A stretch of 64,000 nt of DNA from Boseongicola sp. (GTDB lineage: Bacteria > Pseudomonadota > Alphaproteobacteria > Rhodobacterales > Rhodobacteraceae): assembly GCA_028824715.1 (NCBI GenBank), contig JAPPCV010000174.1, positions 1 through 64,000 on the forward strand, given 5' to 3'. This document shows positions 1 to 64,000 of the stretch, in pieces. Both the position numbers and the translations under genes were made by a program. The notes below the pieces were generated by a model that saw only the letters and a program-made list of their open reading frames with translations, made no database searches and was not told where the DNA came from. The first letter of the stretch is position 1; each line of letters opens with the position of its first letter.

Positions 1-740
1 TGTTGTTCTCGCCGATGAACTGCGCCACGAAGCTGTTTTCGGGCTCCTCGTACAGTACGTCCGGCGCAGCAAGCTGCTGGATCCGGCCGTCGTCGAACAC
101 CGCGACGCGGTCCGACATGGTCAATGCCTCGGTCTGGTCGTGGGTGACGTAAACCGTGGTGATGCCAAGCTCGTGCGCAAGGTTGGTGATCTCGAACTGC
201 ATGTGCTCGCGAAGCTGCTTGTCGAGCGCGCCGAGGGGTTCGTCCATCAGCACGAGCTCGGGCTCGAAGACAAGTGCGCGGGCGAGCGCGATTCGCTGCT
301 GCTGGCCGCCGGACAACTGGGCCGGCCGGCGACCGCCGAATTCACCCATCTGCACCATGTCCAGAGCACGACGCACCTTTTCCTCGCGCTCGGCCTTGCC
401 GATCTTGCGAACCTCAAGCGGGAACGCGAGATTCTCTGCGACCGTCATGTGCGGAAACAGCGCGTAGTTCTGGAAGACCATTCCGATTCCGCGCTTGTGC
501 GGGGGGATGTTGTTGATGGGTTTGCCGTCGAGGAGGATCTCGCCATGAGTCGCGGTTTCGAAGCCTGCGAGCATCATCAGGCAGGTGGTCTTTCCCGAAC
601 CGGACGGCCCCAGCATGGTAAGGAACTCGCCTTTTTCGATGGACAGGTTCAGGTCCTTGACGACGAGCGTTTCGCCGTCGTAGCTCTTCTGTACCTTCTC
701 GAATACCACGAAGTTGTCGGCGGCCCGCGATGCGCCCATG
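1..740 (-). CDS. ABC transporter ATP-binding protein, spermidine/putrescine (PotA-like) type, 3' end cut by window edge
   Basis: Minus-strand reading from ATG at 740: MGASRAADNFVVFEKVQKSYDGETLVVKDLNLSIEKGEFLTMLGPSGSGKTTCLMMLAGFE...QLSGGQQQRIALARALVFEPELVLMDEPLGALDKQLREHMQ; Walker A, signature and Walker B present. Confidence 0.9.
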
Positions 741-1428
741 TGGCTCCCCCCGAGGATTTGTCAACTTGCACCCAACACCAGCGGTTTCGCAATTTCAACA
801 GGGTTATGGGTGTGTGTCGGTTTTTTGACTGAATTTCGAATCACGCCATGATTGATGATTCGAAGGCTGTCTTCAATGGCGGGACGATGGCAGCCTTGGC
901 GCAAATCCGCCGACAGCACGGACAATCGAGGCCGGGATGCGTCGCGATGCCGGTCCGGGCGTCGCGGGTGTGTTGCTGAACCCCGGCCCAGAGGCGTCCG
1001 CGCATCCGGCGGGGCGACGCAACCCGACGGCACATGGCTTCGTCACGTTCTTGACGGCGGCAGGGATGGTTGAGGTTCGGGCGCTGTCCAGCGCGGAGCT
1101 TGGGCCACAGCAGGCGCGCATTCGGAACCTCGTGGAGCCGGTGCCTTCACGGGCCAGGGCTCTCGCCGGCGTGGACGGAGGCGGAGAGTTCTTGCTGGAC
1201 GCGACGTGCGGCGACGTCGCCTGCGCCTTCGGCCATGACCTTGATCGCAACCTGGAGGATCCGGATGGCATGCCTCCTGAACCCGACGCGCTGGCACTGC
1301 ATCTTCGGTGGAGCACCTGCGGACTGCCGGGCGGTTCCTGCGGCTCCAGGGCGGGATGACTTGCATGCATTCCAGCGAATCTTCCGGCGCCGGCGATCCG
1401 GACATTGTGCCTGGCCAATTCCAGCCGT

Positions 1429-2907
1429 TCACCGCATTGTGAACGGGTTGGCCATCGGTGTGTCGGCCGTGTTGATCCAGGTTGTCTTGGTGCGGGTGTA
1501 GTCAAGGACTGCCTCGATCCCGGCTTCGCGTCCGTATCCCGAATGACCGTAGCCGCCGAAGGGCGCTATTGGGGAGATCGCGCGGTACGTGTTTACCCAG
1601 CATATGCCTGCCTTCAGGCGGGAGGACACGCGGTGGGCGCGGGCCAGGCTGTTCGTGAAGACACCTGACCCCAGGCCAAAGACCGTGTCGTTCGCCAGCC
1701 GGATCGCGTCTTCTTCGGTGTCGAAGGGCAAGAGCGACATGACTGGACCGAACATTTCAACCTCAAGGGTGCTGATGTCGGGTCCGGCACACTCCACCAG
1801 CGTCGGCTGCATGTAGTTTCCGGGCCGATCAAGCGGCGCGCCGCCAAAGTGGATGATTGCGCCCTGGCCGACCGCCTGCGCAAGTGTCGCCTCGATCTTC
1901 TCGATCTGAGCCCTTGTGCAGAGCGGTCCGACATGGGTCGCAGGATCAAGCGGGTCCCCGATGGTGATGCTGCCGGCTCTCTCCGCAATCCTCTCGACCA
2001 GGGTTCCCAGTATTCCCCGTTGCACCAGCCCTCGCGAGCCAGCGACGCAGCTTTGGCCCGACGCGCCAAAATTCCCTGCGATCATTCCATTGATCGCGCT
2101 GTCCAGATCGGCGTCATCGAACACAAGGATGGGCGACTTGCCCCCCAGTTCCAGCGTCGTTACGGCAAAATTTTCGGCTGAATTCCGTATCACGTGGCGC
2201 GCAGTCTCCGGCCCGCCGGTGAAGGCGATTCGCGCCACATCCGGATGGCGCGTAAGTGGAATGGCGCAGCTTTCCGCGTCCCCCGTGATGACCGAGACGA
2301 CGCCAGGGGGAAAGCCGGCCTCGTCGATCAGCCGGGCAAATTCCAGCATCGGGGCAGGCGCGATCTCTGACGCCTTCAGGACAACGCTGCACCCGGCGGC
2401 AAGCGCCGGGCCAAGCTTGGTAGCTGCCAGGAACATCTGCGCGTTCCACGGCACGATGGCGGCAACCACGCCAATCGGTTCACGACGCGTGAAGACATGC
2501 ATGTCTGGCTTGTCGATCGGCAGCACGGCGCCTTCGATCTTGTCAGCCAGCCCGGCGAAGTACCGGTAATAGCCCGCGACATAGGTTGTCTGGCCCGCGG
2601 TTTCCGCCAAGAGCTTGCCGCTGTCAGTGGTCTCCAGGCGCGCAAGCCGCTCGGCATTCTGTTCCACAAGGTCGGCAAGCCTGAACAAGAGATGTCCTCG
2701 GGCCGTCTGGGTCAGATCGCGCCAGGCCGGATCCTGGAGCGCCCGGCGGGCGGCGGCAACGGCATGATCGACATCTTCGGCTGCCGCACAGGCAAAGGTC
2801 GCCCAATCCTGTCCATCAGCCGGATTCTGCGATGTCATGACTTGCGCGGCGGCACCGTCCGTCCAGGACCCGGCGACATAGAGCTGAAAGTGCGGCCTTT
2901 CGGTCAT
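1429..2907 (-). CDS. NAD(P)-dependent aldehyde dehydrogenase
   Basis: ORF 1429..2922; ALDH motifs VTTLELGGKSPILVFDDADLD and GASGQSCVAGSR; start MTERPHFQLYV chosen. Confidence 0.93.
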   Translation of the reverse strand: MTERPHFQLYVAGSWTDGAAAQVMTSQNPADGQDWATFACAAAEDVDHAVAAARRALQDPAWRDLTQTARGHLLFRLADLVEQNAERLARLETTDSGKLLAETAGQTTYVAGYYRYFAGLADKIEGAVLPIDKPDMHVFTRREPIGVVAAIVPWNAQMFLAATKLGPALAAGCSVVLKASEIAPAPMLEFARLIDEAGFPPGVVSVITGDAESCAIPLTRHPDVARIAFTGGPETARHVIRNSAENFAVTTLELGGKSPILVFDDADLDSAINGMIAGNFGASGQSCVAGSRGLVQRGILGTLVERIAERAGSITIGDPLDPATHVGPLCTRAQIEKIEATLAQAVGQGAIIHFGGAPLDRPGNYMQPTLVECAGPDISTLEVEMFGPVMSLLPFDTEEDAIRLANDTVFGLGSGVFTNSLARAHRVSSRLKAGICWVNTYRAISPIAPFGGYGHSGYGREAGIEAVLDYTRTKTTWINTADTPMANPFTMR

Positions 2908-2914
2908 GGCATCC

Positions 2915-3949
2915 TCATGCAAGAGCGGGCATCACGTCGCCGATGAACCGCGCCAGCGACGCACGCTTGCGATCTATCGTCATGCCGCTGTCGATCCAAA
3001 GCGCAAATTCGTCATAGCCCAGGTCCTCGTAGCGTTTCAGCCGGTCGATCACCTGCTGCGCGGTTCCGATGGTCAGATCAGCCTTGATCGCTTCGGGAGA
3101 GATCATCTTGTTGGCGGCGATCTCTTCCGCGCCAAGTGCCTGGATCAGCCCCTGGGACACGGGGCGCTTGTTCTGGAACCACGCCCCGAAATAGGCGAAG
3201 TACCGCGTCAGATCCTGCACGGCCTGGTCGATGTCCTCGGCATCGGTCCCGACATAGGTGTGATGCAGCAGCAAGATCTTGGGACGCGGCCCGTCATGGC
3301 CTGCGCAGGCGTCATTGAAGCGGCCCATCAAGGATTCGATTTCCTCGTCGCCCTGCCAAAGCGGTGTAACCTGCACGTTGAAGCCGTTCTGCACTGCAAA
3401 CTCGTGACTGTTGGGGTCGCGGGCGGCAATCCAGATGGGCGGACCGCCAGGTTGCGCCGGTTTGGGCGAGGACGTGGACGCCGGGAAGCTGTAGTACTTT
3501 CCGTGATGGGCGCAATCGCCTTTCCACAACTGGCGCAGCAAGGGTGCGGTTTCCCGCATCCGCTGTCCGGCATCCCAGGCGTCCAGCCCAGGCATGAGGC
3601 GCTCGTATTCATAGGAATAGGCGCCACGCGCGATTCCGAGTTCGAGCCTGCCGCCCGTCATCAGGTCGGTCGCGGCAGCCTCGCCGGCCAGCTTGATCGG
3701 ATGCCAGAACGGCGCGATGACGGTGCCGGTCCCCAACCGGACATTCCTGGTGCGATGCGCCAGGTCCATGATCGAAAGGAAGGGGTTCGGCGCAATGGTG
3801 AACTCCATTCCGTGATGCTCACCAGTCCAGATCGCCCGCATACCGCCGTCGTCAGCCATTTGGCACAGCGAAATGAAATCCTCATAAAGCTCGGCATGTG
3901 ACTGTGCGGGAGTCAGGCGCTCCATATGGGCAAACAGCGAGAACTCCAT
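2915..3949 (-). CDS. LLM-class (luciferase-like) flavin-dependent monooxygenase
   Basis: MEFSLFAHMERLTPAQSHAELYEDFISLCQMADDGGMRAIWTGEHHG...; bacterial luciferase-like motifs, start inside the longer ORF. Confidence 0.88.
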   Translation of the reverse strand: MEFSLFAHMERLTPAQSHAELYEDFISLCQMADDGGMRAIWTGEHHGMEFTIAPNPFLSIMDLAHRTRNVRLGTGTVIAPFWHPIKLAGEAAATDLMTGGRLELGIARGAYSYEYERLMPGLDAWDAGQRMRETAPLLRQLWKGDCAHHGKYYSFPASTSSPKPAQPGGPPIWIAARDPNSHEFAVQNGFNVQVTPLWQGDEEIESLMGRFNDACAGHDGPRPKILLLHHTYVGTDAEDIDQAVQDLTRYFAYFGAWFQNKRPVSQGLIQALGAEEIAANKMISPEAIKADLTIGTAQQVIDRLKRYEDLGYDEFALWIDSGMTIDRKRASLARFIGDVMPALA

Positions 3950-3960
3950 GGTCAAGGCTC

Positions 3961-4866
3961 CTATCTGATCTCGTGCCGGTCGCCGGACGCCTCGTCGCCG
4001 ACATAAAGGGTGAAGTCTCGGGTGCTGTGTTCGAGGGCAAATCGCTTGCACAGGGCGGCAATCGCCGGCGTCTCGAAGGTCAACCCGGCAATGTCGTCGA
4101 TCGGGACAAGCTGCCCCTCCAGCGCGCAGTCTTGCGTGGCTTGCGCCAGAAAGCATGTGTAGTGGGTGTTGGTCGGCCTGTCGTCAAAGATGGAATAGGC
4201 GCTCCCCAGTCGAACGGAACCGGCCAATCGTTCCTCCATCGCGGCGCGAAGATTGCCTGGAGCCTCGAACTCGAACTGCGGAGGACGCATCCCGCCCGGC
4301 GTCTCTTCCAGCAGGATATGGCCGTCGCGTTCGACCAACACTGCCGCTACGATCCGGCGGGTGCTGTCGACAACCATCGCGGCGCGTTCCAGGCCCAAGC
4401 TGAAATACTGCCCCCTCGCATAGCCAAGCCCCAACCCGTCCCTTTGCGTGAACCCGGTAATCTGCCCCAGAAGTATCGTGTGATCGCCCGCAGGGATGGA
4501 TTGCGTCCTTCGGCAGGAAAACTGCGCCACGGCGCCGTCGATCACGGGAATTCCGTTGGCGTCGGAGCCATGGGCGATCCGGGCGAACCGATCCCCCTTG
4601 AAGCTGGCAAAGACATTGGACACTCCTTCCTGCCCCTCGGCCAACACCGACACGGCGAAATGAGTGCAGGTCTCGAAAATGTCGTGGCTTGACAGTGAAC
4701 GACCGAGGCAGACCAGGAGCATTGGAGGATCGAGGGAAACCGAAGAAAAGGAATTGGCGGTGAACCCAAGTGGCGCTCCGCTGCTGTCCCGCGTCGTCAC
4801 GACGGTCACGCCGGTCATGAACCCGCCAAATGCATCGCGCAGGGCGCTGGGGTCGGTTGCAGTCAT
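3961..4866 (-). CDS. flavin reductase family protein with ~130 aa C-terminal Nudix-like extension
   Basis: N-terminal DAFGGFMTGVTVVTTRDSSGAPLGFTANSFSSVSLDPPMLLVCLGRSLSSHDIF; C-terminal RIVAAVLVERDGHILLEETPGGMRPPQFEFEAPGNLRAAMEERLAG. Confidence 0.85.
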   Translation of the reverse strand: MTATDPSALRDAFGGFMTGVTVVTTRDSSGAPLGFTANSFSSVSLDPPMLLVCLGRSLSSHDIFETCTHFAVSVLAEGQEGVSNVFASFKGDRFARIAHGSDANGIPVIDGAVAQFSCRRTQSIPAGDHTILLGQITGFTQRDGLGLGYARGQYFSLGLERAAMVVDSTRRIVAAVLVERDGHILLEETPGGMRPPQFEFEAPGNLRAAMEERLAGSVRLGSAYSIFDDRPTNTHYTCFLAQATQDCALEGQLVPIDDIAGLTFETPAIAALCKRFALEHSTRDFTLYVGDEASGDRHEIR

Positions 4867-5552
4867 CTGGACGCCTCGCGGACCAGGACGGCAAGCTCTG
4901 CATTCACCGGGACCGCATGCGTCATGGGCAACATGTGCGCGGCGCCCTCGACGATGACGGCACGGCCATGCGGTGCGATCCGTGCCATCGCCTCGCTCAT
5001 TTCCGGCGTGGAATTGGGCTCCTTTGCACCGGTCATGAACAGCGCCGGGCAGGACAGGCGCGCCAGGTCCGCATCAGCAGGTCCATTCTCCGCCGCGAAC
5101 ACCTCATAGGCCGTCTTGTAGTGCTCAGTGACGACTCCGGTCAGCCATTCCCGGCATGCACGCCGCTCGGGAGTGTCCCGATCGGCAAACCAGCGCGTCA
5201 AGGTGGCTTCCGGATCGGAATCTCCCGCGGCAGACAGCTCCGTCGCGCGCCGCCGCACTGCCTCCGCGGCCTTTGGACTGCGACGGTAGATGGCGTTCAG
5301 CGCAGCAACGCCTTTGACCAGATGCGGATGACGGACTGCCAGGTCGAGTGCGATCATCGCACCCATCGAATGACCGGCCACAACACCTGGCGCATCGATT
5401 GCGTCCGCGATGCGGTCCGTATACTGCGTAATCGTCGCAGGATACGGCAAAGCGCGGCTGGCGCCGTGGCCCGGAAGGTCAAAGGCACGGCAATGCCGGG
5501 TCGTTGACAGCTCGCTGACTTGCGCCATCCACGCCTCCGCCCGCAGGCCCAC
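4863..5552 (-). CDS. alpha/beta hydrolase fold protein; 5' end uncertain
   Basis: Reading frame continues upstream of 5552 as ...SEAGGVSFIRAGTGSRLYLVHGVGLRAEAW (HG oxyanion motif); GHSMGAMIALDLA nucleophile elbow; no ATG in the upstream extension before an in-frame TAG. Confidence 0.8.
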   Translation of the reverse strand: MGLRAEAWMAQVSELSTTRHCRAFDLPGHGASRALPYPATITQYTDRIADAIDAPGVVAGHSMGAMIALDLAVRHPHLVKGVAALNAIYRRSPKAAEAVRRRATELSAAGDSDPEATLTRWFADRDTPERRACREWLTGVVTEHYKTAYEVFAAENGPADADLARLSCPALFMTGAKEPNSTPEMSEAMARIAPHGRAVIVEGAAHMLPMTHAVPVNAELAVLVREASR

Positions 5553-5649
5553 GCCGTGGACAAGATACAGCCTGGAGCCCGTTCCGGCACGAATGAAGCT
5601 GACGCCTCCGGCTTCAGATCGCGGTTGGTTTGTCCACGTGATTGCCCAG

Positions 5650-6130
5650 ATCCTCCAGGTCCTGATTTCTGTTTCCTACGCGATGACTTGGCCGGTTCGG
5701 AATCGCGGTTCCCGGTGCGACGACCAATTCATCGGCGCGAGATGCATCGTGAGTCAAGAACTGCACGAAAAGATCTTTCGACCGCCGCCCGGCGTCGCTC
5801 GCGTTCATCACGGGGACCTCGACTGCCGCGATGGCCGGGCCGTTCGTGCAATTGAACGACGGACAGGCCCAAGGTTCCGCGCTCCGGCTGAAGAAGTGGC
5901 CAAACCGCAAAGCCTGTATCTGGCACGAGGCGTTGAAAACACGCTCGAAGTCGCCTGAAACCGTCCGCCGCGGAACCGCTCGAACACGTTCTTCCCGTTG
6001 CTGACGTGCTTCGGCAGGTCGCGCCACGGCGAACCCGTGCGGAAGCTCCGGGGCACCGCCTCAAGAAGTTGCCGGTTGACCGCCGCGGTGGCGCCGGGAT
6101 CGATCGCCTTGCCGGGGCGGCATGGGCTCG
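5650..6130 (-). pseudogene. IS5-family (DUF4096-type) transposase remnant, frameshifted
   Basis: Minus strand: AIDPGATAAVNRQLLEAVPRSFRTGSPWRDLPKHVSNGKNVFERFRG, then in another frame TVSGDFERVFNASC; matches the N-terminal pattern of IS5/IS427-like transposases; DDE core not recovered. Confidence 0.75.
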
Positions 6131-6426
6131 ACCCGCGCCGAACCTGCGTCCGTCAGCACCGTCCTGTCAACATTCATCTTGGCGTCTGCGGGTCTTGCCT
6201 GTGCCGCCGTTCCAGCGGTCATTGGGGCAGGAACCGTCATCGAACCGCCAGAATCGCAACCCGATTGTCAAAGGACCCCAGTACTGTCAAATATAGCTTT
6301 GCGCGCGTCATGTTTGTTGTGAGGGCAGGCGCCACCGGTGTCGAAGATTCGCGCGCATCTGCCGCAAACTCGCCGGAGTCGGCGCACACAGGAGATTCGA
6401 GGTTGGGAGAGCCGGTAATCAGAACC

Positions 6427-7434
6427 ATGGAAGACTTCGCAGCGGCGAGTGGCGTCTCGCGCCCGACTGTCTCGAAATACTTTCACGACCCGGGAAGTGT
6501 CCGCAAATCGACCCGCGAGCGGATCGAGGCCGCACTGGAACAGTACGACTATCGCCCGAACATTTACGCGATGAACCAGAACCGCCTGCTCACGAAGAGC
6601 GTAGGCATCATCGTTCCATACCTTGCTGACCCTGTCTTCGCGGAGATTGCGAGAACCCTGGAACGCCGCTGCATCGAGGCCGGTTTCCATGCGACACTGT
6701 TCAGCTCGCACGGCGAGCGGAAACTCGAAAGCGAGGCTCTAAACAACCTTAGGTCACTGCGTCCGTCGGGTGTGCTGCTGGCCCCGCTCGGCCGGAGCTC
6801 CGACCGGGATCACATTGCCCGGTTTTGCGAAGAGGTCCCGACGGTCCTGCTGGACAGAAACATTGCGGGAATCGGGGAAGCCTTTGTCGGCTCGGACAAT
6901 CAAAGCTTCGTGTCGCAGAGCGTTGACTACCTTACCCGGACCGGGGAGCCGCCGTGCTTCTTCGAGATGAGGAACCCGGGCAACCCGAACTCGCTCGCGC
7001 GCCACCGATGCTACATCGAAGCCATGGAAAGTCACGGGTTGGAGCCGATGCTTGTCCAGGTGGAAGGCGAAGGCTGGAACCTTGAAGAAATTGGCTATCA
7101 GGGTGGCATGCGCGCACTGCAAGGGCATTCATTTCCCACCGACACGGTCCTTTGCAGCAACGACCGTCTTGCCATCGGGCTCTTGGCTGCCTGTTACGAG
7201 AGGGGGCTGCGCATCGGACGCGGAAGCGGCTGCGCACTGCGTGTGGCCGGCCACGATGACCATCCTTATTCGCGCTTCACCTGCCCGCCCCTGACCACCG
7301 TGGCTCACGAATACGACCTGGTGGCGGACTGCGGTGCCGAAACGCTGCTCAGATTGATCGAGGCGGGCGGCCGATTCGACGACCGGACGGAAACCCTGTT
7401 TTCCGCGCGTCTCGTGCTTCGCGCATCCGCGTAA
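6427..7434 (+). CDS. LacI-family transcriptional regulator
   Basis: MEDFAAASGVSRPTVSKYFHDPGSVRKSTRERIEAALEQYDYRPNIYAMNQNRLLTKSVGIIVPYLADPVFAEI. Confidence 0.93.
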   Translation: MEDFAAASGVSRPTVSKYFHDPGSVRKSTRERIEAALEQYDYRPNIYAMNQNRLLTKSVGIIVPYLADPVFAEIARTLERRCIEAGFHATLFSSHGERKLESEALNNLRSLRPSGVLLAPLGRSSDRDHIARFCEEVPTVLLDRNIAGIGEAFVGSDNQSFVSQSVDYLTRTGEPPCFFEMRNPGNPNSLARHRCYIEAMESHGLEPMLVQVEGEGWNLEEIGYQGGMRALQGHSFPTDTVLCSNDRLAIGLLAACYERGLRIGRGSGCALRVAGHDDHPYSRFTCPPLTTVAHEYDLVADCGAETLLRLIEAGGRFDDRTETLFSARLVLRASA

Positions 7435-7435
7435 T

Positions 7436-7450
7436 TTTTCACGCGTAAAA
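7436..7450. promoter_or_regulatory. putative LacI-type operator TTTTCACGCGTAAAA upstream of smoE
   Basis: Pseudo-palindrome with central CG between the regulator stop and the SBP start; a TTGACA -35-like box follows at 7457. Confidence 0.5.
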
Positions 7451-7517
7451 TTGTTATTGACACGCGCTGGCTTCGTGCTAGTGTTGCGTTGCGATTTAAC
7501 CCTAGGGAGGATTCGAA

Positions 7518-8818
7518 TGTTTCTCAAGAACGCACTCCGCGCGGCCACTGCACTGTCGCTTGTCACAGTCGGCAGCGCCTATGCGGAAACCATAACCATC
7601 GCCACTGTCAACAACGGCGACATGATCCGCATGCAAGGATATACGGACGACTTCACCGCCAAGACCGGCCATGATGTCGAATGGGTGACCCTCGAGGAGA
7701 ACGTGCTGCGTCAGCGCGTGACCACCGACATTTCGACCAAGGGCGGCCAGTTCGACATCATGACCATCGGCATGTACGAAACCCCGATCTGGGGTGCCAA
7801 CGGCTGGCTGGTGCCGCTGAACGATCTGTCGGCCGAATACGATGTCGACGATATCCTGCCCGCCATGCGCGGCGGTCTGTCGCATGACGGCACGCTCTAC
7901 GCTGCGCCGTTCTATGGCGAGAGCTCCATGATCATGTACCGCACCGACCTGATGGAAAAGGCCGGGCTCGAGATGCCCGCAGCGCCGACCTGGGAATTCA
8001 TACGGGAAGCCGCCGCGGCGATGGATGACCCCGAAAGCGACATCAACGGTGTCTGCTTGCGCGGCAAGGCCGGCTGGGGTGAAGGCGGCGCCTTCATTAC
8101 CGTTACGGCCAACTCGTTCGGCGCGCGCTGGTTCGACGAGAACTGGCAGGCCCAGTTCGATCAGCCGGAGTGGAAAGAGGCGCTGACCTTCTTCGTCAAC
8201 CTGATGAACGACTACGGCCCGCAGGGCTACGCCACCAACGGCTTCAACGAGAACCTGTCTCTGTTCCAGCAGGGCAAGTGCGGCATGTGGATCGACGCAA
8301 CCGTTGCGGCGTCCTTCGTGACCAACCCCGATGACTCGACCGTCGCGGACAAGGTCGGCTTTGCGCTGGCGCCTGACACCGGGCTCGGCAAACGCTCGAA
8401 CTGGCTCTGGGCCTGGGCACTGGCGATCCCCGCCGGCACCCAGAAAGAAGCGGCTGCCAAGCAGTTCATCGAGTGGGCCACCTCGAAAGAGTACATCGAG
8501 CTCGTCGCGGCGAACGAAGGCTGGGCCAACGTGCCACCAGGCGCCCGTACCTCGCTTTACGAGAATCCGGACTACCTGGCAGTGCCGTTCGCGCAGATGA
8601 CCCTCGATTCCATCAACGCGGCGGATCCCACCAACCCGACCGTCAAACCGGTGCCCTATGTCGGGATCCAGTTTGTCGCCATCCCCGAGTTTGCCGGCAT
8701 TGCAACGGAAGTCAGCCAGGAGTTCTCGGCTGTCTATGCAGGCCAGCAAACTGTGGATGAGGCGCTGGCCAAGGCGCAAGCGCTGACCACAGACGCAATG
8801 GAAGCGGCCGGCTACTAG
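7518..8818 (+). CDS. smoE: sorbitol/mannitol-type ABC transporter substrate-binding protein
   Basis: MFLKNALRAATALSLVTVGSAYAETITIATVNNGDMIRMQGYTDDFTAKTGHDVEWVTLEENVLRQRVTTDISTKGGQFDIMTIGMYE; synteny with permeases, ATPase and mtlK. Confidence 0.92.
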
Positions 8819-8831
8819 GCCATCCTCCCTG

Positions 8832-8859
8832 TCAGGGGGCGGCCACGGTCGCCCCCTGA
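8832..8859 (+). promoter_or_regulatory. intercistronic stem-loop (10-bp perfect stem, 8-nt loop)
   Basis: TCAGGGGGCG-GCCACGGT-CGCCCCCTGA between smoE and smoF, no downstream U tract. Confidence 0.75.
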
Positions 8860-8933
8860 GACCTACCAAAGCGATCCCGTTGCGTTTTCATTCCGGGCAG
8901 CCGCGTCAGGCCGCCGTCAGAGGAGGCACGTCC

Positions 8934-9812
8934 ATGGCAACCCAGCACTCCCGATCCGCAGCCCGGCTGATGATGGCCCCAGCGGTGGTCCTTCTTCTCG
9001 GCTGGATGCTCGTGCCGCTGACGATGACGCTTTACTTCTCCTTCAAGAAATACCTGCCGATGCGTGGCGACTCGTTGGCAAACGGCCTGGATTGGGTGGG
9101 GTTCGCAAATTACGCACGATTCGTGACGTCGAGCTCGTTCTGGCCAAGTGTCTACGCGACCCTCGTCATCGTCGGCGGTGTCCTGGTGATCACGGTGATC
9201 CTCGGAATCTTCCTCGCTCTCCTGCTCGATCAGCCGATGTGGGGCCAGGGGGTTGTCCGCATCCTGGTCATCGCTCCCTTCTTCGTCATGCCGACCGTGT
9301 CGGGTCTCGTGTGGAAGAACATGTTCATGGATCCGGTGAACGGCTTCTTTGCCCATGTCTGGCGAAGCGTCGGGGCCGAACCGATCGAGTGGCTCTCTCA
9401 GGCATCGCTGCCCTCGCTCATTCTCATCGTGTCGTGGCAATGGCTGCCCTTCGCGACGCTGATTCTGCTCACGGCGTTTCAGTCGCTCGACCAGGAGCAG
9501 CTCGAAGCCGCCGAGATGGACGGCGCACGCTGGCCGCAGCGCTTTGTCTTCATCGTTCTGCCGCACCTGAGCCGCGCGATCACCGTCGTGCTCCTGATCC
9601 AGACGATCTTCCTCTTGTCGATCTTCGCAGAGATTTTCGTTACCACCCAGGGCTCGTTCGGCACCAAGACACTGACCTACCTGATCTACCAGCGCGTGCT
9701 GGAAAGCCAGAACGTGGGCCTCGGCTCCGCCGGTGGTGTCTACGCCATCATCCTTGCCAACATCGTTGCGATCTTCCTGATGCGCATCGTCGGCAAGAAC
9801 CTGGACGCGTGA
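8934..9812 (+). CDS. smoF: sugar (polyol) ABC transporter permease
   Basis: [40 protein letters not shown]-type loop [23 protein letters not shown]. Confidence 0.92.
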
Positions 9813-9824
9813 GGAGGGACGACC

Positions 9825-10655
9825 ATGGCCCGTGCCGTAACTACCCGCCAAAAGACGATCAACTCCCTTGCCGCATGGGCGGTCGGCCTGCTGATCTTCT
9901 TCCCGATCCTCTGGATCTTCGTCATGTCGTTCAAGGCCGAGGGCGACGCGATCAAGACCCCGCTGGAAGTGCTCGCTGCGCCATGGACCCTGGAAAACTA
10001 CGGCGTCGTGCAGGAGCGCTCGAACTATTCGCGGCACTTCGCAAACTCGGTCATCCTGGCCTTCGGTTCGACTCTCCTGGGCCTTCTCGTCGCCGTGCCC
10101 GCAGCTTGGGCGATGGCCTTCGTGCCGTCCAAACGCACCAAGGACATCCTCCTCTGGATGCTCTCGACGAAGATGCTGCCCGCCGTCGGCGTGCTCTACC
10201 CGATCTACCTTCTGTTCATCCGGCTTGGACTTCTCGACAGCCGCGCCGGGCTTGTCGTCGTGCTGATGCTGATCAACCTGCCGATCATCGTCTGGATGCT
10301 CTACACCTACTTCAGGGAGATCCCTGGCGAGATTCTGGAGGCGGCGCGGATGGATGGCGCCACACTGCACGAAGAGATCCTCTACGTGCTCACGCCGATG
10401 GCGATCCCGGGCATGGCCTCGACGTTGCTCCTGAACGTCATCCTCGCCTGGAACGAGGCGTTCTGGACGCTCAACCTTACCGCGGCCAAGGCGGCTCCGC
10501 TCACGGCCTTCATCGCCAGCTACTCGAGCCCGGAGGGGTTGTTCTACGCCAAGCTCTCGGCGGCATCGACCATGGCCATCGCACCAATCCTGATAATGGG
10601 CTGGTTCAGCCAGAAACAACTTGTCCGCGGCCTGACCTTCGGCGCCGTGAAATAA
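9825..10655 (+). CDS. smoG: carbohydrate (polyol) ABC transporter permease
   Basis: [32 protein letters not shown] loop; tight synteny. Confidence 0.92.
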
Positions 10656-10666
10656 GGGGAACGGAC

Positions 10667-11671
10667 ATGGGACAGATTCAACTCAACCAGGTTTCCAAGA
10701 GTTTCGGCAGTGTCGAGGTCATTCCGCCGCTCGACCTCACCATCGAAGATGGCGAGTTCGTGGTGTTCGTCGGTCCGTCGGGCTGCGGGAAATCCACGCT
10801 CCTGCGCCTGATCGCCGGACTCGAGGACGTCACCGAAGGCCACGTCACGATCGACGGCCAGGATGCAACCGAAGTCGTGCCGGCAAAGCGAGGCCTTGCG
10901 ATGGTGTTCCAGAGCTACGCTCTCTATCCGCACATGTCGGTGCGCAAGAACATCGCTTTCCCTCTGCGCATGGCAGGTCTTGACAAGGCCCAGCAGGACA
11001 AGAGCGTGGCGCAGGCAGCCGAGGTTCTTAACCTCACCGACTACCTCGATCGGCGCCCCGGCCAGCTTTCGGGTGGGCAGCGCCAGCGCGTCGCCATCGG
11101 TCGCGCGATCGTACGCGAACCGGCCGCCTTCCTGTTTGACGAACCGCTCTCCAACCTGGACGCCGCCCTTCGCGTGGGCATGCGACTGGAGATCTCCGAG
11201 CTGCACAAGCGCCTCAAGACGACGATGATCTACGTCACCCACGACCAGGTCGAAGCCATGACCATGGCCGACAAGATCGTTGTGCTGCAGGCGGGCGTAA
11301 TCGAGCAGGTCGGCTCACCGCTCGAACTCTACCAGCGCCCGCGCAATACCTTCGTCGCGGGCTTCATCGGCAGCCCGAAGATGAACCTGATCCAAGGGCC
11401 CGGGGCCGACAAGTACGGCGCCGCGACGATCGGCATCCGTCCCGAGCACATCGACATTAACGAGGAAGAGGGACTTTGGCATGGCACCGTCGGCGTGTCG
11501 GAACACCTAGGCTCCGACACTTTCTTCCACGTCCAGTGCAACGCCTCGCACGAGCCGCTCACTGTGCGGGCCACAGGGGAGATGGCCCTCGAGTACGGCG
11601 CCGAGGTCCACCTGACGCCACGCACCGAGCATCTTCACAAGTTCGACGCGAAGGGGCTCCGGATGGAATGA
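10667..11671 (+). CDS. smoK: polyol ABC transporter ATP-binding protein
   Basis: [54 protein letters not shown]...[33 protein letters not shown]; start lies inside the 859-aa ORF. Confidence 0.94.
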
Positions 11672-11696
11672 AACGGCTCGGAGGCAAGAGACCGCA

Positions 11697-11876
11697 ATGA
11701 CTTTCGGCACAGCGCGCAGTATCGGACGTGGCAGTGCGGAGGCCCATGTGGCGGAAGGCGCGCGTGCCGCTCTTGCCGATATCGGCATCGCGTGGGCGCG
11801 CCAATCGCCTGAAGAGATTGCCCCGGCGTGGTCGACTGCATCGTCGCTCGGACCCGCAAACTTGATGGCGGTCTGA
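11697..11876 (+). pseudogene. smoS: remnant of sorbitol dehydrogenase (SmoS-like SDR)
   Basis: MTFGTARSIGRGSAEAHVAEGARAALADIGIAWARQSPEEIAPAWSTASSLGPANLMAV* resembles the N-terminus of SDR sorbitol dehydrogenases (TGSARGIGRAFAEAYVxEGARVAIADI); located where smoS normally sits between smoK and mtlK. Confidence 0.78.
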
Positions 11877-11890
11877 GGATGAGCTGAGAG

Positions 11891-13402
11891 ATGAATTCGG
11901 GGGATGCCATGAAAAAACTCGGCAATGGTACGTTGTCGAGCCTTCCCGAGGGCATCGAACGCCCAAGCTACGACCGAGGCGACTTGACGCCCGGGATCGT
12001 GCACATCGGACTAGGCAACTTCCACCGTGCGCATCAGGCATGGTATCTGCACCGGCTGATGCAAGTCGGCCGCGCGCTGGACTGGGCCATCATCGGCGCC
12101 GGGGTCAGGCCTTACGACGCGGCGATGCGTGAAAGGCTCCTGGCGCAGGACTGCCTGACCACACTGATCGAACTTGCCCCCTCCGGCGCGAGCGCCGAGG
12201 TCATCGGGCCCATGGTCGACTACGTGCCGGTCGAGGGCGGCAACGGCGCCTTGATCCGGGCCATGGCCGATCCGCAAGTCCGAATCGTCTCGCTGACCGT
12301 GACAGAGGGTGGATACTACACCGGCGCAAGCGGCAGGTTCGACGCCGCACACGCCGATATCGCCCACGACGCCCAAGACCCTGACAATCCACGTACCGCT
12401 TTCGGCGCCATGATAGCGGCGCTGAAGCTGCGCCGCGCCGCTGGGCATGGGCCGTTCACCGGACAAAGTTGCGACAATCTGCAAGGCAATGGTGCCATCC
12501 TGCGCCAGACGGTCGTGTCGCTCGCCCGCCTGAGCGATCCAGGCCTTGCCGACTGGATCGATTGCAATTGCAGCTTTCCCAATTCGATGGTGGATTGCAT
12601 TGTGCCGGCGACGGGCCCCAAGGAAATTGCCCTTGCGCGATCGTTCAGGATCGACGACGCCGCGCCCGTCACTCACGAGAACTACCGTCAGTGGGTAATC
12701 GAGGACGACTTCTGCGCCGGGCGGCCGGACTGGGACGAAGTCGGTGCCACCTTCACCGACGCGGTGCACGACTACGAGACGATGAAGATCCGGATTCTGA
12801 ACGCCGGGCACCAGGTGCTCTCCAACGCGGGCGAACTCCTGTCGGTTGAAACGATCGCCGATTGCATGGAGCACCCGTTGATCGCGGCGCTGTTTCGCAA
12901 GGTCCAGGCCGAGGAGATCGCGCCCTACGTGCACCCGGTGCCCGACATGACGCCATCGAACTACAAGAAACTGGTCGAGCGCCGCTTCTCCAACCCTGAG
13001 ATTGTCGACACCACCCGACGCGTCGCCTTTGACGGATCATCGCGGCACGCCCGCTTTGTCCTGCCCATTCTGCGAGAAGCGCTGGCTGCGGGTGGTTCAG
13101 TCGAGGGCTTGAGCCTGGTCGAGGCGTTGTGGGCAAGGATGTGCGAAGGGACGCGTGAGGACGGCAGCCGCATTGAGTCGAACGATCCGTTCTGGGATGA
13201 CCTTACCACCTACGCGGCCCGTGCCCGAGAGGTCCCGCACACTTGGCTTGAGATGCGCGAAATTTATGGGGACCTCTCGGACGCGCCGAGATTTTCCTCA
13301 GCATTTGAGCGATGGCTGGCCCTGATTTATCGCGACGGCATCGAGTCTGTCATTTGCCAATACCTGAATCAAGATTCGAGCGCAGTGGGCTGTCCTCACT
13401 GA
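11891..13402 (+). CDS. mtlK: mannitol 2-dehydrogenase (polyol dehydrogenase)
   Basis: PGIVHIGLGNFHRAHQAWYLHRLM...SFPNSMVDCIVPATGP...KIRILNAGHQVLSNAGELL. Confidence 0.92.
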   Translation: MNSGDAMKKLGNGTLSSLPEGIERPSYDRGDLTPGIVHIGLGNFHRAHQAWYLHRLMQVGRALDWAIIGAGVRPYDAAMRERLLAQDCLTTLIELAPSGASAEVIGPMVDYVPVEGGNGALIRAMADPQVRIVSLTVTEGGYYTGASGRFDAAHADIAHDAQDPDNPRTAFGAMIAALKLRRAAGHGPFTGQSCDNLQGNGAILRQTVVSLARLSDPGLADWIDCNCSFPNSMVDCIVPATGPKEIALARSFRIDDAAPVTHENYRQWVIEDDFCAGRPDWDEVGATFTDAVHDYETMKIRILNAGHQVLSNAGELLSVETIADCMEHPLIAALFRKVQAEEIAPYVHPVPDMTPSNYKKLVERRFSNPEIVDTTRRVAFDGSSRHARFVLPILREALAAGGSVEGLSLVEALWARMCEGTREDGSRIESNDPFWDDLTTYAARAREVPHTWLEMREIYGDLSDAPRFSSAFERWLALIYRDGIESVICQYLNQDSSAVGCPH

Positions 13403-14032
13403 GGTGTACCAAAGACTGGGGTGGACTCGCGCCGCTGGTCGAGGGACCTGAGATTGCGTGGGAAGAGAGCAATGGCTGAGGTCGGTGATGCAGACGCCTA
13501 AGCTGTCCGGGGCCACCACGCAGATTCCGGTCCGGAAACGGGCATTTGAGCTTCTCCGAGTCAACCCGGTCCCGAACGTTCCCGTTCGAAAATGCAGGTT
13601 GACCGACAGCGGCCCGGTCCGGAAAGCCGGAATTTCAGCAGGATGGTCGCGGAATCCCACTTCGCCCCCGAAGTGTCGCCTGATGCCTGGGTCAGCCGTG
13701 CCGCAGAACTCCCGCGCCGAATCGCCGACGATGGGATCGACCTGTTCGTTGTCGCAATCGCGGCACAGTCCCGTTGTCCGCATGTCGCGGCGGCCCACCG
13801 TCGTCACCCTGCATCGGTCGAGACATATGCGTCTGTTCCCAAGCTTCCGGCAGCCGTCGAAGCGCTCTCTGGCGTGGCGCTGCGTAGCAGTCTCTGGTCT
13901 TCAAGCGCCCTCTTCTGTCCGCGCCAGCTGATTCGCGCCTTTGGCAGCAACATGCCTATGCGTGGCCGCAGGGGACCGGCCGGTCGCTTGCCCGTTCAGA
14001 GCGGGAGCAAGGATGTCGGCAGCGCCCTTGCA

Positions 14033-15247
14033 TCAGGTCCCGATGACATTGTGGTCCGGCCCGTAAGGAAATCCGGTGATGTTGGTTGCACGGTCGTCGT
14101 CAACCACAAGAATGTCATGTTCGCGATACCCGCCGGCCCCGGGCCGACCTTCGGGAACCAGCAGCATGGGCTCCATGGAGATCACCATGCCCGGCTCCAG
14201 GGTCGTATCGATGTCTTCGCGAAGTTCCAGCCCGGCCTCCCGGCCGTAGTAGTGGCTCAGTACTCCGAAGGAGTGGCCGTATCCGAAGGACCGGAATTGC
14301 AGGAGCCCTTCGTCTTCGAGGAACCTGTTGATCTCCGCGCAAATTCCCGAACACGTCGCGCCCGGCCTGATGAGCGACAGGCCGAGTTCGTGCGCCGCAA
14401 CGTTGGCTTGCCAGATCCTGAGCGTTTCGGCATCGGGTTCCCCGAGAAAGAGCGAACGTTCGAGCGCGGTGTAGTACCCGCTGATCATCGGAAACGCGTT
14501 GAGGTTCAGGAGATCGCCGGATTCGAGCCGCCGTCCGGTGGCAGGGTTATGCGCACCATCAGTGTTGATGCCTGACTGGAACCAGACCCAGGTGTCGCGA
14601 TACTCCGCGTCAGGGAAGGCATCAGCGATCGCGATTTCCATCGCGTTTCGCCCGGCCATTGCGACGTCGATTTCGCGGACGCTCACGCCGATCGCCTCCT
14701 TGATCGCCCATCCTCCGATGTCCGCAACGCGAGCCCCTTCCTTGATGAGCGCGATTTCTGCGGGCGACTTGACCATCCGCAGCCGCATCGTGTCCGGCGC
14801 GATGTCGACAAGCTTGTCGATGCTCAGCATTTCGCGGCACGTTCGTTCGGCGGCAAGAGTCAGGTGATCCGCTTCGATGCCGAGTCGCCCAGGCGTGCCG
14901 ATGATGGACTTCACCGCGCGCCAGTAGTTGTCGCGCTTCCAGTCCGTATAGACGAGGTTGTCCTCGATCGAGCGCCGCCAAGGCTGGCCGGCATCGATGT
15001 TTGCCGAGACAGTCGTGCAGCGGTCCTTGGTCACGACGCAACCGTAGGGACGGCCAAAGGCGCAATGCAGAAATCCGGAGTAGTAGGCGATGTTGTGCAT
15101 CGACGTGAGCAAGACGACTGGAATGTCCCTTTGATCCATGACGGCGCGGAGACTTTCCAGACGTGCGGCATACTCTTCGGCGGCAAACGGCAGTTGGGCC
15201 TTTTCGCCGTTTTCGAGAACCAGGAATTCGGGGCGCGTGTCAGCCAT
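14033..15247 (-). CDS. creatinase (creatine amidinohydrolase), M24-fold
   Basis: MADTRPEFLVLENGEKAQLPF...YYSGFLHCAFGRPYGCVV...GINTDGAHNPATGRRLESGDLLNLNAFPMISGYYTALERSLFLGEPD...FGYGHSFGVLSHYYGREAGLELREDIDTTLEPGMVISMEPM; creatinase-type rather than generic Xaa-Pro peptidase. Confidence 0.88.
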   Translation of the reverse strand: MADTRPEFLVLENGEKAQLPFAAEEYAARLESLRAVMDQRDIPVVLLTSMHNIAYYSGFLHCAFGRPYGCVVTKDRCTTVSANIDAGQPWRRSIEDNLVYTDWKRDNYWRAVKSIIGTPGRLGIEADHLTLAAERTCREMLSIDKLVDIAPDTMRLRMVKSPAEIALIKEGARVADIGGWAIKEAIGVSVREIDVAMAGRNAMEIAIADAFPDAEYRDTWVWFQSGINTDGAHNPATGRRLESGDLLNLNAFPMISGYYTALERSLFLGEPDAETLRIWQANVAAHELGLSLIRPGATCSGICAEINRFLEDEGLLQFRSFGYGHSFGVLSHYYGREAGLELREDIDTTLEPGMVISMEPMLLVPEGRPGAGGYREHDILVVDDDRATNITGFPYGPDHNVIGT

Positions 15248-15507
15248 GGTGGTCTCTCCTCTGGCCATCGCCCCGGCGTACAGGGCCATGATCTCCTGGA
15301 CCCGGACCACCGCCGGGGCAGCGACGCCATCGCTGCAAGCAGTCGGGACAATAAGTCGACTCGTTCGGGCAGGCAATACGTCCGCAGCCTCAGCCATGGA
15401 TTGCGCGGCCACGCATGCATCGAGATGCCACGAAAGGGAACGGACACCCATACGAGTCTCGAACTTGGATCCTGCAACGCCTCGTTGACGTGAGGTTCGC
15501 GCGCTTC

Positions 15508-15822
15508 TCGAGAGTCCGCCCGGAACGCCGTTGCCGTCAGCGACACACGGGCTTCAAGCGGCGGGCGAATCTCGAACGCCGTCGGTTCGCGACAGAAGTT
15601 CCACAGCCGGATCAGTCGCGAATCGGAGCAGCGCTCTTCCGACAAGGCAATCTCGTTGCGGGAATGGAAGAAGGGCGTTCGTTCCCATCCGTTTGTTGTC
15701 TTCACTTCGATCAGGCGTGATCGCCCGTCCAGCCCGAAGCCGGAGATTTCACGGCCCGCGACGTCGGAATCCTTCGTGGTTCGAACCACCTGCCCAAGGT
15801 CTTCGAGCAGTTGCCCGTTTGA
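15508..15822 (-). pseudogene. DUF3883 (restriction-endonuclease-like) domain fragment
   Basis: LLEDLGQVVRTTKDSDVAGREISGFGLDGRSRLIEVKTTNGWERTPFFHSRNEIALSEERCSDSRLIRLWNFCREPTAFEIRPPL within ORF 15031..16041; flanking residues look non-coding. Confidence 0.75.
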
Positions 15823-16310
15823 CGAGGTGGGCGGAGGCCCGACCGAGATTTCTGGGGACGCGGACGTCCCCAACGCGGGGCGACTTGGGGGAGTTTCGGC
15901 GATCCGTTCCGGATTCCTGTTGAGCCACCGCATGGCGACCTTTGCCCGCATCACGAAATGGTCAGCGACGGTCCGAAGAAGACGCGGTCGAGAATTCTCC
16001 TTGGCCTCCGCATGACTGGGCGGTTCCCTGCTTGATGGCAATATCTTGGAGGCAGGAATGCGGGACCATTGTTCTCGAAATTCGCGCCTCTCCCCATCTC
16101 AAGTCGTCGCCAGAAGCCGATTGCGGGCGCAATGTGGAATTCGTGTTGCGCTCTATGGCTGGTCTGAGAGGCTTCAGCGCCACCTCAGAAATGTCCGGGA
16201 ATTCGCATTGACCAATTGCGATGCTCGGCATTCAATCACAATTGCAAAGTCCGACGAAGTTGGCGTCGAACGCGCTCCTGCCTTCAAGGGACAACAGAGG
16301 AAGAACCGCA

Positions 16311-17261
16311 ATGGAGAAGTCGGTCATCAGCCATCGGTCCGGCCCATTTTCCACCGTTTCGATGGGACTGCCCGGGGATCACGAAGGCAAGACGGCAACC
16401 CGGGTCTTCTTCGTGCGCGGCAGCGACAGGATCGGCCTGATTGACAGCGGCCTTTGCGGCGGCCTGCCAGCGCTCAAGCAAGCCTTCGAAGAGCTTGGCA
16501 TCGCGCGCAGGGATCTCGATTTCCTGCTCCTGACCCACGAACACATGGATCACGTCGGCAACAATGGCTGGCTCAAGGCCGAGACGGATTGCAGGATTCT
16601 GGGTCATCACGCCCGCGCGGATCGTGTTGCCGACAACATGCTGAACGCCAAGACCATCGTGCACGCATTCCCCGAGGGCGAACAATTTGATCTCAACGCG
16701 GAATATCTCGACTGGATGGGACCGACCGAAGGCCCGATCGAGGAATTCATCAAGGATGGCGACGTGATTGATCTCGGCGGCGGTGTCGCTATGGAGGTAG
16801 TCGAAGTGCCAGGCCATTCAATGTGCGAGGTGGGCTTTTTCGAGCTTTCGACCAAGACGCTGGTCCTCGCCGACCCGCTGCTGCCACCCTTCAATCCGGT
16901 TCTCTATCTCTATGAGGATCCAAACGTGATGCGCGCCACTTTCGACAAGATCGAGAAGTTTCTGATCGAACGTGACGTGCAGTCCGTCCTCCTGGCCCAT
17001 GACGACGTGAAGACCGTCCTCGAAACCCAGGAACTGGTCGACGATTGCCGTCGCCGCGTGGACAAGGTGGAGGTCTCGATGATCACTCACATGAAGACGA
17101 ATCCGAGCATTTCCTTTTCGGAGCTCCGCGACAAGTGCTGCGACGACCAGAACATGGTCCGCGAATGGCGCGCGCTGGTATCGATTGACGCCAGCTTGAA
17201 GGACTTCGTAGCGAAGGGGTTGGCCGAACAGCGCGACGGTGGCTGGCACTATGTCGGTTGA
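16311..17261 (+). CDS. MBL-fold metallo-hydrolase
   Basis: LLLTHEHMDHVGNNGWLKAET (HxHxDH motif); start MEKSVISHRSGPF. Confidence 0.88.
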   Translation: MEKSVISHRSGPFSTVSMGLPGDHEGKTATRVFFVRGSDRIGLIDSGLCGGLPALKQAFEELGIARRDLDFLLLTHEHMDHVGNNGWLKAETDCRILGHHARADRVADNMLNAKTIVHAFPEGEQFDLNAEYLDWMGPTEGPIEEFIKDGDVIDLGGGVAMEVVEVPGHSMCEVGFFELSTKTLVLADPLLPPFNPVLYLYEDPNVMRATFDKIEKFLIERDVQSVLLAHDDVKTVLETQELVDDCRRRVDKVEVSMITHMKTNPSISFSELRDKCCDDQNMVREWRALVSIDASLKDFVAKGLAEQRDGGWHYVG

Positions 17262-18228
17262 CCTGCCCAGATGCGCCGTGCTGGGCTCGGGCACCATGGG
17301 TGGTCAGATCGCCTTGTCCCTTGCCTTGGGCGGGGCACATGTGGCGCTCTGGGGACGTCGTGCCGAGGCGCTTGGCCCCGCGCTTGATCGTTGTGCCGAG
17401 GGCTTTGACTTTCTCGCGGGGCATGGGTTGACTGATGCCGTGGACCGCACGGCGGTTCTGGAACGGATCACGCCTCAGGCCGACATTGCCAGTTCCGTCG
17501 TGGATGCAGGCTTTGTTATCGAGGCGATAACAGAGGATCTCACGTTGAAGCAGGCGCTGCTGGGTGATGCGGAACTGGCTGCACCCGTGACGGCAGTCCT
17601 GTCCTCCACCACTTCCGCTCTGAGTGCCAGCGCCCTGCAATCCGACCTCAGGCGCCCGCAGAACTTCTGCATCGCCCATTATGCCCAACCCGCTCATCTG
17701 GTCGAGCTTGTCGAGGTGGTGCCTGGGTGCAACAGCTCGGACCGTGCCGTCGCGGTCACAACCGCGCTTTTGAGGGACACCGGCAAGACGCCGGTCACAT
17801 GCCCGGACATTCCAGGCTTTCTGTGGTCACGAATCCAGCATGCGGTGTTGCGCGAGTTTGCGTCGCTCGTCGGCCGGGACCTGGTGACTCCAGAGGCTTG
17901 CGACACGATCCTGAAGGTCGGCTATGCATCGCGCCTGCCCGCCATGGGGGCATTCGAGCACGCTGACCTTGCCGGGCTGGACTTGATAAACTCGGACGCG
18001 GCCAGGGCGGTTTGGGCCGACCTGTCAACCGTCGCCGACCCCGCCGAAACCCCTGTTGGCGAATTGTTCAGCAACGGCCAGCTGGGCATGAAGTCGGGCC
18101 GGGGGTTCTATGACTGGAACGTACGGGACGCTGAGGCCTTCAAGCGTCGGCGTGACGAGGAGATCATTCGGCGGATCAAGTTCAATCAAGGCGCAGAAGC
18201 AGGACAATGTCCCGCAGAGAAAAGCTGA
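17251..18228 (+). CDS. 3-hydroxyacyl-CoA dehydrogenase-like NAD-binding oxidoreductase
   Basis: MSVDLPRCAVLGSGTMGGQIALSLALGGAHVALWGRR...HYAQPAHLVELVEVVPG...DIPGFLWSRIQ; start overlaps upstream stop by 11 bp. Confidence 0.87.
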   Translation: MSVDLPRCAVLGSGTMGGQIALSLALGGAHVALWGRRAEALGPALDRCAEGFDFLAGHGLTDAVDRTAVLERITPQADIASSVVDAGFVIEAITEDLTLKQALLGDAELAAPVTAVLSSTTSALSASALQSDLRRPQNFCIAHYAQPAHLVELVEVVPGCNSSDRAVAVTTALLRDTGKTPVTCPDIPGFLWSRIQHAVLREFASLVGRDLVTPEACDTILKVGYASRLPAMGAFEHADLAGLDLINSDAARAVWADLSTVADPAETPVGELFSNGQLGMKSGRGFYDWNVRDAEAFKRRRDEEIIRRIKFNQGAEAGQCPAEKS

Positions 18229-18235
18229 AAGGCGG

Positions 18236-18480
18236 TGTAGACTTGTTGACGTGACCAAGTCCTTCGGCACGGTGAATGTCGTTCCGCTGCTGAACCTGTT
18301 CTTTGACGAGGGTGAGTTCGTCGTCATTGTGGGGTTCTCTGGTCGCGGCGACTCAACGGCGCTGCGGATGATCCCGGGACTTGAGCCGGCGACCACAGGC
18401 ACGAAACAGATTGCGGGCAAGGACGTCGCTTGTGCACGACCAAGGACCACGCCTTCCCGTCGACGGAACTGCAGCGCCGT
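18236..18480 (+). pseudogene. remnant of carbohydrate ABC transporter ATPase (MalK/UgpC/SmoK-like)
   Basis: LVDVTKSFGTVNVVPLLNLFFDEGEFVVIVGFSGRGDSTALRMIPGLEPATTGTKQIAGKDV; Walker [10 protein letters not shown] decayed to GFSGRGDST, no signature motif or Walker B downstream. Confidence 0.85.
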
Positions 18481-18813
18481 GCATTTGAATTGCTGGACAT
18501 AGACCCGGCAAAGGATCTTGCCATGCAAGAGACAGGCTGAATCCGCCGGCAGCCGCCGTTGGCTCCTTGACTTGCGAAGGATTCCTGTCTGACCCCTATG
18601 AGAAGATCCGGCCAAGTTCTTGCCTCGTCATGTCAAGAAACGTGAATGGGCCGGAACTCGCCGAGACGTCGGCTGACCGGGTCTTCGTTGTTGCCAACCC
18701 GACATCCCGCCAGGCATTCGGCCATCGGGAAGGTTTTCTTCCGCGGCCGAGACACGATGCCTGCTTGGCAATTCGCGTCGGACCTTGGCGTTCGTCGCTG
18801 CGTTGCCGGGCTT

Positions 18814-20085
18814 TCAGGACGTGCCTGCCGCAGCCCGCGCAACGCCGATCGCGGCTTCCACGTTCTTCGCACATGCGGGCAGAATGCCGAGCGTCCTGGC
18901 CCGGATTTCAGTGAATGCAGTGTTTCTTGCACCCCCGCCTGCGGAGTAGATTGCGTCCGGGAACCCGCCGCCTCGGGCCTCGATTTCGCGATAGCATTGC
19001 GCTTCGATCCGCGCGATGCCTTCCAGCAGGCCCTGCAGGAACACCGCGTCATCAGCTGGTCTAGGCGCAACGCGGGGCGCAAGGTCGGGGTCGTTGACCG
19101 GAAACCGTTCTCCGGCACGGATCAACGGATAGTAGTCAAGGCCGGAGGGTGCCATTGGGTCAATGCTGGCGCTCAGTCGGGCAATGGCCTCGGGCGAAAA
19201 GAAGTGTGCCAGAACCGCGCCGCCGGAATTGGACGCTCCGCCGACCAGCCAGGCATCGCCGAGTCGATGCGAATAAAGTCCGATTTCAGGATCGTCGATT
19301 CGCTCGCGACCGAGCATCTTGACTGCCAGGGTGGAGCCGAGGGAGGTCACGGCCGTTCCGATCTTGAGGGGAGCCGCCGCAAGGAATGCCGCGATGCTGT
19401 CGGTGGTGCCTGCGCAGACAACGGCACTTGGTGCCAGTCCAAGCCTGGCGGCAACATCGGGTGTGACCTCCGAGACCGGTGTTCCTACCGCATGGGCGCA
19501 CGGCAGGAGGGCAGTGTCCATGACCTTGCCGATCCAGTCAGGCCAAATTCCTGTCGCCGGGTCCAGACCGGTCTTGAGAGAGTTGTTGTGATCGGAATGT
19601 CCGCCGCAGCCCGTCAGTTTGGCAGCAACAAAATCGGCCTGGTGGAGAAGGTGGCGGGCGCGTCCGCCCGCATCTTCCACAACGAGATGCATGGCGCGCG
19701 CGAGCGCGGAGCCCGGACCTCGGGCAATGTGCGACGGCGGGGCGTGCATGTCTATCCGTGCCGCCTCGGAGTCAAAGCTGCCGGAATCGTACATCAGCGC
19801 CCGACCGACAGGGCGCAGCCTCGCATCGCACAGCACCATGCTGCCCGAAGTCCCGTCGACGGCGATCCTCGAAACCTCCGTCCCGCTGCGGCCGGAGTCC
19901 TTCAGTGCCGAGACCTGCCGCGACACGCACGTCTTTACCGCTCGCCACCACTCTTCCGCGTCAATGCGGTTCGGGTCCTGGCGCAGATGTGTCGTGCGTG
20001 CCATCGACAGGACTTCCCCGCGTTCGTCCACGACGGCGGTTCGGATGCCGCTTGTGCCAACGTCGATGCCAAGCGCCAGGCTCAT
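18814..20085 (-). CDS. FGGY-family carbohydrate kinase (D-ribulokinase / SePSK-like)
   Basis: MSLALGIDVGTSGIRTAVVDERGEVL...GTTDSIAAFLAAAPLKIGTAVTSLGSTLAVKML...YSAGGGARNTAFTEIRA. Confidence 0.88.
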   Translation of the reverse strand: MSLALGIDVGTSGIRTAVVDERGEVLSMARTTHLRQDPNRIDAEEWWRAVKTCVSRQVSALKDSGRSGTEVSRIAVDGTSGSMVLCDARLRPVGRALMYDSGSFDSEAARIDMHAPPSHIARGPGSALARAMHLVVEDAGGRARHLLHQADFVAAKLTGCGGHSDHNNSLKTGLDPATGIWPDWIGKVMDTALLPCAHAVGTPVSEVTPDVAARLGLAPSAVVCAGTTDSIAAFLAAAPLKIGTAVTSLGSTLAVKMLGRERIDDPEIGLYSHRLGDAWLVGGASNSGGAVLAHFFSPEAIARLSASIDPMAPSGLDYYPLIRAGERFPVNDPDLAPRVAPRPADDAVFLQGLLEGIARIEAQCYREIEARGGGFPDAIYSAGGGARNTAFTEIRARTLGILPACAKNVEAAIGVARAAAGTS

Positions 20086-21059
20086 CGGTGCGAGGTCAGT
20101 GCCCGGCGGTACTTTTCGGCATCCCAGTTGAGGAGTTCTGCCTCTGCCTCTGGACCGATGGGACTTGCGGACCACTCCTGCGGAAGTCGGCCGAGCACGT
20201 CCGAAAGGCATCGCAGCATGGCTCGCTGGCTTGCCGACGCGTCGGTGCGCAGCGCGATGCCGACGCCCTCGGAAAGGATGGCCGGCCACGAGCCGTCCCG
20301 GCCGCTGGCAGGAAGCCCACCCGGTCCGAGAAAGACGACGTGGTCGGGATAATACGATCCGGACATCGCCAATGTGCAGGTGCGCGGTTGCTGTGCCATC
20401 CACCCCTCGCTCGCCCATTCCATGCCGGATTCCGGACTTGCTTCCGGGAGAGTGTACGGTGTCCCGCGAAGCGGCATGGCAAGCCTTTCCTCCACTTCGC
20501 CGAGCAGTTCGGAGACTTCCGACGCCGAACCGCCGCAGCAGATCAGTCCGTGGTTCTGCAAGACGACCACGGCCGTATCCGCCGTCACCCTTGACATGAT
20601 CGAATTGGTCAGCGGCAGGCCAGGCTTGGCATAGGGCACCATCGCGAAGGGCAGGCCGCCAAGCTTGTCCCGTGCGGCGGCACGGCCTTCGGGGCTGATT
20701 GCATGCGTCAGGGTCGCGATCGAATGTGTATGCGCTACGACCGGATGATCGAATGCGGCGTGAAACGTCGTCTCTATCGACGGTCGGAGCTTGGTGTGCG
20801 GGTCGAGAACGGCTGCTTGGCAACTTCCGTCTCCGGTGGACCCTTGCGCTTCTTCCAGAGCCGCCGCGCGATTTACGGCCACGAAGATGTCCTGCCTTTC
20901 CGCAAGCGCCAGTTCCGTGCCCGAGGCCTTGATCCACATGACATCGCCGTCCTTCACGGAGGTGTTCCCTCCAGGGCCTTGGACCTGAAGCGGGTCCCTG
21001 CCAAGACGGGCGGAAAGAGCGAGGAACTCTGGATCAGGAGGTGCGAGGCATGCGCTCAT
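20082..21059 (-). CDS. class II aldolase/adducin family protein (RhaD-like)
   Basis: MSACLAPPDPEFLALSARLGRDPLQVQGPGGNTSVKDGDVMWIKASGTEL...VVAHTHSIATLTHAI...NHGLICCGG; overlaps both neighbours by 4 bp. Confidence 0.87.
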   Translation of the reverse strand: MSACLAPPDPEFLALSARLGRDPLQVQGPGGNTSVKDGDVMWIKASGTELALAERQDIFVAVNRAAALEEAQGSTGDGSCQAAVLDPHTKLRPSIETTFHAAFDHPVVAHTHSIATLTHAISPEGRAAARDKLGGLPFAMVPYAKPGLPLTNSIMSRVTADTAVVVLQNHGLICCGGSASEVSELLGEVEERLAMPLRGTPYTLPEASPESGMEWASEGWMAQQPRTCTLAMSGSYYPDHVVFLGPGGLPASGRDGSWPAILSEGVGIALRTDASASQRAMLRCLSDVLGRLPQEWSASPIGPEAEAELLNWDAEKYRRALTSHR

Positions 21060-21895
21060 GCAAGCAGCTCCATTCGGTATGTGGGTGCCGGCACGCCCTC
21101 CACAGCGCAGAGTTCGGCCAGGGTGTCCGCCGCATCGCCAGCCGTGAAGTTCTCGCGCAGGAGACCGCCTTGCACGAACACGCTGTCCCAGCCTGCACCA
21201 TGTGCCCCTGCTATGTCGTGCTCCAGGCTGTCTCCGACCATCAACAGGCGCGATCCCCCTAGCGAACGCTCCACCGCCTCGAACACGTGACGATGAGGCT
21301 TGCCATAGAAGACCACGTTGCCTCCATTCTCCATATGCATGTGAGCAAGTGCGCCGGGAGCCAGCGTGTTGCGGTTCCCTGAACGCGGGCTGGCGCGATC
21401 GGGATTCGAGCAATAGACCGTAAGGTTCGCCGTCATCGCGTGATCCAGAACATCCTGCCAGTCCGCCGCAGCGGCGTTTTCGGGCAGCCCCATGATCAGG
21501 ATCGCCTCGGCCGTCTCCGGCACGTCGCAGATCGTGACATCCAGCCCTCCGGCCCATGAATTCGCGTCTCCGTGCGCCCGCTCGACGAAACAGTAGCTAC
21601 GTTCCGGCACGCGGCCGGACCGTACGTCCTGCCAAAGCGCCTCGCCGCTTGTCATTATCTGGTCAAACAGGCCAGGGGCGAACCCCATGGCCGCGATCCG
21701 TGCCTCGTTTTCCGACGCCCGCTTGCCCGAGTTGGACAGGACCGCAAGCCGCGCGCCAGCGCCCTGCAGCGCTTCAAGCGCCGTCACCGCGCCGGGATAC
21801 GGTTCGCTGCCATCGTGCAGCACTCCCCATTGATCCAGAATGATGGCGTCGTATCCCTTTGCCACCTCCTGGATGCTCTCGATGGCACGCGTCAT
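21056..21895 (-). CDS. HAD-superfamily hydrolase, TIGR01459-type class IIA
   Basis: YDAIILDQWGVLHDGSEPYPGAVTALEALQGAGARLAVLSNSGKR...LMVGDSLEHDIAGAHGAGWDSVFVQGGL. Confidence 0.9.
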   Translation of the reverse strand: MTRAIESIQEVAKGYDAIILDQWGVLHDGSEPYPGAVTALEALQGAGARLAVLSNSGKRASENEARIAAMGFAPGLFDQIMTSGEALWQDVRSGRVPERSYCFVERAHGDANSWAGGLDVTICDVPETAEAILIMGLPENAAAADWQDVLDHAMTANLTVYCSNPDRASPRSGNRNTLAPGALAHMHMENGGNVVFYGKPHRHVFEAVERSLGGSRLLMVGDSLEHDIAGAHGAGWDSVFVQGGLLRENFTAGDAADTLAELCAVEGVPAPTYRMELLA

Positions 21896-21901
21896 CCGGG
21901 G

Positions 21902-22834
21902 TCAGTCTTCCATGTCTTCAGGTCTGGCGAGGTTCGAGATGTATGCATCGACGTCTTCGGGCGCCATCGCGGGGGCCTCCTTTCCTGCTGCGCCGGCCGG
22001 CATGTCGCCGAAATAGAACCGGTAGCCCGGAATCGCCTGGCGCCGCCGGCGAATCGGCATGCCTTGATAGGGAAAGACGTCCGAGCGCGCGTTCGCCGCA
22101 TGGTCATGGCACGGCAGGACGTAGTCCGCGCGCTTGTCCAGCTCCTCGACCGACTTCCAGCCGTCATAGGCATTGACGAACCTTGCGGGCACCCAGTAGC
22201 GCCACATTTCGGCCGGGTTCGGCTCCAGGTTGCGCTCCTCGAAGATCGCGTCGCCGCAGACCACGATGTCGCCGGCACTTGTTGCAACGCTCACGGCCAT
22301 ATGTCCCACTGAGTGTCCCGGCGTCGGAAACATCGTGATGCCGGGCAGCACCTCGCACTCGCTGCCCACGGCCTCGAAGACGCATCCTGCATAGGCCGGC
22401 TCGATGCCAAGAATGCCGCATTCGTAGGTGCGGTAGTAGAGCGGCAGCGGATTGTACGCCATCTCGATCTCGGCCTTCGGAGCGATGTAGCGTGCGTTCC
22501 TGAACTCCTTCATGTTCTGTACGTGATCCCAGTGAAGATGGGTGAAGATGATCACGTCGATCTGGTCTGGATGCAGGCCGAGTTCCTGTTCCAGATGTTC
22601 GTGGACCTGCAGGCAGCCGCGTTTCTCGCAGTTGTGGTGATACTTGCTGGCGCGTTCCTGGTCCGGCAGCCCGGTGTCGATCAGGATCTTGTGCTCGCCG
22701 GTGTCGACGAAGTGGCAGTAGACCGGCTGCCACTTCTTCCTTCCTGCGGGCCCCTTCCAGAAAATGTAGGTTCCAAGGTCCCCATGAAGCCAGCCTGTGT
22801 TTATGGGATGGATTCTCGTTTCTGCAACGCTCAT
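21902..22834 (-). CDS. MBL-fold lactonase family protein (AHL-lactonase-like)
   Basis: KILIDTGLPDQ...VIIFTHLHWDHVQNMKEF...MFPTPGHSVGHMAVSV...GDAIFEERN. Confidence 0.85.
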   Translation of the reverse strand: MSVAETRIHPINTGWLHGDLGTYIFWKGPAGRKKWQPVYCHFVDTGEHKILIDTGLPDQERASKYHHNCEKRGCLQVHEHLEQELGLHPDQIDVIIFTHLHWDHVQNMKEFRNARYIAPKAEIEMAYNPLPLYYRTYECGILGIEPAYAGCVFEAVGSECEVLPGITMFPTPGHSVGHMAVSVATSAGDIVVCGDAIFEERNLEPNPAEMWRYWVPARFVNAYDGWKSVEELDKRADYVLPCHDHAANARSDVFPYQGMPIRRRRQAIPGYRFYFGDMPAGAAGKEAPAMAPEDVDAYISNLARPEDMED

Positions 22835-22862
22835 GGGGCCGCTCCGTGTTCAGTGATTCAGT

Positions 22863-22876
22863 TTTTGTGCACAAAA
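22863..22876. promoter_or_regulatory. putative GntR operator TTTTGTGCACAAAA
   Basis: Perfect 14-bp palindrome just upstream of the 22834 start. Confidence 0.65.
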
Positions 22877-22925
22877 GTATGAAAAAGGACACATTTGCAA
22901 GACCATTCTCCTTGACCGCTTGGCG

Positions 22926-23591
22926 TCAGTTTGCCCTGAGCGTTTCAAGGAAGCTCGCGGTCATGTGGCTGCGCATGCTTCGGGACGCAGTAGCCGAATC
23001 CTCGGAGAAAATGTCATTGATCAATTCCGCATGGCTCCGGGCAGAAGCAAGCAAGTCGTCGCGGGTCTCGAACTTCTTTGCCCGGAAGGGGCCGGTGCGC
23101 CGACGGAACTCGGATGCGATCTCGGCGATGTAGGGGTTGCCCGTGGCACGGTAGATGGCCAGGTGAAACGATTCGTTCGCGCGCAGGTATTGCGACCGGT
23201 CACCGATTTCCGCAGCGGCCACGCAGGCAACCTGTGCTGCCTCAATTTCCGATCTCGACAGGAGCGTGAGGCGCTGCGAGGCGATCCTCGCGCATGCGGC
23301 CTCGATTTCGTGCATGGCCTCGAATATCTGGCTGAGTTCTTCACGGCTGTATTCCGCGACGAAGACACCGCGTCTCTCGCCCTGGACAAGAATGCCCTGC
23401 GCCGTCAGGCGGGACAGCGCCTCGCGCACCGGGGTTCGCGAAGCCCCGAATCGCCTTGCGAGACCGACCTCGTCCAGCCTTTGGCCCGGCCTCAGGTCGC
23501 CCGTTCCGATCTCATCCAAGAGTGCCCGTTCGATGCGCTGTGCCATCGAGTGTCTCTGGCCGTCGGCGCGGTTGGTGGCGCTTTTCAACAT
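22926..23591 (-). CDS. GntR-family (FCD/FadR subfamily) transcriptional regulator
   Basis: GDLRPGQRLDEVGLARRFGASRTPVREALSRLTAQGILVQGERRGVFVAEYSREEL. Confidence 0.92.
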   Translation of the reverse strand: MLKSATNRADGQRHSMAQRIERALLDEIGTGDLRPGQRLDEVGLARRFGASRTPVREALSRLTAQGILVQGERRGVFVAEYSREELSQIFEAMHEIEAACARIASQRLTLLSRSEIEAAQVACVAAAEIGDRSQYLRANESFHLAIYRATGNPYIAEIASEFRRRTGPFRAKKFETRDDLLASARSHAELINDIFSEDSATASRSMRSHMTASFLETLRAN

Positions 23592-23667
23592 GCCTTGCCA
23601 AGTCCTCCCTACCCGGATTCGGTACACTCATCGAAGTGGAAATGCAAACTTGCATATTTTCTTTTCT

Positions 23668-23681
23668 TTTTGTATACAAAA
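23668..23681. promoter_or_regulatory. putative GntR operator TTTTGTATACAAAA
   Basis: Perfect 14-bp palindrome in the divergent GntR/ABC intergenic region; second palindrome ATGCAA-AC-TTGCAT at 23642..23655. Confidence 0.68.
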
Positions 23682-23710
23682 TTGCGACACTTCGGAGAAT
23701 CGGGGATTCG

Positions 23711-24796
<1,086 letters not shown>

Positions 24797-24833
24797 CGCC
24801 GGAATTCGAAAGCAGCACAAGGGAGGTAATCTG

Positions 24834-26162
24834 ATGCTGAAATACACGAAACGGATCACACTGGGTGCGGTCTCCGCGCTGGCGCTGGCGTCTGCCGCGT
24901 CTGCCGGACCGTATGACGAGTATCAGGGCGAGACCCTGATCGTGAACTTTCCCGCCCATCCACATTTTGACGCGGTGATGAAGATCCTGCCGGAATTCAC
25001 GGCAGAGACCGGGATAGAGGTCGAAGTGGACCAGCTGCCTTACCTGAAGATGCGCGAGCGGCAGACGCTTGAGCTGGCGCAGGACGAAGGCGAGTACGAT
25101 CTCATTGCCTACGTCGTCTTTTCGAAGGCGGACTATGTCTATGCGGACCAGCTCGAGAACTTGGCGCGGTACTTCATGAACCCGAAGCTTGCGGATCCGG
25201 CTTATGACGCAGACGACCTGATCGACGGCTACGTCTACAACATCGGCTTTGCCGGCGGGAACAAGGGCTATCTTGAAGGAAAGACGGGCTCGCTGTTCGG
25301 CATCCCCTACGGCTCCGAGACCTCGATCCTTGGCTATCGCACGGACATCTTTGACAAGCACGGCCTTTCGGTGCCCGAGACCTATGGCGAGCTGCTCGAC
25401 GTTGCCTGCCGGATTCCGGATCTAGAGCCGGGCATGGGCGGCCTCTCTTCGCGCGCAGCATCCGGTCACCATGCCAGCCATGCGTTCCTGCTGCATCTCG
25501 CTCCCCTGGGCGGTCGCATCTTCGACGACCAGTGGAACCCGATCGTGAACAATGCGGCGGGCGTCGAGGCTGCCAACGCGCTGAAGACCATCGTGGACTG
25601 CGGTCCGGAGGGCGCGGCATCCTTCGGCTTCGGCGAAGCCCTCGGCTCGTTCCTGAACGGCGATACGGCGATGTTCCTTGACACAACGGTCGTGGCCGGA
25701 CAGATCAACGACCCCTCCAAGTCGAAGGTTGTCGGCAAGGTCGGCTGGGCGTTGCATCCCATGGGCGTTCGCCGCGGCTCGCAGACCGGCGGGTTCGGCA
25801 TCGGAATCCCGAGCAACGCCGAGAACAAGGAGGCCGCGTTCCTCCTGATGCAGTGGCTGACGTCGAAGAAGGGTGACAAGCTCGTGGCGCTGGCCGGCGG
25901 CAATCCATCGCGCTTCTCGACCCATGCGGATCAGGACGTGAACGCCAAGTTCCCGCATATGGCCACCTTCGGCGAAGCCCTGAAGCACGCCGATCCGGAC
26001 TGGCGGCCGATCATCCCCGTCTGGGGCAAGATCAATGCGGATCTCGGCACGACGCTGTCCAAGGTCCTGACCGAAGACCTCGACGTGCAGGAGGCGCTTG
26101 ACGGCGTCGCGGAACGCACCCGGGCCGTCATGGAGGAAGCCGGCTACTACACCTGGCAGTAG
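24834..26162 (+). CDS. ABC transporter extracellular substrate-binding protein (carbohydrate type)
   Basis: MLKYTKRITLGAVSALALASAASAGPYDEYQGETLIVNFPAHPHFDAVMKILPEFTAETGIEVEVDQLPY; signal peptide. Confidence 0.92.
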   Translation: MLKYTKRITLGAVSALALASAASAGPYDEYQGETLIVNFPAHPHFDAVMKILPEFTAETGIEVEVDQLPYLKMRERQTLELAQDEGEYDLIAYVVFSKADYVYADQLENLARYFMNPKLADPAYDADDLIDGYVYNIGFAGGNKGYLEGKTGSLFGIPYGSETSILGYRTDIFDKHGLSVPETYGELLDVACRIPDLEPGMGGLSSRAASGHHASHAFLLHLAPLGGRIFDDQWNPIVNNAAGVEAANALKTIVDCGPEGAASFGFGEALGSFLNGDTAMFLDTTVVAGQINDPSKSKVVGKVGWALHPMGVRRGSQTGGFGIGIPSNAENKEAAFLLMQWLTSKKGDKLVALAGGNPSRFSTHADQDVNAKFPHMATFGEALKHADPDWRPIIPVWGKINADLGTTLSKVLTEDLDVQEALDGVAERTRAVMEEAGYYTWQ

Positions 26163-26171
26163 CCCCGATGC

Positions 26172-26199
26172 GGAGCGGCCCGGATGTGCGGGCCGCTCC
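26172..26199 (+). promoter_or_regulatory. intercistronic stem-loop (11-bp perfect stem, 6-nt loop)
   Basis: GGAGCGGCCCG-GATGTG-CGGGCCGCTCC between SBP and permease genes. Confidence 0.78.
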
Positions 26200-26228
26200 C
26201 GCCCGACAACCACAGGAGCGGCAAGCCG

Positions 26229-27143
26229 GTGACTGCGCAAACATTCAATCGCATGACGCCATACCTGTTTCTGGCGCCTGCAGCGATCACCATGGCCATC
26301 GCTCTGCTCTACCCGTTGGGATACATGGTATATGGCTCGTTCCGGGACTGGGATCCGAGCCAGAACATCTCGGAGACGGACTTCGTCGGGTTGAAGAACT
26401 ACATCACGCTGTTCTTTGATCCAGCGTTCCGGGAAAGCCTGTCCGTCACGCTGATCTTCGCGTTCACCGTCGTCGTTGCCGAAATGGTGATCGGCGTCGG
26501 GCTGGCGCTCTTGCTCGACCGCAACATTCGCGGAATCTCCGTTCTTCGCACGCTCTTCATCCTGCCCATGATGATCGCGCCAGTCGTTGTCGGCCTGATG
26601 TGGCGCTACATGTATCACCCGACGGTGGGTACGTTCAACAAGACGCTGAAATCGCTTGGTTTCGACGGAGTCGACTGGCTGGGCCAGCACGCACTTCTGA
26701 GCGTCATCATCGCGGACATCTGGCAATGGACACCGTTCATACTGATTCTCGCGCTGGCGGCCCTGCAATCGTTGCCGGCTTCCGCCATCGAGGCGGCGCG
26801 CATTGATGGCGCGACGGCCTGGCAGCAGATATGGCACATCAAGCTGCCGCTGATGATGCCGGTCCTGGTCGTGACGGCGCTGCTTCGCCTGATAGACGCA
26901 TTCAAGGTGCTGGAAGTCATCCTGGTGATGACCGAGGGCGGCCCAGGCCTGTCCACCGAGATCGTGGCACTGCGGATATCGCGCACCGCAACGGAATTCC
27001 GCGAGCTTGGCACGGCGGCGGCCATGTCAAACTACCTGCTGATCCTGCTGCTGATTCTCACGTTGGCGATGTTTGCGATTGGCCGGCTCCAGGATGCCCG
27101 TACGGCGCGCCTTGCCCGCCAGGTTCAGGAGGAGGAAGGCTGA
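26229..27143 (+). CDS. sugar ABC transporter permease
   Basis: GTG start; MTAQTFNRMTPYLFLAPAAITMAIALLYPLGYMVYGSF...EAARIDGATAWQQIWHIKLPLMMPV. Confidence 0.92.
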   Translation: MTAQTFNRMTPYLFLAPAAITMAIALLYPLGYMVYGSFRDWDPSQNISETDFVGLKNYITLFFDPAFRESLSVTLIFAFTVVVAEMVIGVGLALLLDRNIRGISVLRTLFILPMMIAPVVVGLMWRYMYHPTVGTFNKTLKSLGFDGVDWLGQHALLSVIIADIWQWTPFILILALAALQSLPASAIEAARIDGATAWQQIWHIKLPLMMPVLVVTALLRLIDAFKVLEVILVMTEGGPGLSTEIVALRISRTATEFRELGTAAAMSNYLLILLLILTLAMFAIGRLQDARTARLARQVQEEEG

Positions 27144-28072
27144 TGGACCACGAGCGTCAGAATCCAGCCTTCTACGCACTTCTTGCCGTGCTGATCTTCA
27201 TGTCCGTCGGCCCGGTCCTGCTGATGTTCGTGAATTCGTTCAAGCTGGATGTCGACATCATTGGCGGCACAACGGGCTTGATCTTTCTCCCCACGATTCA
27301 GAATTACGAGACCGCGCTCTGTGACATCCTTTGGTATGAGCTGGACCACCTCGATTTCTGCTCCCTCAAGTTTGGCGGCGCCCTGATCAACTCCTTGATC
27401 ATTGCCCTGATTTCCACTGGGCTGACCCTGGTGATCGGATGCATGGCTGCCTATGCGTTGGTCCGGTTCCGCTTCTTCGGTCGGGACACGGTGTCGCTGA
27501 CCACGCTCACGGTCCGGATGGTGCCGCCTGCGGTGCTGCTGGTTCCTGTCTTCGGCTTGTGGAACAACGAGTTCTGCATCGGCAAGTCGACGCTGGTGGG
27601 AGGCTGGATCCGGGACATGTTTGGCGGTCGAGGCGACGTCTGCCTTGCCGGAACCCACTCCGGCATCATCATCATCTACGTGGCAATGAACCTGCCCTTC
27701 GTGATCTGGATCCTGCAGAGCTTCATCGTTCAGGTTCCGCGTTCGCTGGAAGAGGCCGCACGGGTGGACGGCGCCGGTCCGTTCCAGGTCTTTTTCAAGA
27801 TCGTCCTGCCGCTGATCCAGCCCGGTCTGGCCGCGGCGGCCATCTTCACGTTCCGTATCGCCTGGAACGAATACCTGTTGGCGTCCGCCCTGTCAGACCG
27901 GAACACGAAGACCGTGCCGATCCTGATCGTGAACAACATGAGCGAGTTCAACGTCGAGTGGGGAGTGATCATGGCGACCGGCATGCTGCTTGCCATCCCG
28001 CCGATCATCTTCACGCTCTTTGCGTCGCGACAGATCATTACAGGGATGACCGCAGGCGCAGTGAAGGGCTGA
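27143..28072 (+). CDS. carbohydrate ABC transporter permease with two Cys-containing periplasmic-loop insertions
   Basis: EEAARVDGAGPFQVFFKIVLPLIQPG EAA loop; insertions around CDILWYELDHLDFC and CIGKSTLVGGWIRDMFGGRGDVC. Confidence 0.9.
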   Translation: MDHERQNPAFYALLAVLIFMSVGPVLLMFVNSFKLDVDIIGGTTGLIFLPTIQNYETALCDILWYELDHLDFCSLKFGGALINSLIIALISTGLTLVIGCMAAYALVRFRFFGRDTVSLTTLTVRMVPPAVLLVPVFGLWNNEFCIGKSTLVGGWIRDMFGGRGDVCLAGTHSGIIIIYVAMNLPFVIWILQSFIVQVPRSLEEAARVDGAGPFQVFFKIVLPLIQPGLAAAAIFTFRIAWNEYLLASALSDRNTKTVPILIVNNMSEFNVEWGVIMATGMLLAIPPIIFTLFASRQIITGMTAGAVKG

Positions 28073-28076
28073 ATGC

Positions 28077-29222
28077 ATGGACGAGGCGCACGTCCTGCTC
28101 CTGGCCACGCTCGACACGAAAGCCGAGGAAGCGGAATTCCTGTCCCGACATCTGTCCGGGCACGGCATCCCATCGTGCACCATTGATCTGTCGCTCGGGG
28201 CGGACGGCGCAATTCTCGGCGGTTCGGAAAAGCTCGAGGCCATGGAGGCCGCTGCATCGCGAGCGCTCGAAACCGTCACCGAGGCGCTGGCCGGCGACGT
28301 GCGAGTAGTCCTCGGCCTTGGCGGCGGCACCGGCGGGGAAGTCGCGCTTCGAGTCATGCGTGCACTTCCCGTCACGTTCCCGAAGGTGCTTGTGACCACC
28401 TTGCCTTTCGACCCGCGCATCGTCGTGGCAGACTCGTCGGTCATCCTGGTGCCGACCCTTGTGGACATCTGTGGGCTGAACGCCACGCTGCGCGAGGTTC
28501 TGGAAAACACCGCGGCATTGACAGCAGGCCTCTGCAGAACGCGTCGGGTGGCAGGCGCATGCGTTGCAAGCCCGTCCATTGGCATCACTGCACTTGGTGC
28601 GACCGAGACGGCGGTCACTTCGCTCGTGTCGGCACTTGCTGACAGGAATCAGGAGAGCACGGTATTCCATGCCAACGGTTACGGTGGGGCAGCCCTTTCA
28701 CGATTCGCGGAGCGTGGCGCGCTCCGTGCCTTAGTGGACCTGACCCCGCACGAATTGACGCGCATTCACTTGGCCGGCAGCCATGTGCCGATGCCGAACC
28801 GCTTCAGCGCCGGGGCGGATCTCCCCTGGATCGTTCTGCCTGGCGGGTTGAACTTCATTGGCTTGGGTGAGGAAACGCTGCTTCCCGAGAGATATCTCGG
28901 TCGTCCGCGCTATGCGCATTCGAGCTTCTTCACCCACGTAAAGCTGCTGGAAGAGGAAATGCTTGTCGTTGCGGATGCGCTTGCCGAGAACCTCAATGCA
29001 GCCACTGGGCCCGCTGCGCTGATCGTGCCCATGGGCGGCTTTTCCCATCAGGATCGAGTTGGCGGTCTGATCGAGGATCCCGCGCTGCGGCAAGTCTTTC
29101 TTGACCGCGTCATGGAATCGCTCTGCCGGGACATCGTGGTGACTGCGCTTGACGCGCATATTTCGGCGCCGGAGACCACGCTTGCGATCATCGACACGCT
29201 GGATGACCTTGCGCCAGGCTGA
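28077..29222 (+). CDS. UPF0261 / Tm-1-like ATP-binding domain protein
   Basis: VLLLATLDTKAEEAEFLSRHLSGHGI...GLGGGTGGEVALRVMRALPVTFPKVLVTTL...VPMGGFSHQD. Confidence 0.87.
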   Translation: MDEAHVLLLATLDTKAEEAEFLSRHLSGHGIPSCTIDLSLGADGAILGGSEKLEAMEAAASRALETVTEALAGDVRVVLGLGGGTGGEVALRVMRALPVTFPKVLVTTLPFDPRIVVADSSVILVPTLVDICGLNATLREVLENTAALTAGLCRTRRVAGACVASPSIGITALGATETAVTSLVSALADRNQESTVFHANGYGGAALSRFAERGALRALVDLTPHELTRIHLAGSHVPMPNRFSAGADLPWIVLPGGLNFIGLGEETLLPERYLGRPRYAHSSFFTHVKLLEEEMLVVADALAENLNAATGPAALIVPMGGFSHQDRVGGLIEDPALRQVFLDRVMESLCRDIVVTALDAHISAPETTLAIIDTLDDLAPG

Positions 29223-29236
29223 AAGGAACCGGAATC

Positions 29237-29890
29237 TTGTCAGACATCGACGAAGAGAAAGATGCATTGATCGCCACGGCCAGGCGCTGCTTTGACCTGC
29301 GTCTTCAGACGAATGCCGGTGGCAATCTCTCGGTTCGGCTCGAGTGCCAGGATGCAATCCTCATCAAGCCGTCCGGAGTCGGGTTCAACGAGTGCAGTCG
29401 CGACAACCTGCAGGTCGTGCACATGGACGGCAGGATCGAGCCGAGTCCTCACAAGCCATCCAAGGATCTGGGATTTCACCTGGGCCTTTATCGTACGCGC
29501 GACGACATACGCGCAATCGTTCACTGCCACAGCCCGTGGGCGACGGGCTATGCAAGCGCCGGTCTGGAGATCCCATGCCTGACGGTGCAGTCGATCGAGA
29601 AGATTGGCCGCCTGCCCCTGATTCCCTTGTCATCCAAGGGCGGGCCCCAAACCGAGCACGAAATCAGTCCGGTATTCAGTGACCCAGGAATCGTGGCCGC
29701 AGTTCTGGCCAATCATGGCACGATTGGAGTCGGACGGTCGCTCATGAGCGCCCAGTACCTGGCCGAGATCATCGAGGAGACCGCGCATGTCGCGTATCTG
29801 CGCGATGTGCTCGCGGCGGTGCACGGGAGGCACGGGAATGGCCTGCCAAGGTTCGGACGGGCCAAAGACGCGGATGCTGGCGTGACCTGA
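29237..29890 (+). CDS. class II aldolase/adducin family protein
   Basis: TTG start; LQTNAGGNLSVRL...ILIKPSGVGFNEC...IVHCHSPWATGYASAG...ANHGTIGVGRSL. Confidence 0.86.
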   Translation: MSDIDEEKDALIATARRCFDLRLQTNAGGNLSVRLECQDAILIKPSGVGFNECSRDNLQVVHMDGRIEPSPHKPSKDLGFHLGLYRTRDDIRAIVHCHSPWATGYASAGLEIPCLTVQSIEKIGRLPLIPLSSKGGPQTEHEISPVFSDPGIVAAVLANHGTIGVGRSLMSAQYLAEIIEETAHVAYLRDVLAAVHGRHGNGLPRFGRAKDADAGVT

Positions 29891-30463
29891 GGGGCGGTTG
29901 GGGCCACACAAGCAACTGCAGGATCCCTGACAGGTCGCCTGAACACGAACGCACTGCGACCCATGGGTCACGCGGCGGGGGTCGGCTTGCATTGGCCCCT
30001 GCCAGCACTGCGCTTCAACCGACGAGGCCGGAGTCTTCGCGTCAGACTGCGATGACAGTCGAACTTGCCAGCGTGCAGTCGCCATCCGGATACGTGCCAT
30101 GTTCGCGATGTCCAGATGGGACGCACCGGCACAAATTCGGAATCCGAGCGCCGGAAATCAGGCTTCTGCGAAGGAAATGGTCCGACATGCGCAGGTGCAT
30201 GGCAGGAGTGTTTGGCGAGCCGCACCCCGCGCTGGACTCGTTAGGGTGGTCCCGAAGTTCTACGAGACGTTGTCCAAGGAGAACAAGACGACGGTTACGT
30301 TTGCCCATGATCCGGGCGTTTCCGTCGGCCGCACATTTTTGTCGATCTCGGCGGAATCGCCGAGGACGGTTTACCGGACGATGTCCTTGGCGCACGAGGC
30401 GGCCACTCTTGCGGCTGTTTCTGCAAGCCTCTAGAGAGCGGTTCATCTGACAGGTGCGACCCA

Positions 30464-31423
30464 ATGAGTCACGGATACGATACCGGGCGGTTGAATCTGC
30501 CGTTTGTTGGCATTTCGACATTTGCCAAGGCGCCCTATGAGCCCGACTGGACCAAGATCAACGCCGACGTGGCGATCCTGGGTGCACCGTTTGACTTCGG
30601 CACCCAATGGCGCGCAGGCGCACGGTTCGGCCCCCGGAGCATTCGTGAGGCTTCGACCCTGTTCTCGTTCGGCCATGCAGGCGCCTACGACCACGAAGAC
30701 GACGTGACCTATCTGGCCGACACGCGCATCGTCGATCTTGGCGACGCCGACATCGTTCATACCGATACGCTCGCCAGTCACGCCAACATCGAAGCCGGCG
30801 TGCGCGCCATACTTGACTCGGGAGCGATGCCCGTGGTCCTGGGTGGCGACCATTCGGTCAACATTCCATGCATTGCCGCATTTTCGGATCAGAAGCCGGT
30901 TCACGTCGTGCAGATCGACGCGCATCTCGACTTCGTCGATGAACGGCACGGCGTTCGATTCGGCCATGGCAACCCGATGCGTCGCGCCGCGGAACGCTCG
31001 TGGGTTTCCGGCCTGTCACAGATCGGGATGCGGAACGTCTCATCAACGGCAAAGGAGGGATATGACGACGCGCGCCGGATGGGTTCCGACATCGTCTCGG
31101 TCCGCCAGTTCCGTGCCATGGGTGCCGACGCCATGCTGGATCGGATTCCTGGCGGTGCAAGATACTATGTCACGATAGACATCGACGGATTTGACCCGTC
31201 GATTGCACCGGGAACGGGCACGCCCAGCCACGGCGGCTTTCTCTATTACGAGATCCTTGAGTTCCTGGATGGCCTCACCCGCCGCGGCACGGTTGTCGGG
31301 ATCGACCTCGTCGAGGTTGCGCCGGACTATGACCACTCAGGTTCTACCGCGACCCTCGCGGCCCAGTTGCTCTTGAACCTCATCGGGCGCGCCTTTGCAC
31401 CCGAGGGGGGGCAGCGGAATTGA
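30464..31423 (+). CDS. agmatinase/ureohydrolase family protein
   Basis: AILGAPFDFGTQWRAGARFGPRSIREAS...VVLGGDHSVNIPC...VVQIDAHLDFVDE...YVTIDIDGFDPSIAPGTGTPSHGG. Confidence 0.92.
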   Translation: MSHGYDTGRLNLPFVGISTFAKAPYEPDWTKINADVAILGAPFDFGTQWRAGARFGPRSIREASTLFSFGHAGAYDHEDDVTYLADTRIVDLGDADIVHTDTLASHANIEAGVRAILDSGAMPVVLGGDHSVNIPCIAAFSDQKPVHVVQIDAHLDFVDERHGVRFGHGNPMRRAAERSWVSGLSQIGMRNVSSTAKEGYDDARRMGSDIVSVRQFRAMGADAMLDRIPGGARYYVTIDIDGFDPSIAPGTGTPSHGGFLYYEILEFLDGLTRRGTVVGIDLVEVAPDYDHSGSTATLAAQLLLNLIGRAFAPEGGQRN

Positions 31424-31645
31424 AGCTGATGGCACTGCCATTGCCAAGAGAATCAGGCGGTCGCGCTTCTCATGGCTTGTCGCGTTCTCGCTCCCCACCA
31501 CAGACGATGCCTTCGACATGGCCGCGGACCGCCGCATCACCGGGAAACACCCTCATCAGGCCTGGACACCGCATCTTTCTCGAGGCGCCTTGCTGAAGGT
31601 CGCGACAAGGTGCTGTTTGGCACTTTCGCAAGAAATGTCCGCGCG

Positions 31646-32806
31646 TCAATTTCGGAACATTGGCGGGCGGGCATCGATCCAGGCACCGTTTGCCATTCCC
31701 GATTCCGCGACGGCATGGATTGCGGCCACCGAGCGCAGTCCGTCCTCCGCGCCGGGCACGAAGTCGGCAGCGTCGTCCGCCTCGCGGCCTTCTTTCCTGG
31801 CGCGGATGTGTTCGGCTAGGTCCCGGTAGATGTTTGCGAAGGCAAGCGGCAGGCCTTCGGCATGACCGATCGTCATCCTGCTGGCGCGGTCGGCTCCGGG
31901 AGAAAGGCTGGACTCCCCGCGTTCGATGACCTGAAGCCGTTCGCCCAAGGGCATCCAGTACAACTGGTTCGGATGCTCCTGGGACCATCGAAGGCCGCCG
32001 GTCTCTCCGAACACCTGGATTTCCAGCCCGTGCTGCCGACCGATGGCCACCGATGATGTCCAGAGCCGTCCCGCAGCACCACCATCCATGCGGAAGTTGA
32101 CCATGGCGTCGTCTTCCAGCTCGCGGCCTGTGACGCAGGAAACGCAATCGGCAGAAAGACGCTGCACCTGCTGTCCCGTGACGAAACTTGCCATGTGGAG
32201 GGCGTGGATGCCGCAATCCGCAAACTGAGCCGAGACACCGGCCTGTTCCGGATCGTAGCGCCAGCGAACGCGCGGGTTGTCGGCATCAGTTGCGTCGGCG
32301 TGATGTCCGTGGGCGAAATTCGCAACCACAAGGCGCACCTTGCCCAGGTCCCCGCGCGCGACCATTGCCCTCATGTGTCGCACGAGCGGATAGCCGGAAT
32401 ATCCATAGTTGACGGCGCAGATGCGGTCCGCGTCGCGGCAAAGGCGCACGATCTCTTCGGCCTCCGCGACGGTGATTGTCATCGGCTTTTCGCAAAGCAC
32501 GTCGAATCCTGCCAGGAGGAAGGCCTTCGCAATTTCGAAGTGGGTTGCGTTCGGCGTGGCGATCGTGACCAGGTCGATCCGGTTCGGGTGCGCGGATTCG
32601 CCCTCGAGCATCTCCTGCCAACCGCCATAGGCACGGCTCTTTGCAAGACCGAGTTCCAGGCCGTACGCCCGCGCCGCCGCGGGCCGATGGTCGAGGGCGC
32701 CCGCCACGAAGGCGAATTCGCCATCCAATGCGGTTGCCAACCTGTGCGCCGGCCCGATCTGGCTGCCCTTGCCGCCCCCGATCATGCCCCAGTTCAGAAT
32801 CTGCAT
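31646..32806 (-). CDS. Gfo/Idh/MocA family oxidoreductase
   Basis: MQILNWGMIGGGKGSQIGPAHRLA...LVTIATPNATHFEIAKAFLLAGFDVLCEKPMTITVAEAEEIV. Confidence 0.92.
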   Translation of the reverse strand: MQILNWGMIGGGKGSQIGPAHRLATALDGEFAFVAGALDHRPAAARAYGLELGLAKSRAYGGWQEMLEGESAHPNRIDLVTIATPNATHFEIAKAFLLAGFDVLCEKPMTITVAEAEEIVRLCRDADRICAVNYGYSGYPLVRHMRAMVARGDLGKVRLVVANFAHGHHADATDADNPRVRWRYDPEQAGVSAQFADCGIHALHMASFVTGQQVQRLSADCVSCVTGRELEDDAMVNFRMDGGAAGRLWTSSVAIGRQHGLEIQVFGETGGLRWSQEHPNQLYWMPLGERLQVIERGESSLSPGADRASRMTIGHAEGLPLAFANIYRDLAEHIRARKEGREADDAADFVPGAEDGLRSVAAIHAVAESGMANGAWIDARPPMFRN

Positions 32807-33018
32807 GGGATGTTCTTTCCGCCGGGCCGTCGCCCTCAGTTCCGGTTCCAGCCGGATGTTCGACACCTCGCATGCCGTTTGGGTCGCCGGAGACGTTCCG
32901 ACCGAGGGTGAGGCTTAACGACCCGTCCGCCGCTGCCGCCGCTGCCGCCGCTCATTCGGCGGTTGCAACGCGAACATCAAGGCGAAAATGGTCAACCTGG
33001 GGACATGAGCCCCCAAGC

Positions 33019-33144
33019 CTAACCTTGGCGCGCCTTGAATCGTCGCTGCGTCTTGTTGATCACGTAGACACGGCCCTTGCGGCGCACCACGCGGCAGTCG
33101 CGATGCCGGTTCTTAAGCGAACGAAGCGAGTTCCTGACCTTCAT
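33019..33144 (-). CDS. rpmJ: 50S ribosomal protein L36
   Basis: [41 protein letters not shown] read directly; below the ORF-track size cut-off. Confidence 0.95.
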
Positions 33145-33211
33145 CGGCTCTCTCCTGATCGCGGCGCGATTCGCGCCTGTTTCCCTTTTGCCGCATGAAG
33201 GCGGCGGCGAG

Positions 33212-33286
<75 letters not shown>

Positions 33287-33420
33287 TTTCCGACAGCGAG
33301 GCGCGGGGTTCGGCCCCGCGCCAATCGGGCATCCCATACTGCTTGGCCCGTCACATTTCAAGGGCTTTTGACGACCCGGAAGGTTGGCTATAACAGCGGC
33401 AGTCCAGCGGGAGCCGTCAC

Positions 33421-34275
33421 ATGCGGGTGCTTGACCTGAAGATGCCTGTTGCTCGCACGACCAGTGTCGTGTTCGCGTCGCCGCATTCCGGTCGGGCATA
33501 CGCAAGGGAATTCGTGAAGCGCTCGATTCTCGATGAACGGACCCTGAGATCCTCGGAAGACGCCCTTGTCGACAAGCTCTTTGCGTCCGCCCCGGACCGT
33601 GGTGCGCCGTTGCTTGCGGCTGTCGTGCCGCGCGCCTGGATCGACGTGAACCGATCGGCCGACGAGCTGGACCCGAACCTGATCGAAGGCCTCCGGGATG
33701 GCGCGCGCAACCCGCGCGTCGCCTCGGGTCTCGGCGTCGTGCCGCGAGTGGTGGCAAATGGCAAGGCAATCTACCGAGGCAAGATTGCGCTTGATGAGGC
33801 AAGGAAACGAATTGATGACGCCTGGCATCCTTGGCACGACACGGTCTCGGTGCTGATGGACGAGAGCATGGCGCTCTTTGGAGAGGCGATTCTCGTCGAC
33901 TGCCACTCCATGCCGCACGAGGCAATTGACACGATCCCCCATCCGCAGGGCGCCCGTCCCGAAATCGTCCTTGGTGACAGGTTTGGCACAGCTGCAGCTT
34001 GCGAAGTGGTCGACCAGGTTGAGGCGGCATTTGCAGCCGCCGGGCTGAATGTGGCCAGGAACGCACCATTCGCTGGAGCATTCGCGACACAAAACTATGG
34101 CCACCCGTCACGAGGTCGCCACGTTGTCCAGATCGAGATTGATCGGTCACTCTACCTGAACGAGCGGACAGTCCGGCCGAACGGAAACTACCGGGCATTC
34201 CGAAAGTTGATTGACGGGGTGATTGCCGAAATCGTCGGAATCGGCCGCAAGGACGTTTCCTTGGCCGCTGAGTAG
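33421..34275 (+). CDS. N-formylglutamate amidohydrolase family protein
   Basis: VVFASPHSGRAYAREFV...ILVDCHSMP...EIVLGDRFGTAA...NAPFAGAFATQNYGHPSRGRHVVQIEIDRSLYL. Confidence 0.92.
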   Translation: MRVLDLKMPVARTTSVVFASPHSGRAYAREFVKRSILDERTLRSSEDALVDKLFASAPDRGAPLLAAVVPRAWIDVNRSADELDPNLIEGLRDGARNPRVASGLGVVPRVVANGKAIYRGKIALDEARKRIDDAWHPWHDTVSVLMDESMALFGEAILVDCHSMPHEAIDTIPHPQGARPEIVLGDRFGTAAACEVVDQVEAAFAAAGLNVARNAPFAGAFATQNYGHPSRGRHVVQIEIDRSLYLNERTVRPNGNYRAFRKLIDGVIAEIVGIGRKDVSLAAE

Positions 34276-34300
34276 CGTCGCCGCAGCTTCCCGATCAAGA

Positions 34301-34325
34301 AAAAGGGCGCCCTCGGGCGCCCTTT
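34301..34325. terminator. bidirectional rho-independent terminator between convergent genes
   Basis: AAAGGGCGCC-CTC-GGGCGCCCTTT. Confidence 0.85.
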
Positions 34326-34345
34326 CCGGTCTCCGTCTGACGTTG

Positions 34346-35818
34346 CTATCCGCTCTCGAGCGGCAGGGCCACGAAGCGCGGCTCGCCGTCCCGCTGCACC
34401 AGGAGCACGATCGTCTTCCGCCCCGCTTCGCGGGTGTCCTCTATCCTGGTCTCGAATTCGGCGACGCTGGCGATTTCTTCCTGCCCTGCCTCGACGATCA
34501 GGTCTCCGACACGAAGTCCCTTGTCAAAAGCCGCGCTGTCTTCGGCCACGTCCTGAACGACCAGGCCCTCGGCGGTCTCCGGAAGGCCGAGCTGCTCGCG
34601 AAGCGCGTCGGTCATTTCGGAAAGCGTCAAGCCAAGGTGCTCGCTGGGTGTCGGGTCCGTGGCATTCGCCGAAGCGGGAATTGCGCCCTCGGCTTCCTCG
34701 CGGCGTCCGAGAGTAACCATGAGCGTCCGGAACTCTCCGTCCCGGAAGACCTTGATGCGAACCTCCTTGCCGACGGCTGCGTCGCCGACCTGGCGCACGA
34801 GACCGCGTGTATCGTCGACCTCAACGCCGTCAAAGGAAAGGATGACGTCGCCGGTCTCGATTCCGGCCTCCAGTGCGGGACCTTCAGGAACATCCGTTAC
34901 GAGTGCGCCACGGACTTCGGCAAGTCCGAGACCTTCCGCAAGATCGTCCGTAACGTCCTGGATGCGGACACCCAGCCATCCGCGCCGGGTTTCGCCAAAT
35001 TCTCGCAGCTGGTCGATCACGTTTTCCGCCACGTTTGCCGACATTGCAAACCCGATGCCGATCGAACCTCCGGTGGGAGAGAGGATCGCGGTATTCACGC
35101 CGATCACCTCTCCATCCATGTTGAACAACGGGCCTCCCGAGTTGCCTCGGTTGATGGCAGCGTCGGTCTGAATGAAGTCATCGTAGCTTCCTGCGAGCGC
35201 TCGCCCTCGAGCGGAAACGATTCCGACAGAAACGGAAAAGCCCTGTCCCAGCGGGTTCCCCATGGCCATGACCCAGTCACCGACTCGGGTCTCCTCGTCG
35301 TCGCCCCAACTGAGAAACTTGAGAGGCTTTTCGCTCTCGACCTTCAGAAGGGCGAGGTCGGTTTTGGCATCGGTGCCGACGATCTCGGCTTCGCGTTCAA
35401 ATCCCTCGAAGAACTCGATCAGGATCTTGTCGGCAGACTGAATGACGTGCCTGTTGGTGACGATATAGCCGTCTTCCGAAATCACGAAGCCGGAACCCAG
35501 GGCTTGGCCGCGTCGCGGACGATTGCCGTCGGGGTCGTTGCGCTCCATGAAGTCGCGGAAGAACTCCTCGAATGGCGAGCCTTCGGGCACGACCGGACCG
35601 GGCTGCATCCTCGTGGCAACCATCGCGGATGTCGTGATGTTCACGACGGCCGGACTGACTTTCTCGGCCAGGTCGGCGAACGTGTCTGGCCGGGACTGCG
35701 CCGACGCTGCGATCGCGTGTGCCAGAATCAGGGCGGCACCGAGAACGAGTGGCCAAAGCAGCGCCAGTCCGGGCACGCGCTGGGGGGCGAATACAAGATT
35801 CCTCACGCTTTCCTCCAT
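34346..35818 (-). CDS. Do/DegP-like periplasmic serine endoprotease with two PDZ domains
   Basis: GSGFVISEDGYIVTNRHVI...TDLALLKVES...QTDAAINRGNSGGPLFNMDGEVIGVNT. Confidence 0.94.
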   Translation of the reverse strand: MEESVRNLVFAPQRVPGLALLWPLVLGAALILAHAIAASAQSRPDTFADLAEKVSPAVVNITTSAMVATRMQPGPVVPEGSPFEEFFRDFMERNDPDGNRPRRGQALGSGFVISEDGYIVTNRHVIQSADKILIEFFEGFEREAEIVGTDAKTDLALLKVESEKPLKFLSWGDDEETRVGDWVMAMGNPLGQGFSVSVGIVSARGRALAGSYDDFIQTDAAINRGNSGGPLFNMDGEVIGVNTAILSPTGGSIGIGFAMSANVAENVIDQLREFGETRRGWLGVRIQDVTDDLAEGLGLAEVRGALVTDVPEGPALEAGIETGDVILSFDGVEVDDTRGLVRQVGDAAVGKEVRIKVFRDGEFRTLMVTLGRREEAEGAIPASANATDPTPSEHLGLTLSEMTDALREQLGLPETAEGLVVQDVAEDSAAFDKGLRVGDLIVEAGQEEIASVAEFETRIEDTREAGRKTIVLLVQRDGEPRFVALPLESG

Positions 35819-36018
35819 ACGATCTTGTTTGAGTCGAACCGGGTACGACGTTTGATTGGCAGCATCTCAGATAGGGAGCGGTGCATTCAAGCCAAAGGCC
35901 AATCGCGCCGCTTCACTCTGATGTGAATGCGACGCCTGCACGCGAAGGCCCGACGGTCCCTGGCAAACGCGCGGGTTTTGCCACCGCTTCTGATCAGCGC
36001 ACTCGCCACAAGCCAAAA

Positions 36019-36045
36019 AAAGGGTGCCTTGCAAGGCACCCTTCC
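36019..36045 (-). terminator. rho-independent terminator of glnA
   Basis: AAGGGTGCC-TTGC-AAGGCACCCTT followed on the minus strand by a T tract. Confidence 0.85.
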
Positions 36046-36070
36046 TGTTTCGGACAGTTCCTGAATGTCG

Positions 36071-37477
36071 TCAGCAGCTGTAGTACATCTTGAACTCGAC
36101 CGGGTGAGGCGTGTGCTCGTAGGCGTAGATCTCTTCCCACTTGAGTTCCATGTAGCCCTCGATCTGGCTGCGAGTGAAGACATCGCCCTGCAGCAGGAAG
36201 TCCATGTCGGCTTCCAGCTCTGCCATCGCCTCGCGGAGACTGGCGCAGACCGTTGGAATCCCCTCCAGCTCTTCGGGGGGCAGGTCATAGAGATCCTTGT
36301 CCATCGGATCACCAGGGTCGATCTTGTTCCTGATTCCGTCGAGGCCGGCCATCAGGAGCGACGCAAACGCCAGGTAGGGGTTCGCGGCGGGATCGGGGAA
36401 GCGAACTTCCACGCGCTTGGCCTTGGGACTCTCGGTCCACGGGATTCGGCACGAAGCCGAGCGGTTCCGGGCCGAATACGCCCTCAGAACCGGGGCCTCG
36501 AAGCCCGGAATCAAGCGCTTGTAGGAGTTCGTCGCCGGATTGGTGAAGGCGTTGAGCGCCTTCGAGTGCTTGAGCACGCCGCCAATGTAGTAGAGCGCCT
36601 CCTGGCTGAGATCGGCGTACCGGTCCCCTGCGAAAAGCGGCTTGCCGTCCTTCCAGATCGACTGGTTCACGTGCATGCCCGTTCCGTTGTCGCCCGCGAT
36701 CGGCTTGGGCATGAACGTGGCCGACTTGCCGTATGCATGCGCTACCTGGTGGATTACGTACTTGTACTTCTGCAGATTGTCTCCCTGATCGGTGAGCGAA
36801 CTGAAGATAAGGCCAAGCTCGTGCTGGCACGAGGCCACCTCATGGTGGTGCTTGTCGACCTTCATGCCCATGCGCTTCATCGTCGAGAGCATTTCCGAGC
36901 GGATGTCCTGGGCGTCGTCTACCGGGGGAACCGGGAAGTAGCCGCCTTTGATGCCGGGGCGGTGGCCCATGTTGCCCATTTCGTATTCGGTATCGGTGTT
37001 CCACGAACCGTCGATCGCGTCGACCTCATAGCTGACCTTGTTCATTTCGACCGAATAGCGGACATCGTCAAAGATGAAGAACTCGGCTTCCGGTCCCCAG
37101 AACGACTCGTCGCCGATCCCGCTGGACTTGAGATAGGCCTCGGCCTTCTCAGCCGTCCCGCGCGGGTCGCGCTCGTAATGCTCGCCGGTATCCGGTTCCA
37201 CGACCGAGCAATGGACTGCAAGCGTCGTCTCCGCGAAGAACGGATCCATGTATGCGCTCGAGGTGTCGGGCATCAGTTTCATGTCGGACTGGTCGATCGA
37301 CTTCCAGCCAGCAATGGAGGAACCGTCGAACATGAGCCCTTCCTCAAGGAAGTCCTCGTTCACCTCATCGGCGTGCACAGTCACGTGCTGCAGCTTGCCA
37401 CGAGGATCCGTGAACCGAATGTCCACGTATTCCACCTCTTCGTCCTTGATCGTCTGCAAGACGTCCTTGTTGCTCAT
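36071..37477 (-). CDS. glnA: type I glutamine synthetase
   Basis: [35 protein letters not shown]...[13 protein letters not shown]...[35 protein letters not shown]. Confidence 0.98.
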
Positions 37478-37515
37478 GGAGCGATCCTCCTGTCCTTACT
37501 CTGGATGCTGATTGA

Positions 37516-37884
<369 letters not shown>

Positions 37885-38406
37885 TCATCATGCGCAGCCT
37901 GTGCTCGCAATCGCGGCAACCGGAAGTCGCGCCAGGATAGAATGTGCCAAAGGCCCATCTGCCTGTTTTTTGGGCACCCCGCCTGAATTTCCGCCCCTTT
38001 TGGAACACGGGAACGTCATCCGCAAATCTCGTCGGCTGATTGCTCGCATGCACTTGGCAGAGGGTCAAGTGCAATGGCGGCGGGTGGGAAACTGAACGCG
38101 AGATGACCTCGGTCCATCCGAGTGTGCCTTCTGAAGCGCATGCCGAACGCGCATGGCATGGACGATCCGCGACGGCCACAGCGCCGCAGCAACCAATCCC
38201 GGAGCATGAGAGGTGCCTGGTCCGGGTCGCACGGATTGCCGGAACGCATCGGTCAATGCACTCAAGAGGAGACGGTGGAGGCCTAGACGTGACTGTTCAA
38301 GCGGGCCCAACTCAATCAGTATGGGCCTGAAAGGCCACCGGAGCGGGGAAATGCCCGAACTCGAAAGTACAGAGGCGAAGAGACCGACATTTCGTACGGT
38401 GCAGTC

Positions 38407-40095
38407 GTGACCGTCATTCTGACCGCCGCAGAAATGCGAGCCATCGAGCAGGCCGCCATGTCGAGCGGAGAGGTCACGGGACTTGAACTCATGGAACGGG
38501 CCGGCAGGGGCGTGGTGGAGGCGATCTTCGAGAAATGGCCGGATCTCGCCGGCACGTCACATCGCGCACGCGTGCTTTGCGGTCCCGGAAACAACGGCGG
38601 CGACGGGTTTGTCGTGGCACGGCTGTTGAAGGAATGGGGCTGGGAGGTTGAGGTTTCGCTTCCGGGCACTCCCGGCAAGTTGCCGCCGGACGCGAAAACG
38701 AATTTCGACAAGTGGTGCCAGCTTGCCGGCATCGAGCCCGACTTGCGGCCAGGCAAGTCCGATACTTCCCGCGGGGCCGGACCGCCCCCGGACCTGCTGG
38801 TCGACGCGCTCTTCGGAACGGGGCTGTGTCGACCGCTCGGGTCGCCTTTCAACGACGAACTGGAACACTGGGGCGGCTTCACCGCAGAAAGGGGCATTCG
38901 TGAATTGCCAAGCCAGCAACGGCCCTTCCGGGTCGTTTCGGTGGACATTCCGAGCGGGCTCTGCTCCGACAGCGGGCGTGTCCTAGGCGCGAGCATTCGG
39001 GCCGACCTGACCGTGTCGTTTCATGCGCCCAAGCGCGGTCACTTCCTGAATCGGGGCATGGACCTGTGCGGGAACCTGGCGGTGGTTTCCCTGGGACTTG
39101 ATGACCCTTCCCGGAATGCCGAAGCGAACGCGGCGGACGCCCCTGAGACGGGCGTCCGCCTTGCAGGCATCGTTGCAGACCCAAGCCGGCTGAGGAAAGT
39201 CCATGGCCACAAGTATGATCATGGGCATGTCCTGGTTGTGTCCGGCGGACCAGGCCGGACCGGTGCCGCCCGGCTTGCGGCGCGTGGTGCGCTTAGGATC
39301 GGCGCGGGCCTCGTCACGATTGCCTGCCCGGAAACGGCGCTCACGGAAGTGGCGAGCCAGACAACCGCTGTCATGTGCCGTGTGCTGGATGATGCTGCCG
39401 GCCTTCGTGAAGCCCTTGAGGACGACAGGATTGCTGCGCTTTGCCTTGGCCCCGGCCTTGGTGTCGGAATGGATGCGCGGGCTCTTGTCTTGACGGCACT
39501 TGCCGCTCCCCGATCACAAGCTGCGCGAATTGGCGCAGGCGCAACGCCGAACGGCGGCGAATTCGGGTCGGAAGATGACCGAACGGGACGCCGGCCGGTC
39601 GTCCTCGACGCCGATGCCTTGACCTGTTTCATGCAGGACCCCGAGATCTTGTTCGATGCGCTGCACGAAGACTGTGTTCTCACGCCACATGCGGGCGAGT
39701 TCGGGCGACTGTTCCCCGAAATTGCGGAGAGACTCGCAGCGCCCGCGACCGCCGGACCTGCCTATTCCAAGATTGACGCGACTCGCGAAGCGGCCCGGCG
39801 CGCGGGATGCACGATCCTTTTCAAAGGTCCGGATACGGTGATTTCGGATTCGAGCGGCCGCTGCGTGATGAACGCGAGCGTTCGGGAGCGGGATGCGCCA
39901 TGGCTCGCCACTGCCGGCTCGGGCGACGTGCTGGCGGGATTCATCACCGGCCTTCTTGCGCGCGGACTAGTGCCCCTGGAGGCGGCCGAGGCCGCAGCAT
40001 GGATGCATACCGAATGCGCGATTTCTTTCGGACCCGGGCTTGTGGCCGAGGACATGCCGGAGGAACTGCCCAATGTGTTCCGACAGCTTGCCTGA
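38407..40095 (+). CDS. nnr: bifunctional NAD(P)H-hydrate epimerase / dehydratase
   Basis: N-terminal epimerase VLCGPGNNGGDGFVVARLL; C-terminal dehydratase KYDHGHVLVVSGGPGRTGAARLAARGALRIGAGLVT...TAGSGDVLAGFITGLLA. Confidence 0.95.
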   Translation: MTVILTAAEMRAIEQAAMSSGEVTGLELMERAGRGVVEAIFEKWPDLAGTSHRARVLCGPGNNGGDGFVVARLLKEWGWEVEVSLPGTPGKLPPDAKTNFDKWCQLAGIEPDLRPGKSDTSRGAGPPPDLLVDALFGTGLCRPLGSPFNDELEHWGGFTAERGIRELPSQQRPFRVVSVDIPSGLCSDSGRVLGASIRADLTVSFHAPKRGHFLNRGMDLCGNLAVVSLGLDDPSRNAEANAADAPETGVRLAGIVADPSRLRKVHGHKYDHGHVLVVSGGPGRTGAARLAARGALRIGAGLVTIACPETALTEVASQTTAVMCRVLDDAAGLREALEDDRIAALCLGPGLGVGMDARALVLTALAAPRSQAARIGAGATPNGGEFGSEDDRTGRRPVVLDADALTCFMQDPEILFDALHEDCVLTPHAGEFGRLFPEIAERLAAPATAGPAYSKIDATREAARRAGCTILFKGPDTVISDSSGRCVMNASVRERDAPWLATAGSGDVLAGFITGLLARGLVPLEAAEAAAWMHTECAISFGPGLVAEDMPEELPNVFRQLA

Positions 40096-40201
40096 TGCCG
40101 GGCCGATGCAGTCCGGGTCGTTGCGCAAGGAAAATGCGTCGGCCCGATTGTGTCCGGCGTCCCGCGCCAATAGGACAGGTGCGAGACACAAGGGGATGCT
40201 G

Positions 40202-41230
40202 ATGTCCGTTCGCAGCGATCTTGCCGAGACCGTTGGAAACACGCCGCTGATCCGGCTGAATGGCCCATCCGACGCCACTGGCTGCGAGATTCTCGGAAAG
40301 GCCGAGTTCCTGAATCCGGGTCAGTCCGTCAAGGACCGCGCAGCGCTGTACATCATACGGGATGCGGTCGCGAAGGGTGCGTTGAAGGCAGGCGGCACGA
40401 TCGTGGAGGGCACGGCCGGCAACACTGGCATCGGGCTCGCGCTGGTGGGTGCCTCCATGGGGTTCCGGACGGTCATCGTGATTCCGGAAACCCAAAGCCA
40501 GGAAAAGAAGGACATGATCCAGCTCTGCGGGGCAGAGCTGGTGCAGGTTCCGGCCGTTCCATACAGGAACCCGAACAATTACGTGAAGTACTCCGAGCGC
40601 CTGGCCGAGCGCCTGGCCGGGACCGAACCCAATGGCGCGATATGGGCGAACCAGTTCGACAACGTAGCGAACCGGCAGGCGCATGTGGAAACCACTGGCC
40701 CGGAAATCTGGGAGCAGACCGGCGGCAAGATTGACGGGTTCACGTGCTCGGTCGGTTCGGGCGGAACGCTTGCCGGCGTTGCCCTGGCGCTGCAGCCCAG
40801 TGGCGTGAAGGTTGGTCTCAGCGACCCGGACGGCTCGGGCCTCTACAAGCTCTACACGGATCGGGACCCGCCCGACGGCGATTCGATCACCGAGGGGATC
40901 GGGCAGAGTCGAATCACGGCCAATCTGGAAGGATTCGTGCCAGACTTCGCGTACAAGGTGCCTGACAGCGAGGCCTTGCCGGTCGTTTTCGACCTTCTTG
41001 AGAAGGAAGGCCTTTGCCTTGGCGGGTCGACCGGCATCAACGTTGCCGGCGCGATGCGCCTGGCGCATGAGATGGGCCCGGGGCACACGATCGTCACAAT
41101 CCTCTGCGACTACGGAAACCGTTATCAATCCAAGCTCTTCAACCCGGCTTTCCTGCACGAACGGGGATTGCCGGTACCGTCGTGGATCGGGCGCGATGAG
41201 CGCATACTGCCGAAGGTCTTTGCAGAGTGA
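40202..41230 (+). CDS. cysK: cysteine synthase A
   Basis: LAETVGNTPLIRLNGPS...FLNPGQSVKDRAALYIIRDAV...EGTAGNTGIGLALVGASMG; ATG at 40196 also possible. Confidence 0.93.
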   Translation: MSVRSDLAETVGNTPLIRLNGPSDATGCEILGKAEFLNPGQSVKDRAALYIIRDAVAKGALKAGGTIVEGTAGNTGIGLALVGASMGFRTVIVIPETQSQEKKDMIQLCGAELVQVPAVPYRNPNNYVKYSERLAERLAGTEPNGAIWANQFDNVANRQAHVETTGPEIWEQTGGKIDGFTCSVGSGGTLAGVALALQPSGVKVGLSDPDGSGLYKLYTDRDPPDGDSITEGIGQSRITANLEGFVPDFAYKVPDSEALPVVFDLLEKEGLCLGGSTGINVAGAMRLAHEMGPGHTIVTILCDYGNRYQSKLFNPAFLHERGLPVPSWIGRDERILPKVFAE

Positions 41231-43608
41231 GGCCACGCTTGAGTCGCATTGCGTTCTGGATGGTCCTGGCTTCCTGGACCATGCTGACGTCCCTCGCGGT
41301 TGCGCAGGTTGCACCGGAATTCGAGCGGTTTGACCAGTTTGCAGGCGCCGTGGAGACGAGCCTGGGCAAGGACCGGCTGCCTGACAGCGGACTCGAGAGT
41401 CTCAGGGCTGCCTTGGCGGAATGGAGAGACGAGTTTGCGGGTGCCAGAGGCACGAACGCGGTCGAGGTGGAATCGCTTCAGGCCCAGATTGATGCGCTGG
41501 GCCCGCCGCCCGCAGACGGCGGGGCAGAATCCGCCTCTGTGACCGGGCGTCGAACCGTTCTGGAAGCCGAATTGCAGGACGCGCTGGCACCGAGGCTCCG
41601 GGCGGATGAAGCCCATGCCAGGGCAGACGCCCTGATTCGCCAGATCGATTCGAGGCTTCGTGCGAGGCAGACCGGCAGGCTGTTCGACCTTTCGCGAACG
41701 CCTCTGGACCCGAGACTCTGGCCTGGAGCGGTGGCTGCGATTGTCGACGTGACGGCAAGTACACGGGAGGAAATCGCGGCAAGTCGCCCGGGCATGCTTG
41801 ACAATGCGGTATTCTGGCAACGCGTTGTGATCGCCGCCCTGTTCCTGATCGCCGCCGCCGTCCTTGTTTCGCGCGGAGAGCGCATGACCGCGGGGCTGCA
41901 CGCTCGCGTTGCGGCCGCGTCGGTCGAACACGCGCGCCTGTTGTCTGACTGCCTCCTTTCGTTCGGCACCGTGCTTTTGGCATTGGTCGGAATGTCGCTC
42001 CTGAACTGGGCGCTGATCTCGACCGGCGTGCTTGGCGTGACGGGTCGTGCATCGGCCGCCGGGGTCAATGCGATGATCGTGGCCACCGTCGTCGGGCATT
42101 GGCTCGGTCGCCAGATCTTTCCGAAGCATGAGCCGGAAGGAGCTGGTCTGGTGCTTGGCGAGGAGCAGCGTGCCCGAGCTCGGACTCTGGCATCGTCGCT
42201 GGGTCTTCTGGCCGGGATCCTGATATTGCACGACCTTGTCTCGACGGCTGCGGAGATCGACGATGACATCTCCGGTGCCCTGGCATTTCCGATACTTGTC
42301 CTGACGGGCGTTGTGATGTGGCGGCTCGGGCGCATTGCGAGTGCTGTCGGCCGAACGTCAGAAGGCATGGATCCCGCATTCGGCCGCGGCCCGGTGCAGC
42401 TTCTTTGGCGCACGGTGCAGGGCGTGGCGCTTGCCGGTCCGGCCTTGGCGGCCATCGGCTTTCAGGGCTTGGCAAGCGGGATTCTGCTGCCGTCGGTGCT
42501 GAGCCTCGGGCTCCTGGCCTTGCTGGTCAGCCTCCATCATGCCTTGAGGTCGGCCTACGGTCTGCTTCGAGGTCTTGACGCTGCCGAGGCACGTCAGGCC
42601 CTGGTCCCGGTGCTTGCAAGCCTGTCCATTGCGCTGGCCGCTCTGCCTGTCCTTGCGCTGATCTGGGGCGCGCGGAGCTCGGATCTTGCTGATGCGTGGA
42701 CAAGGTTCAGGACCGGCGTTGCATTGGGCGACTCGCTGGTTTCGCCCACCGATCTTCTCACGTTCGCGTTCGTCTTTGCGGTCGGTTTCGTGGTGACGCG
42801 GCTCGTGCAGGGAACGTTGCGGTCCAGCGTCCTGCCGCGAACGCGAATTGACGCGGGAGGGCGAAACGCGATTGTTTCCGGTGCCGGGTATGTCGGAATT
42901 GCGGTTGCCGCTGTGGCGGGGGTCAGCGCTGCTGGCATTGACCTGTCTTCGCTTGCGATCGTCATCGGCGCCTTGAGCGTGGGCATCGGGTTCGGCCTTC
43001 AGAACATCATCAACAACTTTGTCTCCGGCATCATCCTGCTGATCGAACGGCCGATCAGCGAAGGCGACTGGGTCGAGGTCGGCGGGCAGATGGGCATCGT
43101 GAGGCGGATCAGCGTGCGCTCGACCCGGATCGAGACCTTCGACCGGACAGACGTGATCGTGCCCAACGGGGACCTGATATCCGGCACTGTGACGAACTGG
43201 ACCCGCGGCAACCTGACCGGACGGGTCATTGTTCCGGTGGGGGTGGCCTATGGCACGGACTCGGCAAAGGTCGAGAGGGTCCTGCGCGAGATTGCCGAAG
43301 CGCAGCCGGCAATCTCCAGGGATCCCGCTCCATCGGTGATCTTCAGTGGATTCGGCGCTGACAGCATGGATTTCGAGATCCGGGCCGTACTGGATGACAT
43401 AAACTACGGGTTGGCCGTGCGGTCTGACATCAACCATGAGATCGTCCGGCGCTTTGCCGAAGAGGACATCGAGATTCCGTTTGCGCAACGGGATGTCTGG
43501 TTGAGAAACCCCGAAACCTTGACATCGCCGGGCACATCGAGGCGACGGGTCACGCGGCCTGTCGACACCGAAGCGCGCGAGCCCGGATCAAGCGGGGATG
43601 CGGAATGA
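41227..43608 (+). CDS. DUF3772 / MscS-type mechanosensitive ion channel family protein
   Basis: LAIVIGALSVGIGFGLQNIINNFVSGIILLIERPISEGDWVEVGGQMGIVRRISVRSTRIETFDRTDVIVPNGDLISGTVTNWT. Confidence 0.94.
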   Translation: MRPRLSRIAFWMVLASWTMLTSLAVAQVAPEFERFDQFAGAVETSLGKDRLPDSGLESLRAALAEWRDEFAGARGTNAVEVESLQAQIDALGPPPADGGAESASVTGRRTVLEAELQDALAPRLRADEAHARADALIRQIDSRLRARQTGRLFDLSRTPLDPRLWPGAVAAIVDVTASTREEIAASRPGMLDNAVFWQRVVIAALFLIAAAVLVSRGERMTAGLHARVAAASVEHARLLSDCLLSFGTVLLALVGMSLLNWALISTGVLGVTGRASAAGVNAMIVATVVGHWLGRQIFPKHEPEGAGLVLGEEQRARARTLASSLGLLAGILILHDLVSTAAEIDDDISGALAFPILVLTGVVMWRLGRIASAVGRTSEGMDPAFGRGPVQLLWRTVQGVALAGPALAAIGFQGLASGILLPSVLSLGLLALLVSLHHALRSAYGLLRGLDAAEARQALVPVLASLSIALAALPVLALIWGARSSDLADAWTRFRTGVALGDSLVSPTDLLTFAFVFAVGFVVTRLVQGTLRSSVLPRTRIDAGGRNAIVSGAGYVGIAVAAVAGVSAAGIDLSSLAIVIGALSVGIGFGLQNIINNFVSGIILLIERPISEGDWVEVGGQMGIVRRISVRSTRIETFDRTDVIVPNGDLISGTVTNWTRGNLTGRVIVPVGVAYGTDSAKVERVLREIAEAQPAISRDPAPSVIFSGFGADSMDFEIRAVLDDINYGLAVRSDINHEIVRRFAEEDIEIPFAQRDVWLRNPETLTSPGTSRRRVTRPVDTEAREPGSSGDAE

Positions 43609-44318
43609 CAGACGTTCTCTACCGCGATGCCTATCTTCGCGAGGCAACCGGTTGCGTGGACTCGATCAATGAGCGTGGCGGCATCGTTCTGGATGCTGCC
43701 GTGTTCTATCCCACCGGGGGTGGCCAGCCCGGCGACAGCGGATTGCTGCGCTGGGAGGGAGGGGAAGCGCGCATTGCCACGACAGTCAAGGATTCGGGCC
43801 GTCCGGTCCTGGTGCCGGAAGAGGGCGCATCTCTGCCCACGCCGGGCACGGAGGTTCAACAGGTTCTCGACTGGGGCCGTCGCTACGGGCACATGCGGGT
43901 TCACACGGCCTTGCACCTGCTGTCCGTCGTGATTCCTCTTCCCGTGACCGGCGGGTCGATTTCCGCAGACAGGGGGCGGCTTGATTTTGACATGGCGGAC
44001 CCTCCGGAGGACAAGGAGGCGTTGGCGGACGAGCTGAACGCGCTCGTCACCCGCGATCTCGAGGTCAGCGAAGACTGGATCACGGAGGAAGATCTCGACG
44101 CCAACCCTGGGCTCGTGAAGACGATGTCGGTGCAACCGCCACGTGGAGCCGGACGCATTCGGTTGGTGAGGATCGGCATTGGTGACGAACAGGTCGATCT
44201 GCAACCCTGCGGCGGAACGCACGTGGCAAGGACTGGCGAAATCGGGCCAGTCCGCCTGGGCAAGGTCGAGAAGAAGGGTGCTCGCAACCGGCGTGTCTAC
44301 CTGCACCTTGAACCCTGA
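43605..44318 (+). CDS. alaX: alanyl-tRNA editing protein (AlaX-like)
   Basis: VLDAAVFYPTGGGQPGDSG...HMRVHTALHLLS...DLQPCGGTHVARTGEIG. Confidence 0.92.
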   Translation: MTDVLYRDAYLREATGCVDSINERGGIVLDAAVFYPTGGGQPGDSGLLRWEGGEARIATTVKDSGRPVLVPEEGASLPTPGTEVQQVLDWGRRYGHMRVHTALHLLSVVIPLPVTGGSISADRGRLDFDMADPPEDKEALADELNALVTRDLEVSEDWITEEDLDANPGLVKTMSVQPPRGAGRIRLVRIGIGDEQVDLQPCGGTHVARTGEIGPVRLGKVEKKGARNRRVYLHLEP

Positions 44319-44587
44319 CCGGGGCTGCGTTTCTGCCAACCTGGCCGCCCCCACTGTGATCCGCCTTGCCGCTGAGGAGTGATCCGAGTTTCCGGTCCGC
44401 GGGAAGCTTGGCGAATTCGCAGCTTGACCTGCCTGCGATCGTTGGACGCGGACCCGAACCCGTCCAAAGGGGCCAATTCCTGTGACGTGACGAGACCGTC
44501 GATGCCTGACAATCTTGGACCGGCTGGTCCTTGCCTTTCCGTCAGCACTTGCATGCCGTGCGCCGAAGCGGCTAAGGATCATGCGCA

Positions 44588-44677
44588 GGAGAGGTGGCCG
44601 AGTGGTCGAAGGCGCACGCCTGGAACGCGTGTAGGCGGGAAACCGTCTCCAGGGTTCGAATCCCTGTCTCTCCGCCA
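44588..44677 (+). tRNA. tRNA-Ser (GGA)
   Basis: GGAGAGGTGGCCGAGTGGTCGAAGGCGCACGCCTGGAACGCGTGTAGGCGGGAAACCGTCTCCAGGGTTCGAATCCCTGTCTCTCCGCCA. Confidence 0.97.
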
Positions 44678-45406
44678 TATACCTTTGTTCCCACTGCACT
44701 ATTGTTCACGGAACGGGCGGTTGCATGTTGCGTTGCATGTATTGGCCGCGGCCCGACCGGCCCGGGCAGCAGCCTCGGGTCCACGCAACGCGCCTGTGCT
44801 GCCCATAGGGATCGCGCAGGGGAATGCGCGCTTCCTGTCGACACATGCAGCCAGAGCCCGCATCTGACGCGCATTGTGGCCAGGAACTGGCTTCGGTCGC
44901 GAAGCAGGCGCGTTGGCGCGAGGCTTGGCCGGGAAGAGCCGTCGTCTTCCGGCGACTGAGGTTCACGCACCCGACCGAATCGGTCGCGCGCCAGGCCGCG
45001 CCAGAAGAGGCACGCTCCTGCGGCCGTTCCCGGCTCTGACGCCTGGACCGAAGGCAGGCGGCGCGCACCTGGCTCCCGCAACGGGCGACCGGTTTCGCGT
45101 CGCGTGCATTGAGAGCGTGGCCGTGGCACCGATCCGGCCGTTCGCGTCCGCGGCATGTTTGGGCGGCCTTCGCCGGGAAGGAAGCGGCGCCCACGAAAGA
45201 AGCGCAGCAGCGCAAATGCCTCGCATGGCAGGATCAGCGAAACGAAGAAATTGTGCATGTATTTTGGTCTTTGCCCAAGAAGTGTAGCGTTTGTTGCTTG
45301 ATCGCAAGGCAGTTTCGGGTGCCGATTTGCGGTTGACTTCCACAGATATTGCTTATCCATGTCCTGTAGAAACACCGAGAAATGGCAGTAAGGAGTGGTG
45401 AAGACA

Positions 45407-46480
45407 ATGCGTTTCCCGATTTTGGCCCTCGCGAGCACAGTCATGTTCCTGACGAATTTCGCCAGCGCAGTGCAAGCGGAGTTCTATGAAGGCAAGCAGA
45501 TCACCGTTGTCGTGAACTATGGCGCTGGCGGCTCAACGGATGTTCTGGCACGCCTTGTCACCAAGCATCTTGAGAAGCACATTCCGGGCAGCCCGGAGGT
45601 GGTCGTGACCAACATGGCCGGCGCTGGCGGCATTGTCGCCACGAATCACATGGGCGAAGTCGCCAAGGCCGACGGACTGACGCTGGCCTTTTTTGGCACT
45701 CCGTTCATGCAGTACGCGCTTCAGGACCCCGCGTTGACGGTCGACCTTTCCAGGTTCGTCTGGTTGGGGGGATTCGGCCAGCCCACGTTGTGTTTCATCC
45801 GCAAGGATGCGGGAACGGGAGCCGGCGTGGAGAGCGTCGACGACTTGCTTGAAATCGGCGAGTTCAAGCTGGGCGGCTACAGGGCCACCTCGTCAACCGA
45901 CATCAGGATGCGCTTGGGGCTCGACCTGCTTGGGGCAAGCTACAAGCACGTCACGGGCTACAGAAGCAGTGCGAAGGTGCTCGCTGCCTTGCTGCAGAAC
46001 GAGGTGTCCTATTCCTGCGGATCAGTGACGTTGTACCGCAAGAGCTTCGAACCCAACCTCATCGAGCCGGGCCTGGCCACGCCGCTCTGGTACTATTCCC
46101 TGGTCGATGCGGAGGGCAATCCGGTCAGGGACCCACGGCTTGAGGGCATCCCGACCTTCATCGACGTCCACGAAAGGCTGAAAGGCGAAAGGCCTTCGGG
46201 GATACTTTTTGACTCGCTGACGGCGGTCAACAACATCGCGGTCACCATGTTGCGCGGCGTATTCCTGCCTGAAGGCACGCCGGACGAGGCGGTCGAAGCC
46301 CTGCGGACGGCCTGGAGCGCGCTTTCCGAGGACGAGGAGTTCATTTCAGACTTTATGAGCCTGGCCGATGAACCGCCATCCTTGCTCAGCGGAGCCGAAG
46401 CAAGGGAGCGTCTGGACAGTCTTGGCAACCTCGATCCCGAAATCGTCGCGTTCATCAAGGAATACGCGATTCAGGAGTAG
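45407..46480 (+). CDS. tripartite tricarboxylate transporter substrate-binding protein (TctC-like)
   Basis: [75 protein letters not shown]. Confidence 0.9.
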
Positions 46481-46552
46481 CAGGTGCGCGGCTGACCCCG
46501 TGCCGCACACGGGCGGCGCGACGCTCTCGAAGCTCTCTCGAGGCATGCAGAA

Positions 46553-48505
46553 ATGGTCGACGCCGCGCTGAGCGGATTCCTGTCGGTGATCGCCTGGCCC
46601 GCGATCGGATACCTGTTTGCGGGCGTGCTGGCCGGGCTGTTCTTCGGTGCGGTTCCCGGGCTGTCGGGTCTGGTCGGCCTGGCGATCCTGATGCCGTTCA
46701 CCTTTGCGATGGATCCCGTTCCGGCGCTTGCTCTCCTGTTCGGCATGTTCGCGGTCACGACCACCAGCGACACCATCGCATCAGTGCTGCTCGGAATACC
46801 CGGAACCTCGGCCTCGCAGGCGACAATCATCGACGGCTACCCGATGGCGGCAAAGGGCGAGGCGGCGCGCGCATTGGGCGCGGCATTCTCGGTTTCGGCC
46901 ATTGGCGGCCTGCTTGGCGCGATCCTGCTCGGACTGTCGATACCCTTCGTCAAGCCCTTGATCCTCTCCTTCGCCCAGCCGGAGATATTCATGCTCGCCC
47001 TGCTCGGACTTGCAATGGTCGGATCGCTCTCCGGAGGGTCAGTGCTGTGCGGCCTGGTCGCTGCACTCGCCGGACTCGGCGTCTCCTATGTCGGGTACGC
47101 CGAGAACGGCGCGCTGCCGCGTTACTGGCTGGGAGCGCCCTACCTGCTCGACGGACTGCCCCTGGTGCCATTCGTTCTTGGCTTGTTCGCGATTCCAGAG
47201 CTGATCGACCTTGCCGCCAAGGACAGCTCGATCTCGAAGGTTCCGAGAAGCAGCGTTTCGGGCGGCCTCATGAAGGGAATCTGGGACGCGTTCCGCAACT
47301 GGTGGCTGGTGCTGCGCTCGACGGCGATCGGCGCGTATGTTGGATTGCTGCCCGGCCTGGGTGGTTCGGTCGTCGACTGGGTGGCCTACGGGCACGCCGT
47401 GCAAAGCGCCAGCGACAAGGACGGGTTCGGCAAGGGCGACGTACGCGGCGTAATTGCACCCGAGACAGCCAACAACGCAATGAAGGGGGGCGCCCTCATT
47501 CCCACCATCGCCTTCGGCATTCCCGGCAGCCCGGCGATGGCCGTTCTCCTGGGCGCACTGCTCATCCAGGACTTGACACCTGGCCCGGAGATGCTGGGCG
47601 GCAAGTTGCATGTCACCTTTTCGCTGATGTGGACGCTGGCGATCGCCAATGTCGCTGGGGCACTCTTGCTCATGCTGATCGCCCGGCAGCTTGCACTCGT
47701 GACGTTCGTCAACGGCCGCTTCCTGGTAACCGCGATCACGCTCTTCATGTTCATGGGAGCATGGCTGGCAACGACCAACCTGGGCGACTGGATCGTGCTC
47801 CTGGTCTTCGGTGCAACTGGTTACGTGATGAAGCAGGGCGGCGTTCCGCGGCCGCCGATGGTCCTTGGTTTCGTGGTCGGGCCGATAATGGAAAACGCTC
47901 TCTTCATCACTAGCCATGCATATGACGGCCTTTCGTGGCTCGGCCGCCCGATCTGCATCGTGATCGGTGCAATGATCGTGCTTTCCCTTGTTCTTGGCAC
48001 CCGCTGGAGGACGCGGCGTTCCCACGACAGCAAGTTCGTTCATGAGGCACAGCCTGCGGATCCCGCGATGTCACTCGTTGCGATCGGGCTGCTTCTCGCG
48101 TTCTCGATCTGGGGACTGGCGCCGACGTTTTCCTGGGCGACCGACGTGGGTGCGGTGCCGATGATCACGTTCATCCCAGCGATCTGCCTGGCCCTGGCCG
48201 CCCTGGCGTTCGGCGTTCGGGATTTCCTGGAAGTTCGGGCGAGCAACGGAGACGTGTTCCCCGTGCGACGTGAGCTGGCCCAGGTCCTTCATCTTCACCT
48301 GTGGTGGATCAGCCTGGTTGGCGCCACGATGCTTGCAGGCCAGCTCGTTGCCTTTCCGCTCTTCGTCGCCCTGCATGTTCGGTTTGTGGTCGGATATGCC
48401 TGGTGGACCGCACTGCTGTGCGCGGCAGGAACATGGGTGTTTCTCCATCTCCTGTTCGATCGCGCACTTGCCGTCATGTGGTATCCGTCAATGTTCTTCT
48501 ACTGA
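46553..48505 (+). CDS. tripartite tricarboxylate transporter permease, TctA with C-terminal TctB-like region
   Basis: GLFFGAVPGLSGLVGLAILMPFTFAMDPVPALALLFGMF...SVLLGIPGTSASQATIIDGYPMA; ~150-aa C-terminal hydrophobic extension resembling TctB. Confidence 0.9.
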   Translation: MVDAALSGFLSVIAWPAIGYLFAGVLAGLFFGAVPGLSGLVGLAILMPFTFAMDPVPALALLFGMFAVTTTSDTIASVLLGIPGTSASQATIIDGYPMAAKGEAARALGAAFSVSAIGGLLGAILLGLSIPFVKPLILSFAQPEIFMLALLGLAMVGSLSGGSVLCGLVAALAGLGVSYVGYAENGALPRYWLGAPYLLDGLPLVPFVLGLFAIPELIDLAAKDSSISKVPRSSVSGGLMKGIWDAFRNWWLVLRSTAIGAYVGLLPGLGGSVVDWVAYGHAVQSASDKDGFGKGDVRGVIAPETANNAMKGGALIPTIAFGIPGSPAMAVLLGALLIQDLTPGPEMLGGKLHVTFSLMWTLAIANVAGALLLMLIARQLALVTFVNGRFLVTAITLFMFMGAWLATTNLGDWIVLLVFGATGYVMKQGGVPRPPMVLGFVVGPIMENALFITSHAYDGLSWLGRPICIVIGAMIVLSLVLGTRWRTRRSHDSKFVHEAQPADPAMSLVAIGLLLAFSIWGLAPTFSWATDVGAVPMITFIPAICLALAALAFGVRDFLEVRASNGDVFPVRRELAQVLHLHLWWISLVGATMLAGQLVAFPLFVALHVRFVVGYAWWTALLCAAGTWVFLHLLFDRALAVMWYPSMFFY

Positions 48506-48604
48506 ATGCGCGCCCGCCGCGCGTGAGCTGTCGGCGGCCAGTCGCCGACGGCTTCCTTCCAAGCAACCAATTCGTGTGCAATCCAAGGAGTCACGAGAAA
48601 GCCC

Positions 48605-50374
48605 ATGCCTCAGAACGGTTCCGATGACCTTGACGCCGGCCTCCTGTACCAGGTTGACGAAATTCCCCCGAACCAGGTGACGCTCGGCCTGGGCGTCCAG
48701 GCTGCGCTCCTGTTCCTGGGCGCGACCATACTCATGCCAACGATCACCTTCCAGGCAGCCGGAGCAAGCGAGTCGGTCGTTGCCTGGGCCATCTTCGCTT
48801 CGCTGTTCGTCGCGGGTGTCATCAGCGGGCTTCAGGCGTTTCCGTTCCGCCGCTTCGGCGCAGGCTTTGTCCTGGCGACCTGCCCGACAGCCGCAGCGCT
48901 CGCGGTGACGGTCGACGCGCTTTCGGCCGGAGGGCCATCGCTTCTCCTTACGCTGATGATTGCCACGGCACTCTTCCAGTTCGTGTTCTCATACCGGATC
49001 TCCATGTTCAGGCGAGTCATCACCCAGACTGTCTCGGGGGTGATACTCATGCTGATTCCGGTCACTGCCGCCCCGATCATGTTCCAGAGAATCGGCGAGG
49101 TTTCGCCCGGAAACTCGCAGCCGGTCGGACTGGCATGCGCGCTAGTGACCCTGGCAACGACAATTTGCGTTTCGCTGTATGGAAGGCCGCGGCTGCGGCC
49201 GTGGGCCCCGCTTGTCGGGATCTGCGCCGGGGGGGCGGTCGCCGGCGCTTACGGGTTCGTTGACGTCGACCAGATCAGGCAGGCGCCGTGGGTGGGGTTG
49301 CCTTCCACTGCATGGCCAACGGTCGGAATCGACCTGGGGCCTTCCTTCTGGGCGCTCCTGCCGGCCTTCCTGATCGTCGCGGTCTCGTGCTCGATTCGAA
49401 CGATGAGCGCCGCCCTCGCCATACAGGATGTGTCATGGCGCGTGCCGCGTGCGCCTGACCAGCGTGTCGTGCAAGGAGCCCTCGCGGCCGAAGCGCTCGG
49501 GAACCTGCTCGCCGGTCTCGGTGGCACGATGATGAATTCCGCTCGCTCTTCGACCGTTCCGCTGGTCAGGAGCACGCAGGTGAGCGCCCGTCCCGTCGGG
49601 CTGGTGCTCGGGCTCGCCCTTTTTGCGTTCGCCTTTCTGCCAAAGGTCGCCGCGCTGGTTCTGGCACTGCCGCCTTCGGTGCTCGCGGCGTATCTCGCAA
49701 TCATGCTTGCAGCGCTGTTCGTCACTGGCATGAAACTGGTCGTGGCCGATGGTCCGGACTATCGCCGCATGCTGATCATTGGCATCTCGTTTTGGGTCGG
49801 CGCCGGCTGCGAGTTTGGACTGCTGCTTCCCGAAATCCTGCCCCAGGTCGCGGGCGGGCTCCTGAACAACGGCCTGGCCACGGGAGGAATGACGGCAATC
49901 CTGATGACGGTCCTCCTGGAACTGACCGGGCGCCGACGCCGCAAGCTCGTCACGGATCTCGATGTGGCGTGCCTTCCCGAACTCCGCGAGTTTGTCGCGC
50001 GGTTCGGCAGCGACAAGGGCTGGCCGCAGGGGATGCTTGACCGGCTCGATGCGGTGGCCGAGGAAACCTTGCTGACCCTGATCGAGGGTCAGACGGACTC
50101 CGACACGGACAGCCGCCGGTTGTGGGTGAGCGCCCACAGCGAAGGCGGGGACGCCGTGCTGGAATTCGTTGCCAAGTCGAGCGAAGGCAACATTGAAGAC
50201 CGGATCGCGTTCCTGGGTGACGCAAGCGAAGCGCGGCCCGCCGAGCGGGACATCTCGCTTCGCCTGCTGCGACATCTTGCCTCTGAGGTGCGTCATCGCC
50301 AGTATCACGACATGGACCTCATCATTGTGCGCGTGGAGCGGTCGAAGGGCGCAGCAAGGCAATCGCACCTATGA
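48605..50374 (+). CDS. NCS2-type xanthine/uracil permease with C-terminal RsbW/HATPase-like extension
   Basis: Permease part FLGATILMPTITFQAAGA...GTMMNSARSSTVPLVRSTQVSARPVG; C-terminal ~140 aa LVTDLDVACLPELREFVARFGSDKGWPQGMLDRLDAVAEETLLTLIEG...ERDISLRLLRHLASEVRHRQYHDMDLIIVRVE. Confidence 0.88.
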   Translation: MPQNGSDDLDAGLLYQVDEIPPNQVTLGLGVQAALLFLGATILMPTITFQAAGASESVVAWAIFASLFVAGVISGLQAFPFRRFGAGFVLATCPTAAALAVTVDALSAGGPSLLLTLMIATALFQFVFSYRISMFRRVITQTVSGVILMLIPVTAAPIMFQRIGEVSPGNSQPVGLACALVTLATTICVSLYGRPRLRPWAPLVGICAGGAVAGAYGFVDVDQIRQAPWVGLPSTAWPTVGIDLGPSFWALLPAFLIVAVSCSIRTMSAALAIQDVSWRVPRAPDQRVVQGALAAEALGNLLAGLGGTMMNSARSSTVPLVRSTQVSARPVGLVLGLALFAFAFLPKVAALVLALPPSVLAAYLAIMLAALFVTGMKLVVADGPDYRRMLIIGISFWVGAGCEFGLLLPEILPQVAGGLLNNGLATGGMTAILMTVLLELTGRRRRKLVTDLDVACLPELREFVARFGSDKGWPQGMLDRLDAVAEETLLTLIEGQTDSDTDSRRLWVSAHSEGGDAVLEFVAKSSEGNIEDRIAFLGDASEARPAERDISLRLLRHLASEVRHRQYHDMDLIIVRVERSKGAARQSHL

Positions 50375-50489
50375 ATGGCGCTTGCGTGAGCCGCTGTTCC
50401 CGTCGGCATGAACTTCAGCGATCGGGCAGTGCTGTCGGGAATTGCATCCCGGCCGGACGGCCGCTCCTGTCGCCGGAGCATCCAGTGAC

Positions 50490-50700
50490 CTAAGGGACAA
50501 AGTCGCATGTCCGGAGCGACGTCTTCGCAAGTGCCTGCTTCTTCATGGCGGGCGGCGCCTCGACATCGATGTGGATGGTTTCGGCCCGCTCGTGCCCGAG
50601 CCAGAGAGCGATCACCGACCGGTGGACACTTACCTGCATGAGATCCTTCGCCGCGGTGTGGCGGCAAAGTCGCCATTTCAACACAGTGGACTGGAATGTC
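50490..50700 (-). pseudogene. tyrosine-recombinase/integrase C-terminal remnant
   Basis: CRHTAAKDLMQVSVHRSVIALWLGHERAETIHIDVEAPPAMKKQALAKTS resembles the RHTxAMxLLQxGVDxSVIALWLGHESxETTxIYVxAD integrase box; active-site arginine of the RHT motif appears as CRHT and Tyr is D. Confidence 0.82.
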
Positions 50701-50949
50701 GTGCTGTGGGGTGTCGCGGTGCAGCCTGTACCCGCCGGTCGCACCGCAAGGTGAAGCCGGAGAAGATTCGCCGTTCCATGCACAGACTCGATGCTTGCGG
50801 CGTCCTGGACTTGTGATGGTTCTCTCGGGGTGGCAGCCGTTCCTGCCAGAAATTGCTCCACGTGACTTGCCAGTGCGCAACCTTGCGGCGGCCTTGGAGA
50901 AACACTATGGGTTGCGAGTCCAACTGCCGGTCGGGATCTGAGCAAGGCA

Positions 50950-51777
50950 TTGTCAAGGAAAGTTCCACGTCAAGCACTGGAGCCGCGGCAACCGGACCTG
51001 TTTGAAGACCGGATGCCGACACAGGGCTCAATCGAGTGCCATCGGCCTGTGCCTGAAGTCGAAGGGCTGGATGATCAGGAGATCATTGAACGAATTCCTG
51101 CAGCGAGCGTATCTCAAGTCCAGGCTCTGTGCGATCAGGTGCTGGAGCGCGGCATTGGTGACAATGCCGTTCCTGCCCTCGAAGCCCTTTGGAAGCGGTT
51201 CTTCGGATTCGGCATCAACGGACCGTTGCGTGAGCAACGCAGTGCCCTGGAGACGTTGGCGAAGGTCGGAACCCCCTTGTCAAGGCAGGCAGTCGCCAGG
51301 ATCATCGACGCTCGGGACCTGACTGATGCGCTTCTGCCGCTCGCGCTGGAATGCGCGACGGAAGCGAATCTCGCGCTGTCCGGACAGAGCGTCACGCGCT
51401 GGCTGGAAGACGGTCGGTCAGACGTGCGAGAAAGCGCGTTCGTGCTTGCCAGGAACTGCACCCCACCAGTGCCGAAACACGAGCTTGAGAAAGGTCTCAT
51501 GGACCCGGAAGGATCGGTGCGGCGATCTTGCCTGACAACGATGGGACAATTTGGCAATGGACGCGCAAAGCCGGGATTGCTGGAAGAACTTGAGAAGGAT
51601 CCAACCAGCGAAATCGTGACCGCACTGGCAGGCTTACTTGATGACGACATCATCACGCGACTCGGACGATGCGCCATGAAGCACGGCCGCCTGAGAGGGC
51701 AGATCGCCGAGGAACTCGAAAGCAGCGGCGAACCCCGGGCGCTCAAACTCGTCGCAAGGCTCAAGGGCCTGAAATGA
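50950..51777 (+). CDS. HEAT-like repeat protein with N-terminal QPDLF motif
   Basis: 275-aa ORF (TTG start); alpha-helical repeat pattern VRESAFVLARNC..., VRRSCLTTMGQFGNGRAKPGLLEELEKD; QALEPRQPDLFEDR near N-terminus. Confidence 0.65.
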   Translation: MSRKVPRQALEPRQPDLFEDRMPTQGSIECHRPVPEVEGLDDQEIIERIPAASVSQVQALCDQVLERGIGDNAVPALEALWKRFFGFGINGPLREQRSALETLAKVGTPLSRQAVARIIDARDLTDALLPLALECATEANLALSGQSVTRWLEDGRSDVRESAFVLARNCTPPVPKHELEKGLMDPEGSVRRSCLTTMGQFGNGRAKPGLLEELEKDPTSEIVTALAGLLDDDIITRLGRCAMKHGRLRGQIAEELESSGEPRALKLVARLKGLK

Positions 51778-51921
51778 ACCGATCTCCACGCTATCGTTTT
51801 CGTCTCTATGTCTTGCCGGACTCGCGGCGGCTGCCGGCGGCTGGACGGCGGACGCAAGACTGCATGCGTGGTCTTCATGCTCATGCTTTGAGCCTGCCCG
51901 CCAAATCGAATGTCCTTCGAA

Positions 51922-52980
51922 CATGATGGCTGCCCGATTCGTCTTCCTGTTCCGGACCGCCGGCACTCAGGCCATCGGTGGCGCCGGCGGTTCGCTGGCC
52001 CTTTGGGTCGGGCTGCCGATGCCATACCTTGCGGGCAGCCGGGCCTTCATCGCGGCTCTCACGATTTTCCGGGTGAGGAAGGGAGCGCGCGAGGCATAGT
52101 TTCCGCCTTTGCTGCGCATGGGTCTCGTCGCAGTGATCGGCACCATGATCGGGGCCACGTTCACGACGGATTTCTTGGCAGTCGTTCCGTCGCTGGGCCA
52201 TTCCATGATCGCAATGGTGGTGTTCGTCGTCGTTGCGATTGCCATGAACCATGCGTTGTTCCGCAAGCTGGCGCGATACGACAGGACGACGGCAATCGTT
52301 GCCGCGATGCCCGACGGGTTGGTCGAAGCCGTCATTTTGGGCGAACAGGCTGGAGGGGACGTGCGGGTTCCCAGCGTTCGGAACTTTGGCCGGATCGTGC
52401 TTGTCGCCATGAATGTGCCGCTGCTCTTTCCGCCCTGGACGGGCGAGGCGGTTGGCAGCGCCTCTGGCCTGAGGCTTGAGCAGGACGCCTGCAGGGTCGC
52501 CGACATGTTGCTGATCCTGATGCTGGCAGTATCCGGAATGGTCCTCGGCCCGACACTTCGCTTGCCAGCGCACATGGTCGGTCCGAATCTTCTCTGTGCG
52601 CCCGCCCCGAGGAATCGCGCAGGGGACTGGGTCCGGGCTGGACTCGGCGTTCGCTGGACCGACAGGACGCCAGCTGATCAGGGCATTCAGCCTGGAGGCG
52701 GTCTCAACAGTTGTCATGCTTGCGCCAGGCATCGGCCTTGCATTGACGCTGGCTGAGTTCATGCTGGTACCGGTCGACGCACTGTTCATCAGCTTTGCGC
52801 GTGGCGGCGTGACGGAAACGGGTTTGATCGTGCTGAGCCTCGGCGTGAGTCCGGTCGTCGTGGACTGCCATCACGTGTCCCGAATTCTCGTGACGTTCCT
52901 GGTAGCTGGGACAATCGCGACAAAGGCTCGTCTGCAGGCATCTTCCACCCAGGAGGGAAGCGGCGAGTCAACCGGTCGGT
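51922..52980 (+). pseudogene. AbrB-family membrane transporter/regulator pseudogene (in-frame stop and frameshift)
   Basis: FLFRTAGTQAIGGAGGSLALWVGLPMPYLAGSRAFIAALTIFRVRKGAREA*FPPLLRMGLVAVIGTMIGATFTTDFLAVVPSL..., shifted at ~52570-52620 into TGRQLIRAFSLEAVSTVVMLAPGIGLALTLAEFMLVPVDALFISFARGGVTETGLIVLSLGVSP. Confidence 0.82.
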
Positions 52981-53368
52981 GACCCTGGGGCAGGGACTGA
53001 ACGGAACGGGCAGACCATGACTTGCATTGCACTTGGCGGATATGCCAACCCGTGCCCTCCACCGATCGTGCCATCCCCGACCAGTTCCAGGATGAGTGCT
53101 TGGCGGCTCCACACCGCACTCAATTTGCAGGCCATTTCCGGAATCCGCCCTGTCGCCAAATGGGATGGCTCCCCTGACAGGAATTCGAGCTTCCGGCCGG
53201 AATGAAGGTCGGAATCGAATGAAGGGTGCGGTGGCGTCACACCGGGCATGTCCTGGATCGATATATAGGCGCTATGTCAAGTTTCTTCACAACATGTTGA
53301 TTTTCGCTTGATCTTGTTCGTTCAATGTTCTAGATCTGGCACATCGAAGCCCTGTGCGGGGAATTGCC

Positions 53369-53713
53369 ATGTCCATGCACCAGTCCATCCGACCTGCAGA
53401 GCGACCGGACTATGCCAGCCTTCCTCCGCTCCGGCCCACCGATCGCCAGTTGCAATACGCCGAAAGAATTGCGGCTTCGTCCGGAATCGCGTTGCCCAAG
53501 GACGTGCAACTGGACCGCAGTGACCTTTCGCGCTGGATCGACGCAAACCGACATCGCATGGAGCGTTCGAAGCGCGTTGCGGACAATCTTCCGACTGCAA
53601 GGCAGATTGCATGGGCGGAACGCATCGCCCGTGGTCGAAAGCGTGGCATTCCGGACGAGTACTACAAGAGCCGCGAATTGCTCGCGAAGTGGATCAACGC
53701 CAACGGTTGGTGA
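53369..53713 (+). CDS. small hypothetical protein with two copies of a ~40-aa motif
   Basis: RPTDRQLQYAERIAASSGIALPKDVQLDRSDLSRWIDANR and LPTARQIAWAERIARGRKRGIPDEYYKSRELLAKWINANG. Confidence 0.65.
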   Translation: MSMHQSIRPAERPDYASLPPLRPTDRQLQYAERIAASSGIALPKDVQLDRSDLSRWIDANRHRMERSKRVADNLPTARQIAWAERIARGRKRGIPDEYYKSRELLAKWINANGW

Positions 53714-53739
53714 CGGAGCGGCCGATCCGGCTTGCGGCC

Positions 53740-53835
53740 GGTGCAAATAAGTCGGGACGCAAATGCGCCTGCCGCGACGCGTCCGGCACGCCTCTCCGGA
53801 TCGACCAGGTCCATCCAAGGGCCCGGGGCGGGTTC
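53740..53835 (+). pseudogene. possible HNH-endonuclease remnant
   Basis: GRKCACRDASGTPLRIDQVHPRARGG resembles CxxC...IDHVxPRxRGG with the catalytic His replaced by Gln. Confidence 0.4.
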
Positions 53836-54006
53836 GGGATGGCCGCCAGGGGCGGGGTACCGGCCTCGGCCCTGCCCGTCGAGAGCGCGGTCGAAGCGCT
53901 CTCCGTGCTGACGCTGCCGCCGCCCCGGTCGCAGGCATGCTTCGCGCAATCCGCTATGGTCATCGGGCCGCTCCCTCAAGCCAAGGTTGCGCCAGAACCC
54001 GGACCG

Positions 54007-54260
54007 TCAGAAAGTCGGCGCGGGCATAGGTTGCGTTGACGCCCGCCGGACTCCCGGACGGCATGCACGTGGTCGCAGCCGGTGCACCGGTACGGGTCCC
54101 ACGGCCCGGACGGCTGCGGCGAAGGCGGCCGCCGTGCGGTCCAGCCTGCGGAACTTGGCGCCGGTGGTCCGGGCGTGGACGCACGTCGCGTCCGGGGACT
54201 TGTGTCCGAGAAGGTCCTGGACCACACTGGTCTCCACCCCGCGTCAATTCAACCGGGTTG
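54007..54260 (-). pseudogene. second tyrosine-recombinase C-terminal remnant
   Basis: VETSVVQDLLGHKSPDATCVHARTTGAKFRRLDRTAAAF resembles the integrase DLLGHKSxxTTxxYAR box; Tyr-containing VYAR appears as VHAR. Confidence 0.7.
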
Positions 54261-54439
54261 CGACCGCGTGCCGCTGATCTCGTGCACGAGATGACCGGCA
54301 AACCCTGCTTCATCAAGGCGCAAAGTGACAATGTGGATGGCGGACAATGTTCGATTTGAAGAAGACTGGCGCGACCGAGAACGTTGCGGTCCCTGTGAGG
54401 GGAGACACCGTCGACTGCCTGTCGACCGAGATCGAGAAG

Positions 54440-54745
54440 CCTCGCTGCAGGCGTGGCGTGCTTGCGGTTGGCGGATCCTTGGCGGGCCTCAGCCTCGTGG
54501 AAGCCCTGTGCGCGGGCATTCGCGAGGACGGATCCGTCATCGAACCGAACGACCCAGGCTGGAGCGGCCCTGGGGCTGCGGCTGGGGCCGCGCGACGTCG
54601 TCCAAGTGCATGGCTGGAGCAGCGAGACATCCACCGCTCGCTTGTCGAAGAACCCGGGTTTGCCGAGGCCATTGAAGAGTGGCTGGACGTGACCTGGTCG
54701 GAGGGTGCGGCAACTGCGCCAGGCCAGAACTTGCGCGACGTGTGA
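54440..54745 (+). pseudogene. C-terminal remnant of a mannitol dehydrogenase family gene
   Basis: GVLAVGGSLAGLSLVEALCAGIREDGSVIEPNDPGW...WLEQRDIHRSLVEEPGFAEAIEEWLDVTWSEGA aligns by eye to MtlK in this window (ALAAGGSVEGLSLVEALWARMCEGTREDGSRIESNDPFW...WLEMREIYGDLSDAPRFSSAFERWLALIYRDG). Confidence 0.85.
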
Positions 54746-54771
54746 CAAGGCAGGGTTCGGGAGTTTCCATC

Positions 54772-55701
54772 ATGATGTTGTGCTGTGGCGAATCGCTCAT
54801 TGACATGATTCCGTCGGATACGGCTGACGGACGATCCTGCTTTGTGCCCCACCCGGGCGGCGCCGTCTTCAACACGGCCATCGCCCTGGGCCGTCTGGGC
54901 GTTGATGCGGGCATGTTGACAGGTCTTTCGACAGACCTGTTTGGCGTGCAGCTCCGCCGGGCCTTGGAAGACAGCCATGTTGACACAAGGTTCGCAGTCT
55001 CAACTGAACGTCCGACGACCTTGGCCTTTGTGGCGCTGCAGGACGGCCAGGCGTCCTACAGCTTCTTTGACGAGAATTCGGCACTGCGCATGTTGAGCAA
55101 CGAAGAGATTCCGGCGCTTGATCCCGAGATCGACTGCCTGTTCTTCGGCGGGATCAGCCTTGCCAGCGAACCCTGCGCCGACACGTTCGCCAGTCTCCTG
55201 GAGCGCGAAGGCAAGACCCGGTTGGCAATGCTCGATCCGAACATCCGGCAGTCCTTCATCGCGGATGAAGGCCGGTTTCGTGGCCGAATGAAGCGCATGA
55301 TGGAACTATCTGACATCGTGAAAGTCTCTGACGAGGACCTGGACTGGCTTGTGCCTCGACCCCTGACGATCCGGGATCAGCTTCAATCGATTCTCGAGCT
55401 TGGCCCGTCGCTCGTCGTGGCCACAATGGGAAGTGCAGGCGCGATTGCGTTGTCGTCTGCCGGCGTCGATGTCGAAGCGCCTGCAGTGCATGCCGAAGTC
55501 GTGGATACCGTTGGGGCCGGCGATACGTTCAACGCCGGATTCCTTGCAGGGCTCTTCCGCCAAGACAAGCTGTCGCGGGCTGGCGTAGGAGAGCTGACCG
55601 ACGCGGAACTCGAGTCTGCGCTTGGCCTGGGAAGTGCCGCAGCAGCGGTGACGGTGTCCAGGGCGGGGGCCAACCCGCCTTGGGACAGGGACCTGATGTA
55701 G
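54772..55701 (+). CDS. PfkB-family carbohydrate kinase (fructokinase-like)
   Basis: MMLCCGESLIDMIPSD...PHPGGAVFNTAIALGRLG...EVVDTVGAGDTFNAGFLAGL. Confidence 0.92.
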   Translation: MMLCCGESLIDMIPSDTADGRSCFVPHPGGAVFNTAIALGRLGVDAGMLTGLSTDLFGVQLRRALEDSHVDTRFAVSTERPTTLAFVALQDGQASYSFFDENSALRMLSNEEIPALDPEIDCLFFGGISLASEPCADTFASLLEREGKTRLAMLDPNIRQSFIADEGRFRGRMKRMMELSDIVKVSDEDLDWLVPRPLTIRDQLQSILELGPSLVVATMGSAGAIALSSAGVDVEAPAVHAEVVDTVGAGDTFNAGFLAGLFRQDKLSRAGVGELTDAELESALGLGSAAAAVTVSRAGANPPWDRDLM

Positions 55702-55818
55702 CCGAGCGCACGTCGGCCACGCAGGTGTGCCATTGGCAGCAGAGCGAATGGCCGCCGGCAAAATGACCTCGAACTCGACTGCAAAGTCGAACCGCCATTG
55801 AAGAACAAGACGAGTGCC

Positions 55819-58212
55819 ATGCCGAAAGACAGCTTCAACCTTGTTGACACGGAATCCTTCCGCAAGGGGATTGCCCAACACCTGCGGACGTCCTTGGGAA
55901 AGGACCCCGAACACGCCACGCTTTACGATTGGCGAATGGCGCTCTCGCTGACGTTGCGCGACCTGGTCGTGGAACCCTGGTTTGCCTCGACCCGACAGAC
56001 GTACAGGGCCAAGGCCAAACGTGTCTACTACCTGTCAATGGAGTTCCTGGTCGGCCGGTTGATCGAGGACGTGACCGTGAACCTCGGCGTCGAGACCGTG
56101 GCGCGAGAGGCGATGGAGGCGCTGGGCCAGGACTATTCCACCGTGGTTGCCGACGAGCCGGACGCCGCGCTTGGAAACGGCGGGCTGGGACGGCTTGCTG
56201 CGTGCTTCATGGACAGCCTCGCATCGTTGGCAATTCCTGCCTACGGCTACGGCATCCGATACGAACAGGGCCTGTTCGAGCAGCATTTCGACGACGGCGC
56301 ACAGGTCGAAACAGCCGAGACCTGGCTGGCTCAGCGCCATGCCTGGGAATTTGAGCGCCCGGAAGTGTCCTACCCGATCCATTTCGGCGGCAGCGTTTCG
56401 GAGAGTGGCGACAGGGCGATCTGGCGCCCGGACGAGACCATCTCCGCCATGGCCTATGACACGCCGGTGGTCGGCTGGAAGGGAAAATGGGCCAACACCT
56501 TGCGGCTTTGGGCGGCCAAGCCCACGAAGCTCTTTGATCTCGAGAGCTTCAATCGCGGCGACTACTTGGCGGCCAACGCACCGGAAAGTCTCGCGCGGAC
56601 GATTTCACGGGTACTCTATCCGGATGACACGACGGACCTGGGCAAGGAACTGCGGCTCAAGCAGGAGTATTTCTTCACGTCGGCGTCGATCCAGGACATC
56701 CTTCGTCGATTGCTCTCAGAAGGCCATTCTCTCGACGATCTTGCTGACCACGTGGCGATCCAGCTCAATGACACCCACCCCGCGATTGCGGGTCCGGAGC
56801 TCTTTCGCCTGCTCGTCGATGTACATGGCATGGAGAGGCCCCCGGCCATCGAGACGGCGAGCGCATGCCTGGCCTTCACCAACCACACGCTTCTGCCTGA
56901 GGCGCTGGAGCGTTGGTCAGAAGGCCTTTTCGCGCGGATTCTCCCGCGCCACCATGAGATAGTGCGGCTCATCCAGGAAGATCACCAGCGCCGGAGCGGC
57001 AGCGATGTCCGCATCATCGAGAATGGCGAAGTGAAGATGGGTGAATTGGCCTTCGTGATGGCGCATCGGGTGAACGGCGTGTCTGAACTCCACTCTGCCC
57101 TGGTCAGGCAGACGGTTTTTGCGGATCTGCACGTTGCCTATCCCGAACGCGTCATCAACCAGACGAACGGCATCACGCCCCGACGCTGGCTTTTTTCCTG
57201 CAATGCGCCGTTGCGCGACCTGATCGACGAGACCATCGGGACCGGCTGGGCGGATGATCTCCAGCGACTGTCAGAGTTGCGCGAACATGCGGAGGACGCA
57301 GGCTTCCGGGACAGGTTCCGCGCCGCCAAGAAGCAAAACAAGATGCGCCTTGCAAGGTGGTTGAAGGACCGCGACGGGGTGTCGATCAATCCCGACGCCA
57401 TGTTCGATGTTCAGATCAAGCGGATCCACGAATACAAGCGCCAGCTCATGAACATACTGGAGACCATCGCGCTCTGGAACGAGATCAAGGACGCGCCCTA
57501 CGGAGACTGGACGCCACGCGTCAAGCTGTTCGGGGGAAAGGCCGCTCCAGGTTACGTCATGGCCAAGTCGATCATCCATCTCATCAATGACGTCGCGGCC
57601 ACGATCAACGGCGACAAGGCCACCCGCGACCTGCTGCAAGTGGCCTATCCCGCAAACTACAACGTCTCGATGGCGGAACTCCTGATCCCCGCCTCCGATC
57701 TGTCCGAGCAAATATCGACGGCAGGGATGGAGGCATCGGGCACAGGCAACATGAAGCTGTCGCTGAACGGCAGCCCGACGATTGGCACGCTGGACGGCGC
57801 AAATGTCGAAATTCGCGAGCATGTCGGCGCCGAGAACTTCTTCCTGTTCGGACTTGCTGCAGAGGAGGTCATGGAGCGCCGGACGGCGGCAGGCCATTCG
57901 CGCGAGGCAATCAGTGCCAGCCCGCGGCTGGGTCGCGTGCTCGGCCAGGTGGGCTCCGGCGTGTTTTCCGGGGGCGACACCGAGCGTTACCGAGGCCTGT
58001 TGCAGAACCTCTTCGACCACGACCACTTCTTGGTGGCCAGCGACTTCGACAGCTATTTCGAAACGCAGCGCAAGGTTGATGGTGCCTACAGGGACACGGA
58101 CAACTGGACCAGAACGGCCGCGCTGAACACTGCAGGCATGGGCTGGTTCTCGTCCGACCGGACGGTACGTGGATACGCAAGGGATATCTGGGGGGCGCCT
58201 TCGCTGATGTGA
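55819..58212 (+). CDS. glgP: glycogen/starch/alpha-glucan phosphorylase
   Basis: YYLSMEFLVGRLIEDVTVNLG...ALGNGGLGRLAACFMDSLASL...GGKAAPGYVMAKSIIHLIND...EASGTGNMKLSLNGSPTIGTLDGANVEI. Confidence 0.98.
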   Translation: MPKDSFNLVDTESFRKGIAQHLRTSLGKDPEHATLYDWRMALSLTLRDLVVEPWFASTRQTYRAKAKRVYYLSMEFLVGRLIEDVTVNLGVETVAREAMEALGQDYSTVVADEPDAALGNGGLGRLAACFMDSLASLAIPAYGYGIRYEQGLFEQHFDDGAQVETAETWLAQRHAWEFERPEVSYPIHFGGSVSESGDRAIWRPDETISAMAYDTPVVGWKGKWANTLRLWAAKPTKLFDLESFNRGDYLAANAPESLARTISRVLYPDDTTDLGKELRLKQEYFFTSASIQDILRRLLSEGHSLDDLADHVAIQLNDTHPAIAGPELFRLLVDVHGMERPPAIETASACLAFTNHTLLPEALERWSEGLFARILPRHHEIVRLIQEDHQRRSGSDVRIIENGEVKMGELAFVMAHRVNGVSELHSALVRQTVFADLHVAYPERVINQTNGITPRRWLFSCNAPLRDLIDETIGTGWADDLQRLSELREHAEDAGFRDRFRAAKKQNKMRLARWLKDRDGVSINPDAMFDVQIKRIHEYKRQLMNILETIALWNEIKDAPYGDWTPRVKLFGGKAAPGYVMAKSIIHLINDVAATINGDKATRDLLQVAYPANYNVSMAELLIPASDLSEQISTAGMEASGTGNMKLSLNGSPTIGTLDGANVEIREHVGAENFFLFGLAAEEVMERRTAAGHSREAISASPRLGRVLGQVGSGVFSGGDTERYRGLLQNLFDHDHFLVASDFDSYFETQRKVDGAYRDTDNWTRTAALNTAGMGWFSSDRTVRGYARDIWGAPSLM

Positions 58213-58251
58213 AATGGTGCCGGAAGATGCCGCCGAACAGGGCTTGAAGCC

Positions 58252-60450
58252 ATGATGTCACCTGATGACGCCCGGAAGATCGCCGCGGGAACGCATGCGG
58301 ACCCGTTTTCGGTGCTGGGCCTGCACGCCGTTGACGGCAGGCAGACGATCCGGGTCTTCATGCCCGATGCGACCGGGATCGAAGTGCTCGACGCAGGCAC
58401 AAGGCGCCGGGTCATGGCCCTCAAGCCGGTGCCCGGCGCACCGGATGTCTTCGCTGGCCAGGCCGCCCGTCGCAAGGAGCCGTTCGCCTATCTCCTGCGC
58501 ATCGCCAGGGGTGAGGATCATTGGGTCGCCGAGGACCCGTACAGATTCGGGCCGGTTCTAGGCGAACTGGACGAGCACCTGATCGGCGAGGGCGCACATC
58601 TGAACCTTTGGAACGCGCTTGGCGCCCATGTCATGAAACACGAGGACGCAGACGGCACGCATTTCGCGCTCTGGGCCCCTGGTGCGAGTCGCGCGTCCGT
58701 CGTGGGAGACTTCAACGGTTGGGACGGTCGGATCCATGCAATGCGTCGGCGCGGCCAGACCGGTGTCTGGGAGATCTTCCTTCCAGGTGTCGGGGAGGGC
58801 GATGCCTACAGGTACGAATTGCTTGGACCGGATGGTCATCTCTTGCCACAAAAGGCCGATCCATTCGGATTTGGCGCCGAACACCCGCCCGGGACCGCGT
58901 CCGTTGTGCGGCGTCTGGACCGTCACGCCTGGACAGACAATGCGTGGATTTCGACGCGCAAGGCGCGGCAGAGCATCGACCAGCCGATCTCCATCTACGA
59001 GGTCCATCTGGGATCGTGGCGGCGCGCCCCGGAAGATGGCAACCGGTCGCTGTCATATGTGGAACACGCGACACAGCTCGTGGACTATGCCAAGGACATG
59101 GGCTTCACGCATGTCGAGCTGATGCCGGTTTCGGAGTTTCCGTTTGACGGTTCCTGGGGCTATCAGCCGATTGGTCTATATTCGCCGACGATACGCTACG
59201 GAACGCCGGACGAATTCCGGCACCTTGTCGAGGCCTGTCACGCGGCGGGGCTTGGTCTCATCCTGGACTGGGTGCCGGGCCATTTCCCCGAGGACCGGCA
59301 CGGCCTGGGCCGGTTCGACGGCACGGCGCTCTACGAGCACGAGGATCGTCGCGAGGGCTTTCACCCCGACTGGAACACGCTCGTCTACAACTATGGCCGG
59401 CGTGAAGTGTCGAACTACCTTGTCGCCAACGCGCTCTACTGGCTGAAGGAACATCACGTCGATGGCCTGCGTGTCGATGCAGTGGCATCGATGCTCTATC
59501 GTGACTACTCGCGGAAAGAGGGTGAGTGGATCCCGAACAAGCATGGCGGCCGCGAAAACCTGGAAGCCATTTCCCTTTTGCAGCGGACCAATGCCGTCGC
59601 CTATGGCGACGTGCCCGGAATCATGATGGTTGCCGAGGAAAGCACGGCCTTTCCGGGCGTCTGCGGCCCGGTGGACCAGGGCGGGCTCGGCTTTGGGTTC
59701 AAGTGGAACATGGGCTGGATGAATGACACGCTGTCTTACATGAGCGAGGATCCGGTTCACCGAAAGTACCGCCATCACAAGATGACCTTCGGGATCGGCT
59801 ATGCCTTCTCGGAGAACTTCATCTTGCCAATCAGCCATGACGAGGTGGTCCATGGCAAAGGGTCCATGCTCGACAAGATGTCCGGCGATGGGCTCGACAA
59901 GTTTGCCAACCTGCGCGCGTACTATGGATTCATGTGGGGTCACCCGGGAAAGAAACTGCTGTTCATGGGCTGCGAGTTCGCGCAGAGGCGGGAGTGGAAC
60001 CACGACGCCGCGCTGGACTGGCACCTGGTCGACAACGACCTGCATCGCGGCGTGCAGAACCTTGTTCGGGACCTGAACGGGCTCTACCGGCGCACGCCAG
60101 GCCTCTACCAGCTCGACTGCAAGCCTGGCGGGTTTCAGTGGGTTGAAGACGGGGCGGCCGACGAGTCGGTCTTCGCCTGGATCCGGCGCGGCGAGGATGG
60201 AAGCGCTCCCGTGCTGGTCGTTTGCAATTTCACTCCGGTGGAACGCCACGCCCGGCGCGTCGGCGTTCCGGAGCCGGGCCGCTGGGTCGAGCGCTTGAAT
60301 ACCGATGCAGAAGTCTACGGAGGTGGAGGACGTGGCAACCTGGGTGGTGTCGACAGCGAAGCGATTGCGGCATCAGGGCGTGAGCACTCCGTGTGCCTGA
60401 CCCTGCCGCCGCTATCCACGCAGATTTTCGAACTGGAGGGCGGTTTCTGA
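58252..60450 (+). CDS. glgB: 1,4-alpha-glucan branching enzyme
   Basis: GFTHVELMPVSEFPFDGSWGYQPIGLYSPTIRYGTPDEFRHLVEACH...VDGLRVDAVASMLYRDYSRKEGEWIPN. Confidence 0.98.
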   Translation: MMSPDDARKIAAGTHADPFSVLGLHAVDGRQTIRVFMPDATGIEVLDAGTRRRVMALKPVPGAPDVFAGQAARRKEPFAYLLRIARGEDHWVAEDPYRFGPVLGELDEHLIGEGAHLNLWNALGAHVMKHEDADGTHFALWAPGASRASVVGDFNGWDGRIHAMRRRGQTGVWEIFLPGVGEGDAYRYELLGPDGHLLPQKADPFGFGAEHPPGTASVVRRLDRHAWTDNAWISTRKARQSIDQPISIYEVHLGSWRRAPEDGNRSLSYVEHATQLVDYAKDMGFTHVELMPVSEFPFDGSWGYQPIGLYSPTIRYGTPDEFRHLVEACHAAGLGLILDWVPGHFPEDRHGLGRFDGTALYEHEDRREGFHPDWNTLVYNYGRREVSNYLVANALYWLKEHHVDGLRVDAVASMLYRDYSRKEGEWIPNKHGGRENLEAISLLQRTNAVAYGDVPGIMMVAEESTAFPGVCGPVDQGGLGFGFKWNMGWMNDTLSYMSEDPVHRKYRHHKMTFGIGYAFSENFILPISHDEVVHGKGSMLDKMSGDGLDKFANLRAYYGFMWGHPGKKLLFMGCEFAQRREWNHDAALDWHLVDNDLHRGVQNLVRDLNGLYRRTPGLYQLDCKPGGFQWVEDGAADESVFAWIRRGEDGSAPVLVVCNFTPVERHARRVGVPEPGRWVERLNTDAEVYGGGGRGNLGGVDSEAIAASGREHSVCLTLPPLSTQIFELEGGF

Positions 60451-60483
60451 GGAGCCGTGTCCAATGCAGAAGGAGGGAACAGG

Positions 60484-61743
60484 ATGGATCGAGAGGCTCA
60501 CAGATTGGCTCAGCAATCGATGGCCTTCGTGCTCGCGGGCGGGCGCGGCAGCAGATTGTACGAGCTGACCGACCGCCGGGCCAAGCCGGCCATGTTTTTC
60601 GCCGGCAAGAGCCGGATCATCGACTTCCCGCTTTCAAATGCCGTGAATTCCGGCATTCGGCGCATCGGTGTTGCCACCCAGTACAAGGCACACTCGCTTA
60701 TCCGACACTTGCAGCGCGGCTGGAGCTTCTTTCGCGCCGAACGGAACGAGTCCCTGGACATTCTCCCTGCCTCCCAGCAGCTCAACAACGAGAACTGGTA
60801 CAAGGGAACGGCGGACGCGGTGTCGCAGAACGCCGAGATCGTCCGCAGCTACGGGCCGAAATACATCGTGATCCTCGCAGGCGACCACATCTACAAGCAG
60901 GACTATGCGGTGATGATCGCGCATCACGTCGACAGCGGCGCGGACGTCACCGTTGGCTGCATAGAAGTGCCGCGCATGGAGGCGACGGGCTTCGGAGTGA
61001 TGAAGGTCGATACCGAAGACCGCATTCTTGACTTCGTGGAAAAGCCGAAGGATCCGCCCGCAATGCCGGGGCACCCGGACATGGCTCTGGCCAGCATGGG
61101 CATCTACGTGTTCGAGACCGAGTATCTGCTGAAACTGTTTGACGAGGTGAGGGACGACCCGGATTACGGACACGATTTCGGCGGCGACTTGATCCCGAAG
61201 GTCGTCAGGGAAGGAAAGGCGGTTGCGCATCCCTTCAGCCGGTCCTGCATCCGGTCGTCCATGGAGGAAAAGGCCTATTGGCGCGACGTGGGAACCGTTG
61301 ACGCCTTTTGGCAGGCCAATATCGACCTGACCGATTTCCGGCCGGAACTCGATCTATATGACCAGTCCTGGCCGATCTGGACGTATTCCGAACTGGCGCC
61401 CCCGGCGAAGTTCATCCACAACGAAGACGGTCGGCGCGGACATGCGATTTCCTCGATCGTCTCGGGCGGGTGCATCATTTCAGGCTCCAGCCTGGAGCGC
61501 TGCCTGATGTTCACCGGGGTCAGGACGCATTCCTACTCGCAACTCGAAGGCGTGGTTGCAATGCCATACGTCGAAATCAACCGAAATGCGCGTCTCAAGT
61601 ACACGGTGATTGATCGCGGCGTTGTCATTCCGAAAGGACTGGTCGTCGGCGAAGACGCCGAGCTGGACGCCAGGCGATTCCGGCGTACCGAAGACGGGAT
61701 CTGCCTGATCACGCAGCCAATGATCAACCGACTGGAGAGCTGA
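60484..61743 (+). CDS. glgC: glucose-1-phosphate adenylyltransferase
   Basis: [70 protein letters not shown]; upstream GTG 60460 possible. Confidence 0.97.
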
Positions 61744-61744
61744 C

Positions 61745-63181
61745 GTGAACGTCTTGTTCGTCGCCTCTGAATGCGCGCCGTTCATGAAGACCGGTGGCCT
61801 GGCCGACGTGATAGGCGCAGTGCCCAAGGCCCTCGCCGCGGCAGGGACGAACGTCAGGGTGCTCATCCCGGCCTACCCGGCACTGCATGACCTCGCCGGC
61901 GGCGGCCGGTCGGTCATGCTCCTTGACGACCTCTTTGGCGGCAAGGCGGAGGTCAAGGCCGTCAATGCTCAAGGTCTGGACGTCCTGTTGCTGGTCGCGC
62001 CGCATCTCTATGACCGGGATGGCAACATCTACCTGGGTCCTGACGGAAAGGACTGGTCCGACAATCACCTGCGGTTCGCCGCACTTGGTTACGCTGGCGC
62101 GGAATTGGCCATTGACGGTGCCGATGGATGGACGCCCGACGTCGTGAATTTGCATGACTGGCAGGCCGGCTTGTTGCCCGCGTATCTTTCGCAATCGGGC
62201 CGGAGCGCCCCGCCCGCGGTCATGACCATCCACAACATTGCGTTCCAAGGCCTCTTCGACGCGTCAGAGCTGGCGAACTTGAAGCTGAAAGCCGAGATGT
62301 TCGCAGCGGACGCGGTCGAATACTATGGCAAGATCAGTTTCCTCAAGGCAGGCCTGGCCCTGTCTGACAGGATCACCACGGTAAGCCCGAGCTACGCCTG
62401 CGAACTGCTCACTCCGGAGTTTGGCATGGGTCTCGACGGCCTTCTTCGAGAGCGCCGAAGCGACTTGAGCGGTATCCTGAACGGCATCGATCTTGAGATG
62501 TGGGATCCGGAATCCGATCCTCACCTTGTCGAAAACTACTCCCCACGGTCACTCAAGCGCAAAGAGGCAAACAAGCGCGAAGTCGAAGCGCGGTTGGGGT
62601 TGCAGCGGCGGGACGGACCTCTCTTTTGCGTTGTAAGCCGCCTGACATCGCAAAAGGGCCTGGACATGCTGCTGGAGTGTCTGCCGGGCCTGGTGGCTGA
62701 GGGCGCAAGCCTTGCCTTGCTCGGATCGGGTGACAGCGCGCTGGAACGGCAATTCGCGGAGGCGTCGCGCCGGCACCCCGGGCAGGTCGGCGTGGTGATC
62801 GGATATGACGAGCCCCTTTCGCACCTCCTGCAAGGGGGCAGCGATGCCATTCTCATTCCCTCCCGATTTGAGCCTTGCGGACTGACCCAGCTCTATGGGC
62901 TGCGCTACGGCACGCTGCCCGTTGTCGCGAGGACTGGCGGCCTGGCTGACACGATCATAGACGCGAACGAGGCGGCACTCGCTGCACAATGCGCGACCGG
63001 GTTTCAGTTCGCGCCGATCAACGCCACGATGCTTGAACAGGCAATCGCACGGGCGTGCGCGATCTATCGGCAACCGGGGATCTGGTCGGCCATGGTGCGC
63101 CGGGCGATGCGCCATCCGGTAGGTTGGGACGTCTCGGCCGCGGCCTACGAAGCGATTTACCGCAGCTTGATTGCGGACTGA
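61745..63181 (+). CDS. glgA: glycogen synthase
   Basis: MNVLFVASECAPFMKTGGLADVIGAVPKALAAAGTNVRVLIPAYP...PSRFEPCGLTQLYGLRYGTLPVVARTGGLADTI. Confidence 0.98.
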   Translation: MNVLFVASECAPFMKTGGLADVIGAVPKALAAAGTNVRVLIPAYPALHDLAGGGRSVMLLDDLFGGKAEVKAVNAQGLDVLLLVAPHLYDRDGNIYLGPDGKDWSDNHLRFAALGYAGAELAIDGADGWTPDVVNLHDWQAGLLPAYLSQSGRSAPPAVMTIHNIAFQGLFDASELANLKLKAEMFAADAVEYYGKISFLKAGLALSDRITTVSPSYACELLTPEFGMGLDGLLRERRSDLSGILNGIDLEMWDPESDPHLVENYSPRSLKRKEANKREVEARLGLQRRDGPLFCVVSRLTSQKGLDMLLECLPGLVAEGASLALLGSGDSALERQFAEASRRHPGQVGVVIGYDEPLSHLLQGGSDAILIPSRFEPCGLTQLYGLRYGTLPVVARTGGLADTIIDANEAALAAQCATGFQFAPINATMLEQAIARACAIYRQPGIWSAMVRRAMRHPVGWDVSAAAYEAIYRSLIAD

Positions 63182-63200
63182 GCTGAAGGTTGGCCCCAGG

Positions 63201-64000
63201 ATGAAGTCGTTCCCCGTATCCGCCGGAAACCACCAACGCCTGGGCGCGAACCATGACGGCGGCGGCGTCAACTTTGCCGTATTTTCCGAGAACGCAACGA
63301 AGATCGAGCTCTGTCTTTTTTCGCCTGACGGAAGGAAGGAGACGTCCCGCCTCGCACTGCCGGAACGCACAGGGTCGATATGGCACGGATATGTTGAAGG
63401 CCTGCCGGTCGGGTGCCTGTACGGCTATCGCGCCCACGGCAGCTACGCTCCGGAATCGGGGCATCGCTTCAATCCGAACAAGCTGCTCTCCGATCCGTAT
63501 GCGCGCGAATATTTCGGGCAGTGGACGAACCATCCTGGCACATATGGCTACGACCTGGCGTCGTCGGACGGAGACCTGTCGTTTGACCGCACCGACAGCT
63601 CATCCTGCGTGCCAAAGTCCGTTGTCCCGAATCCGGAACTCTTCAGGGGCTTGATGCAGGGCAGGCATCGGCAGAACTGCAACGACTTGATTTATGAGGC
63701 CCATGTAAGAGGCTTGACCCGGCAGCATCCGCTGGTGCCTGAAGACCTGCGCGGCACCTATGAAGGCCTGGCCACCGAACCGATCCTCGAGCACTTGCAG
63801 AAGCTGGGCGCAAAGGCGATCGAGTTGATGCCCGTGCATGCGTTTGTCGACGATCCCTTTCTTCTCGAGCGCGGCCTGAAGAACTACTGGGGCTACAACT
63901 CCATCGGGTTCTTCGTGGCTGAACCACGGTATTGCGGTCCCAACGGCGTCGCGGGCTTTCGGCACATGGTGGACCGGTTCCACCAAGCCGGCATCGAGGT
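63201..64000 (+). CDS. glgX: glycogen debranching enzyme, 3' end cut by window edge
   Basis: MKSFPVSAGNHQRLGANHDGGGVNFAVFSENATKIELCLFSPDG...LIYEAHVRGLTRQHPLVPEDLRGTYEGL...KAIELMPVHAFVDD. Confidence 0.95.
   Translation, partial: MKSFPVSAGNHQRLGANHDGGGVNFAVFSENATKIELCLFSPDGRKETSRLALPERTGSIWHGYVEGLPVGCLYGYRAHGSYAPESGHRFNPNKLLSDPYAREYFGQWTNHPGTYGYDLASSDGDLSFDRTDSSSCVPKSVVPNPELFRGLMQGRHRQNCNDLIYEAHVRGLTRQHPLVPEDLRGTYEGLATEPILEHLQKLGAKAIELMPVHAFVDDPFLLERGLKNYWGYNSIGFFVAEPRYCGPNGVAGFRHMVDRFHQAGIE

Follow-up and report, generated by a model that had tools for sequence, protein, structure and literature searches.

A predicted local GntR regulon in Boseongicola with conserved GANTC sites at the promoters of both its operons

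A stretch of Boseongicola DNA, 64,000 nucleotides long and hereafter called the window, carries a cluster of eleven genes around a GntR-type regulator (Table 1). The arm to the left of gntR encodes a lactonase-like protein, a phosphatase-like HAD hydrolase, an aldolase-fold protein and a kinase. The right arm encodes an ABC transporter, a UPF0261 protein and a second aldolase-fold protein. From the gene families we infer the import of a sugar or polyol, followed by cleavage of a phosphorylated intermediate, and the relatives of the solute-binding protein include one structure labelled sorbitol. For UPF0261 we found no explanation of its bacterial function in the literature.

Table 1. Genes and predicted regulatory features of the cluster (positions in the window)
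Feature	Position	Strand	Remark
FGGY-family carbohydrate kinase	18814..20085	-	
Class II aldolase-fold protein A	20082..21059	-	
HAD-IIA family hydrolase	21056..21895	-	TIGR01459
MBL-fold protein, lactonase-like	21902..22834	-	best solved relative 4-pyridoxolactonase
GANTC (GAATC)	22855..22859	-	directly downstream of operator D; conserved in orthologous loci
Main operator D, TTTTGTGCACAAAA	22863..22876	.	28 bp ahead of lactonase start codon
Degenerate second operator of D, AAATGTGTCCTTTT	22883..22896	-	exactly 20 bp upstream of D
CTTG upstream of operator D	22898..22901	-	conserved
gntR, GntR wHTH + FCD	22926..23591	-	VanR-group-like; Atu1419-type DNA-reading and metal-site-like residues
Degenerate second operator / -35 region of U, ACTTGCATATTTTC	23648..23661	+	exactly 20 bp upstream of U
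-35-like TTGCAT, ABC promoter	23650..23655	+	conserved in orthologous loci
Main operator U, TTTTGTATACAAAA	23668..23681	.	29 bp ahead of ABC-ATPase start; gntR start 76 bp away
-10-like TATACA, ABC promoter	23673..23678	+	17 bp past the -35; wholly within operator U
GANTC (GATTC)	23705..23709	+	6 nt ahead of ABC-ATPase ATG; conserved in orthologous loci
ABC transporter ATPase, UgpC/MalK type	23711..24796	+	
Extracellular sugar/polyol-type solute-binding protein	24834..26162	+	SBP_bac_1
ABC permease 1	26253..27143	+	
ABC permease 2, MalG type	27143..28072	+	
UPF0261 (Tm-1-like) protein	28077..29222	+	
Class II aldolase-fold protein B	29240..29890	+	fuculose-phosphate-aldolase-like

The regulator has the N-terminal GntR winged helix-turn-helix and the C-terminal FCD domain that define the FCD (FadR/VanR) GntR proteins, with matches to PF00392 (58.8 bits) and PF07729 (84.0 bits) that both exceed the curated cut-offs. 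Its best match among solved structures is McbR/YncC of E. coli (PDB 4p9f, E = 4.4e-18), another FCD GntR protein, which differs in gene context. Atu1419 of Agrobacterium fabrum (PDB 6z74, 6za0-6zab) was also matched. Atu1419 is a VanR-group FCD GntR that has been shown experimentally to be a repressor; it acts from ATGTATACAT palindromes that overlap -10 boxes, and changing the G/C pair in the palindrome abolishes binding (PMC7797058). The same source names Glu34, Arg45, Thr46 and Arg49 as its DNA contacts and Asn137, His141, His192 and His214 as its metal ligands (PMC7797058). In the GntR protein studied here the four DNA-reading residues are the same (E41, R52, T53 and R56, each present in 52/52 orthologs) and align with those of Atu1419. 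A similar Asn/His set is also present: N139, H143 and H187 occur in 52/52 orthologs and H209 in 49/52, with a spacing that fits the metal ligands of Atu1419, the alignment itself stopping short of these residues.

Two palindromes, which we call operators D and U, lie to either side of gntR. The sequence-only reading had proposed both of them as the mark of a GntR regulon spanning the two arms, and they are found exactly where it had put them. It had also placed D just ahead of the lactonase operon and U between gntR and the ABC operon. This placement stands, with the qualification that only U separates divergent genes (gntR and the ATPase gene), as gntR and the lactonase operon are co-directional and D is located inside their 91-bp gap. 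The full-genome scan that the same reading had suggested finds TTTTGTNNACAAAA nowhere else: the genome of 5.24 Mb in 181 contigs contains two matches, D and U, compared with 0.028 expected per genome from base composition under an independent-base model. The reversed control pattern has no match in the same 5.24 Mb. Relaxing the search adds little, with a single further place in the genome at up to two mismatches to TTTTGTATACAAAA (contig C13) and, at up to three mismatches, 14 forward places, fewer than the 18 of the control, which is the level of chance. A two-mismatch scan of the window alone again gives D and U and no more, where shuffling predicts 0.57 matches and arrives at two in 11 of 100 cases; the strength of the observation therefore lies in the exactness of the sites, their rarity in the whole genome and their conservation.

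To assess conservation we used 53 non-duplicate orthologous loci, one of them that of the window. Most are from Rhodobacteraceae, and they were collected by a contig scan with the GntR protein (49 loci) and from a sample of 298 genomes of the family (further loci). The sequence-only reading had named loss of the palindromes at orthologous loci as what would speak against it, and the motif is kept at both positions. The spacing is kept as well: where the lactonase gene is intact, nearly all loci have 23-29 bp from the end of operator D to its start, and in the majority of intact loci U lies 28-31 bp ahead of the ATPase start, the outliers being mainly more distant or AT-rich loci. A count of changes along the GntR tree gives none for T4-G5-T6 and C10, columns in the core of operator D, and most columns of the untranslated region that follows have 10-20. 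All 11 genes occur together in 24 of the 28 loci that are long enough on both sides. In loci that have no ABC genes (L019, L034, L038, L042 and L043; L numbers are our labels for loci) the upstream site is kept in front of UPF0261-aldolase, 29-59 bp from the UPF0261 start. Near UPF0261 and aldolase B, TctA/TctB transporter genes are found in L034 and L038 and sulfatases in L038, L042 and L043, and these neighbours are a clue that hints at the substrate class.

Two further cases deserve mention in their own right. L012 has lost the lactonase-HAD-aldolase-kinase genes as well as UPF0261-aldolase B, yet operator D (9714-9727) is kept downstream of gntR, and a Tct transporter lies further downstream. 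One Boseongicola contig (VXSG01000080.1) has gntR twice (L006:4656-5318 and L009:9001-9663), at a distance of about 13 kb. The copies show no difference in the 300 bases that were compared and have the same two operators; either the cluster was duplicated recently or the assembly is at fault.

The exact sites follow the cluster closely. We looked for exact TTTTGTATACAAAA in 33 relatives, a set that omits 12 other genomes, most of the nearest ones among them. Fourteen of the 33 have it, at 20 places in all, every one of them at the cluster and with counts that match genome by genome. In the 298-genome sample, with orthologs taken at 58% identity or above, the exact site is present in 6 of 15 genomes with an ortholog, where it always adjoins that ortholog, versus 5 of 283 without one (Fisher p = 2e-6). 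The signature of a local regulon is that its operators recur at the target promoters of orthologous loci and nowhere else, and this is the pattern seen. The proposal of a single GntR regulon over both arms is thus strongly supported, as far as comparison of sequences can take it, by the conservation of the sites, the restriction of exact sites to the cluster, the linkage of the genes and the site retained before UPF0261-aldolase where the ABC genes are missing.

Which GntR protein reads the sites is a separate question. Paralogs with 36-42% identity in other Rhodobacteraceae have near-identical operators that differ at the outer bases only, e.g. TTTTGTATACAAGA, and in two of the five ortholog-less genomes the exact site is directly upstream of a GntR paralog (37-38% identity). 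For these reasons sequence alone does not prove which protein binds, and a paralogous GntR could be the main reader of D and U, with the local GntR acting elsewhere. We consider this very improbable. In the relatives covered here that have the ortholog, exact sites are found only beside the gntR of the present cluster, and the window's own genome offers the local GntR no other site within one mismatch of TTTTGTATACAAAA. Since the paralog operators read TTTTGTATACAAGA and similar, the outer bases of the operator may carry the specificity. The paralog loci L067, L072, L074 and L076-L079 (about 40% identity) have operators TTTTGTATACAAGA or TCTTGTATACAAGA, and several of them show a similar half-site about 20 bp away.

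The position of U indicates how the regulator would act at the ABC promoter. Across the orthologous loci the alignment shows TTGyAT and TATACA 17 bp apart, with TATACA inside the operator, so that U encloses the -10 box of a predicted TTGCAT-N17-TATACA promoter and repression by occlusion is predicted. A palindrome with a GTATAC core over a -10 box is a mark of Atu1419-like members of the VanR group, and U is predicted to share this arrangement. At the lactonase promoter the core of the window's operator D, GTGCAC, makes a poor -10, and the conserved CTTG is a possible -35 element. In a scan of offsets, the best secondary match to the operator fell at exactly -20 bp for both D and U. At the second site of D the G and the C positions are retained by 41 of 43 loci; the element upstream of U coincides with the -35 box, where a half-operator and a promoter element are inseparable readings.

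That conserved -20 bp element could also aid the recruitment of RNA polymerase, and some FCD regulators activate, so GntR might activate, or both activate and repress, instead of simply repressing. The main operator over the ABC -10 box sits in a position of exclusion, and Atu1419, the closest characterised operator analogue, represses, which together make activation or dual control improbable. The likeness to Atu1419 extends from the short GTATAC-core palindrome over -10 boxes to the presence of more than one operator around the regulator's own gene and to a local catabolic regulon. The two systems differ in that Atu1419 controls a hydroxycinnamic acid pathway and has operators 190 bp and 109 bp apart, with tetramer loops seen for the 190-bp pair; a 20-bp tandem is not reported for Atu1419 in the part of its description available here.

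Both promoters also carry a GANTC site. Within 45 nt upstream of the start codon the site is present in 32/47 loci for the lactonase and 32/45 for the ATPase. Upstream of the nine other cluster genes it is found over the same length in 0-18% of loci, so GANTC is not something that the gene starts of this cluster have in common. Nor is it a general trait of such GntR operators, as the operators of the paralogs have no GANTC at a fixed position. In loci from genomes with a RAMA domain, the C-terminal domain of CcrM, GANTC occurs at the lactonase side in 26/35 and at the ATPase side in 29/35, where about one is expected each from the local density. The Poisson-binomial tails are tiny but assume independent loci; the orthologous loci are related by descent, and this expectation overstates the significance. 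Conserved GANTC in the promoter region, as is expected of CcrM-controlled promoters, is seen on both arms.

It is this relatedness, together with the location of the site at U close to the ATG and adjoining the ribosome-binding region, that lends some weight to another reading, in which GANTC is no methylation site and the signal arose as a by-product, either of shared ancestry or of selection acting on translation starts. The site at D fits this poorly, lying 3-4 nt past the operator, about 24 nt before the ATG and upstream of GGAG, with all four letters occurring as its middle base. At U, in start-anchored columns on the GntR tree, the middle base has 7 changes, more than the 2-4 of its neighbours G, A, T and C; the other columns of the untranslated region have 8-18 by the same count. 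In addition, GANTC stands at only 6-53% of dinucleotide expectation in nearly all loci from CcrM-bearing genomes. A by-product is thus an unlikely source of the signal, though a less remote one than either activation or a paralogous reader. We return to the reading of GANTC as a methylation site under selection.

A RAMA domain is present in 35 of the 46 genomes searched. The other genomes, that of the window and those with L003-L007, L049, L012, L025, L032 and L044, gave no match to it; they are metagenome-assembled genomes or drafts. Loci without RAMA have GANTC at 58-78% of dinucleotide expectation, and the absence of the domain combined with this relaxed depletion suggests that CcrM was lost in several lineages. 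The window's genome and its nearest relatives appear to lack the enzyme. In the draft assembly of the window's genome, a search of its other N6/N4 methyltransferase matches for a CcrM-like enzyme found them to be partial, weak or unlike CcrM; a full-length methyltransferase between recA and alaS was rejected as its CcrM match covers about 65 residues only. The genome does encode GcrA, and the clade of the window has mostly retained both GANTC sites. Because CcrM was apparently lost from the window's own genome, the sites there are probably relics.

There is precedent for several elements of such an arrangement. In alphaproteobacteria bound regulators can block CcrM methylation and the environment can alter it (PMC5172544), GANTC is generally enriched between genes (PMC7987155), and sites of orphan methylases that lie near regulators and are left unmethylated are known (PMC4752239), all of which makes an epigenetic input at both promoters plausible. 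The CcrM/MucR promoters of Caulobacter and Sinorhizobium likewise have promoter GANTC sites, but there the genes concern the cell cycle, virulence or phosphate and are under MucR, CtrA or PhoB (PMC5172544). In the present cluster GANTC flanks the predicted operators of a catabolic GntR, an association that we know here from sequence. The extended GcrA motif of Caulobacter, YGAKTCG/K, is not consistently present at these sites when inspected by eye, so GcrA is just one option for a factor that reads them. We found no description in the literature of GANTC at a GntR catabolic regulon, and no report on the present system in work on GntR proteins with TTGTATACAA, on the function of UPF0261 or on this set of enzymes.

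Taken as a whole, the best explanation is very probably that the palindromes are the main operators of the intervening GntR, which would repress both operons of one catabolic system, with the GANTC overlay included. GntR would thereby control uptake, UPF0261 and aldolase through the right arm and lactonase, HAD, aldolase and kinase through the left. Ligand-free GntR would occupy the main operator and exclude RNA polymerase; at the ABC promoter it would thereby cover the very -10 box. It may also touch the weaker half-site 20 bp upstream, which at two helical turns lies on the same face of the DNA and could accommodate two dimers or one tetramer. Some pathway intermediate would then free GntR from the DNA. 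In relatives with CcrM the GANTC at each promoter appears to be under selection, and the methylation state, or a factor that reads it such as GcrA, probably also tunes both promoters. The site at U is 23 bp beyond the operator and out of reach of one bound dimer. Nutrient sensing and cell-cycle methylation may in this way meet at the same promoters.

A more tentative, and on balance unlikely, extension is that GntR and CcrM compete or cooperate at these promoters in CcrM-bearing Rhodobacteraceae, with repressor occupancy setting the methylation of the flanking GANTC and methylation feeding back on induction. If true, this interplay would tie a switch in sugar catabolism to replication and provide a short-term memory.

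In kind the system is a local catabolic GntR regulon, and its unusual part is the predicted overlay of methylation sites. Beyond the earlier reading, the analysis adds the overlap of operator and promoter, the half-operators at -20 bp and the GANTC sites. An 11-gene predicted regulon is now defined for a sugar or polyol pathway that includes UPF0261, and its predicted operator can be used for testing candidate inducers. The cluster offers a compact and testable case in which selection would maintain CcrM sites at both promoters controlled by a repressor that responds to nutrients, although the genomes purge GANTC elsewhere, and the lineages that appear to have lost CcrM serve as a natural comparison.
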